Positions 1 to 44,257 of a stretch of DNA of 44,257 nucleotides are shown one piece after another; positions within the stretch are counted from its first letter, which is position 1; the number at the start of each line of letters is the position of its first letter. The DNA is from Magnetococcales bacterium. GTDB lineage: Bacteria; Pseudomonadota; Magnetococcia; Magnetococcales; UBA8363. The stretch spans positions 1 through 44,257 of the forward strand of contig PEAK01000033.1 in assembly GCA_002753515.1 (NCBI GenBank), given 5' to 3'. The notes below the pieces were generated by a model. That model worked only from the letters and a program-made list of their open reading frames with translations. It searched no databases and had not been told where the DNA came from. The position numbers were made by a program, and so were the translations under genes.

Positions 1-21
1 GATGATAGATCCTGTCATGCC

Positions 22-45
22 TAAAAACTCCCGCCCGAAGGGCGG
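22..45 (-). terminator. Possible rho-independent terminator, minus strand
   Basis: A perfect six-base-pair stem (CCGCCC at 31-36, GGGCGG at 40-45) closes a GAA loop. Read on the minus strand it is followed by GAGTTTTTAGG, the T-run expected of an intrinsic terminator. No minus-strand gene lies directly to its right, so it may instead be a fragment of a repeat or an isolated hairpin. Confidence 0.35.
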
Positions 46-158
46 AACCTGCTGTTAATGAACACTGGGTGCTACAGTAATTTTTGAACAGAAAGTGTCC
101 CATTTTCATTGACACATTCCGCTTCAGGAGTGTGGTTTGTAAGGAACCTGTTTTTGAC

Positions 159-839
159 ATGGAATTTGTTAAAGTCCCGGGTGGAAAGTTTGAGATGGGG
201 TGTGGCCCATGGCAAACGGACTGTGCAGATAATGAAAAGCCTTCACATTTGGTTGCGGTAACAGAATTGTGGATTGGAAAATACGAGGTTACACAGGGGG
301 AGTGGCGGAAGGTGATGGGGATGGATCCACCAGCTTTAATTTCCAAGCAATGTGGTGATGCGTGTCCCGTGACCGGTGTTTCGTGGGCAGAAGTTCATGA
401 GTTTCTTAGAAAGATGAACAAAGATAAGAGTGAAAAAGAAACTTATCGTATTCCCACTGAAGCGGAGTGGGAATACGCCTGCCGAAGTGGGGGAAAGTCG
501 GAAAAATTTTGTGGCGGGAATGATCCTGCCCTTTTGGGTTGGGTGGCCAACAATAGCGAAGGGGTACCCCACAAGGTGGGTACCAAAGCCCCCAATGGTC
601 TCGGCATTTATGATATGAGTGGCAATGTATCGGAGTGGGTGGAAGATTGGCATGAAGATGGTTATTATGCCCGCTCCGCACCGGAAAATCCCCATGGCCC
701 GTCAGGGGGTGTATACAGGGTGAATCGTGGTGGTGGATGGGATCTGGCCCCTGTTTTCATTCGTTCCACAGCCCGTAGTTACGCCAGTCCAGACAATAGG
801 GGTACTAATTTGGGCTTTCGTGTCGTCCGTGACAAATAG
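159..839 (+). CDS. Formylglycine-generating-enzyme (FGE/SUMF1) family protein
   Basis: The 226-residue protein consists of one FGE-sulfatase domain. It opens with MEFVKVPGGKFEMG and carries the family landmarks YEVTQGEW, PVTGVSW, RIPTEAEWEYACR, GLGIYDMSGNVSEWVEDW, RGGGW and a final GFRVVRD. Relatives either oxidise a sulfatase cysteine or act as generic C-type-lectin-fold modules, and a catalytic role cannot be assigned here. The ATG at 159 is chosen because homology starts there. The frame is open back to a TTG at 84, but the extra 25 residues look unlike the family. Many relatives have a longer N-terminal region (kinase, caspase-like or signal segment), so this copy may be a domain-only or 5'-truncated form. 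It stands alone, with no sulfatase nearby. Confidence 0.8.
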   Translation: MEFVKVPGGKFEMGCGPWQTDCADNEKPSHLVAVTELWIGKYEVTQGEWRKVMGMDPPALISKQCGDACPVTGVSWAEVHEFLRKMNKDKSEKETYRIPTEAEWEYACRSGGKSEKFCGGNDPALLGWVANNSEGVPHKVGTKAPNGLGIYDMSGNVSEWVEDWHEDGYYARSAPENPHGPSGGVYRVNRGGGWDLAPVFIRSTARSYASPDNRGTNLGFRVVRDK

Positions 840-1145
840 GCAGGCATGATTCCAGGTGGATGTGTAGCCGTGCCCGTGGATTCCTATCAGACGCATTTTT
901 TTATGCTGGCAAGTCTTCTTATCCGGGATTTGGTTGTTATAGTTGTCACATTGTTGGCAACCGGACATCAGGGTCTGTAATCAATCCCCTCCCTTTCTGT
1001 TTTCTCATTCGACCCCATTTCAGGCGCACTACGAGATTATCCCGATGGATTTCATTGGACGGGAAGGTCGAATTCCTGGACAATCCTTGAAGCCATACAG
1101 GTGCTTGGGGCAGGGCGTGGAAAAATGCAAGGGAATCGATATTGA
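840..1145 (+). other. Gene-free stretch
   Basis: I see no convincing gene, RNA or repeat between the FGE-like gene and the first nuclease copy. The short open frames here lack recognisable domains. An AAGGG at about 1129 could serve as a weak ribosome binding site for the gene starting at 1146. Confidence 0.5.
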
Positions 1146-2078
1146 ATGGAAGAACACCATTCCAACGATGAATTTGACGCCCCATGGAAAGATATCCTGG
1201 AATCGTATTTCCCTGAGTTCCTTGAATTTTTCCTCCAGGAGGCCTTTGACGGTATCGATTGGGAACGGGGATTTGAGTTTCTTGACAAGGAGTTGTCCCG
1301 CATCACCCGTGCGGCCAGCATCGGTGACCGACGCATGGACAAACTTGTCAAAGTGTGGCGTCGTGATGGTGTTGAGCTATGGGTTTTGATCCATATTGAA
1401 ATTCAGGGTGATCGAAAGACGAACTTTGCCGAAGGCATGTATGTCTACCAATACCGGGCGTATGATTTGTACCAGGTGCCTGTGGTCGGTTTGGCCATAC
1501 TGGCAGATGAAGAGGACAGTTGGCGACCGAGCGAGTTCAGTTATACCCTTTGGGGGACGCGGCAGAGTTATCAGTTTACTGCAATCAAGTTGTTGGATTA
1601 TTCGGAATACGCGTTGGAACAATCTACCAATCCTTTTGCCATTGTGACGTTGGCGCATCGGCAGGCGAAAAAAACCAAGCATCGGACCGAGGATCGCTAT
1701 CAAGAAAAACGGCGTTTGATTCGCAGGTTGTATCAACAAGGTTATAGCCGCCAGCACGTGATCGATTTGTTTCGTTTCATTGACTGGGTGCTGCACCTGC
1801 CGGAAGAACTGGATGATCGATTGAACGAAGAAATTGTCGTATTCGAGGAGAGCCAGAAAATGCCTTATATTTCAAGCATGGAACGGTTTTTGGAAAAACG
1901 CGGCGTGAAAAAAGGTGAGGCCATGATATTGACTCGCCAGTTGCAACGGCGCTTCGGTACCGTACCCGACTGGGCCAACGAAAAAATTGCCAAAGCGGAT
2001 TTGCCTTCTCTGGAGGAGTGGAGTCTCCGATTTGTTGATGCATCGTCACTGGACGATGTTTTTTCGGACAAGGGATGA
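1146..2078 (+). CDS. Rpn-type PD-(D/E)XK nuclease with DUF4351 tail, type A copy 1
   Basis: The 310-residue protein belongs to the Rpn (recombination-promoting nuclease, YhgA-like) superfamily. The N-terminal two thirds hold the nuclease core: an Asp in RRMDKLVKVW is followed by IHIEIQG, giving the D...E-x-Q pattern of the family. The last 60 residues are a DUF4351 domain (LTRQLQRRFGTVPDW, SLDDVFSDK). Relatives nick or cut DNA, promote RecA-independent recombination, or act as phage-defence toxins. This copy carries the NEEIVVFEE/FLEKR version of the linker and the LEEWSLRFVDASS version of the tail. An internal ATG at 1860, nine bases after GAGGAG, could start a 72-residue tail-only product. 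It is the only array copy with an ATG start and it differs slightly at the N-terminus. Confidence 0.85.
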   Translation: MEEHHSNDEFDAPWKDILESYFPEFLEFFLQEAFDGIDWERGFEFLDKELSRITRAASIGDRRMDKLVKVWRRDGVELWVLIHIEIQGDRKTNFAEGMYVYQYRAYDLYQVPVVGLAILADEEDSWRPSEFSYTLWGTRQSYQFTAIKLLDYSEYALEQSTNPFAIVTLAHRQAKKTKHRTEDRYQEKRRLIRRLYQQGYSRQHVIDLFRFIDWVLHLPEELDDRLNEEIVVFEESQKMPYISSMERFLEKRGVKKGEAMILTRQLQRRFGTVPDWANEKIAKADLPSLEEWSLRFVDASSLDDVFSDKG

Positions 2079-2102
2079 TGTGGCCAAGGGGAGGGGATCG
2101 GT

Positions 2103-3044
2103 TTGGAAACAAAGGATGACTACCGTTCCAACGATGAATTTGATGCCCCATGGAAAGATATCCTGGAATCGTATTTTCCTGAGTTCCTGGAATTTTTTCT
2201 CCAGGAGGCCTTTGACGGTATCGACTGGGAACGGGGATTCGAGTTTCTTGACAAGGAGTTGTCCCGCATCACCCGTGCGGCCAGCATCGGTGACCGACGC
2301 ATGGACAAACTCGTCAAAGTGTGGCGTCGTGATGGTGTTGAGCTATGGGTCTTGATCCATATTGAAATTCAGGGTGATCGCAAGACGAACTTTGCCGAAG
2401 GCATGTATGTCTACCAATACCGGGCGTATGATTTGTATCAGGTGCCGGTGGTTGGCTTGGCCATACTGGCAGACGAAGAGGAAGGTTGGCGACCGACCGA
2501 GTTCAGTTATACCCTTTGGGGAACGAAGCAGAGTTATCGGTTTACTGCGATCAAGTTGTTGGATTATTCGGAATACGCGTTGGAACAATCTACCAATCCT
2601 TTTGCCATTGTGACGTTGGCGCATCGGCAGGCGAAAAAAACCAGGCATCGGACCGGGGATCGCTATCAAGAGAAACGGCGTTTGCTTCGCAGGTTGTATC
2701 AACAGGGTTATAGCCGCCAGCAGGTGATCGATTTGTTTCGTTTCATCGACTGGGTGCTGCATCTGCCGGAAGAGCTGGATGATCGATTGCTCTCGGAGAT
2801 TGTCATTTTTGAGGAGAATCAGAAAATGCCGTACATTTCGAGTGTGGAACGGATAGGGGAAAAACGGGGTGTGAAAAAAGGTGAGGCCACCATGCTGACC
2901 CGGTTGTTACAACGGCGCTTCGGTACCGTACCCGACTGGGCCAATGAAAAAATTGCCAAAGCGGATTTGCCTTCGCTGGAAAATTGGAGCCTTCGTATTT
3001 TCGACGCCCAATCATTGGACGATGTTTTTTCGGACAAGGGGTGA
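2103..3044 (+). CDS. Rpn-type nuclease with DUF4351 tail, type A copy 2
   Basis: The 313-residue protein starts at a TTG preceded by AAGGGGAGGGG. It has the same architecture as copy 1, with D68 and E88-I-Q90 as the candidate catalytic set (counted from the TTG). It carries the other version of the C-terminal blocks: SEIVIFEEN, SSVERIGEKR, ATMLTRLLQ and LENWSLRIFDAQS. An internal ATG at 2826 follows GAGGAG by nine bases and would give a 72-residue tail-only protein. The frame is intact and all landmark residues are present. The substrate and biological role are unknown. Confidence 0.85.
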   Translation: METKDDYRSNDEFDAPWKDILESYFPEFLEFFLQEAFDGIDWERGFEFLDKELSRITRAASIGDRRMDKLVKVWRRDGVELWVLIHIEIQGDRKTNFAEGMYVYQYRAYDLYQVPVVGLAILADEEEGWRPTEFSYTLWGTKQSYRFTAIKLLDYSEYALEQSTNPFAIVTLAHRQAKKTRHRTGDRYQEKRRLLRRLYQQGYSRQQVIDLFRFIDWVLHLPEELDDRLLSEIVIFEENQKMPYISSVERIGEKRGVKKGEATMLTRLLQRRFGTVPDWANEKIAKADLPSLENWSLRIFDAQSLDDVFSDKG

Positions 3045-3068
3045 CGTGACGAAGGGGAGGGGATCGGT

Positions 3069-4010
3069 TTGGAAACAAAGGATGACTACCGTTCCAACGA
3101 TGAATTTGATGCCCCATGGAAAGATATCCTGGAAGCGTATTTCCCCGAGTTCCTGGAATTTTTCCTCCAGGAGGCCTTTGACGGTATCGATTGGGAACGG
3201 GGATTTGAGTTTCTTGACAAGGAGTTGTCCCGCATCACCCGTGCGGCCAGCATCGGTGACCGACGCATGGACAAACTCGTCAAAGTGTGGCGTCGTGATG
3301 GTGTTGAGCTATGGGTCTTGATCCATATTGAAATTCAGGGTGATCGCAAGACGAACTTTGCCGAAGGGATGTATGTCTACCAATACCGGGCGTATGATTT
3401 GTACCAGGTGCCGGTGGTCGGCTTGGCCATACTGGCAGACGAAGAGGACGGTTGGCGACCGAGCGAGTTCAGTTATACCCTTTGGGGGACGCGGCAGAGT
3501 TATCAGTTTACTGCGATCAAGTTGTTGGATTATTCGGAATACGCGTTGGAACAATCCACCAATCCTTTTGCCATTGTGACGTTGGCGCATCGGCAGGCGA
3601 AAAAAACCAAGCATCGGAGCGGGGATCGCTATCAAGAAAAACGGCGTTTGATTCGCAGGTTGTATCAACAAGGTTATAGCCGCCAGCACGTGATCGATTT
3701 GTTTCGTTTCATCGACTGGGTGCTGCATCTGCCGGAAGAGCTGGATGATCGATTGAACGAAGAAATTGTCGTTTTCGAGGAGAGTCAGAAAATGCCTTAT
3801 ATTTCAAGTATGGAACGGTTCTTGGAAAAACGCGGCGTGAAAAAAGGTGAGGCCACTATGCTGACCCGGTTGTTACAACGGCGCTTCGGTAGCGTACCCG
3901 ACTGGGCCAACGAAAAAATTGCCAAAGCGGATTTGCCTTCGCTGGAAAATTGGAGCCTTCGTATTTTCGACGCCCAATCATTGGACGATGTTTTTTCGGA
4001 CAAGGGGTGA
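3069..4010 (+). CDS. Rpn-type nuclease with DUF4351 tail, type A copy 3
   Basis: This is another intact 313-residue copy with a TTG start. It is a mosaic: the linker (NEEIVVFEES, SSMERFLEKR) matches copy 1, while the block that follows (ATMLTRLLQ, LENWSLRIFDAQS) matches copy 2. A private change gives RRFGSVPDW instead of RRFGTVPDW. The first 600 bases are almost identical to copy 4. The D...E-x-Q motif is kept. An internal ATG at 3792 follows GAGGAG by nine bases. Confidence 0.85.
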   Translation: METKDDYRSNDEFDAPWKDILEAYFPEFLEFFLQEAFDGIDWERGFEFLDKELSRITRAASIGDRRMDKLVKVWRRDGVELWVLIHIEIQGDRKTNFAEGMYVYQYRAYDLYQVPVVGLAILADEEDGWRPSEFSYTLWGTRQSYQFTAIKLLDYSEYALEQSTNPFAIVTLAHRQAKKTKHRSGDRYQEKRRLIRRLYQQGYSRQHVIDLFRFIDWVLHLPEELDDRLNEEIVVFEESQKMPYISSMERFLEKRGVKKGEATMLTRLLQRRFGSVPDWANEKIAKADLPSLENWSLRIFDAQSLDDVFSDKG

Positions 4011-4034
4011 CGTGACGAAGGGGAGGGGATCGGT

Positions 4035-4976
4035 TTGGAAACAAAGGATGACTACCGTTCCAACGATGAATTTGATGCCCCATGGAAAGATATCCTGGAA
4101 GCGTATTTCCCCGAGTTCCTGGAATTTTTCCTCCAGGAGGCCTTTGACGGTATCGATTGGGAACGGGGATTTGAGTTTCTTGACAAGGAGTTGTCCCGCA
4201 TCACCCGTGCGGCCAGCATCGGTGACCGACGCATGGACAAACTCGTCAAAGTGTGGCGTCGTGATGGTGTTGAGCTATGGGTCTTGATCCATATTGAAAT
4301 TCAGGGTGATCGCAAGACGAACTTTGCCGAAGGGATGTATGTCTACCAATACCGGGCGTATGATTTGTACCAGGTGCCGGTGGTCGGCTTGGCCATACTG
4401 GCAGACGAAGAGGACGGTTGGCGACCGAGCGAGTTCAGTTATACCCTTTGGGGGACGCGGCAGAGTTATCAGTTTACTGCGATCAAGTTGTTGGATTATT
4501 CGGAATACGCGTTGGAACAATCCACCAATCCTTTTGCCATTGTGACGTTGGCGCATCGGCAGGCGAAAAAAACCAAGCATCGGACCGGGGATCGCTATCA
4601 AGAAAAACGGCGTTTGATTCGCAGGTTGTATCAACAAGGTTATAGCCGCCAGCAGGTGATCGATTTGTTTCGTTTCATCGACGGGGTGCTGCATCTGCCG
4701 GAAGAACTGGATGATCGATTGTTCTCGGAGATTGTCATTTTTGAGGAGAACCAGAAAATGCCGTACATTTCAAGTGTGGAACGAATCGGGGAAAAACGGG
4801 GCGTGAAAAAAGGTGAAGCCACCATGCTGACCCGGATGTTGCAACGGCGCTTCGGTACCGTACCCGACTGGGCCAACGAAAAAATTGCCAAAGCGGATTT
4901 ACCTTCTCTGGAGGAGTGGAGTCTCAGATTTGTTGATGCATCGTCATTGGACGATGTTTTTTCGGACAAGGGGTGA
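4035..4976 (+). CDS. Rpn-type nuclease with DUF4351 tail, type A copy 4
   Basis: An intact 313-residue copy with a TTG start. The linker is of copy 2 type (FSEIVIFEEN, SSVERIGEKR), the middle block reads ATMLTRMLQ, and the tail is of copy 1 type (LEEWSLRFVDASS). A tryptophan found in all other copies (RFIDWVLHL) is glycine here, a single-base change that could disturb folding. The D...E-x-Q motif is unchanged. An internal ATG lies at 4758, nine bases after GAGGAG. Confidence 0.85.
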   Translation: METKDDYRSNDEFDAPWKDILEAYFPEFLEFFLQEAFDGIDWERGFEFLDKELSRITRAASIGDRRMDKLVKVWRRDGVELWVLIHIEIQGDRKTNFAEGMYVYQYRAYDLYQVPVVGLAILADEEDGWRPSEFSYTLWGTRQSYQFTAIKLLDYSEYALEQSTNPFAIVTLAHRQAKKTKHRTGDRYQEKRRLIRRLYQQGYSRQQVIDLFRFIDGVLHLPEELDDRLFSEIVIFEENQKMPYISSVERIGEKRGVKKGEATMLTRMLQRRFGTVPDWANEKIAKADLPSLEEWSLRFVDASSLDDVFSDKG

Positions 4977-4998
4977 TGTGACCGAGGGGGGGATCGGT

Positions 4999-5940
4999 TT
5001 GGAAACAAAGGATGAACACCGTTCCAACGATGAATTTGATGCCCCATGGAAAGATATCCTGGAAGCGTATTTCCCCGAGTTCCTGGAATTTTTTCTCCAG
5101 GAGGCATTTGACGGTATCGACTGGGAACGGGGATTCGAATTTCTTGACAAGGAGTTGTCCCGCATCACCCGTGAAGCCAGCATCGGCGACCGACGCATGG
5201 ACAAGCTCGTCAAAGTGTGGCGGCGTGGTGGTGTTGAGCTATGGGTTTTGATCCATATCGAAATTCAGGGTGATCGCAAGACGAACTTTGCCGAAGGGAT
5301 GTATGTCTACCAATACCGGGCGTATGATTTGTACCAGGTGCCGGTGATCGGCTTGGCCATCCTGGCAGACGAAGAGGAAGGTTGGCGACCAACGGAGTTC
5401 GGTTACAATCTTTGGGGAACGAAGCAGAGTTATCAGTTCACTGCGATCAAGTTGTTGGATTATTCGGAATACGACCTGGAACGATCCACCAATCCTTTCG
5501 CCATTGTGACGTTGGCGCATCGGCAGGCGAAGGAAACCAGGCATCGGAGCGGGGATCGCTATCAAGAAAAACGGCGTTTGCTTCGCAGGTTGTATCAACA
5601 AGGTTATAGCCGCCAGCGGGTTATCGATCTTTTTCGTTTCATCGACTGGGTGCTGCATCTGCCGGAAGAACTGGATGATCGATTGTTCTCGGAGATTGTC
5701 ATTTTTGAGGAGAACCAGAAAATGCCGTACATTTCAAGTGTGGAACGAATCGGGGAAAAACGCGGCGTGAAAAAAGGTGAGGCCATGATATTGACTCGCC
5801 AGTTACAACGGCGCTTCGGTACCGTACCCGACTGGGCCAACGAAAAAATTGCCAAAGCGGATTTGCCTTCACTGGAGGAGTGGAGTCTCAGATTTGTTGA
5901 TGCATCGTCATTGGACGATGTTTTTTCGGATAAAACGTGA
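4999..5940 (+). CDS. Rpn-type nuclease with DUF4351 tail, type A copy 5
   Basis: The last array copy is 313 residues long. The reading frame is open back to 4885, inside copy 4, because the spacer is two bases shorter. The TTG at 4999 aligns with the starts of the other copies and is taken as the start. This is the most diverged unit at the N-terminus (EASIGDRRM, RRGGVELW, GYNLWGTKQ). The linker is of copy 2 type, and the middle and tail blocks are of copy 1 type (AMILTRQLQ, LEEWSLRFVDASS). An internal ATG lies at 5722, nine bases after GAGGAG. Confidence 0.85.
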   Translation: METKDEHRSNDEFDAPWKDILEAYFPEFLEFFLQEAFDGIDWERGFEFLDKELSRITREASIGDRRMDKLVKVWRRGGVELWVLIHIEIQGDRKTNFAEGMYVYQYRAYDLYQVPVIGLAILADEEEGWRPTEFGYNLWGTKQSYQFTAIKLLDYSEYDLERSTNPFAIVTLAHRQAKETRHRSGDRYQEKRRLLRRLYQQGYSRQRVIDLFRFIDWVLHLPEELDDRLFSEIVIFEENQKMPYISSVERIGEKRGVKKGEAMILTRQLQRRFGTVPDWANEKIAKADLPSLEEWSLRFVDASSLDDVFSDKT

Positions 5941-6032
5941 TGCGAGCGGGAAAGGCGCTTTGTATCATTTTCCGCTACAATGGCATCTTGGAGTGACGCT
6001 GGTTGCAACACCGGAACCAAGGAGGCGATCTC

Positions 6033-7436
6033 ATGGGCGACATGGTCAGGCAAGCCGCAGTTGCGGGATCCTTTTATCCCAAGGATCAGAGAGCCTTAAA
6101 AACCATGATCCATCGATTTCTCGATCAGGTTCAATCGCCGCGTTCATCACAGCCCCCCCTGGCCCTGGTGGTCCCACACGCAGGTTATGTATACTCCGGT
6201 CTGACCGCAGCCCACGCCTACCATCACCTGCAACCCGCCCGGGAACCGCAACGGGTCTTTATCCTGGCACCCAGTCATCGGGTCTATCAGGATGGCGTAT
6301 CGGTTGGTCATTACGCAGCTTACGCCACCCCTTTGGGTGAGGTTCCCATTGATCAGGAAACAACGGCACGTTTGGCGCAATTACCCGATGTGACCCGGGG
6401 GAACGCTTCCCACGAAAAAGAACATGCTGTGGAAGTCCACTTGCCGTTCCTCCAGGAAACACTGATGCATTTTCGTTTGGTCCCCATGGTCTATGGCGAT
6501 ATCAGCGGCGGACACCTGGCCGATATCCTGTCACGGGTTTGGCAGCCCCGGGACCTGGTGATCGTGTCCACCGATCTTTCGCATTATTTCGATTATGACA
6601 AGGCCAAGCTTTTGGATGAGAAAATCTGTGCTGCCATTGCCACCGGCAATCCAAAGAGTGTGGAACAGTGTGATGCCTGTGGTTCCAAAGGTATTGCCGC
6701 CCTGTTGGAATTGAGTCGGCGCCACCGCTGGCGCTCAGAGTTGCTGGACTATCGCAATTCGGGGGATACCGCCGGCAGCAAAGATCGGGTCGTCGGCTAC
6801 GCCAGTTATGTGTTCCACCCACAATTTTCGGAAATCTCGACCACCATGAGCAACACGAAACAATCACCCGCGACTCCTGTTTGGGAGCAATTGCCGCAAC
6901 TGGCCCGGAGACATCTGGAAGGCTTGTTGGCGGGCCAACCGGGGACGATCGATAAAAATAAATGGTTGCAATCCTGTCCCGAGTTGGCCCAAACCGGGGC
7001 CTGTTTCGTCACCCTGACCAAGAAAGGGCGTCTCCGGGGGTGCATCGGTTCCCTGGAAGCGCATCGCAGTTTGTTGGACGATCTATTGGACAACGCCGAG
7101 GGTGCAGCCATTCGGGATCCCCGCTTCCGCCCGCTGCTGCGCCAGGAATTGGACGAAACCAATCTGGAAATTTCCATTCTCACCCCGGCAGTGCCCCTGC
7201 ACTACGTCAATACCGAAGATTTGTTGAACAAACTCAAAGTGGGTGAGCATGGGGTGATCTTGTCACAGGCGGGACGGCGTGCCACCTTCCTTCCCCAGGT
7301 TTGGGAGCAATTGCCCGATAAAATAACCTTCTTGACGCATCTGTGCCAGAAAGCCGGATTGCATGGCGACTGTTGGCGGCATCAACCCGCTATCCAGGTG
7401 TACACGGTCGCCAAAATCAAGGAAGCCTCGGTATAA
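6033..7436 (+). CDS. AmmeMemoRadiSam B-A fusion: Memo-like plus AMMECR1 domain protein
   Basis: The 467-residue protein fuses two members of the AmmeMemoRadiSam set. Residues 1-265 are Memo-like (AmmeMemoRadiSam protein B), with AAVAGSFYP near the start, LVVPHAGYVYSG, APSHR and STDLSHYFDY; Memo resembles non-haem-iron extradiol dioxygenases and its conserved His residues are visible in these motifs. Residues 285-467 are an AMMECR1 domain, with CFVTLTKKGRLRGCIGSLE and FRPLLRQEL. The two domains usually occur as separate neighbours of a radical-SAM protein, which is not in this window. The ATG at 6033 is chosen because AAGGAGG precedes it with ideal spacing. The next gene starts only six bases after the stop, so the two are probably co-transcribed. 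The function of the set is unresolved. Confidence 0.9.
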   Translation: MGDMVRQAAVAGSFYPKDQRALKTMIHRFLDQVQSPRSSQPPLALVVPHAGYVYSGLTAAHAYHHLQPAREPQRVFILAPSHRVYQDGVSVGHYAAYATPLGEVPIDQETTARLAQLPDVTRGNASHEKEHAVEVHLPFLQETLMHFRLVPMVYGDISGGHLADILSRVWQPRDLVIVSTDLSHYFDYDKAKLLDEKICAAIATGNPKSVEQCDACGSKGIAALLELSRRHRWRSELLDYRNSGDTAGSKDRVVGYASYVFHPQFSEISTTMSNTKQSPATPVWEQLPQLARRHLEGLLAGQPGTIDKNKWLQSCPELAQTGACFVTLTKKGRLRGCIGSLEAHRSLLDDLLDNAEGAAIRDPRFRPLLRQELDETNLEISILTPAVPLHYVNTEDLLNKLKVGEHGVILSQAGRRATFLPQVWEQLPDKITFLTHLCQKAGLHGDCWRHQPAIQVYTVAKIKEASV

Positions 7437-7441
7437 CGCCC

Positions 7442-8125
7442 ATGGCCAACTTTAAGGTTCACTGTATCACTGCCGCCGTTGCCGGTGGGGTGGTGGGTAC
7501 CCTGTTGCTCAAAGAACATCTGTTGGAGCCCTATGGCGTGATCACAGGATTTTTTTTGACAACACTCGGTGGTTTGCTGCCCGATGTGGATGCGGATAAT
7601 TCCACCCTGCTCGCAACGTTCCTGACCATCGTCGCTGTCATCCTCTCCTTCCTGGTCATGTTCAGTCAGAGCCAACAACGCACCGGTATGGAACTGATCC
7701 TTTTGTGGCTGGGGTGCTATCTTTTTTGCAAGTGGGTTGTCTTTGCGTTGATCACCCAACTGACAACCCATCGCGGTATTTTCCATTCGTTGCCGGCCGC
7801 TCTCCTGGCAAGCCTTGCCACGGTGATGCTCTTGTATCACCTGTTCGGCTGGTCCAATCGTTCGTCCTGGTTGGGGGGCGGATTCTTGGGGCTGGGTTAC
7901 CTGCTCCACCTGCTCTTGGACGAGTTCGCCAGCCTGAATCCGTTCGGTATCACCGGCATCCGCCACTCCCTGGGGAGCGCATTGAAGCTCAGGAGTCAGG
8001 ATCTCCTCCCCACCCTGGTGGTCTATCTGGCCATAGCCGGGATCTTCCCGTTTCTTCCCGAGGGTATTGGCGTATGGCGCGATTTTCTCCGGATTGGCAT
8101 CTGGTCCGGCATGGGCTCTGGCTGA
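7442..8125 (+). CDS. YdjM/DUF457-family membrane metal-dependent hydrolase
   Basis: The 227-residue integral membrane protein shows the metal-binding signatures of the YdjM-like family (PF04307). These are LPDVDADNS near residue 45, THRGIFHSLPAAL in the middle and YLLHLLLDEFASLNPFG later. At least four hydrophobic segments separate them. The start ATG at 7442 gives a family-like N-terminus (MANFKVHCITAAVAGG), whereas the open frame extends back into the preceding gene without homology. It follows the Memo-AMMECR1 gene by five bases. The family includes LexA-regulated and phospholipase C-like proteins, but the substrate here is unknown. It converges on aroE. Confidence 0.8.
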   Translation: MANFKVHCITAAVAGGVVGTLLLKEHLLEPYGVITGFFLTTLGGLLPDVDADNSTLLATFLTIVAVILSFLVMFSQSQQRTGMELILLWLGCYLFCKWVVFALITQLTTHRGIFHSLPAALLASLATVMLLYHLFGWSNRSSWLGGGFLGLGYLLHLLLDEFASLNPFGITGIRHSLGSALKLRSQDLLPTLVVYLAIAGIFPFLPEGIGVWRDFLRIGIWSGMGSG

Positions 8126-8176
8126 CGTACATGATTGGCACGGGATGTGGATCCCAATGCCTTCCATGAGTATACC

Positions 8177-9079
8177 TTAACCTTCCAGGTCATGCATCAT
8201 CCGGATTCCCCCCCCCACACCATCCAGGGAGTGTCCGTCCCGTGATCGCGACAAAAAGGATCGGACCATGGCCACGGGCATCTCATGGTTGGTCCAAAGG
8301 GTGAAAGCCGCAGCGGCCTGATGGATCAACATGCCCAGCCCATCCATGGATTGTCGGTGATGGCTCAGGGCCAAACGGGTCAAAGGGGTATCCCGGGGAC
8401 CGTAAACGATGTCATAAACAAAAGCATCATCAGGGAGTCGGTGCCACGCCACCGGCAGGGAAGCCTCACCATGAATACCCAACGAGGTGGTATTCACCAA
8501 CAAGGTGATCGTTTCCCAGGGCAGCCGATCAACATCCAGGGGCATGGGTCGAATACGATGCCCGGGATCATGGGGGGCGAAAAATTGCGCCAGGGCTTCC
8601 GCCCGACCAAGGGTGCGATTGGCCAGGAACAGGGTCTGACAACCCGTGTCCAGCAAGGCCGACACCACACTGCGTGCGGCACCACCCGCCCCCAACACCA
8701 ATACATGATGACCATCCGGCAAATCGGGGCGCACCTCTTGAAGGGCTGCCAAAAAACCATAGGCATCGGTATTGTGGCCAATGAGTCGCTCCTGACAGAT
8801 GACGGTGTTGACGGCACCAATGCGCCGGGCTTCGGGGGTGAGTTCGTCCATCAGGGGCAACAGGGCTTCTTTGTGGGGAATGGTCGCATTGAAGCCAATC
8901 CCACCCAGGTTGCGAAAGCTTTGCAAAGCACTGGGCAATCGTTCCGGCACCACATGAAACGGCAGATAGCGATAATCCAATCCCAACAGGTTACATGACA
9001 GATTGTGGATAACCGGGGAAAGGGAATGGGCGATGGGATCGCCAAAAATCCCGAGCAGGCGGGTGCCGCCACTGCCCAA
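8177..9079 (-). CDS. aroE: Shikimate dehydrogenase (NADP+)
   Basis: This cytoplasmic enzyme reduces 3-dehydroshikimate to shikimate in the chorismate pathway. The N-terminal substrate domain contains GDPIAHSLSPVIHN and NATIPHKEALLP, whose Lys is the catalytic base, and NTDAYGF with the partner Asp. The NADP-binding half shows VLVLGAGGAARSV and ANRT. The C-terminal GLGMLIHQAAAAF is also typical. The listed start is a TTG. The frame stays open upstream to the end of cheR, so the true start may lie closer to, or overlap, the cheR stop. At 300 residues it is slightly longer than average because of extra sequence at the C-terminus. It probably shares a transcript with cheR, 49 bases upstream. Confidence 0.93.
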   Translation of the reverse strand: MGSGGTRLLGIFGDPIAHSLSPVIHNLSCNLLGLDYRYLPFHVVPERLPSALQSFRNLGGIGFNATIPHKEALLPLMDELTPEARRIGAVNTVICQERLIGHNTDAYGFLAALQEVRPDLPDGHHVLVLGAGGAARSVVSALLDTGCQTLFLANRTLGRAEALAQFFAPHDPGHRIRPMPLDVDRLPWETITLLVNTTSLGIHGEASLPVAWHRLPDDAFVYDIVYGPRDTPLTRLALSHHRQSMDGLGMLIHQAAAAFTLWTNHEMPVAMVRSFLSRSRDGHSLDGVGGGIRMMHDLEG

Positions 9080-9128
9080 ACACGGTGTCGGCCACAGACG
9101 GGGATCGGTGAGGGGGGGAGTCAGGGCG

Positions 9129-10007
9129 TCACCCTTTGTTGGGGCGTTGATAGATTGTAGGGGCGACCTGAACCAGGGGTACTTTCAGGTTGTTAAGTGT
9201 TTCCGAATGGCCGACGAAAAAATACCCTTCCGGGGCCAAGTGCCGACACAATTTATTGACGATGGCCTCAGTTGTGGGCCGATCAAAATAAATCAGGCAA
9301 TTGCGGCAAAAAATGATATCCATGGTCTGTGTCACATTATACGTGGCATCCATGAAATTCAGGTGCTGGAAACGGACCATCTGCCGCAGTTCCTGTCCCA
9401 TACGCACTTTGGGTTTGGCCGGATCGCGACCACGCAGCATATATTTTTTCTTGATCGCGGTGGGCAAGGTGGCGACCCGGTCCATGTCGTAGATGGCGTC
9501 CTGGGCATGCTTCAGCGCCCGGGTGGAAAGATCGGTTCCCAATATTTGCGCTTTGTAGGGTGTCAAACGCTGATTGGCGGCAAATTCCAGGAGGACGATG
9601 GCCATGGTATAGGGCTCTTCGCCGGTGGAACAGGGGGCCGACCAGATTTGCACCGGACGGCGCAGTCCCGCCTGTTGCCTTCGGAGCAATTCCGGAAGCG
9701 CTTCCTTGGTCATGTAATCGAAATGTCCGGGCTCACGAAAGAAATCGGTTTTATTGGTGGTGATGATATCGATGAAATTGATCAATTCCTGCCCGGCGGC
9801 GCTGGGATCGAGTACCCAATCGACATATTCGGTAAAGGAATCCATTTTGAGCAGACGCAGACGCTTTTGCAGGCGGGCGGTCACCAAGGATTTTTTCGAG
9901 GGGGGCATTTGAATGCCGCACTCGCTCTGGATAAACTTGGCCAGCCGATTGAAATCCTTATCGGACAGGCCAAACCTGGGTTCCATGTAAGGGGTATCCT
10001 GTGCCAT
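9129..10007 (-). CDS. cheR: Chemotaxis protein methyltransferase CheR
   Basis: The 292-residue protein transfers methyl groups from S-adenosylmethionine to glutamates of chemoreceptors. The N-terminal helical domain (LSDKDFNRLAKFIQSECG) is followed by TDFFREPGHFDYM, the SAM-binding WSAPCSTGEEPYTMAI and the late motif IIFCRNCLIYFDRPT. The ATG at 10007 is chosen because AAAGAGG precedes it with good spacing and the family N-terminus begins there; the open frame extends to 10241. No other chemotaxis gene is in the window, so it is an orphan cheR next to aroE. A 26-base piece identical to this gene (its 9711-9736) reappears at about 33177-33202. Confidence 0.93.
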   Translation of the reverse strand: MAQDTPYMEPRFGLSDKDFNRLAKFIQSECGIQMPPSKKSLVTARLQKRLRLLKMDSFTEYVDWVLDPSAAGQELINFIDIITTNKTDFFREPGHFDYMTKEALPELLRRQQAGLRRPVQIWSAPCSTGEEPYTMAIVLLEFAANQRLTPYKAQILGTDLSTRALKHAQDAIYDMDRVATLPTAIKKKYMLRGRDPAKPKVRMGQELRQMVRFQHLNFMDATYNVTQTMDIIFCRNCLIYFDRPTTEAIVNKLCRHLAPEGYFFVGHSETLNNLKVPLVQVAPTIYQRPNKG

Positions 10008-10316
10008 GGGCCTCTTTAAAAAAGTACGGATGAGCCAAATTGATCCCGGGCCGACGAAAGACAACACCACTCCGAACGATCGAAACAATGACGGGGTGGG
10101 ATTGTAACGCAGGTGTAAAAAAAATGGTAGCCCCAAAACGGGATAACGGCTTCCCTGCCAGTCTCGAACACGCCCCTTTCCATGGGCGCACGCCACCTGA
10201 TTTCGAGAGCCGTCAAGCCAACGAATTGTTGTAGACTTCAAAGGGTGAAATCCGGGACAATCCTTAGGTTAGGAGGGGAGTGTTCCGCATGGCCGGAAGG
10301 GAGGGCAACAATCGCA
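10008..10316. other. Gene-free region between cheR and the type B array
   Basis: This stretch separates the divergent cheR and type B nuclease genes and must hold promoters for both. I cannot point to convincing -10/-35 pairs. The last 20 bases contain the purine-rich GGAAGGGAGGGC that recurs before every type B copy as their ribosome binding region. Confidence 0.4.
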
Positions 10317-11001
10317 TTGAAAGGGAGTGACGAAAAAACCCATTGGCACCGTTTGGTCGGTGAAATGCTGAAAGTGTTGCTGGAACCCGTCGGCATCGAA
10401 GTGCGCATGGAAGTCCCTGTCGTTCCCGCACCACCCGTAGCGGATCTCATTTTGATTCAGCGCAGGATAGTTGGAAACAATGGCTGGACGGATGAACAAC
10501 GTTACCGCTTGGCCGATGGGCTGCGCGATCTGGATGCGGACCATATTCTGCTCGAATTGAAAATAACCGAAAGTTTGAACGAAAAAACGCTCTCATGGCT
10601 TTCAATGTACGATGCCTTGTATTTGGATGCCATGAAATTGCAGCGGCATTTTTATCGGTTTATGGAGGTTGAGAATGAAGAACACCTTGGATAGCCCAGA
10701 GATGGAGGGGATCACGCCCGAGTATGTCATTCAGCTCGGGAAGAAATGGTTCGCGTCGATGGTGGATACAACACCGGAAGAAGAACTGTTTTCCCTGCCA
10801 AGGCTTGGGCATCGCCTGGTTCAAGAACATCGGGAAGGTGAAATCGCCGTCCTAACCCGCCAGTTGCAACGCCGCTTCGGCATCCTACCTGAGTGGGTGC
10901 GTGAAAAGATTGCCAAGGCTGATCAACCCTCCCTGGAAGAGTGGAGCCTGAGATTTGTGGATGCCCAAACGCTGGACGATATTTTCTCGGACAAGGCGTG
11001 A
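10317..11001 (+). pseudogene. Type B Rpn/DUF4351 gene copy 1, broken by a 269-bp internal deletion
   Basis: The first 110 codons match copies 2 and 3, with the nuclease residues D43 and E80-L-K82 (in HILLELKITES). The sequence then jumps from the equivalent of 11425 to that of 11695. The loss is 269 bp, not a multiple of three, so the N-terminal frame runs into HFYRFMEVENEEHLG and stops at 10694. The rest of the gene continues in another frame. Unlike a random wreck, the downstream part keeps an intact start, ribosome binding site and DUF4351 frame (10675-11001), listed separately. The N-terminal fragment lacks the second half of the nuclease fold and is probably inactive. Confidence 0.85.
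10675..11001 (+). CDS. Stand-alone DUF4351 C-terminal protein (type B copy 1 remnant or RpnS-like)
   Basis: This 108-residue frame begins at an ATG six bases after a perfect GGAGG (10664-10668). It overlaps the end of the truncated nuclease fragment by 20 bases. It contains ITPEYVIQLGKKWFASM, a short charged linker and the DUF4351 tail (LTRQLQRRFGILPEW, QTLDDIFSDK). It corresponds to the internal frame of the full-length copies. The deletion upstream removed nuclease sequence only, so this product could still be made on its own. By analogy with the intragenic small Rpn proteins of E. coli it might be an antitoxin-like partner. That is inference. Confidence 0.5.
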   Translation: MKNTLDSPEMEGITPEYVIQLGKKWFASMVDTTPEEELFSLPRLGHRLVQEHREGEIAVLTRQLQRRFGILPEWVREKIAKADQPSLEEWSLRFVDAQTLDDIFSDKA

Positions 11002-11093
11002 CACGCTTGTCGCCTGTTCATGGTACAATAATGGGAAGCATTGACCCCTCACGCACCACCAATCCCATATCTTAAAGGAGGGCAACAATCGCA

Positions 11094-12059
11094 TTGAAAG
11101 GGAGTGACGAAAAAACCCATTGGCACCGTTTGGTCGGGGAGATGCTGAAAGTGTTGCTGGAACCCGTCGGCATCGAAGTGCGCATGGAAGTCCCTGTCGT
11201 TCCCGCACCACCCGTAGCGGATCTCATTTTGATTCAGCGCAGGATAGTTGGAAACAATGGCTGGACGGATGAACAACGTTACCGCTTGGCCGATGGGCTG
11301 CGCGATCTGGATGCGGACCACATTCTGCTCGAATTGAAAATAACCGAAAGTTTAAACGAAAAAACGCTCACATGGCTTTCAATGTACGATGCCTTGTATC
11401 TGGACGCCATGAAATTGCAGCGACACCAACTGCGGAGCGTTATCATCAGTTCTAAAACATCACAGAAAGAGTTCCTGGCACGATACGCATTCAAACCTGT
11501 AGGGCCGTTGGGGGTCTATGAGAGCATGCCCATTTGGGGTGGCGTTGTTCGTTTGATCTTTCTGAACGAATTGACGGACGAGGTTCACAATGCCCCATTA
11601 AAATGCTTTGCCAGTCGTCAAAGCGAGCAAAGAAAAGCGTTCGAGACGATCGAACACACCGGGTTGTTCAATCTTTCCGCAGCATTTGGCCAAATTTTTA
11701 TCGGTTTATGGAGGTTGAGAATGAAGAACACCTTGGATAGTCCAGAGATGGAGGGGATCACGCCCGAGTATGTTATTCAGCTCGGGAAAAAATGGTTCGC
11801 GTCAATGGTGGATACAACACCGGAAGAAGAACTGTTTTCCCTGCCAAGGCTTGGGCATCGCCTGGAACAAATGCTACAGGAAGGCGAACAGATAGGTGAA
11901 GCCAAAATGCTGACCCGCCTGTTGCAACGCCGCTTCGGCATCCTACCTGAGTGGGTGCGTGAAAAGATTGCCAAGGCTGATCAACCCTCCCTGGAAGAGT
12001 GGAGCCTGCGAATATTGGATTGCCAAACGCTGGACGATATTTTCTCGGACAAGGTGTGA
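11094..12059 (+). CDS. PD-(D/E)XK nuclease-like protein with DUF4351 tail, type B copy 2
   Basis: The 321-residue protein begins with a TTG after AAAGGAGGG. The N-terminal half holds a restriction-endonuclease-like core with D43 (VADLILIQ) and E80-L-K82 (HILLELKITES), a D...E-x-K set different from the E-x-Q of the other types. A hydrophobic middle (VVRLIFLNEL) leads to the region ITPEYVIQLGKKW and the DUF4351 tail (LTRLLQRRFGILPEW, SLRILDCQTLDDIF). The nuclease module is unrelated in sequence to type A, but the tail clearly is related. A second in-frame start at 11721 sits behind GGAGG. Role unknown; defence or recombination are the family precedents. Confidence 0.75.
   Translation: MKGSDEKTHWHRLVGEMLKVLLEPVGIEVRMEVPVVPAPPVADLILIQRRIVGNNGWTDEQRYRLADGLRDLDADHILLELKITESLNEKTLTWLSMYDALYLDAMKLQRHQLRSVIISSKTSQKEFLARYAFKPVGPLGVYESMPIWGGVVRLIFLNELTDEVHNAPLKCFASRQSEQRKAFETIEHTGLFNLSAAFGQIFIGLWRLRMKNTLDSPEMEGITPEYVIQLGKKWFASMVDTTPEEELFSLPRLGHRLEQMLQEGEQIGEAKMLTRLLQRRFGILPEWVREKIAKADQPSLEEWSLRILDCQTLDDIFSDKV
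11721..12059 (+). CDS. Possible internal gene: C-terminal DUF4351 protein of type B copy 2
   Basis: The ATG at 11721 is in frame with the large gene. It is preceded by GGAGG at 11710-11714 with a six-base spacer, a better ribosome binding site than that of the full-length TTG start. The product would be 112 residues, covering ITPEYVIQLGKKW and the DUF4351 domain. E. coli Rpn genes make a comparable small C-terminal protein that neutralises the full-length nuclease. No expression evidence exists here. Confidence 0.4.
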   Translation: MKNTLDSPEMEGITPEYVIQLGKKWFASMVDTTPEEELFSLPRLGHRLEQMLQEGEQIGEAKMLTRLLQRRFGILPEWVREKIAKADQPSLEEWSLRILDCQTLDDIFSDKV

Positions 12060-12150
12060 CACGCTTATCGCCTGTTCATGGTACAATAATGGGAAGCGCT
12101 GACCCCTCACGCACCACCAATCCCATATCTTAAGGAGGGCAACAATCGCA

Positions 12151-13116
12151 TTGAAAGGGAGTGACGAAAAAACCCATTGGCACCGTTTGGTCGGGGAGAT
12201 GCTGAAAGTGTTGCTGGAACCCGTCGGCATCGAAGTGCGCATGGAAGTCCCTGTCGTTCCCGCACCACCCGTAGCGGATCTCATTTTGATTCAGCGCAGG
12301 ATAGTTGGAAACAATGGCTGGACGGATGAACAACGTTACCGCTTGGCCGATGGGCTGCGCGATCTGGATGCGGACCACATTCTGCTCGAATTGAAAATAA
12401 CCGAAAGTTTAAACGAAAAAACGCTCACATGGCTTTCAATGTACGATGCCTTGTATCTGGACGCCATGAAATTGCAGCGACACCAACTGCGGAGCGTTAT
12501 CATCAGTTCTAAAACATCACAGAAAGAGTTCCTGGCACGATACGCATTCAAACCTGTAGGGCCGTTGGGGGTCTATGAGAGCATGCCCATTTGGGGTGGC
12601 GTTGTTCGTTTGATCTTTCTGAACGAATTGACGGACGAGGTTCACAATGCCCCATTAAAATGCTTTGCCAGTCGTCAAAGCGAGCAAAAAAAAGCGTTCG
12701 AGACGATCGAACACACCGGGTTGTTCAATCTTTCCGCAGCATTTGGCCAAATTTTTGTCGGTTTATGGAGGTTGAAAATGAAAAGCTCCTTGAATAGTCC
12801 AGAAATGGAAGGGATCACGCCCGAGTATGTCATTCAGCTCGGGAAGAAATGGTTCGCGTCGATGGTGGATACAACACCGGAAGAAGAACTGTTTTCCCTG
12901 CCAAGGCTTGGGCATCGCCTGGAACAAAAATTACAGGAAGGTGAACAGATAGGTGAAGCCAAAATGCTGACCCGCCAATTGCAACGCCGCTTCGGCATCC
13001 TACCTGAGTGGGTGCGTGAAAAGATTGCCAAGGCTGATCAACCCTCCCTGGAAGAGTGGAGCCTGCGATTTGTGGATGCCCAAACGCTGGACGATATTTT
13101 CTCGGACAAGGTGTGA
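12151..13116 (+). CDS. PD-(D/E)XK nuclease-like protein with DUF4351 tail, type B copy 3
   Basis: A 321-residue near-duplicate of copy 2 with the same TTG start and GGAGGG signal. The nuclease half is essentially unchanged. Differences concentrate after residue 190: QKKAFE, FVGLWRLKMKSSLN, LEQKLQEGE. The tail reads LTRQLQ and LRFVDAQTLDD, the versions seen in copy 1, where copy 2 has LTRLLQ and LRILDCQTLDD. The candidate catalytic D43 and E80-L-K82 are kept. The gene ends 15 bases before the convergent ETF-QO gene. Confidence 0.75.
   Translation: MKGSDEKTHWHRLVGEMLKVLLEPVGIEVRMEVPVVPAPPVADLILIQRRIVGNNGWTDEQRYRLADGLRDLDADHILLELKITESLNEKTLTWLSMYDALYLDAMKLQRHQLRSVIISSKTSQKEFLARYAFKPVGPLGVYESMPIWGGVVRLIFLNELTDEVHNAPLKCFASRQSEQKKAFETIEHTGLFNLSAAFGQIFVGLWRLKMKSSLNSPEMEGITPEYVIQLGKKWFASMVDTTPEEELFSLPRLGHRLEQKLQEGEQIGEAKMLTRQLQRRFGILPEWVREKIAKADQPSLEEWSLRFVDAQTLDDIFSDKV
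12778..13116 (+). CDS. Possible internal gene: C-terminal DUF4351 protein of type B copy 3
   Basis: The in-frame ATG at 12778 again follows GGAGG by six bases. The flanking codons differ from copy 2 (MKSSLN against MKNTLD), yet the GGAGG and ATG are preserved. The 112-residue product would contain only the linker and DUF4351 tail. The basis is conservation of the signal plus analogy to known Rpn small proteins. Confidence 0.4.
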   Translation: MKSSLNSPEMEGITPEYVIQLGKKWFASMVDTTPEEELFSLPRLGHRLEQKLQEGEQIGEAKMLTRQLQRRFGILPEWVREKIAKADQPSLEEWSLRFVDAQTLDDIFSDKV

Positions 13117-13131
13117 CACGCTTGTCGCCTG

Positions 13132-14748
13132 TTACATGGTGCGATACTGGGGACCACTCCCCCCTTCGGGAGGACTCCAAAGAATGGCGTCATCGGGATC
13201 CTTGATCGAGCAGGTTTGACAATGCAGACAGCGGTGGGGACTGAGGCGCATCGTTGGTGCGTGGGAAGCACCGGTCAGGGAAAAAACGCCTGCGGGACAG
13301 TAGTATCGTTCGGGGGCGTCGAACTGCCGGATATGGTGTGCCAGGGCATCCGGGGTGCGGGTCACCTGGATATGACCCGGTTGACCCTCACGATGCCGCA
13401 CCCCGGCCAGAAAAAGAAACCGATCACGATCCAGAACCGTGTCGCCCTGACAAGGGGGCTGAGGCGGCGTTGGCTTGGCGTGGCGCAGTTTTTCCCGGTC
13501 TGCAAGCCGGTGACGCCAGGTCCACAAGGCGCGTCCCCGAACAATTTTCTGGTCGAAAAAACCATGCGCCATCCCCAGCCACAACCCGCGACCCAGACCG
13601 GGTTGTACATTTCGGGCATGCCTCAGGTCGGGCAAGACCAACGATTCCAATTCACGACCGTAAAGCAAGCCCGATTGCCGCCAATCCGTTGGGAACGCAT
13701 GGATCGCCCTGGCGGCAGCGATGCCTGAGAGCAAGGCTTGATGGATCCCTTTCATGCGGGCGCCATCCAACAATCCCGCCGCATCCCCCACCAGCAAGCC
13801 CCCGGGAAAACTGGTGTTGGGCAATGCTTGCAGCCCCCCGGTCACCAAAACCCTGGCCCCGGCTTCCAGGGGGCGTCCGCCAGCGAGGATGGCGCGCAAC
13901 CAGGGATGGGTTTTCCAGCATTGCAGCAGTCGGAAGGGATCGGTTTGCGGGTTGCGGTAGGACAAATGCACCACCAATCCCAGATCCAGGCGTCCGGGTC
14001 GCACGTGATAAAGAAATCCCCCCCCATGACAATCCGGGGCCAGGGGCCAGCCCAGCGCATGCAGGATGGCTCCGGGTTTGGATTGATGGGGTTCGATTTC
14101 CCAAATTTCTTTGAGACCCAGGGCATACTGTTGTGGTGCCCGGTGACGATCCAGTTGGAAATGCCGGATCAACCGTGTAGCCAGATGGCCGCGTGCCCCT
14201 TCGGCAATCACGGTGATGGGTGCCAGGAGTCGCACCCCGGGTTGAAAATGCCTGCCGGGCACACCCTGGGCGTTCCGTCCGACATCCGCCGTGACAACCC
14301 CTTGAAGGTTCCCATGGTGATCCCAAACGGGTTCCACCGCTGGAAAACCATGAAAGATCTGCACCCCGAGGTCTTCGGCACGACGGCTGAGTCCCTGGCA
14401 CAAGGGACCAAGGCGGACGATGAGACACCCTTGATTGCGCATCACGTTGCAATGGGGCAGGGCGTGGGCCTTGGTGCGACTCAAAAAGAACAAGTGTTCC
14501 TGAGTGACCGGGGTGGTATCCGTTGGGATGGTATGGCGCCAGTCGGGCAACAAAAGATCCAGACCTTTCGGGTCCATGACAGCCCCGGACAGGATGTGGG
14601 CACCGGGATGCGCCCCTTTGTCCAGGAGGCAAATCGTGCGCTCTTGACCTTGACGGCGGAAAAGTTCTGCCAGGTGAATGGCCGTTGCCAGCCCCGCCGG
14701 ACCGGCACCGACAACAATGATATCGAAGGTGAGTTCTTCCTGATTCAT
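13132..14748 (-). CDS. Electron transfer flavoprotein-ubiquinone oxidoreductase
   Basis: The 538-residue membrane-associated flavoprotein passes electrons from ETF (fed by acyl-CoA and other dehydrogenases) to ubiquinone. It shows the FAD-binding IIVVGAGPAGLATAIHLAE at the N-terminus, GAHILSGAVMDP, a second FAD motif GGLLVGDAAGLLDGARMKG, and a C-terminal [4Fe-4S] segment with YYCPAGVF and HRCLHCQTCSIKDP, which together supply the four cluster cysteines. The ATG at 14748 (MNQEELTFDII) is chosen by homology because the longer open frame adds an unrelated 30 residues. The gene lies back to back with the ligase gene at 14826, sharing a 77-bp promoter region. No ETF subunit genes are present in the window. 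Confidence 0.92.
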   Translation of the reverse strand: MNQEELTFDIIVVGAGPAGLATAIHLAELFRRQGQERTICLLDKGAHPGAHILSGAVMDPKGLDLLLPDWRHTIPTDTTPVTQEHLFFLSRTKAHALPHCNVMRNQGCLIVRLGPLCQGLSRRAEDLGVQIFHGFPAVEPVWDHHGNLQGVVTADVGRNAQGVPGRHFQPGVRLLAPITVIAEGARGHLATRLIRHFQLDRHRAPQQYALGLKEIWEIEPHQSKPGAILHALGWPLAPDCHGGGFLYHVRPGRLDLGLVVHLSYRNPQTDPFRLLQCWKTHPWLRAILAGGRPLEAGARVLVTGGLQALPNTSFPGGLLVGDAAGLLDGARMKGIHQALLSGIAAARAIHAFPTDWRQSGLLYGRELESLVLPDLRHARNVQPGLGRGLWLGMAHGFFDQKIVRGRALWTWRHRLADREKLRHAKPTPPQPPCQGDTVLDRDRFLFLAGVRHREGQPGHIQVTRTPDALAHHIRQFDAPERYYCPAGVFSLTGASHAPTMRLSPHRCLHCQTCSIKDPDDAILWSPPEGGSGPQYRTM

Positions 14749-14770
14749 GGGAGGAAAGATGTCTCTCTTC

Positions 14771-14799
14771 TTGCAGATGAATGGCAGATAAAATATGCT
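14771..14799 (+). promoter_or_regulatory. Candidate sigma-70-like promoter for the carrier-protein ligase gene
   Basis: TTGCAG (14771-14776) and TATGCT (14794-14799) are separated by 17 bases, and the start codon lies 26 bases further on. The match to consensus is partial. The position in the short gap between two divergent genes supports it. Confidence 0.3.
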
Positions 14800-14825
14800 G
14801 GTGGCACATACAAGGGAGAGTGACC

Positions 14826-16025
14826 ATGCCGCATCCAATATACACTGTACATCCTGGCGTTACCATCCCACCCTTTCTCCTCCCGGAGGTGGTCGCCAAA
14901 CTGGCCTACGTCGATCCCCTGATCACGCAGGTCACGGTGGTTGACCAGGGTGACTTGTGCTTGCAGCTGCGCCGCACCCCGAGCGATGCGGAAACAGAGG
15001 CGCTCCAGTCCAAGGTGCAGCGCTGCATTGCCCTTTTGGTGGCCACCACGCGGGAACCACCGAAAAAAATTCTTGAAGAATGGGGTGATTCCCCCCTATC
15101 CTGCCGCGAGGATCCCACACCCCTGCTGCTCAGGGAGGGGCATATCACCCAGACCGGGGATGGTTTGTTTTCCCTGGGTCCATTGGTTGCCGCCCTGTGC
15201 CGCTACTTTGAAGAACACTTGTTTCGCCTGGGTTTTGCCCAGGGGGGGCATTGCTACCGTTTCCCCGCCCTGATCCCCGCCCAATTCTTTGCCAGGATTC
15301 ACTATTTCAAAAATTTCCCCCACTCCCTCGGCTTCGTGGCCCATTTGCAGGAAGACTTGGAAATCATTGAAAAATTCGCCAAAGAGTGTCGCATGCGGGA
15401 GAATGCGCTCGCCATACCCGAACATTCATTCGCCCCGATCAAAAATTTACTCTCCCCCACCGTTTGCCACAATTATTACCTCATGCTGGCCGACAAAACA
15501 CTGCCGCATTCACCGATGATCGCCACCGCCCAGGGGCAATGCTTCCGCTACGAATCCATCAACATGCACTCCCTGGAACGACTCTGGAACTTCACCATGT
15601 GGGAGGTGATTTTCGTCGGCAGCGGTCAACAGGTCAAAGAGTGTTTGCACCGTGTCGGCATGGAGGTCAGCCGCTTGTTGCAGGGCTGGGGTGTTCATTA
15701 CCGCCTGGAAAACGCCAACGATCCCTTTTTCGTCCGGGAATTCGGTGTGCAGGCAAGCTTTCAACAGATTTATGACTTGAAACAGGAATACCGGGCATCT
15801 TTGCCTTTCAAAGAGGGCACTTTGAGTGTTGGCTCCCGCAATTATCACATGGATTTCTTTGGCAACAGCCTGCACATCACCCTGCCCGATGGTACCCCGG
15901 CCCATTCCGGTTGTATCGGCGTGGGCCTGGAGCGTCTGGCATTCGCCCTACTGGCCCAGTATGGCACCAACCCGGATCAATGGCCGGAAGCGATTCGGAT
16001 CGGTACCTTGAACCAGGGACGTTGA
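14826..16025 (+). CDS. Amino acid:[carrier protein] ligase (class II aaRS-like)
   Basis: The 399-residue protein resembles the truncated seryl-tRNA-synthetase homologues that load an amino acid onto a dedicated carrier protein instead of tRNA. C214 (TVCHNYY), E260 (FTMWEVIF) and C363 (HSGCIGVGLERL) are spaced 46 and 103 residues apart, close to the Cys-Glu-Cys zinc site known in that family. GQCFRYES and GVGLERLAFALL fit class II motifs 2 and 3. No tRNA-binding coiled-coil domain is visible. The N-terminal 110 residues are an extension with no fold I recognise. The start ATG follows GGGAGAG. The very next gene, 27 bases on, is an acyl carrier protein, which strongly supports the assignment. 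The amino acid is unknown; characterised members use glycine or alanine. Confidence 0.85.
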   Translation: MPHPIYTVHPGVTIPPFLLPEVVAKLAYVDPLITQVTVVDQGDLCLQLRRTPSDAETEALQSKVQRCIALLVATTREPPKKILEEWGDSPLSCREDPTPLLLREGHITQTGDGLFSLGPLVAALCRYFEEHLFRLGFAQGGHCYRFPALIPAQFFARIHYFKNFPHSLGFVAHLQEDLEIIEKFAKECRMRENALAIPEHSFAPIKNLLSPTVCHNYYLMLADKTLPHSPMIATAQGQCFRYESINMHSLERLWNFTMWEVIFVGSGQQVKECLHRVGMEVSRLLQGWGVHYRLENANDPFFVREFGVQASFQQIYDLKQEYRASLPFKEGTLSVGSRNYHMDFFGNSLHITLPDGTPAHSGCIGVGLERLAFALLAQYGTNPDQWPEAIRIGTLNQGR

Positions 16026-16052
16026 TCGGCCATTTCACGAAAGGTTCCCCCC

Positions 16053-16295
16053 ATGACACCCGAAGACATCCTGCAACGCTTGCAACCCATCATGCACCAG
16101 GTATTCCAGGACGATGGCCTGATCGTCACCGCAACCTTGTCCCTGGAGGAGATCCCGGCCTGGGACAGCATCAGTCATATGGCCTTGATCACCGCTACCG
16201 AGCAGGCGTTTGGCTGCACCTTCAGCCTGGATGAGCTGGTCAAAGTGGGATCGGTGGGTGATCTGTTGACGCTGATCAGGGCCAAACTGGGATGA
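16053..16295 (+). CDS. Acyl carrier protein, partner of the amino acid:carrier-protein ligase
   Basis: The 80-residue acidic protein has the four-helix carrier fold and the phosphopantetheine attachment motif WDSISHM, with D38-S39. It is not the housekeeping AcpP: it lacks DSLD, and the motif LEEIPAWDS matches stand-alone carrier proteins paired with aminoacyl ligases. It starts 27 bases after the ligase stop, so the two form an operon. The expected role is to receive an aminoacyl group as a thioester on the pantetheine arm. The downstream acceptor is unknown. Confidence 0.9.
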   Translation: MTPEDILQRLQPIMHQVFQDDGLIVTATLSLEEIPAWDSISHMALITATEQAFGCTFSLDELVKVGSVGDLLTLIRAKLG

Positions 16296-16317
16296 TTCCT
16301 TCAATCTCGTCCCATCT

Positions 16318-17433
16318 CTAAAGACCCCAATCACCCACATTTTGACTGCAATAAAAACCATTGTCCGCTATCGGCTGGCCACCCTTGGGAGGGAAATAAT
16401 AACCGGACATGGCGGGGATTTCGCGGCTGATCGTCATTTCTTGTAACAAAGCGGCCATAACAGGGTGATAGTGCGGCATGCGCAGCACCGGTATGCCACG
16501 TTTGCGGGCCTCATCGGAAGCATGACACAACAAAGGCATCAGGTTTTCCCGGTCCGGGGGTGCGGACCAGACATCCAGCATATAATAACTTTCCTTGTCT
16601 GGCCAGTGGTGGGTGGACCTGACGGTGAACAAACCAAACGCCACCAGTTCCCCCTGCCGGCGATGGACCAGCAGATCGATGGGGTGACGTTTCGGGTTTT
16701 GTTGTAAGAACCAGCGCAAATCCTGGGCGGCACGGACGTTGGTGAAGGAATGGCGCTGCCGGGTGCGCTGCCACAAGCGATCGAATTCGGCATCCGGTGT
16801 GCTCACCGTTGACAACTCCCCCCGGGTTCGCCGCGCTTGGTGAAATCCGAGCATTTGTCGGGAATAATTCCGGAACGGTCGCAGTACGGCATGCAATCGA
16901 CCGGGGGATGTTTGCCAATTGTTGTACATACGGACAATGTTTTTGAGCGAAGACCACAAAGAAGCACCGGCAAAGCTTCGTATAAACACACTTTCCGCAG
17001 TCACCCCCCTGGAAAAGTGGACAAAGGGCACCCGTTTCAGGATGGCCTCCACCTCTTTGGTCGGTGTGGTATTCAGTAGGGGATAGGGAGCGGCAAAGTC
17101 CATCAGGGCCATGAACATTTTCATGCTGTATTTGCGGCCTTCCGGCAACACCCGCCAACAGGACATGTTGGCCGCCACTCTTTCCCCGGTTTGGTAGACG
17201 ATCCGCGATGGGATCAAGGCAAACATGCCGACGATGGTTGCCCCGGCAAGCAACACGCATCCCCTGGGGAAATCAGGGGAAAAACTGGGATTCTCCTCCC
17301 ACCAGAAGAAAAACCGCTGTCGCCAAAAGGCAACCGGACGGGTTTTTTTGGGGAATGCGGCGCAAAATTCCGCCAAGGCGGAATAGTCAGAGGCTTGGAT
17401 GGAGCGCAGGTCGAACGTCATCTCAGAAGGCAT
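16318..17433 (-). CDS. GNAT-like acyltransferase family protein
   Basis: The 371-residue protein begins MTFDLRSIQASDYSALAEF, the start typical of a GNAT fold. It continues with a core strand pattern (VLLAGATIVGMFALIPSR, then MSCWRVLPEGRKYSMKMFM). A second half with LLVHRRQGELVAFGLFTVR suggests a tandem or FemAB-like double GNAT. The acetyl-CoA loop is not clear enough to name a substrate. It converges on the carrier-protein gene with 22 bases between stops. An attractive but unproven idea is that it uses the aminoacyl carrier protein as donor. Either of two in-frame ATGs (17433 or 17421) may be used. Confidence 0.6.
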   Translation of the reverse strand: MPSEMTFDLRSIQASDYSALAEFCAAFPKKTRPVAFWRQRFFFWWEENPSFSPDFPRGCVLLAGATIVGMFALIPSRIVYQTGERVAANMSCWRVLPEGRKYSMKMFMALMDFAAPYPLLNTTPTKEVEAILKRVPFVHFSRGVTAESVFIRSFAGASLWSSLKNIVRMYNNWQTSPGRLHAVLRPFRNYSRQMLGFHQARRTRGELSTVSTPDAEFDRLWQRTRQRHSFTNVRAAQDLRWFLQQNPKRHPIDLLVHRRQGELVAFGLFTVRSTHHWPDKESYYMLDVWSAPPDRENLMPLLCHASDEARKRGIPVLRMPHYHPVMAALLQEMTISREIPAMSGYYFPPKGGQPIADNGFYCSQNVGDWGL

Positions 17434-17463
17434 GGCTTGGCTCGAATCCTTAAGCTGCTTTAA

Positions 17464-17616
17464 TTCTACTTTGTCACATTGGAACGTACACTCTGGATTC
17501 CCGCTTTCGCGGGAATGAAGAAGCAGAAAATCCGTTGGATAAAATTAACGGTCATTCCCGCGAAAGCGGGAATCCAGAAGTCACAAACTCCGAACTGGAA
17601 ATGTGACAAAGTAAAA
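17464..17616. mobile_element. 153-bp MITE with TTAA target duplication
   Basis: The element is bounded by TTCTACTTTGTCACATT on the left and its near-exact inverse AATGTGACAAAGTAAAA on the right. It is flanked by TTAA at 17460-17463 and 17617-17620. Inside lie two palindromes of the ATTCCCGCTTTCGCGGGAAT type in inverted orientation, so the whole can fold into one long cruciform. It sits eight bases beyond the stop codon end of pssA at 17625. A reverse-complement relative of 180 bp is at 33450. Confidence 0.9.
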
Positions 17617-17624
17617 TTAAGAGA

Positions 17625-18428
17625 TCATACGGTGAAATCTTTGACTTCGTCCTCTTCCACCTCTTTGCCTTCTGCCAAAAGCTGCCGGTATTCGCGATGG
17701 CTGTGAAACGCGGAGGCGAGATAGAACCAGCTTAACAGAAACAGGGTTACCGCGAGATGAATGGTCAAGACGGCGAGAAAGACCACCACGCCCACCAGGG
17801 TCAGGAATGGACGGGATTTGTGCCAATCCATATCCTTCATGCTGCGAAAGCGAATATTGCTGACCATGAGGATGCCCAGGGCATAGACCAGGATCAGGGG
17901 CAGCCAGGCCCAGGCGCCAATGTCGCCGCCGGTCGCCTTGGGCAGTTCCCAGCCCATTTCCACGTGGAACAGGAGTGTGGACACCAGAATGACGGCGGCG
18001 GCGGGAATGGGCAGTCCCTGGAAATAGCGTTTGAAGACCCGTTCGTCGCCGACGTAGTGTTGGACATTGAAGCGCGCCAGCCGCAGCGCCCCGCAGACGG
18101 CATAGAGAAACGCCCCGGCCCAACCGACGCGATTGAAGGGAACCAACGCCCATTGATGAATCAGGACTGCGGGTGCGATGCCAAAGGAGAGGAAATCGGC
18201 CAGGCTATCGTATTCCTTACCGAAGGCACTGGTGGCGTTCATCGCCCGCGCCACCCGTCCGTCCAAACCATCGACGATACCAGCAGCGACAATGGCCAGG
18301 GCACCGCGTTCATACTGCCCGGTCAGGGCGGCCATGATGGCGTAGAAGCCAAAGAACATCCCCCCCGTGGTCAGGAGACTTGGGAAAATATAGGCGGTTC
18401 TTTTTCCGGTCATCTCCACGACCTTCAC
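17625..18428 (-). CDS. pssA: CDP-diacylglycerol--serine O-phosphatidyltransferase
   Basis: The 267-residue inner-membrane enzyme makes phosphatidylserine from CDP-diacylglycerol and L-serine. It carries the CDP-alcohol phosphotransferase signature, DGLDGRVAR then a spacer, GKEYDSLADF, with all catalytic aspartates. Several membrane segments follow (AVILVSTLLF, LPLILVYALGILM, VVVFLAVLTIHLAVTLFLL). The start is a GTG whose bases overlap the psd stop (GTGA), giving translational coupling. Downstream, a MITE has landed right behind the stop. Confidence 0.93.
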   Translation of the reverse strand: MKVVEMTGKRTAYIFPSLLTTGGMFFGFYAIMAALTGQYERGALAIVAAGIVDGLDGRVARAMNATSAFGKEYDSLADFLSFGIAPAVLIHQWALVPFNRVGWAGAFLYAVCGALRLARFNVQHYVGDERVFKRYFQGLPIPAAAVILVSTLLFHVEMGWELPKATGGDIGAWAWLPLILVYALGILMVSNIRFRSMKDMDWHKSRPFLTLVGVVVFLAVLTIHLAVTLFLLSWFYLASAFHSHREYRQLLAEGKEVEEDEVKDFTV

Positions 18429-19072
18429 CCTTCCTGCAACCGGGCGAGGATGGTTTCCCCGGCCCTGGTTGTCTCACCCAATGTAGGGACGATCCCGGCG
18501 GAGAGCGGCAGGTAGACATCGACCCGCGAACCGAAGCGGATCAAGCCGAACCGGCTGCCACGTTCCACGCGTTCGCCTTTTTGCAGGCGACAGATGATAC
18601 GCCGTGCCACCAAACCGGCCACCTGGACGAAGACGATACGGGTATCGCCCCCCTCCAGCATGATCTCCATCCGTTCGTTGTCCACCGAGGCTTTATCCAA
18701 GGCGGCATTGAGGAACCGACCGCGGTGATATTGCAACGCTGTGACCGCCCCCGTCATGGGGACACGATTGACATGGACGCTGAACACATTCATGAAAATG
18801 GAGATTTTGCGTGCCGGTCCCATGCCCAATGGCGCTTGCAAAACCTCTTCGACAGCCACCACCCGACCATCGGCTGGTGCCACCACAATGCCGGATTCCC
18901 GGGGAATGGTGCGTTCCGGATCGCGAAAGAACCAGACGCACCAAAGGGTCAACACCCAAAACGGCAGCCAACAACCCAAAGTGGGCAGGAGGGTGCTGGC
19001 CAACACGGAAACCAGGGCGAAACCCAGGATGAAAGGCCATCCCTCCTTGGCCACGGGACTTCTGCCAGCCAT
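18425..19072 (-). CDS. psd: Phosphatidylserine decarboxylase proenzyme (short form)
   Basis: The 215-residue protein converts phosphatidylserine to phosphatidylethanolamine. It is the short type with a membrane hairpin at the N-terminus (FILGFALVSVLASTLLP, LPFWVLTLWCVWFF), then RDPERTIP, VVAPADGRVV, FMNVFSVHVNRVP and YHRGRFLNAALDKAS. The self-cleavage site is IRFGSRVDVYLP, where the Ser after Gly becomes the pyruvoyl group. The ATG at 19072 is preferred (GTGAGGG upstream), although a GTG at 19114 is in frame. It is coupled with pssA, forming the phosphatidylethanolamine branch. Confidence 0.92.
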   Translation of the reverse strand: MAGRSPVAKEGWPFILGFALVSVLASTLLPTLGCWLPFWVLTLWCVWFFRDPERTIPRESGIVVAPADGRVVAVEEVLQAPLGMGPARKISIFMNVFSVHVNRVPMTGAVTALQYHRGRFLNAALDKASVDNERMEIMLEGGDTRIVFVQVAGLVARRIICRLQKGERVERGSRFGLIRFGSRVDVYLPLSAGIVPTLGETTRAGETILARLQEG

Positions 19073-19148
19073 CTTGATGCCCTCACTTTCTCCCTGCGCA
19101 CGGGAATTGGTCACATTGTCCCTTGTTGGGGAATGGGATGTGGCACGA

Positions 19149-20706
<1,558 letters not shown>

Positions 20707-20726
20707 GGTTCGCACCCCTCCTGACC

Positions 20727-22445
20727 TTAGAGCAAAATCATTTCGTTCAGCGCCTTGCCGGCGGGAACCATGGGATAGACATTGGATTCCTCGGCGACAC
20801 GAAAATCCATGACCACTGTATTATCGATTTCCAGGGCTTTTTTGATCACGGGTTCCACCTCCTCGGGCCGGGTAGCCCTCAGGCCGACGGCACCGTAGGC
20901 TTCCGCCAGTTTGACGAAATCGGGACCGAAGGCCATGTGGGAATGGGAATAGCGTCCCTCGTAGAAGATTTCCTGCCACTGACGCACCATACCCAGATAA
21001 TTGTTGTTCAGGATGGCAATTTTCACCGGGATATGGAATTGGCGACAGGTGGCCAACTCCTGGATGTTCATTTGAATGGAGCCGTCGCCGGTGATGAGGA
21101 GAACGGTTTCGTCGGGGCGGGCCACCTTGGCACCCATGGCGGCGGGGAGGCCGTAACCCATGGTCCCCAGGCCACCCGATGTCAACCAGTACCGGGGGCG
21201 ATCAAAGGGATAGAATTGGGCCGCCCACATTTGATGCTGACCGACATCGGTGGCGACGATGGCCTCCGATCGGGTCAATCGGTTCAATGTTTCGATGACG
21301 AACTGGGGCTGGATCCAATCCTGTTTTTGCGTGTAGTTGAGACAATGTTTATCGCGCCAGGATTGGATCTGATCCCACCAGGGTTTGAGATCGGGCTGAT
21401 GGTCTCTGGCGCCCTGGGCCTCCAGCAGGGCGTTCATCTGCCCCAGGACGTTTTTGACATCGCCGACGATGGGGAGATGGACCTTGACGTTTTTGGAGAT
21501 GGACGTCGGGTCGATATCGACATGAATGATTTTGGCGCTGGGGGCGAACTGGGAAATTTTCCCGGTGACCCGATCATCGAAGCGGGCACCGATGGCCACC
21601 AAAAGGTCGCAATGGGAGACCGCCATATTGGCTTCGTAGGTTCCATGCATCCCCAACATGCCGACGAACTGGGGATCGGTTGCCGGAAATCCCCCCAATC
21701 CCATCAGGGTATTGGTAATGGGTGCCCCCAGGAGGCGCGTGAAGCGGGTCAATTCCGGGGCGGCGTTGGCCAGGATGACCCCACCGCCGGTATAGATCAT
21801 GGGCCGACTGGATTCCAACAGCATGGCCACCGCTTTTTTGACTTGGCGCGAATTGCCGATCACCGTTGGATTGTAGGAACGAATCTTGACTTCGCCGTCC
21901 GTATGGACGTAGTCGCATCGTGCCGCCGTGACATCCTTGGGCAGGTCCACGACCACGGGTCCCGGGCGACCGGTGCGGGCGATATGAAAGGCTTCGCGCA
22001 ACACCCGCGCCAGATCCGCAACATGGCGTACCAGGAAATTGTGTTTGGTGCAGGAACGGGTGATGCCCACGGTATCGGCTTCCTGGAAGGCATCGTTGCC
22101 GATCAAATCCACGGGAACCTGTCCGGTCAGACACACCAGGGGGATGGAATCCATGTTGGCGGTCGCGAGGCCGGTCAGGGCATTGGTGGCACCGGGTCCC
22201 GAGGTCACCAGGGCGACGCCGACCTCACCCGTGACCCGGGCGTAGCCATCGGCGGCATGGACGGCTCCCTGTTCATGGCGGCAGAGGATATGTTGTATTT
22301 CCGGTGTTTTGAAAATGGCGTCATAGATGTGTAACACCGACCCACCGGGATAGCCGAATACATGCCGAACACCCAGGTCCAAAAGGCTCCTGACGATGAT
22401 TTCCGCCCCTGTCAATTCCACACGTCCACTCCTTGAAGGCTCCAT
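20727..22445 (-). CDS. ilvB: Acetolactate synthase large catalytic subunit
   Basis: The 572-residue thiamine-diphosphate enzyme condenses two pyruvates, or pyruvate with 2-oxobutyrate. Visible motifs are VFGYPGGSVLHIYDA, the catalytic Glu in RHEQGAVHAADGYAR, LVTSGPGATNALTG, and the ThDP/Mg motif from GDGSIQMNIQE to NNNYLGMV. Three domains of normal length are present. It is the first gene of the ilvBNC-psd-pssA run on the minus strand. No leader peptide or attenuator is evident in the 187 bases before it. Confidence 0.96.
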   Translation of the reverse strand: MEPSRSGRVELTGAEIIVRSLLDLGVRHVFGYPGGSVLHIYDAIFKTPEIQHILCRHEQGAVHAADGYARVTGEVGVALVTSGPGATNALTGLATANMDSIPLVCLTGQVPVDLIGNDAFQEADTVGITRSCTKHNFLVRHVADLARVLREAFHIARTGRPGPVVVDLPKDVTAARCDYVHTDGEVKIRSYNPTVIGNSRQVKKAVAMLLESSRPMIYTGGGVILANAAPELTRFTRLLGAPITNTLMGLGGFPATDPQFVGMLGMHGTYEANMAVSHCDLLVAIGARFDDRVTGKISQFAPSAKIIHVDIDPTSISKNVKVHLPIVGDVKNVLGQMNALLEAQGARDHQPDLKPWWDQIQSWRDKHCLNYTQKQDWIQPQFVIETLNRLTRSEAIVATDVGQHQMWAAQFYPFDRPRYWLTSGGLGTMGYGLPAAMGAKVARPDETVLLITGDGSIQMNIQELATCRQFHIPVKIAILNNNYLGMVRQWQEIFYEGRYSHSHMAFGPDFVKLAEAYGAVGLRATRPEEVEPVIKKALEIDNTVVMDFRVAEESNVYPMVPAGKALNEMILL

Positions 22446-22632
22446 GGTTTGAAGATCGTTCGACCTGCTCCCCGAGCTTTATCCAAACGATACCCCGATA
22501 CATTATCATACCTTGGGCGCGTGCAAACAGGGTGATTGTGAGCGGCGGGTCATGTGCGGCATGAGCCGGATCAAGAAGCCCTTTTCGTTGCCACCCCTTG
22601 GGGTGCCATCCGATCGGACCATTTTCGAGTCG

Positions 22633-23130
22633 TCAGCGTGGCGCTGGAACCGGGGCGGGAGCCGATGGTGCGGGAGTCGCGGGTGATGCCGGTATCGGGG
22701 ATACCGTTACGGGTGGTGCCGGTGCTGCGGGTATATTCTTTTCCTGGGTACCCGGGTATGGGACGTACTGCACGGGTAAAGGCCAGGCACGCATGAGTCC
22801 GAACACGAGGCCGATGCCACCCAGAATCATGGCACCCATTTTAATCACCATGCGAAGTTCCAGTTCCTTGAGGCGGGTTTCGGTTTTGGTGTCAAGTTCT
22901 TTGATGTCCCGCTTCAGGTTGGATTCAATACTTGCCATGTCCTTGCGAAGGTTGGCTTCCACATCGGCCAGATCCCGCTTGAGCGCATGCATATCCTGTT
23001 TGGTCGCGAGACGTTCTTCAACCAAGGCGAGAATGGCTTCGGCCTGGATTTCCGCCTGGTGTTCGTCCACACCGGCATCCCGGAGCTTTTTGACGTAGGC
23101 ATGTGTGTCAAAAGCGATGGTTGTACTCAT
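22633..23130 (-). CDS. DUF1640 family coiled-coil membrane protein
   Basis: The 165-residue protein starts with FDTHAYVKKLRDAGVDEHQA, the hallmark of the DUF1640 (CCDC90/MCUR1-like) family. A long heptad-rich coiled coil follows (residues about 35-90), then one transmembrane segment (MVIKMGAMILGGIGLVFGL) and a proline/alanine-rich tail. The family's bacterial function is unknown; it often occurs in many copies per genome. It is transcribed toward ilvB but is separated by 187 bases. Confidence 0.8.
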   Translation of the reverse strand: MSTTIAFDTHAYVKKLRDAGVDEHQAEIQAEAILALVEERLATKQDMHALKRDLADVEANLRKDMASIESNLKRDIKELDTKTETRLKELELRMVIKMGAMILGGIGLVFGLMRAWPLPVQYVPYPGTQEKNIPAAPAPPVTVSPIPASPATPAPSAPAPVPAPR

Positions 23131-23276
23131 GACGGTTACCTTCCAGGGTGGATCCAGCCGCTATCAAACCCCGGGATGATTGTATGCCGATTTTACAATT
23201 TCGTCACGCTTGGACATTGAAGTCACACTTCAAAAGCGGCTTGTCCGAAGAAGTCGGTATGTCGTTTCGGGTGCTT

Positions 23277-23309
23277 CGCCAACCGGCGTGGGGTGTTCGC
23301 CGGTTGGCG
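23277..23309. terminator. Strong hairpin downstream of gltA
   Basis: CGCCAACCGGCG (23277-23288) pairs perfectly with CGCCGGTTGGCG (23298-23309) across a nine-base loop. It begins 24 bases past the gltA stop. There is no clear T-run, so it may be a transcript-stabilising or rho-aided terminator. Confidence 0.5.
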
Positions 23310-23332
23310 CCCGTTTCGGGGAGGGAATGGGC

Positions 23333-24628
23333 TCAGGGCCGGCGATGCAACGGTATATAATCGCGTTGCGGGGCACCGACGTAGAGCTGCCGGGGTCTGC
23401 CGATGGACTCTTTGCCGGCGATCATCTCCATCCACTGACAAATCCAGCCGATGGAACGGGCAACGGCGAATATGACGGTGAACATGTTGGTGGGGATGCC
23501 GATAGCCGATTGAATGATGCCCGAATAAAAGTCGACGTTGGGGTAGAGTTTCTTTTCGACGAAATAATCATCATTTTGGGCGATCTGTTCCAGTTCCAGG
23601 GCCAGTTTGAAGATGGGATCGTCCTCCCGTCCCAGTTCGGCCAACACGTCATGGGCCGCTTTTTTGAGGATGCGGGCGCGTGGGTCGTAATTTTTATAAA
23701 CCCGGTGACCGAATCCCATGAGGCGGAAGGTGTCTTTCGGATCTTTGGCCCTTTTGATGTACTCGCCGACCCGCTCGATGGAGCCGATTTCGTGCAACAT
23801 GTTGAGTACCGCCTCGTTGGCACCCCCATGTGCCGGTCCCCACAGACAGCTGATGCCCGCAGAAATGGCGGCAATGGGATTGGCCATGGAGGAACCCGCC
23901 AAACGTACCGTTGCCGTGGAGGCATTTTGTTCATGGTCGGCGTGCAGGATGAAAATTTGTTCCATGGCACGCACGAGTACCGGTGACAACACATACTTCG
24001 CGGTCGGAACCTTGAACAACATGCGCAAAAAGTTTTCAATGTATCCCAGATCGTTTCTGGGATAGACAAACGGTTGGCCCACGGAATATTTATACGAGGC
24101 CGCAGCGATGGTGGGCAGTTTGGCGAGCAGGCGGAATGCGGAGATTTCCCGGTGGCGGGCATCGTGGATATCCAGGGAGTCGTGGTAAAACGCCGACATG
24201 GCCCCCACGGTTCCCACCATGATGGCCATGGGGTGGGCATCGCGCCGATACCCCTTGAAGAAATTCAGCATTTGCTCATGGAGCATGGTGTGTTCCGTGA
24301 CGATCCGGGTATATTTCTCATATTGTGGGCGCGTTGGCAGCTCGCCCCACATCAGGAGATAACAAACCTCCAGGAAAGTGCTTTTTTCCGCGAGCTGGTC
24401 GATGGGATAGCCGCGATACAACAGGATGCCCCGGTCGCCATCGATAAAGGTGATCTTGCTTTTGCACGATGCGGTGGAGAGAAAGCCGGGATCCAGCGTG
24501 AACAAACCAAATTCCTTATAGAATTTGGTGATATCCACGACGGGCGGACCTTCGGTCCCGGTTTGAATGGGCAGTTCCACACTTTTTCCGGTGCGGTTGT
24601 CAATGATGGTCAGAGTTTCTGCAGCCAT
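23333..24628 (-). CDS. gltA: Citrate synthase (type I)
   Basis: The 431-residue hexameric-type citrate synthase condenses oxaloacetate with acetyl-CoA at the entry of the TCA cycle. Active-site segments are visible: [12 protein letters not shown] (His), [15 protein letters not shown] (His) and NVDFYSGII (Asp). The N-terminal beta-domain ([19 protein letters not shown]) marks the Gram-negative form. The ATG at 24628 is preceded by GGGGTGA. It is divergent from the GTPase gene. Confidence 0.96.
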
Positions 24629-24759
24629 GGCGTCACCCCATTGTTAGTTTTATGTGAATATTTGATGTGGGTTACAATAATCCATCTCGCACCCGGGATA
24701 CGGAATGGTGTATACCAATCCGAGTGCCCAATCTTATTATCTTGTCGTGGAGCCTCCTC

Positions 24760-26244
24760 ATGTTCAACAGAACCGCAAGCCAGATCGATCGGCGCATCAT
24801 CAGCCTTGAAAAACATCTGAAATCGGAAAACCCGGTATTATTGCAAGTCGTACAAAGTTTTCGCGACCTCGACCGTGTAGCTTACCGCATGGGACTCCTG
24901 GAAAGAAATGAATCTTTTGCAACCCAGGTCCCCTGGTGGCCCATGATATCGGTATTGGGTACGTTTTCCTCGGGCAAATCCACATTTATTAATACCTATA
25001 TAGGGCAAAAAATTCAGCGAACCGGCAATCAGGCCGTTGATGACAAATTCACCGTCATCTGCTTCAGTCGTGAGGAAAAGGTACGAACCCTCCCGGGGTT
25101 GGCCCTGGATGCCGATCCCCGCTTCCCATTCTATCAGGTTAGCCGGGAAATTGAAAAAGTCAGTCAGGGGGAGGGGCAGCGCATCGATTCCTACCTGCAA
25201 CTCAAGACGTGCCCCACCGAAATCCTGCGTGGCAAAATCCTGATTGATTCCCCTGGTTTTGACGCCGATGCGCAACGCACCGCGACATTACGCATCACCA
25301 AACACATGATGGATCTCTCCGATTTGGTGCTGGTCTTTTTCGATGCCCGGCATCCCGAGTCGGGGGCGATGAAAGACACCCTGGATCACCTGGTCAGGAA
25401 CACCATCAGCCGTGCCGATGCCAACAAATTTCTTTTCGTCCTCAACCAGATCGACTGTACCGCCCATGACGACAACCTGGAAGATGTCGTCGCCGCCTGG
25501 CAACGGGCTTTGGCCCAGTACGGATTGACGGCGGGACGATTTTTCCAAATATTCAACCAGGACGCCGCCAGAAGTTTTCCCAGCGAAGAGGTTCGGGAAC
25601 GTTACATGACCAAATGTCGGGATGACATGGAGGAGATTTCGGGGCGGATGCATCGGGTTGAGGTGGAACGCGCCTATCGCATCATCGGCGCCCTGGAACA
25701 TACCACCCGCATCATCGGTACGGAAATCATCCCCCGTCTGAAAGACATGTTGTCCCGCTGGCGCAAACGGGTACTCATCCAGGAGTTCGTCCTTTTTTCC
25801 ATCCTGTTGCTGATCGCGGGTTGGCAACAACACACCCACACCTGGCCCTTGTGGACCTGGATGAGCAAGGGATTGTGGTTGGCGGGCCCCTGGTGGCAAA
25901 GTCTCCTGGCGGATCTGGGGGCATTCTCCGCCGTGACCGCCGTACTCCTGGTCCATTACGGTCTGCGGCGCATCAACGCCGATCGCATCCAGGCCGACAT
26001 CGCCAAACAGGTTCCGCAAGCCGACATCCAGGAACTCCTGACCAAAGGTTTCGTTTACAACACCCGGGCGATGCATTCGGTATTTTCCGCCACCCCCGCC
26101 GGGTGGGGACGATCCGCCAATCGCCGTTTGCAGAAGGTTCTCAAGGAAACCGATCATTATGTACAAAACTTGAACGATCAGTTCGCCAATCCCTCGGGCA
26201 AGGATAATGTCCCCAATCCCAAGATTGTTCTGGAAGTCGACTGA
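24760..26244 (+). CDS. Dynamin-like GTPase with C-terminal membrane segments
   Basis: The 494-residue protein has a dynamin/EHD-like GTPase domain: the P-loop GTFSSGKST at residues 67-75, the switch region threonine likely in DKFTVI, DSPG at 163-166 and NQID at 229-232. A helical stretch follows, then two hydrophobic segments (about 338-355 and 383-401) that anchor it in the inner membrane. The ATG at 24760 has GTGGAG upstream; the frame is open to 24667 without homology. Bacterial dynamin-like proteins remodel or protect membranes, in some cases during phage attack. The next gene, a sensor kinase, begins 27 bases later and may be co-transcribed. Confidence 0.8.
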   Translation: MFNRTASQIDRRIISLEKHLKSENPVLLQVVQSFRDLDRVAYRMGLLERNESFATQVPWWPMISVLGTFSSGKSTFINTYIGQKIQRTGNQAVDDKFTVICFSREEKVRTLPGLALDADPRFPFYQVSREIEKVSQGEGQRIDSYLQLKTCPTEILRGKILIDSPGFDADAQRTATLRITKHMMDLSDLVLVFFDARHPESGAMKDTLDHLVRNTISRADANKFLFVLNQIDCTAHDDNLEDVVAAWQRALAQYGLTAGRFFQIFNQDAARSFPSEEVRERYMTKCRDDMEEISGRMHRVEVERAYRIIGALEHTTRIIGTEIIPRLKDMLSRWRKRVLIQEFVLFSILLLIAGWQQHTHTWPLWTWMSKGLWLAGPWWQSLLADLGAFSAVTAVLLVHYGLRRINADRIQADIAKQVPQADIQELLTKGFVYNTRAMHSVFSATPAGWGRSANRRLQKVLKETDHYVQNLNDQFANPSGKDNVPNPKIVLEVD

Positions 26245-26271
26245 TATGGAAGCCAACCGGTTGATCCTGCC

Positions 26272-28929
26272 ATGAATGCGCATCTGGCGCGATTACCGCT
26301 GACCTTCAAAGCCTTTCTGGCCACGGTAGCGGTGGGTGCCGCCGTGTGGTTCACTTTGGACGAATGGCAAACGCGCCACATTCGCGGTTTGTTTCATGCC
26401 CGACTCCAGGAAATGGTCGGCGAGCGGGCGATGCACAACCGTATCCGTTTCGATCATCACATCAAAGCCCATGCGCGCATGGTGCGGTTGCTGGCCGGAC
26501 AAAAAAATCTGGTGGAACATTTCGCCCGCTTACCCGACAGTGCCCCCTCCCCCGTCTTTCATTCCGACCCCCCCGCCTGGCTGCCGGGAAAGAGTATTTT
26601 ACGCAGCTTCATCCCTTTGCGGTACATCCTGGTCATTGGGCCGGACGACAAGGTGCGGGAAATCTACAGTGGTCACGAGGAACCGGTGCCGCCGAGCCTT
26701 CTCAATCCCTCCCCGACGCTCATGCAACTGAGTTTGCGCCAGGATTATCTGACCACGCTGGACAGCCGGCCCTTTCTTTTGACCTCTGAGGAAATTTGGA
26801 GTCCGGAGCGGCAAAAGACGGGCACCTTGATGCTGGCGACCCCTTTGGACGAACGTTTTTTGACCGATATCGCCTTGCCGTTGGCCGACTTCAACGGCCT
26901 GGTTGCCATATTGGAGGGGAAGAAATCCCAGGTCATCGCCAGCAACATGCCCCAGCGGGTTGCCACGGGGACGTTGCTGGAACATTTGCGCGAGCATTTT
27001 TTCGTCGCCGGGGAATCCTATTTCGACTATGGGTCATCCGACTTGTTGTTGCAATTGGTCACTTTGGTATCCACGGAAGAGTTCGAATCCCTGGGGGCCT
27101 CGATCCTGATCGCCGAACGGTCACAACGTTTGATGACCGCCCTGTCGTTGATTTTTTCCGAGCTGATACTCGTCTTGTGGATGACGGGGAAGATCAGCCA
27201 GGTTACGCGTGAGATCACCCGATTTTCCCGGAACATCCTGGGCAAGGCCCCGGAAAAGACGGAAGCGGGTGACGAACTGGTGGCGTTACAGGATCGTTTT
27301 CAGGGATTGGCGCGGGAAATCGTCGCCACCCGCGATGCCCTGAAGGCTAAACTTGAAGAAAAGAAACGGGCCGAAATCGAGATCAGCAAATTATCCCAGG
27401 CGGTGGAACAAAGCCCGGCACCGGTCATGATCACCGATGCCCAAGCCACCGTCATCTACGTCAACCCGAGCTTTACCCGGTTGACGGGTTATCAAACAGC
27501 GGAAATCATAGGTAAAAACGCCAACATTCTCCAGTCGATCGACACCCCCCTGGAGGTTATTGACGACATGTGGAGCGCCATCAATGCCGGCAAGGTATGG
27601 CGGGGGGAGTTCCACAATCGACGCAAGGATGGCACCACCTATTGGGAACTCAACACCATTTCCCCGATTCAAATCCCCGGGGAGGAGACTACCCACTATC
27701 TGGCCATCAAGGAGGATATTTCCCTGCGCCTGGAGATGGAGCGCACGCTACAGCAGGCCCGGGAGGCGGCGGAAACGACCAACCGTCTCAAGGATAATTT
27801 TTTAACCAACATCAGCCATGAATTGCGAACCCCCCTCAACACCATCACCGGTTGCACGGATTTGTTATTGGGTGCCACCTTCGGCCCCATCAACGATACG
27901 CAAAAAAAATATCTCCAGGATTTGCGCAAAGGTTCCGACCGTCTGGCGGTTCTCATCGATAATCTTTTGGAGCTGTCGCGGATCACCAGCGACCAATTCA
28001 TACTTGAAACGCGCATTTACAGCGTTCACCGCCTGATCGCCGGCGTCGAACAGGTCATGTTACCGGAAGCTGAAGAAAAAGGTTTGTTTCTTTCCACCCA
28101 TGTCGCACCCGAGGTTCCCTGGCGTCTGGTCGGGGACCCGGACCGTCTGCGGCAAACCTTGTTGCATGTGGTACGCAATGCCGTCAAATTCACCCGACGC
28201 GGATCGGTCAACCTGAGCGTCTCCTACATCGATCAAGGTTACAAACCGGGTCAGATCCAGTTCACCATAACCGATACCGGAATTGGAATCCCTGATACCT
28301 TGCAAGGGGCTATTTTCGATCCCTTCACCCAGGTTGACCCGACGCCATCACGCCGATATGAAGGGACCGGGCTCGGGCTGGCCATAGCCAAACAAATCGT
28401 TGACATCATGGGTGGGAAGATCAGCGTTAAGAGCCAACTCCATCAGGGCAGTGTCTTTTTCATCACCCTGCCCTGCACGCTCCCCGACCCCGACTTGTCG
28501 GCACCAGACGCCGCCAATCGGGAACCCTGGGTCTTGATTTCGGGAAAAAACACCATGAACCGCCGTATTTTCGTGCGGCTATTCTCCTCCATGGGTTTTA
28601 AGACCCGTGAAGCGGATCATTTCTCCCTGGTTTCCGACAGCATCGCCAACGTGGGTCAGCAACAATTCATCCTCCTCTGCCTGGATTGTTCCCACGCCCC
28701 CGGCAAAGCCCTGGAAGAAATACAAAAGGTACGGGAAACATCCGACTGGAATACCCTGCCCATTCTTCTGTATACTTCCGCCAAAGAGAAGGCCATGGAG
28801 AAGGCGCACGCCGCCTCGGGGGTCCATGTTGTTACCAAACCTATAAAAAGGCAACAATTGTATGATACTGTGGAGCAAGCCATGATTGAGTTCGGCTTGG
28901 ACATGCCGCAGGTGACGGAAAGGTATTGA
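26272..28929 (+). CDS. Membrane-bound hybrid sensor histidine kinase with PAS domain
   Basis: The 885-residue protein has a transmembrane segment at about 8-28, a periplasmic sensor of about 255 residues, a second membrane segment at about 287-307 and a coiled stretch. A PAS domain follows (about 376-490; MITDAQATVIYVNPSFTRLTGY), then the dimerisation/phosphoacceptor region with H516 in ISHELRTPLN and an HATPase domain (RNAVKFTRRG, DTGIGIP, GTGLGLAIAKQI). The C-terminal 130 residues form a receiver-like domain with D805 (LLCLDCS) and K856 (VTKPIKR). The acidic pair normally found at its start is replaced by LISGKN, so phosphorylation there is doubtful. The signal sensed and the partner regulator are unknown. 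Confidence 0.88.
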   Translation: MNAHLARLPLTFKAFLATVAVGAAVWFTLDEWQTRHIRGLFHARLQEMVGERAMHNRIRFDHHIKAHARMVRLLAGQKNLVEHFARLPDSAPSPVFHSDPPAWLPGKSILRSFIPLRYILVIGPDDKVREIYSGHEEPVPPSLLNPSPTLMQLSLRQDYLTTLDSRPFLLTSEEIWSPERQKTGTLMLATPLDERFLTDIALPLADFNGLVAILEGKKSQVIASNMPQRVATGTLLEHLREHFFVAGESYFDYGSSDLLLQLVTLVSTEEFESLGASILIAERSQRLMTALSLIFSELILVLWMTGKISQVTREITRFSRNILGKAPEKTEAGDELVALQDRFQGLAREIVATRDALKAKLEEKKRAEIEISKLSQAVEQSPAPVMITDAQATVIYVNPSFTRLTGYQTAEIIGKNANILQSIDTPLEVIDDMWSAINAGKVWRGEFHNRRKDGTTYWELNTISPIQIPGEETTHYLAIKEDISLRLEMERTLQQAREAAETTNRLKDNFLTNISHELRTPLNTITGCTDLLLGATFGPINDTQKKYLQDLRKGSDRLAVLIDNLLELSRITSDQFILETRIYSVHRLIAGVEQVMLPEAEEKGLFLSTHVAPEVPWRLVGDPDRLRQTLLHVVRNAVKFTRRGSVNLSVSYIDQGYKPGQIQFTITDTGIGIPDTLQGAIFDPFTQVDPTPSRRYEGTGLGLAIAKQIVDIMGGKISVKSQLHQGSVFFITLPCTLPDPDLSAPDAANREPWVLISGKNTMNRRIFVRLFSSMGFKTREADHFSLVSDSIANVGQQQFILLCLDCSHAPGKALEEIQKVRETSDWNTLPILLYTSAKEKAMEKAHAASGVHVVTKPIKRQQLYDTVEQAMIEFGLDMPQVTERY

Positions 28930-29024
28930 CCGCCTCCCCACCAAACCGAAGGCAACCTTTGACGCCGCCACGATTGGTGTAAGACGGTTAAACCTCGCTT
29001 TTCAAGGGATAACAGGAGCGTTTC

Positions 29025-29837
29025 ATGCAACCAAACCGAATGATTGTTTCTCTTGTTCTGGTGTGTTTTTTGATCCCGGGCCTGATCCGGACGGGTTTGG
29101 CAGCCGGCTGGATCGGCATGACCATTGAACCCCCGCGTGGCGTCCGGGTGGGGGAAATCATCAAACAAGGACCGGCTGACAAGGCGGGGTTGCAGCGCGG
29201 TGATGTCATCCGCAAAATGGACGGCCAGGAAATCCTCTCCATGGAGCAGTTCATCCACTCCATACGCAGCCGCAATCCCGGCACCGTTTTGACGCTGACC
29301 GTATTGCGCAATGGCCAGGACATGGAGATCAAGGCGACGCTGGAAGATGGTTGGGAGCATCAGTCCGTGGCGCAAACGCCGCTGAGTCATCTGCGGCCTG
29401 ATCCGGGTTCGCAATCGTCGTGGCCGGAATTCGCCAACGCCTTGCCGCCACTCGTTGACTGGAATCCCGCCTATCCGCAACTCTTTCAGGATCATGCAAC
29501 CCAATCCACGCCACCTGCCACCTGGTTGGGGATTGCCCCGACCATGGCCCAAGGGGGGGTTGGGGTCATGGCCGTGGCCCCGAATGGTCCCGGGGACAAG
29601 TCGGGCCTGAAGCCGGGGGATGTGATCGTGGCCATCAACAATCAAGCCCTGGCAACGCCGCAGGCATTGATTCGCTTGCTGGGAACGTTCAAGCCGGGGG
29701 ATGTGATCGAAATCAATTTCAATCGTGCCGGCCAGGCGCAGACCATTCAGGCCAAATTGGAAGCCCCACCGTCTGCGCCCACTGCCAACACCGCACCGTC
29801 CGCCCCTCCCGCTCCCACCACTCCGGGCGGTTCATGA
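29025..29837 (+). CDS. Secreted protein with two PDZ domains
   Basis: The 270-residue protein has a signal peptide (residues 1-27, ending in TGLAAG). PDZ domain 1 (about 28-108) contains VGEIIKQGPADKAGLQRGDV. A linker leads to PDZ domain 2 (about 165-245) with VAPNGPGDKSGLKPGDVIV, and the tail is Pro/Ala-rich. No trypsin-like protease domain and no CXXCH haem motif is present, so it is a PDZ-only periplasmic adaptor rather than a DegP or MamE/MamP protein. ACAGGAG precedes the ATG. The stop overlaps the map start (ATGA). Confidence 0.85.
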   Translation: MQPNRMIVSLVLVCFLIPGLIRTGLAAGWIGMTIEPPRGVRVGEIIKQGPADKAGLQRGDVIRKMDGQEILSMEQFIHSIRSRNPGTVLTLTVLRNGQDMEIKATLEDGWEHQSVAQTPLSHLRPDPGSQSSWPEFANALPPLVDWNPAYPQLFQDHATQSTPPATWLGIAPTMAQGGVGVMAVAPNGPGDKSGLKPGDVIVAINNQALATPQALIRLLGTFKPGDVIEINFNRAGQAQTIQAKLEAPPSAPTANTAPSAPPAPTTPGGS

Positions 29838-30601
29838 TCCACATAAAAACCGCCGATGACATCGCCGCCATGCGCTTGACCTGTCGCTTGGCCGCCGAAA
29901 CATTGCTGATGATCGAAAGTCATGTGGTTGATGGCATCACCACCCAGGAAATCAATGATATTTGCCACAATTTCATCATTGACCACGGGGCGATCCCATC
30001 ACCACTCAACTATCGAGGTTTTCCGAAGTCAATCTGCACGTCGGTCAACCAGCAGGTGTGTCATGGCATTCCCGGCAAACGTGTCCTGAAATCCGGGGAC
30101 ATCGTTAACGTTGATATCACGACCTACTACAATGGTTTCCATGGCGATACCAGCAAAACGTTTCACGTAGGTCAACCGACTCCGAAAGGGTTGAAGATCT
30201 GCCAGGTCTCGAAAGAATGTCTGGATGCCGGCATCCGCGCCGTGGCACCCAATGCCCGCCTGGGCGATATCGGCTGGGCTATCGAACAGGTGGCCCAGGC
30301 CCATCGTTGCTCGGTCGTGCGCGAATATTGTGGCCATGGCATCGGTCGCGAATTCCATGAGGAACCCGCCGTGTTGCACTATGGCAGGCCCAATACCGGG
30401 GCAGTTTTAAAACCGGGGATGATTTTTACCATTGAACCCATGATCAACCTGGGCAAACCTGAAATACGTCACCTCCCGGATCGCTGGACGGTGGTGACCC
30501 GGGATCATTCCTTATCGGCACAATTTGAACACACCATCCTGGTTACCGAGACCGGATGTGACGTATTGACATCGCTGGATGGCGAATACCTGACATCCTA
30601 G
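29834..30601 (+). CDS. map: Methionine aminopeptidase, type I
   Basis: The 255-residue enzyme removes the initiator methionine from new proteins. The metal ligands are visible in NVDITTYYNGFHGDTSKTF (two Asp), CGHGIGREFHEEP (His), FTIEPMI (Glu) and QFEHTILVTETG (Glu). The substrate-side His lies in CHGIPG. There is no N-terminal zinc extension. It overlaps the PDZ gene by four bases and is therefore translationally coupled to it. Confidence 0.96.
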   Translation: MIHIKTADDIAAMRLTCRLAAETLLMIESHVVDGITTQEINDICHNFIIDHGAIPSPLNYRGFPKSICTSVNQQVCHGIPGKRVLKSGDIVNVDITTYYNGFHGDTSKTFHVGQPTPKGLKICQVSKECLDAGIRAVAPNARLGDIGWAIEQVAQAHRCSVVREYCGHGIGREFHEEPAVLHYGRPNTGAVLKPGMIFTIEPMINLGKPEIRHLPDRWTVVTRDHSLSAQFEHTILVTETGCDVLTSLDGEYLTS

Positions 30602-30649
30602 GATCATTGCCAAAAACCGGCTACCGTAGCCAGGGAGCGAGAACCGTTC

Positions 30650-31603
30650 ATGTCAGGACCAACCGTACCAAAATCGGGACACAAACCGGGATACAAATCG
30701 GGATTCGTTGCCATCGCCGGTCGCCCCAATACCGGCAAGTCCACATTCCTCAATAAAATTCTTAAGCGTAAAGTAGCCATAGTCACGCACAAACCACAAA
30801 CAACCCGTACCCGTATCCTGGGTGTGCATCACCAACCCGGGGGACAGGTGGTTTTTTTGGATACGCCCGGGATTCACGCCCCGGGGGCATCGCGATTGAA
30901 TCGAGCCATGGTGGCAACTGCCCGCGAAGCCTGTCGTGATGTCGATATCGTTTTGTTCTTTTGCGATTTGCCCAACGGCCTCACCGAGGATGATTTACAA
31001 ATCCTGCACTCTTTGCCCATTGGCAAGGCACCCGTATTTTTGGTGTTGAACAAGACGGACCGCATGGAACATGGCGCCTTGTTGCCGGTATTGAAACGGG
31101 TGGAGGAACACGCCGGTCGCTTTGCCCATGTGTTGCCCATTTCGGCGACAAAAGGGGATAATCTGGATCAACTCTTGAATCAAGTCCTGCAAACGTTGCC
31201 CAATGGCCCGCCGTATTTTCCCGAGGGGGTGGTCAGCGATCAACCGGAAACCTTCATCATCGCCGAAATCATCCGGGAAAAATTTTTCCTGGCCTTGCAT
31301 CAGGAACTGCCCTACGTCCTTGGCGTCCGGGTGGAAACCTTCGCCCCTCGCGACAATCCCCCCGGGTTGTGGGATGTGGGAGCCGTCGTCCTGGTGGAAC
31401 GCGATTCCCACAAAGGCATTGTCATCGGCAAGGGGGGAAGCCTGCTCAAACGCGTGGGAACCCAGGCGCGCAAAGAATTGGAGGAACTCCTGGGAATACG
31501 GATTCATCTCAATCTGTGGGTGCGGGTGACCCTGCAATGGCGGGAAAACAGCGGATTGTTGCGTTCCATGGGGTATCCCGATCAGTGGAAGACGGCTGAC
31601 TGA
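30650..31603 (+). CDS. era: GTPase Era
   Basis: The 317-residue ribosome-assembly GTPase binds the 3' end of 16S rRNA. G1 is GRPNTGKSTFLN, the switch region is KPQTTRTRILG, G3 is DTPG and G4 is NKTD. The C-terminal KH domain contains GIVIGKGGSLLKRVGTQAR. The first 20 residues are a Lys/Gly/Pro extension beyond the usual start. recO begins one base after its stop, the usual era-recO pair. Confidence 0.95.
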   Translation: MSGPTVPKSGHKPGYKSGFVAIAGRPNTGKSTFLNKILKRKVAIVTHKPQTTRTRILGVHHQPGGQVVFLDTPGIHAPGASRLNRAMVATAREACRDVDIVLFFCDLPNGLTEDDLQILHSLPIGKAPVFLVLNKTDRMEHGALLPVLKRVEEHAGRFAHVLPISATKGDNLDQLLNQVLQTLPNGPPYFPEGVVSDQPETFIIAEIIREKFFLALHQELPYVLGVRVETFAPRDNPPGLWDVGAVVLVERDSHKGIVIGKGGSLLKRVGTQARKELEELLGIRIHLNLWVRVTLQWRENSGLLRSMGYPDQWKTAD

Positions 31604-31604
31604 A

Positions 31605-32366
31605 TTGTCTGTACGGATTCGCGATCACGGATGGATCCTGCAACGGGTTGCCTTTCGGGAATCCTCCCTGGTGGTGCGTCTTTTCACCCGGGACCATGGC
31701 AAGCAAACCGTGATGGCCCGGGGGGTGCGCCAAAACCATCGCGATGGACGGCGGGCAGCACTCGCCGGCCTGCACACCCTCGAAGTGGAAGGTAGCGCCC
31801 GATCCGCCTCGGCAATGTTGGTTCTCACCCGGGTGGACATCGTCAAACCCAGGTATCGTCTTTTGCAACGTCCCGAATCACTTCTGGCCGCCCAGGTGAT
31901 ACAGGAGTCGATCCTGCGCCTGACCGCCGATGCCGATCCTTTGGCAGAGGTGTTTGATTTGAGCGAATCCTTGCTGGATCTGTTGGACCATGGGGAACAC
32001 CCTTTGCCCGCTTTGGCGCTCTGTTTGGGACGGATGATCCACCTTTTGGGCTATGGGTGGCGGTTGGATGGGTGTGCCGCTTGTGCTTCCGGGAAAGATC
32101 TCACTTTTTTCTCGGTTAAAAGACAGCAGGTGGTGTGTACCCCCTGTGGTACACCGTATGCCCCGCGTCTCCTGCCGATAACCCCGGAAGTCCTGGACGC
32201 CATGACCCTCCTGCCGTGGCCGGCGCACTCCTTGTCCGACCAGGGGGCCACAATGCTCTATCGCATCATCATGAACTCTTTGGCCCGTGTGACGGGTGGA
32301 CCCCTGTTGACCGATGAACCGTTTCGCGCCATGATGATCCCATCCCCGGATATCGGGAGCCACTAA
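31605..32366 (+). CDS. recO: DNA repair protein RecO
   Basis: The 253-residue protein loads RecA onto SSB-coated DNA with RecR. The N-terminal OB fold starts with RDHGWILQRVAFRESSLVVRLFTRDHG. The helical domain carries a four-cysteine zinc site, CAAC and CTPC. The start is a TTG directly behind the era stop, and no better in-frame start lies closer to the homology. Confidence 0.93.
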   Translation: MSVRIRDHGWILQRVAFRESSLVVRLFTRDHGKQTVMARGVRQNHRDGRRAALAGLHTLEVEGSARSASAMLVLTRVDIVKPRYRLLQRPESLLAAQVIQESILRLTADADPLAEVFDLSESLLDLLDHGEHPLPALALCLGRMIHLLGYGWRLDGCAACASGKDLTFFSVKRQQVVCTPCGTPYAPRLLPITPEVLDAMTLLPWPAHSLSDQGATMLYRIIMNSLARVTGGPLLTDEPFRAMMIPSPDIGSH

Positions 32367-32393
32367 TAAACCGACTCCAACAGGAAACAACGA

Positions 32394-32576
32394 ATGATTG
32401 ACAAGGAACTTTTGGCCATTCTGGTGTGTCCCCAGTGCAAAGGGGAGTTGATGCTGGATTCCAAAAAAGAGGAACTGGTTTGTCGCGTTGACCGTCTGGC
32501 CTACCCCATCAATAATGGTATTCCCGTCATGCTTATCGACGAGGCGCGGCGGTTGGATGATGAGGGAACGGCGTAG
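32394..32576 (+). CDS. Trm112-like zinc protein (YcaR family)
   Basis: The 60-residue protein matches the small Trm112/UPF0434 family: [11 protein letters not shown], then [20 protein letters not shown]. Three cysteines of the zinc knuckle are present; bacterial members commonly lack the fourth. The AACAGGAAAC before the ATG is a weak ribosome binding site. It is the last gene of the run and faces rnpB, which ends 20 bases away. Confidence 0.9.
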
Positions 32577-32596
32577 AACAACGCTTCGATGCGGGA

Positions 32597-32982
<386 letters not shown>

Positions 32983-33065
32983 GATCATCCCTCATTGTGC
33001 CCGGTATACCCCTGACAGCGCAACTGATTGCGGCTGAGGGTGGGGATACCGCCGGGTACGATGCC

Positions 33066-33110
33066 CGGAACAGGTCTGAGGTGGGTCACCCCTTTCTCCG
33101 GTCTCATTCC
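33066..33110. repeat. Interspersed hairpin repeat, degenerate copy
   Basis: The segment GGTCTGAGGTGGGTCACCCC with flanking CCGGTCTCATTCC matches the repeat at 35347-35394. The outer arms are less symmetric here. It lies just upstream (in minus-strand terms) of rnpB. Confidence 0.7.
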
Positions 33111-33176
33111 CCTTTGATCCGGGCGATCCGGGGCAATATGCCCGCGAATGCTCAAAATGGATTCCTGCGAGAGCCC

Positions 33177-33230
33177 GGACATTTCGATTACATGACTTTG
33201 GTGTTGGGAGCGGGTGGTGCTGCACGATGC
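33177..33230 (+). pseudogene. Fossil joining a cheR fragment to an aroE fragment
   Basis: GAGCCCGGACATTTCGATTA followed by CATGAC is identical over 26 bases to the cheR gene (minus strand 9711-9736). Immediately after it comes TTGGTGTTGGGAGCGGGTGG plus TGCTGCACG, a 29-base match with two differences to the NADP-loop codons of aroE (minus strand, about 8672-8700). The order and orientation are those of the intact cheR-aroE pair. This is best explained as the remnant of a duplicated cheR-aroE segment with about one kilobase deleted. It has no coding value. Confidence 0.6.
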
Positions 33231-33239
33231 GCTTCTTGG

Positions 33240-33400
33240 TTGATTGAAATAAATATTGAAAGAAAAAAGGGGGCTGGGGGATTGCCCCCAGGATTTTGAT
33301 TTTGTTTTTTTTCGCCCCCCTTGACACGAAGCATTTTCGCGTTTTTTTGCGAAAGGGATCACACCTCATGCCGGGTTTTAGCCAGGGATTCGTTCCACTT
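33240..33400. repeat. Palindrome-bearing repeat, copy 1
   Basis: The perfect palindrome CTGGGGG-ATTG-CCCCCAG (33274-33291) is followed by TTTTCGCCCCCCTTGACACG, a TTTTCGCGTTTTTTTGCGAAA hairpin and GGGATCACACCT. The block from 33256 to about 33394 matches the reverse complement of 35190-35320. Just after it, at 33407-33430, there is a solo copy of the terminal repeat of the element at 34846 (CCCAAGATAACTGGGGTT). Confidence 0.8.
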
Positions 33401-33449
33401 TGGTTACATTTCCCAAGATAACTGGGGTTCAGCTTCCCTCCCTTTGTAT

Positions 33450-33629
33450 TTCTACTTTGTCACATTTCCAGTTCGGAGTTTGTGGCTTCTGGATTCCCGC
33501 TTTTGCGGGAATGACGGTTACCTTTTTTCAACGGATTTTCTGCTTCGTCATCCCCGCCCCCGATTCAGGCATTCGGGGGCAGGCTTCAGCGGGGATCCAG
33601 AGCGTACATTCTAATGTGACAAAGTAGAA
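33450..33629. mobile_element. 180-bp MITE with GTAT target duplication
   Basis: The ends are TTCTACTTTGTCACATT and AATGTGACAAAGTAGAA, with GTAT directly repeated at 33446-33449 and 33630-33633. Its sequence is the reverse complement of the 17464 element over most of its length, with a longer and more diverged second palindrome (CCCCGCCCCCGATTC and onward). It abuts the stop codon of the TPR gene; the last base of the target duplication is part of that stop. Confidence 0.9.
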
Positions 33630-33632
33630 GTA

Positions 33633-34767
33633 TCAGCCACCTTGTTTTCGTTTGTTTAATAGATCGTTGCATTTATCAAGATTTCTTTGAAACATCTTAA
33701 TATAATAGCCAGCCCCGCTTGCCTTGGCCACATCGAGTGCCATTGCAAAAGCCGTCATGGCTGCTTCCAGTTTTTCCGTACCGCTCTCCCGCTCACCTAA
33801 TGCCCGGAGCGCATTACCCAGATTGTTTTGCACCCTGGCCCAATCCAGGGGCACACGACTTCTAGGTTGTATCTCCAAAAGTTTGGTACAGACCTGGATC
33901 GCTTTTTTCAAAGCCTCATTATCGCCAAATTCATCCCCCTGTTGGTACCAGGCATTTGCTTCCTCTTCCTGATACGCACTTTTTTGCTTTTCCCGGGATG
34001 GGGGCAGGGCGTCAGCGGCATGGGCAAAGTATTGCGCCGCATCCTTATAACGCAAACGGGTCATGGCCAATTCCGCCCGACTTGCCCAAACCGATGCCGT
34101 CTCCTCCCCTTGTAACGCCAATAACGCAGCCTTCTCCTCCCCTTGTAACGCCAACAATTGGTCGAAAATGGCATCGGCGTCATCATAACGGTATTCCGCA
34201 ATCGCCTTTTTCACGGATTCCTTCAAGGCAACCATCTTTGGACTACCCTTGGGCAACGCCTGGAGTTGCTGCAGCAAGGCATTGTGCCTTTCGGCGATCT
34301 CCTTCAACTTGCTGGGCCATTGCTCAGGAGGAACGTCTTTCTCGCGAATAATGGCCAGAAAACTGCTGATAGCCTCCCTGTTGACACCAAGCTCCTTTTC
34401 CTGCTTCTGGATGATCTCCTTTTGTTCCTGCGTCAATTCTTTCCAAGGGGCAGCTACGGTTTCCCCTAAGGATTTGATGATTTCAGGGGTCAGGCCATTG
34501 TGAATCGTCACATTTCCAGTGTTACCAACAACCACGTTGTTGCCGGATCCTGTAGTTGTTGTGCCGGAGATAACACTGATTGGAACGGGTGAAATTGGTT
34601 GTGGCGGCGGTGGTGGTGATTGCAAAATCCACGTTATCCCCCCCCCATAAAACCGGAACGGCACACACAATCGCGGTGACTGTTTGCACAATTGTGGAGT
34701 GATCTTCGAGCCACTTCCGGAGTTTTGCCCACAACATGGCCATCCCGTTTCCCCCATTTCCAGGCAT
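33633..34767 (-). pseudogene. TPR-like membrane protein, frameshifted in a run of nine G
   Basis: The first frame, from an ATG at 34767 or 34743, encodes MAMLWAKLRKWLEDHSTIVQ and the start of a membrane helix. The rest of the helix and the whole remaining protein lie in the next frame. The switch falls in a run of nine G on the minus strand (about 34639-34647 in plus coordinates). With eight G the frames join as VPVLWGGITWILQS, completing one transmembrane segment. The long part has a Pro-rich stretch, a charged helical region (TQEQKEIIQKQEKELG) and TPR-like repeats (TASVWASRAELAMTRLRYKD, VQNNLGNALRALGE). It could be a phase-variable gene, a decayed gene or a sequencing error. Function unknown. 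Confidence 0.7.
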
Positions 34768-34845
34768 TAAACAAGACCACAGGTTATCAAGATTCAATGC
34801 AAAGGTCTACCGTAAAACGCGCAAAGGAAACGCGATCTTATAAGA

Positions 34846-34999
34846 TTTAAACCGCAACCAACACGGGAAACGTAGTTTTCCAGTGTCATTCCCGCGAAAG
34901 CGGGAATCAAGAAAGTCAGGAGAGGTAGGAAAGTCCTCTGGATCCCCGCTTTCGCGAGGATGACAATAACTACACATCCCAAGATAGCTGCGGTTTAAT
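34846..34999. mobile_element. Second MITE-like element with different terminal repeats
   Basis: The left end TTAAACCGCAACCAACACGG and the right end (inverse of TTAAACCGCAGCTATCTTGG) agree at 23 of 31 positions when extended to GTAGTT. The inside holds the same ATTCCCGC...GCGGGAAT palindromes as the other MITE, so the two families share a core but have different ends. It lies just upstream of the TPR gene. Confidence 0.65.
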
Positions 35000-35077
35000 C
35001 ATCGAGAAAATAAAGAAAACAAACATTATGACGGAAAAGGGTCGAGTAACGGAAAAAAAGATTTTTCTGCCTCATGG

Positions 35078-35090
35078 TTCTACTTTGTCA
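35078..35090. repeat. Solo MITE end
   Basis: TTCTACTTTGTCA equals the outer 13 bases of the MITE terminal repeat, after which similarity stops. No partner end is seen within 200 bases. Confidence 0.45.
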
Positions 35091-35134
35091 ATTCGATACC
35101 CTGAACGGATGGCTTTTCATTCTATTGATCTATA

Positions 35135-35340
35135 TTACTTTTAAAAGAAAAAAGGGGTCTGGGGGATTGCCCCCAGGGTTTTGATTGTAATCCCTGGCTA
35201 GAACCCAGCATTAGGTGTGATCCCTTTCGCAAAAAAACGCGAAAATGCTTCGTGTTAAGGGGGGCGAAAAAAACAAAAGCAAAACACTGGGGGCAATCCC
35301 CCAGACCCCTTTTTTTTTCAATATTTTTTAATCAACCATG
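35135..35340. repeat. Palindromic repeat unit with inverted ends, copy 2
   Basis: Two copies of the CTGGGGG...CCCCCAG palindrome (35159-35176 and 35287-35304) face each other, each preceded outwardly by A-rich AAAAAGGGGTCTG. Between them lies TAGGTGTGATCCCTTTCGCA and the TTTTCGCG hairpin, matching the 33240 copy in reverse. It fills the gap between the MITE-like element and the truncated sensor gene. Confidence 0.8.
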
Positions 35341-35346
35341 AAGGGC

Positions 35347-35394
35347 GAATGGGACCAGGTCTGAGGTGGGTCACCCCTCTTTCCGGTCCCATTC
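35347..35394. repeat. Interspersed hairpin repeat
   Basis: GAATGGGACC (35347-35356) and GGTCCCATTC (35385-35394) are perfect inverted repeats around an inner GAGGTGGGTCACCCCTC hairpin. The related copy is at 33066. It forms the breakpoint of the sensor fragment. Confidence 0.8.
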
Positions 35395-35395
35395 C

Positions 35396-35713
35396 GATAT
35401 GTTCCGTGTGAATGAAACTGCTCACGAGTTGTCGGCAGTCGCTGCTGAGATCACTCTTTCCTTGCAGACACAAGGCGTCGAAGCGGAGCAAAAAGTTGTG
35501 CAATTGCTTGTTGACGACTTCCAGGCGTGACACGAGTTGATCGTGGCGGGTGCTGGCCACCTGACCGACGATGGCGATCCGGTTCTGCCGGATCTCCTCG
35601 TGCATCTCTTCGTAAAAAAAACTTCCCATGACAAACGCCGAAATGCTCATGAGAAGGAACATGGCCAGGGAGTACCTGGCGACGATGGAGTTGGCGATGT
35701 GAAAGGTTTGCAT
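35396..35713 (-). pseudogene. N-terminal fragment of a membrane sensor protein
   Basis: From the ATG at 35713 the frame encodes a membrane segment (YSLAMFLLMSISAFVMGSFF) and the beginning of a periplasmic helical sensor (RQNRIAIVGQVASTRHDQLV). After about 105 residues it runs straight into the hairpin repeat, and the frame ends at 35318 within repeat sequence. The signalling half (chemoreceptor, kinase or cyclase) is gone. The type of the parent protein cannot be told. Confidence 0.6.
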
Positions 35714-35859
35714 CTATTGCTTGTCAGAGAAGGAGGCTTCGGGAACTGGCGACTACTCCTAAAACGGCTGCCGCGTTCCATGCTTGGGAAGTGATCAACT
35801 TTGATTTTAACACGGCACACACTGCTGTACTGGCTCACCGGGAATTGATCAAACACCAT

Positions 35860-36351
35860 TTGCCTTCAATAGGCGATAGCTGCTATTTCCGGGTCCGCAA
35901 AAGAGACCATTAAGAAGTGATTGGGGGCCGTTATCAGAAATAATGCGCGGACGGACCTCCGGGTGTTGTTCCTTGGCACGTTGGATGATAATCCCCACAT
36001 CTTCCTCTGTCATGGATTCCCGGATCTCCCAGTGGTATGGTCCGGCATCACCCATCCAAAAGGCTGCACAAGTAGTAAAAGGTACCACTGATGTTCAGAT
36101 GGGACACGTCCGTATGTCAGTACTCATGTGGCATCAAGTGTTGAACAAAACCAGTCTGCCGACCGTGATCACCGCCCACCTTGCAACGCCACTGCGGCAT
36201 GCTCGAAAAGGGCTCACTGCCAACGGGTAACCATGGTCGCGTGACAGCCGGTTTCGTCACACAGATCCGAGAGAGCTTCTCGTTCCACCAAGTGCCGCTT
36301 CAGAATAATCGCCTTCTCCTCACAGGTGTACTGCCGTCTCTTTTTTCTCAT
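35860..36351 (-). mobile_element. Decayed IS3-family insertion sequence
   Basis: The minus strand starts with a well-placed AGGAGGAGAGAG-ATG and an OrfA-like helix-turn-helix protein (MRKKRRQYTCEEKAIILKRH, then SDLCDETG). It hits a TGA after TRWQ, beyond which ALFEHAAVALQ continues in frame. The integrase part follows with HTDVSHLNISGTFYYLCSLL after another TGA in the position of a tryptophan. A frameshift then leads to HWEIRESMTEEDVGIIIQRA and RIISDNGPQ, where the second catalytic Asp lies. The final Glu region is missing. The element cannot move on its own. Confidence 0.8.
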
Positions 36352-36376
36352 CTCTCTCCTCCTGGTCGATCATGCT

Positions 36377-37309
36377 TCATACGCTTTTTTCACGATCAAT
36401 TCCAAGTGGACTAAAACAGTCCGAGAAAACGTTGTCCAGGGACTGGGCATCGAAGATGCGAAGGCTCCAATCTTCCAACAACGACAGGTCTGCTTTGGCA
36501 ATTTTTTCGTTGGCCCAGTCGGGCACGGTGCCGAAGCGACGTTGCAACTGGCGGGTCAGGATTTTAGCCGCTTCTTTTCTTTCTCCAATCTGTTCCCCTT
36601 CCTCCCGTGCCAGTTCTACGCGCCCACGAGCATCGGCGATGGCAATTCCAGCTTTGTCATACAGATCCAACTCATCTGCCGTCATGTTGGCAACCCTGGC
36701 TTTTTCAAAAGCATGCCGAATGGGGTTGGCCTGCATTTTTTGAGGAATCTCCTCAAGGGTACTTGCATACTTGATGAAGTAGAGCCACTGGTCAAAAATG
36801 CTATCACAGGAGTCAAGATCTTTGGTGAACTTTGGCAACTCGACAAAATAATGAACGATATCGGTGAGGTGGGATTGACCGCTGATCATTTCGCGGGATT
36901 CGTGAACCGATGCGCAGTGTTCAAAGCTGTCAAACAGGATAAAATCCGTGATTGTGACGGCAATGATCTGTTTCAAGTTCGGGTAGTCTTCGCCCCGGCT
37001 GATCTGGTTGGCATATGCTTTGGCGCTGTTGTACTGGATTCTTTTCAAGAAGGCAGTGACCTTCTCGACCTGCATTTCGACGATATAGGAGACACCTCGA
37101 TGGTCCTTGCAACGCACGTCCAGGATGGTGGATTTAAGATCCTTGAGACGCGGGACCAGGAAAGGATCCATGATGGCCAACTCGGCAATACATCTGTCGC
37201 CTTCAAGGCCAAGCAGGCTTTCCAAAAAACTGATGAGAATATCCTTGGCATCTTCGCTGCCGAAGATTTTTTTGAAGGCGAAGTCGATTCTCGGGTCGAT
37301 GAATTTCAC
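36377..37309 (-). CDS. Rpn family PD-(D/E)XK nuclease with DUF4351 tail, type C copy 1
   Basis: The 310-residue protein is a classical Rpn/PDDEXK_2 member. It opens with IDPRIDFAFKKIFGSEDAKD and carries D64 (TILDVRCKD) and E78-M-Q80 (YIVEMQV). The C-terminal region (DKAGIAIADARGRVEL, EEGEQIGERKEAAK) leads to a DUF4351 tail close to that of the type A genes (LTRQLQRRFGTVPDWANEKI, RIFDAQSLDNVFSD). The start is a GTG. The usual end (DK plus one residue) is replaced by CFSPLGIDREKSV, a read-through into sequence beside the IS remnant, so the last residues are probably not native. An internal ATG at 36685 could give a 102-residue tail protein. Confidence 0.85.
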   Translation of the reverse strand: MKFIDPRIDFAFKKIFGSEDAKDILISFLESLLGLEGDRCIAELAIMDPFLVPRLKDLKSTILDVRCKDHRGVSYIVEMQVEKVTAFLKRIQYNSAKAYANQISRGEDYPNLKQIIAVTITDFILFDSFEHCASVHESREMISGQSHLTDIVHYFVELPKFTKDLDSCDSIFDQWLYFIKYASTLEEIPQKMQANPIRHAFEKARVANMTADELDLYDKAGIAIADARGRVELAREEGEQIGERKEAAKILTRQLQRRFGTVPDWANEKIAKADLSLLEDWSLRIFDAQSLDNVFSDCFSPLGIDREKSV

Positions 37310-37562
37310 TTGGAGGGCCTTGAGCTGGATTCATGATCTCAAGGCTGATTTTCGCTGAAATTGGCGCTTTCGTCCACAAAAATCCGCCGCAGAAAATCCT
37401 GAGGCTCCATCGCCAAATGGTTTGGGAATGGGGCCAAAATTGGATCGGATGGGGTTTTTGATAGGGACAGATCACCCCGGAATTCGCGCCTGCATAAACT
37501 TGAACCAAGATCGGCCTGGTCGGTCGAATCGTTGGAGAAAGCGGAAAAATCTCCTTGGTCCA
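37310..37562. other. Upstream region of type C copy 1
   Basis: No gene seen. The first 85 bases upstream of the start (rich in TTTCAGCG and GGACGAAAGCGCC on the minus strand) closely match those upstream of the other type C copy (40022-40105). The duplication therefore included the promoter region. Confidence 0.5.
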
Positions 37563-38408
37563 TCATGTCTTGTCCGTGAAAACGTCGTCCAAAGACTGGG
37601 CGTCGAAGATGCGAAGGCTCCAGTCCTCTAGTGAGGACAGATCCGCTTTGGCTATTTTTTCGTTGGCCCAATCGGGTACGGTGCCGAAGCGGCGTTGTAG
37701 CAGACGGGTTAGGATCGCGGCTTCACCTTCCTGCCGGCTTTCCATCTGCGCCTTCACGATTATTGGCCGGAATACATCGTTTTCCATTAAGTTGAAGGTC
37801 AGTGACATTTCTTCAGCCTCCTCTTTAACGACCGTTTCCAGTCTACGTAATCTGGATATGATAACCAATTTCGTCAGGGCATCTGCCCTGGCTTTTATCG
37901 GCAGTTCGCTTATTCGATACAAGATTTCCTGGATCACCTCTTTCTGGTTGTCGATCCGACAAAGGATGGCCAGGATGTTTTCTTCCAAGGACGGGCTGTC
38001 CAGCAGCTCTCTGCAATCAATGCTGCGGATGTCAATGACCTCATAATGGAAGGATAAATTCGGTTCTTCGATGCTTGATCCGCTTTGCCACTCTTGCAGT
38101 CCGACATACAGCACCTTCTGAATCAGGATCCTGTTCGGATAACGCTGACGTATGACTGAGTAATACATCAGCATGCGCCATTCCATGACCTCAGGTCTGC
38201 CTTGCAACTCCAGATGAGTGATCGAATCATCCTGCATCAAGAACAGCAGATCGGGAAGGCGCTTTTGGGTGGAAGCGAACTCCACCGACAAAAGCTCTAC
38301 AGCTTCCCGTCCGATCAGGATCTGCAACAAACGTTGCGGCGGCTTTTCAAACAAATCCTTGAGGGTGGTATCGTACTGGGACCGGTTCTTTTCCTTCTGA
38401 TCTTCCAT
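37563..38408 (-). CDS. Rpn/PD-(D/E)XK-like protein with DUF4351 tail, type D
   Basis: The 281-residue protein begins MEDQKEKNRSQYDTTLKDLF. The nuclease-like core has D53 (KRLPDLLFLMQD) and E67-L-Q69 (THLELQG), followed by a Trp/Arg-rich helix. This module is common in cyanobacteria and proteobacteria as a DUF4351-linked protein and differs from types A-C. The tail (LTRLLQRRFGTVPDWANEKI, RIFDAQSLDDVFTDK) is almost the same as in the type A and C genes. The ATG at 38408 is preferred (ACAGGAA upstream); the frame stays open to 38642 without homology. An internal ATG at 37745 lies five bases after AAGG. Confidence 0.78.
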   Translation of the reverse strand: MEDQKEKNRSQYDTTLKDLFEKPPQRLLQILIGREAVELLSVEFASTQKRLPDLLFLMQDDSITHLELQGRPEVMEWRMLMYYSVIRQRYPNRILIQKVLYVGLQEWQSGSSIEEPNLSFHYEVIDIRSIDCRELLDSPSLEENILAILCRIDNQKEVIQEILYRISELPIKARADALTKLVIISRLRRLETVVKEEAEEMSLTFNLMENDVFRPIIVKAQMESRQEGEAAILTRLLQRRFGTVPDWANEKIAKADLSSLEDWSLRIFDAQSLDDVFTDKT

Positions 38409-39109
38409 GATTCCTGTTGGCTTCAAGTCAGCAGTGGCACCCAGTTCCCACGTCAGCAGACCACCCATATACATGACGTTCAAAACTTGATACCGAGATA
38501 TGTCTTCCACAGTCAGATTGTCCAGGATTTCACCCTGCCAGTCCACTGGAAATCCGGGGACACTATACCCATTTTGCCTCGGAGCCGGGTTTGAAAGATT
38601 TTTCCCTTCCCGCCAACCAAGTTGACTCTCGAACGAGTCCAATATCAGCGACTCATGTTAATCTTTGATATTACGCTTGAAAAGTGAGTCCTGTTTTGTC
38701 GGACTCACTGGGGGGCGAGTCCAGAGCTTTTGGAGAATATTGGCAGAGAGAGAAAGAAAAGGCAACTTCCGACTCCGGCGGGTCCGGCTGGGGACCAAAT
38801 TCTTTTTCGAACCCCGTCCGCTATCCTTTGGAATTATTGTCTTTTTTTTAAACGACAAAGCCACCCCGAAAGGTGGCTGCGTCATAGAGAAAACCTATTG
38901 AAAAAAATTGGTGGAGCGGTCGTTACCATTTACGCACTATTCTCTGTTTTTGCTGCGGTGCAGCATGAAAAGTCAAGAATCTGCTTCTACGCTACATGTG
39001 ATTGAAAATAAATGATATTCTACATGATGAAAAACACCCGGAAAGATAAGGTTCGTTTTCGGTATCGACTGGGTACCAAATGATTTTGGAAAACCTTTTC
39101 CTCGGTCCG
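38409..39109. other. Mostly gene-free region
   Basis: The first 230 bases are an open extension of the type D frame with no recognisable domain. The remainder holds one terminator-like hairpin (38859) and a low-GC stretch. I see no other gene. Confidence 0.4.
38842..38878 (-). terminator. Likely rho-independent terminator
   Basis: AGCCACC (38859-38865) and GGTGGCT (38872-38878) form a stem with a six-base loop. On the minus strand it is followed by the T-rich TTGTCGTTT. It would end transcription from the type C gene at 39110-40021, about 230 bases upstream. Confidence 0.5.
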
Positions 39110-40021
39110 TCACGCCTTGTCCGAGAACACGTCATCCAACGAATGGGCATCTACAAATCGGAGGCTCCACGCCTCCAATGAGGACAAATCCGCCTTGGCT
39201 ATTTTTTCATTGGCCCAGTCGGGTACGGTGCCGAAGCGGCGTTGCAACAGGCTCATCAGGATTTTAGCCGCTTCTTTCTGTTCGCCTTTCCGTTCGCCAA
39301 TCTGTTCTCCTTCCTCAAGCGCCAATTCAATGCGCCCACGTGCATCGGCGATGGCAATTCCGGCTTTGTCATACAGCTCCAACTCATCCGCCGTCATGTT
39401 GGCGACCCTGGCTTTTTCAAAAGCGTGTCGAATGGGGTCAGCCTGTATTTTTTGGGGAATCTCCTCAAGGGTGCCTGCATACTTGATGAAGTAGAGCCAC
39501 TGATCAAAAATGCCATCACAGGAGTCCAGATCTTTGGTGAACTTCGGCAACTCGACAAAATGGTGAACGATATCGGTCAAGTAGGATTGCCCGTGAACCG
39601 TCTCGCGAGATTCATGAACTGATGTGCAGTGTTCAAAGTCGTCGAACAAGATAAAGTCCGTGATTGTGACGGCAATGATCTGTTTCAAGTTCGGGTAGTC
39701 TTCGCCCCGGCTGATTTGGTTGGCGTAAGCCTTGGCGCTGTTGTACTGGATTCTCTTCAGGAAAGAAGAAACCTTTTCGACATGCATCTCAACGATATAG
39801 GAGATACCCCGATGGTCCTTGCAACGTACGTCCAGGATCGTTGATTTGAGATCCTTGAGACGCGGAACTAAAAAAGGATCCATGATGGCCAATTCGGCAA
39901 TACACCTGTCGCCTTCAAGGCCAAGCAGGCTCTCCAAAAAACTGATGAGAATGTCTTTGGCATCTTCGCTGCCGAAGATTTTTTTGAAGGCGAAGTCAAT
40001 GCGTGGGTCAATGAATTTCAC
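39110..40021 (-). CDS. Rpn family PD-(D/E)XK nuclease with DUF4351 tail, type C copy 2
   Basis: A 303-residue close duplicate of the gene at 36377, including the upstream region and GTG start. D64 is kept, but the motif E78-M-Q80 reads E-M-H (YIVEMHVEK), a change at the third catalytic position. The linker has an extra GERKGEQKEAAK repeat and the tail starts LMSLLQRRFG. The end is normal (SLDDVFSDKA). The tail carries the RFVDA version while copy 1 has RIFDA, so the tail and body have different histories. An internal ATG at 39397 would give 95 residues. Confidence 0.85.
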   Translation of the reverse strand: MKFIDPRIDFAFKKIFGSEDAKDILISFLESLLGLEGDRCIAELAIMDPFLVPRLKDLKSTILDVRCKDHRGISYIVEMHVEKVSSFLKRIQYNSAKAYANQISRGEDYPNLKQIIAVTITDFILFDDFEHCTSVHESRETVHGQSYLTDIVHHFVELPKFTKDLDSCDGIFDQWLYFIKYAGTLEEIPQKIQADPIRHAFEKARVANMTADELELYDKAGIAIADARGRIELALEEGEQIGERKGEQKEAAKILMSLLQRRFGTVPDWANEKIAKADLSSLEAWSLRFVDAHSLDDVFSDKA

Positions 40022-40257
40022 TGGAAGGGCCTTGAGCTGGATTTACAATTTCAAGGCTAATTTTCGCTGAAATTGGCGCTTTCGTCCACAGAAATTTACC
40101 ACAGGCAAATACGACCCGCCTGCGGCGGGCAGGCAGAAATCTCCCCCCACACCCCTCGAAAAGATCCAAAGCGGCCAAGCACCAAAGAACCTTCCAACTA
40201 AATTGGCATTATCACAAGTTAGCTCCCATGCCTTCCCGGGCGCGCCCGGATCCCCCA

Positions 40258-42504
40258 CTACTGTCCACCCCGCACCAACCAGACGTAACCAAAACCTGAC
40301 TTGGTATAGGTGACTATGGAACCATAACGAAAGTCAATATGCCAGACGGCACTTGTGGGGTATGCGGCCCCTGTAGTACTTGACCAGTAGTAGTTGTTTT
40401 GCACACCTGTAAATGGATGATCTGTCGGCAAGCTCGGATTGCTGTGCCCAAAATCGATTAAACTTTCCAGTTCATTGATTGATGGCAAACGCCAGTCAGT
40501 ATCAGTACCGACATACCCTGAACAGGTTGTCAGACCATTATTAAAATCGCTTGCCTGGGTCGATGCCCCATACCAATCCATGTTCCCAAAACAGTCGGCA
40601 TTCTTCATCCAAATGAGACCAGTCAATGCGTCATGAATTGTACCATCTCCTTGGTCATGAAAGCGACTTGCATGCCAAGGAATACCTTCTTGCATAGCGC
40701 CATCATCTCTGGGACCATAGGAAATGGTTTGCCCGCTCATGGGTACCGGCGTAAGAGCGGATATCGACTCACCTTTCACTGGAAGAACTTGGTAAGCATT
40801 CGTTTTTGGTCTATAATATCCGCTACCACCTTCAATAAATCCATAGAACGCGCTTGAGGTGTCGTTGTCACTTGTCGTGCTTGACCAATAGAAATCTGGC
40901 TGCATGCCAGTAAACGGGAGGTCTGGACGCACTATTAATTGTGAATACCCATAATCACTCAAGCTTCTAAGTTCTCTCAGGTTGGGAAGACGCCAAGCTC
41001 CGGTTTCTGAACCATCGGTGAGTCCACAGGATCCACTGGCCAGGGCGTTGGCAGAGGCGAGGGCGTTGGTCCAGGTTTGAGTGCCAAAACAGTTGGCGTT
41101 TTTTAGCCAGATCAAGCCAGTAAGGTTATCGGTAATCGTACCATTACCGTTGTCGGTAAACCGGGGATCGGGCCAAGCCACTCCTTTCTGCAACGCGCCA
41201 TCGTCACCCACCGCGTAAGAGGTGGTCTGACCGGTTTTCGGAATGATTGGTGTACTGATAGTCAGTGTATGTGCAGATTGATTCCCCAAGGTAGCATAGG
41301 TCGGAATACCCAAGGTAAGAATGATCGTCTTTCCATTGCCAGCGGTAGAACTACTATTCATAGTAATATTCCCTGACGTATTACCTGCCGATATCGTCAT
41401 GGGACTGGTAGTGAGACCAGTATAGTCAGTTCCAGACGCGGCGGTACCAGAAACTGTAAAGGGAATAATGGTATCCATACCGCTTGCTGCAGAGAGCTGA
41501 AGACCGACTGTCACCGATGTGCCTTTGGAAATAGTTTCCGACGCCGATGCAAATGTTACTGTGGGCATAGAATCATCATCAACAATCGTCCCCGTCCCTG
41601 TCGCTTTCGCAATCGAAGCATTGACTGCATTGCTCAAAGTGACATTAAAATTCCTGTTTGTTTGGTATTTGGTATTGCCAATAACAGGTACAGAAATCGT
41701 CCCACTGGTTTGCCCGTGAGGGATCGTCAGGGTATTTGTCGTCGTTGTGTAATCGACGTTGGCAACGGTGTTGCCCACAGGAGATGTCGCATAACTTACA
41801 GTGATGTCCTGGCTGCTTGGTTTATCCAGGATGACAGCAAAATTTGCTGGTGTCGTACCCGAGTTTTCCTCGTTAACCGAAACATCCCCAATAGATAAAG
41901 ACGATCCAACATTGACGACAAAAGTTTTTGTTGTATTTTTAGTCCCATCGTTGACCGTGACTGTCACGTTGGCTGAACCCACTTGGCCAGAGGCAGGGAT
42001 AATGTTTAAAACACGATCCGATCCGGCACTGGATAAGAATATATTGCCATTGGGGATCAAGGTAGTATTGGAAGAAGAGACCGAAAGCGATAGATCCTTC
42101 GCTGTTATCTGCAAATCGCCGATGGAGAACGGGATGGATGCTATGGCTGTATTGATATCAGTTGTCTGGGCTGCAATGGTCGAAACTTTCGGTGATCCGT
42201 CGGTGGGAAAGACGGAAGGATCCAATATTTTTGCCAAAAGTCTGCGCCCCGAAGAATCATAATAATTGACATAGGGGGGTAGGCCACCCGGCAACAGCAA
42301 AGAAAGATTATCTCCTCCGGTGGTTTCATCAACGTTGTCAATTTGGAAAAACCGAATGACCATATCGGTGTTACCGGTCACCGTGGGGGCAGTAAAAGTA
42401 TAGGTGTAGTAAAACCGTTCCGCCACAACGCCATGATATTCCCAAGTCCCGGTTTCACTGGACGTTGGTGACAGATTTCCTGAGTTGGCAAAGGCATCGG
42501 TCAA
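40258..42504 (-). pseudogene. C-terminal part of a large surface protein: Calx-beta and two DUF1566 modules
   Basis: The 748-residue frame starts at a TTG only because a base is missing upstream. It joins the 42501-44140 frame by one-base restoration (ACTTGACC to ACTTTGACC gives VPTLTDAFANSGN). It contains a secreted-type N-part, two Calx-beta repeats (SIGDVSVNEENSGTTPANFA, VDYTTTTNTLTIPHGQTSG) and two DUF1566/Lcl C-terminal modules. Each module has LTGLIW(L/M)KNA, WRLP(N/S), and YWSSTT (about residues 460-595 and 600-748). Such proteins are surface or secreted and may act in adhesion. The C-terminus is intact. No secretion signal is present in the window. Confidence 0.75.
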
Positions 42505-44140
42505 GTTGGAACCGCAGGTAAGGTGCCTACGATGGTGATGGCGTGGGTCGCAATTGTCCCGGCCTGGGCGTTGACTGGAATTCCCATCGATAACACAATG
42601 TTTTTATTGTTATTGGCCCCAGAATGGTTGGCTATTGGAACCGAAAGCAATACAGAACCCTTTCCTGCTGCGATGGTTGCTGTATTGACGGGAAGGGGAT
42701 CGGTAAAATCGCTCCCTTCCGAGGCATTACCAGCAATGGTGTAAGGGACGCTGACATCGAGATCTACCGGTTGCGTCAGCAACAACTCAACCTGGGCATT
42801 CGATCCCTCCAATACTTTTTGCTTTGGAGATGAGAAAGAAACCGCAGGAGAAACAAAGACGGTGACCGTCTGAATATCAGAATAGGCGACACCATCGAAA
42901 ACCTTGAAAGTAAACGAATCGGAGCCGTAAGAGAGGGAATTGGGGGTATAGGTGTACTTCCCAGTCGCCGGATCGGTCAAGACAACGCTCCCTTTTTTGC
43001 CATTGGTAACGATGCTGTAGGTCAAGGTGCCGCCATCAGGATCGGTGGCATTCAAAGTTCCGGTACCAACAGTATTGCCACTGACAGTCAAGGCACCATT
43101 TGTCGCAACAGGTGGATTATTGGTCTTGCTCAAATTCAACGTAAAGATCGTGTTGGACGTTCCGCCATGACCATCATCAGCAATTACCTTGAGAGCAAGG
43201 GTAGTGACGCCGTTGGGCGGATTGCCAGAGAAGGTCCGGGTGGTTGGGTCAAAGGTAAGCCAGGATGGCAAAATGGACCCATCGTCTAGAGTGGCAGTAT
43301 AGGTCAAACCATAGCCATCGGTCGTAAACGTTCCCGCCGGAACCTGGAATGTCCATGTACCACTGCCACTCCAACTCTGCGGAACAATGGGCGAGGCTAC
43401 AGAGGGCGGATCATTGGTCGGGCCACTGAACACCAAATTAAAGGTGCTGCTTGCGGACCCTCCGTAACCATCGGACACCGTTACCTTCAGAGAAAAATTG
43501 GTAATCTCAGCAGGAGGATTGCCGGTAAAGGTCCTGGTAACCGGGTCAAAGGTCAACCATGCGGGCAGGGGTGAACCATTTGCCAGGGTGGCGGTATAGG
43601 TCAGGATATCGCCATCGGCATCTGCAAACGTATTGGCCGACACCTGGAAGCTCTTGATGCCGCTACCGCTCCAGGTCTGATCCACGATGGTGTTGGCCAC
43701 CGTGGGCGCATCGTTGGTGGAGCCACTGAACGCCAGATTGAAGGGAGCGGCCCCCGTTCCGCCGTGACCGTCATCAGCAATTACCTTGAGAGCAAGGGTA
43801 GTAACGCCGTTGGGTGGATTGCCGGAGAAGGTCCGGGTTGCCGGGTCAAAGGTCAGCCATGCGGGCAGAGGCGAACCATCCGCCAGAGTGGCGGTATAGG
43901 CCAGGATATCGCCATCGGTATCCACAAACGTATTGGCGGGAACCTGGAAGCTCTTGATACCACTACCACTCCAGGTCTGGTCCGCGATGGTATTGGCCAC
44001 CGTGGGCGCATCGTTGGTGGAGCCGCTGAACGCCAGACTGAAGGGCGCGACCACTGTTCCGCCATGACCATCATCAGCAGTGATCTTGAGAGCAATGATA
44101 GTGATGCCGTTGGGCGGATTGCCGGAGAAGGCGTGGGTAG
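42501..44140 (-). pseudogene. N-terminal part of the large surface protein: cadherin-like repeats, 5'-truncated
   Basis: The frame holds four near-identical cadherin-like/He_PIG repeats of about 100 residues, each with WLTFDP(A/V/T)TRTFSGNPP and ending FSGSTNDAPTVAN. A cadherin-4/VCBS-like domain follows (NGALTVSGNTVGTGTLNATD), then a Calx-beta segment (NAQVELLLTQPVDLDV). No real start codon exists: the frame runs upstream with THAFSGNPPNGITII, still repeat sequence, to 44140, where it meets the MITE end and a TGA six codons inside it. The gene's beginning, including its signal peptide, is lost or lies elsewhere. On its C-terminal side a one-base frameshift cuts it from the 40258 frame. Confidence 0.75.
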
Positions 44141-44158
44141 TTCTACTTTGTCACATTT
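44141..44158. repeat. MITE terminal repeat at the break of the surface-protein gene
   Basis: TTCTACTTTGTCACATTT equals the left end of the 17464 and 33450 elements. Sequence after it (AACCTTTTGATTTG and onward) does not match them. Homology to the surface-protein repeats stops exactly at its edge. The remaining 100 bases to the window end hold no gene I can support. Confidence 0.75.
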
Positions 44159-44257
44159 AACCTTTTGATTTGTTACGGATATGTTACAATATTTGCATCC
44201 TTAAACGCAAGGTCAGGAACTCGAAAAGAATGAGCGGAGCAGACCCACCAACAAACC

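Follow-up and report, generated by a model that had tools for sequence, protein, structure and literature searches.

A conserved internal start signal in a Magnetococcales family of putative nuclease genes suggests an Rpn-like gene-within-gene toxin-antitoxin arrangement

To our knowledge, intragenic antitoxins have been described only for the recombination-promoting nucleases (Rpn), the RpnL/RpnS system of E. coli (COG5464, PF04754 / TIGR01784). Internal translation has been demonstrated for the E. coli rpn genes, in which an internal transcription start is also present, and for one gene of Clostridioides difficile; in E. coli, RpnS inhibits RpnL, and in the case of RpnC inhibition was abolished by a change of a single repeat (PMC10327210). 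The RpnS tails are characterised by hypervariable 4-residue repeats, and stand-alone RpnS genes are annotated as DUF4351 in some species (Zhong et al., PMC10327210).

The locus analysed here lies in a stretch of 44,257 nucleotides from a Magnetococcales bacterium (the window), where three near-identical tandem copies of a gene each carry a strong Shine-Dalgarno sequence and an ATG within the frame. We read it, with a probability of roughly three in four, as an Rpn-like gene-within-gene toxin-antitoxin system with a new nuclease module, in which translation, toxicity, inhibition and a role in phage defence are all inferred. The features of the three copies are the following:

10317..10679 (+): copy 1, N-terminal remnant of the nuclease, TTG start, family codons 1-121
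10653..10654 (+): copy 1, approximate junction of a 269-bp deletion, after which the match with copy 2 picks up again at ATTTTTATCGG
10664..10668 (+): copy 1, internal Shine-Dalgarno GGAGG
10675..11001 (+): copy 1, 108-aa tail read from the internal ATG and made up of linker, 4-residue repeats and DUF4351
11094..12059 (+): copy 2, complete RpnL-like gene of 321 aa (nuclease plus tail), TTG start
11710..11714 (+): copy 2, internal Shine-Dalgarno GGAGG
11721..12059 (+): copy 2, RpnS-like tail of 112 aa read from the internal ATG
12151..13116 (+): copy 3, complete gene of 321 aa (nuclease plus tail), TTG start, predicted PD-(D/E)XK core with D43 and E80-x-K82
12767..12771 (+): copy 3, internal Shine-Dalgarno GGAGG; GGAG at the same spacing in 65/69 homologues
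12778..13116 (+): copy 3, tail of 112 aa read from the internal ATG, which is codon 210 of the family
12925..12963 (+): copy 3, region of hypervariable 4-residue repeats (..QEGEQIGEAK..) within the long helix that opens the tail
12934..13098 (+): copy 3, DUF4351 (PF14261) match

A sequence-only reading of this region had pointed to GGAGG, six nucleotides and an in-frame ATG in all three copies (ATG at 10675, 11721 and 12778), an arrangement that is read directly from the letters. The background was provided by synonymous recoding and by other positions in the same genes. By synonymous recoding, the chance of finding an internal in-frame GGAG-N5-8-ATG is ~0.21 per gene on average (0.20 for copy 3 and 0.28 for copy 2), and since the copies are near-identical tandem duplicates, the signal in these three alone does not rise above chance. 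Regarding the beginning of the full-length genes, TTG is the likely nuclease start. An alternative start at AUC/AUU, suggested by AAGGAGG-N6-ATC in copies 2 and 3, was dropped because in several homologues a stop codon interrupts the frame between this Shine-Dalgarno sequence and the TTG. A scan of 10200-13200 for an internal promoter of sigma-70 type was negative, a result that says little for another phylum.

It is at the level of the family, a group of probable nucleases in magnetotactic bacteria sampled here by 69 distinct full-length homologues down to 40% identity, that chance can be ruled out as the origin of the signal, although not for a single gene (0.2-0.28). All 69 homologues have ATG at codon 210, with no GTG or TTG among them, and in 65 of the 69 GGAG precedes it by exactly 7 nt, against ~9 expected (mean 8.9, maximum 19 in 2000 synonymous resamplings); the other four have GGAGG-N5-ATG instead, 4-5 codons downstream. 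In Candidatus Magnetaquicoccus inordinatus UR-1, which carries several members of the family, the start is likewise predicted 4-5 codons downstream. The counts are not independent, since homologues of a single order are related by common descent and by local duplication. Mapped on a tree of the nuclease part only, the window that holds GGAG shows 5 nucleotide changes versus 12 residue changes; 251 windows have as many residue changes or more, and the next-best of these shows 12 nucleotide changes. Residue 206 is W or R and residue 207 is R, S or K among homologues, all of this while GGAG stays, and the Arg207 codon is AGR in 56/56 sequences, never CGN, compared with 0-12% AGR in most other conserved Arg columns. 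In 57/69, the 40 nt surrounding the internal start have less structure than the average of the gene, and the signal is present in 66/66 intact copies. Outside Magnetococcales it is kept in 7/8 homologues, most of them with unrelated tails; unrelated xRLAGLxxKE-repeat tails are found in the homologues of Achromatium, an uncultured proteobacterium and Desulfamplus, the internal start being kept, and in Desulfamplus it has been relocated to a new AAGGAGG-N5-ATG, the old site now reading TGGAAA. The Beggiatoa homologue shows only a weak purine stretch (GGAAGAAG) ahead of the corresponding ATG. The sequence-only reading had named, as an observation that would refute it, homologues coding the same residues without the GGAGG-ATG; the opposite was found, with residues 206 and 207 varying under a constant GGAG and a nearby substitute in those that lost it. 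Separate translation of the tail is in this way strongly supported by evolution, as far as genome comparison can support it.

As for the nuclease module, the E-x-K motif proposed earlier was recovered as E80-x-K82, together with D43, in a PD-(D/E)XK core where D43 and K82 are invariant and E80 occurs in at least 90% of 38 sequences. An AlphaFold2 model (pLDDT 83.7) predicts an alpha-beta-beta-beta-alpha-beta core with strands at 44-49 and 76-82, and the leading VIA-align matches to residues 1-172 are mostly PD-(D/E)XK enzymes, with Z up to 7.6 (McrC 6hz4, Z 7.6 over 121 residues; NucS 2vld, Z 7.3; also Card1 and Can2). The restriction-endonuclease-like fold is called at moderate Z with the backing of the motif, so that the module is probably a PD-(D/E)XK nuclease by motif and predicted fold, its activity being inferred. 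It differs from the rest of this superfamily in having no close structural match (best Z <8, 10-17% identity). Searches of copies 2 and 3 against NCBIfam and Pfam up to E = 1 gave only DUF4351 and a sub-cut-off DUF4828, none of 32 members had a nuclease match to PF04754, PF12784 or TIGR01784, and hhalign of the nuclease with RpnA returned a probability of 0.5%, under a control in which RpnA itself was recovered; the earlier suggestion of a module different from that of Rpn is borne out at the level of sequence. A search of solved structures by sequence found no match for the whole protein and only chance matches for the tail, Foldseek with the whole model gave nothing at E <= 0.001, PADLOC has no model, and no relatives were found in plasmids (nuclease part, tblastn) or in viral contigs.

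The tail had been assigned to DUF4351 from the letters alone, and PF14261 indeed matches copies 3, 2 and 1 with 30.7, 35.1 and 28.5 bits, all above the gathering cut-off of 25, as well as the tail of 31/32 diverse members. What distinguishes these from other DUF4351 proteins is the attached nuclease, for which neither Pfam nor NCBIfam has a family. The tail is predicted to form a long helix (42-72) followed by two shorter ones (77-85 and 88-98), and the number of 4-residue repeat units varies widely among homologues (e.g. GERDGERKGERKGERKG). With the tail model alone, Foldseek and VIA gave nothing useful, the structure 7TH0 of RpnAS, a three-helix bundle whose first helix is long, being absent among the matches listed.

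Copy 1 is one of the decayed members. Its frame, which begins at 10317, stays uninterrupted for the first 121 codons, after which 269 bp have been lost; as the sequence-only reading had it, the deletion ends before the GGAGG-ATG and the 108-residue tail frame (10675-10998) is complete. The coding sequence of copy 2 is 281 bp longer, of which 269 bp are due to this deletion and 12 bp to another difference; a point missed before is that copies 2 and 3 each have one 4-residue repeat unit more than copy 1. In a sister species, the orthologous first gene at the same array position has its nuclease broken by a different deletion and its tail intact. Among 47 decayed copies not at contig edges, a set assembled by hand from search matches in fragmented metagenome assemblies, 28 keep the tail only, none the N-terminal half only, 4 both and 15 neither. 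Tail-only frames homologous from M210 are found 55 and 39 nt downstream of a full-length gene (L097 and L101, respectively), and others upstream of one (L075 and L114). Since tail-only survivors are common, copy 1 is plausible as an orphan antitoxin, maybe not cognate to copies 2 and 3 given its repeat number and the one-repeat effect described for RpnC. It might also be suspected of being a plain pseudogene with a functionless surviving tail, a view that concerns copy 1 alone and leaves the main explanation for copies 2 and 3 untouched: it is one among many decaying copies, it is short of one repeat unit, and its tail differs from that of copy 2 by 12 non-synonymous and 6 synonymous codons (extra repeat excluded), where purifying selection is not clear. 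The intact tail, Shine-Dalgarno and ATG, the tail-intact sister orthologue with its different deletion and the 28:0 survival bias all speak against it, and we regard this possibility as a serious one that falls only somewhat short of an even chance.

The conserved internal start together with a tail that usually outlives its nuclease makes it probable that each of these genes combines a nuclease with its own inhibitor. In the proposed mechanism, a single frame of each full-length gene would give two proteins: a PD-(D/E)XK nuclease of ~321 residues, apparently from a weak TTG start in most members, and its own C-terminal tail of ~110 residues, from the internal ATG with its strong Shine-Dalgarno. 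The tail (linker, 4-residue-repeat helix and DUF4351 bundle) would then pair with its counterpart within the full-length protein and hold the nuclease in check, as RpnS does on RpnL in E. coli, whereas nuclease-less copies such as copy 1 and many others, keeping tail and start, may act as free-standing antitoxins or decoys. Regarding the gene-within-gene logic advanced beforehand, the conserved start, the tail survival and the RpnS-type repeats support it, but inhibition of the nuclease is only inferred. A real internal start could also serve to make an accessory subunit that the nuclease needs, like Cas11d from cas10d (a precedent cited in PMC10327210), and the same kind of conservation would be expected; this we consider unlikely, because 28 copies keep the tail without the N-terminal nuclease half and the reverse is never seen, and because DUF4351 with 4-residue repeats fits the pattern of RpnS, an inhibitor in E. 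coli.

The GGAG-ATG might otherwise be kept for another reason at the nucleic-acid level, either as a recombination or gene-conversion boundary exchanging nucleases and tails or as the relic of an old operon fusion, given that the site is the exact module boundary, that tails are common to at least five nuclease classes in the genome and that arrays expand and decay fast. Less likely still than the accessory subunit, this possibility does not account for a constraint typical of a ribosome-binding site, with fixed 7-nt spacing, in frame and always with ATG, nor for a GGAG that moves together with the ATG in lineages losing the old site, while third positions elsewhere at the boundary are not conserved. 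The weakest reading, that L-W-R-x-x-M is needed in the protein (Gly204 and Met210 are indeed invariant in the alignment) and spells a Shine-Dalgarno by accident, is already refuted by the excess of GGAG over synonymous recoding unless the alignment is wrong, and by residues 206/207 changing under a constant GGAG and an Arg207 never written CGN, and deserves hardly any weight.

The comparisons above establish, by inference from sequences, that a ribosome-binding site within a putative toxin frame is under nucleotide-level selection in a nuclease family without sequence match to Rpn. This site moves and reforms, and it outlasts nuclease loss and tail replacement; such behaviour outside Rpn makes gene-within-gene toxin-antitoxin look like a recurrent architecture, for which a conserved Shine-Dalgarno-ATG at a nuclease/tail boundary provides a search rule for further systems. 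A broader and tentative idea, which we trust slightly less than the doubts raised on copy 1, is that the DUF4351-type tail with its own ribosome-binding site is a general plug-in module for inhibition and dimerisation, with ~66 copies in one magnetotactic genome on at least five nuclease classes (several of them without a curated nuclease-family match), where nuclease-free tails would form a pool of antitoxins neutralising active copies by repeat number. The start signal would then belong to the architecture and not to one protein family, as suggested by its persistence when an unrelated repeat domain replaces the tail and by its relocation when the old site is lost. Repeat-number matching between copies represents a directly testable specificity code.

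Of the known systems, Cas10d/Cas11d resembles this one in producing two proteins from one frame, with a small C-terminal product made via an internal start (PMC10327210), but that product is a required subunit and not an inhibitor, and no homology is claimed. Differences from Rpn concern the nuclease, without detectable sequence match to PF04754, PF12784, TIGR01784 or RpnA, the size of the internal product (~110 residues, against 49 for the RpnA small protein) and an extra [IL]TPEYV linker helix preceding the repeats. Shared by both are the union of a nuclease and a C-terminal tail, the internal Shine-Dalgarno-ATG at the boundary between them (AAGGAG-N6-ATG at codon 244 in E. coli rpnA), a first tail helix with hypervariable 4-residue repeats and, as described for Rpn (PMC10327210), tails that also occur as separate genes, an arrangement in tandem arrays and copies that have lost their N-terminal part.

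Three tandem type B genes, each coding for a nuclease followed by a tail, were found in the window:

10317-11001, copy 1, type B, nuclease broken
11094-12059, copy 2, type B, full-length
12151-13116, copy 3, type B, full-length

As the sequence-only reading had pointed out, an in-frame ATG (10675, 11721 and 12778) stands six bases after GGAGG in all three copies, and the nuclease of copy 1 is indeed 269 bp short; its frame breaks after codon 121. Agreement among the three copies is uninformative alone, since copies 2 and 3 share 97% identity, and synonymous recoding of a type B gene gave an internal in-frame GGAG-N5-8-ATG somewhere in about 21% of trials. In a sister genome (MAG nWRX3bin12), whose array flanks are about 97% identical to those of the window, the first array gene also has a broken nuclease and an intact tail, through a different deletion near the gene's 5' end. 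The window's genome (4.3 Mb, 134 contigs, with the window on C88) holds nine full-length type B copies plus further fragments, and the closest copy among named records, 95% identical, occurs in a related genome labelled Magnetococcales; no relatives were found in the plasmids and viral contigs searched.

Homologues gathered from about 20 related genomes gave 69 distinct full-length frames, which were codon-aligned. The internal start, codon 210, is ATG in all of them, and 65 carry GGAG exactly 7 nt before it; synonymous resampling (2000 trials) averaged 8.9 and never exceeded 19. Homologues coding the same residues without GGAGG-ATG would have refuted the proposed signal, and the opposite was seen: the codons that spell GGAG vary as residues, position 206 being W (45) or R (21) and position 207 R (56), S (9) or K (4). 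All 56 arginines at position 207 are coded by AGG or AGA, the share of AGR being 0-12% in most other conserved Arg columns, and position 210 is alone among conserved Met positions in having GGAG upstream. When changes were counted along a tree based only on the nuclease part, the GGAG window had undergone 5 at the nucleotide level and 12 in residues; of 251 windows whose residues changed at least as often, the runner-up in conservation showed 12 nucleotide changes. On this comparative sequence evidence, selection is acting on the nucleotide signal itself and not merely on the residues. In 57 of the 69 frames, the 40 nt spanning the internal start show less structure than is found elsewhere in the gene. 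Altogether, the observation of an internal start signal is confirmed and much strengthened, and we put the probability of internal initiation at about 0.9.

The four members lacking GGAG at the usual place, three from Candidatus Magnetaquicoccus inordinatus and one from bin YD0425bin7, carry GGAGGGTAYRATG 4-5 codons downstream; with relocated ones counted, the internal start is found in 66/66 intact copies. Outside Magnetococcales, homologues from Achromatium palustre and an uncultured proteobacterium retain the same site, followed by tails of unrelated xRLAGLxxKE repeats without DUF4351. Homologous nucleases outside Magnetococcales (loci L187, L190, L192, L197 and L199) end in such repeats in place of DUF4351, the entire tail having been exchanged beyond the conserved internal start. 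Homologues from Desulfamplus, where the old site reads TGGAAA, and from an acidobacterium have GGAGG-ATG slightly downstream, and that of Beggiatoa shows only a weak purine stretch.

What survives decay was followed in 47 decayed copies that no contig end truncates, hand-collected from search hits; members of an array are not independent cases, and the assemblies are fragmented. The tail remained open without the N-terminal half in 28, the reverse was found in none, both remained in 4 and neither in 15. The SD-ATG with an intact tail of at least 100 residues was kept in 28 of the 47. The search itself favours N-terminal remnants, because the query comprised 209 residues before the internal start and just 18 from it onwards. 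Tail-only frames homologous from M210 lie 39 nt (locus L101) and 55 nt (L097) downstream of full-length genes, and upstream of them at L075 and L114. In one copy of the window's genome (contig C118, L137) the nuclease and the internal start are lost, and the tail can still be made because it is fused in frame to N-terminal residues. A frame-broken nuclease with an intact GGAG-ATG tail frame also occurs in Achromatium palustre (L207:2480-2958).

Several other DUF4351 genes show similar signals. Five tandem type A genes (1146-5940), with a nuclease different from that of type B, each have GAGGAG with an ATG 9 nt on (1860, 2826, 3792, 4758 and 5722) and may also carry an internal start; this GAGGAG is always GAG-GAG coding Glu-Glu. 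A relative, L015, matches the Rpn model TIGR01784 only below cut-off. In another type A gene (L030:1014-1690) much of the nuclease is deleted in frame with GAGGAG-ATG and tail retained, a deletion that parallels copy 1. In type C, a third class (..EAEEMSLTFNLMEN..; window 37829 on the minus strand, L022, L025, L027 and L028), GGAG(G) precedes an ATG just upstream of the tail, and L022 matched no curated nuclease family. A Transposase_31 (Rpn-type) gene with DUF4351 (L023:586-1683) has AGGAGG-N8-ATG at the boundary; by the same criterion, no boundary start was found in the PDDEXK_2-DUF4351 proteins L016 and L019. In other genomes, full-length DUF4351 frames adjoin frames of ~100-135 residues (e.g., contigs G016:C240 and G004:C124).

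The type B nuclease part matched no Pfam, NCBIfam or PADLOC model. AlphaFold2, run on 38 sequences (mean pLDDT 83.7), predicts an alpha-beta-beta-beta-alpha-beta core in which D43 and E80-x-K82 lie on the strands or beside them, D43 and K82 being invariant in the 38. The leading structural matches were mostly PD-(D/E)XK enzymes (McrC, NucS, Card1, Can2 and restriction enzymes; Z up to 7.6), within residues 1-172, with moderate Z and the motif carrying much of the weight. The tail comprises a linker with an [IL]TPEYV motif, a long helix with a widely varying number of 4-residue repeats, and DUF4351.

Zhong et al. (PMC10327210) showed that the rpn genes of E. coli give two products, a nuclease that is toxic and a C-terminal inhibitor of it that is translated from an internal start. 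They also showed that the tails vary in 4-residue repeats, with specificity depending on how many there are, and that the tail can stand alone as a separate copy, which in some species bears the annotation DUF4351. By that repeat rule, the tail of copy 1, which lacks 12 bp (one repeat unit), may fail to recognise copies 2 and 3. In most type B members the nuclease apparently starts at TTG, with an in-frame stop just upstream in several, and the tail at ATG with a strong SD, so tail output should be favoured. The tail would restrain the nuclease, and nuclease-free copies would act as extra antitoxins; this full antitoxin explanation we hold to be probable, with less assurance than the internal start. 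The Rpn-like gene-within-gene logic suggested from the sequence is supported by the start signal, the repeats and the separate tails; the nuclease differs from Rpn by sequence, and translation of the tail and its inhibition of the nuclease are inferred. The window's genome, whose 66 DUF4351 matches are the most among 46 related genomes searched, also bears DUF4351 on PDDEXK_2 and Transposase_31 proteins, of Rpn type by those models. Type B sequences did not match the Rpn models PF04754, PF12784 or TIGR01784; type B most likely works like Rpn yet is no sequence member of it, and, except for the nuclease family, it shares the sequence-level features of E. coli Rpn that were open to testing.
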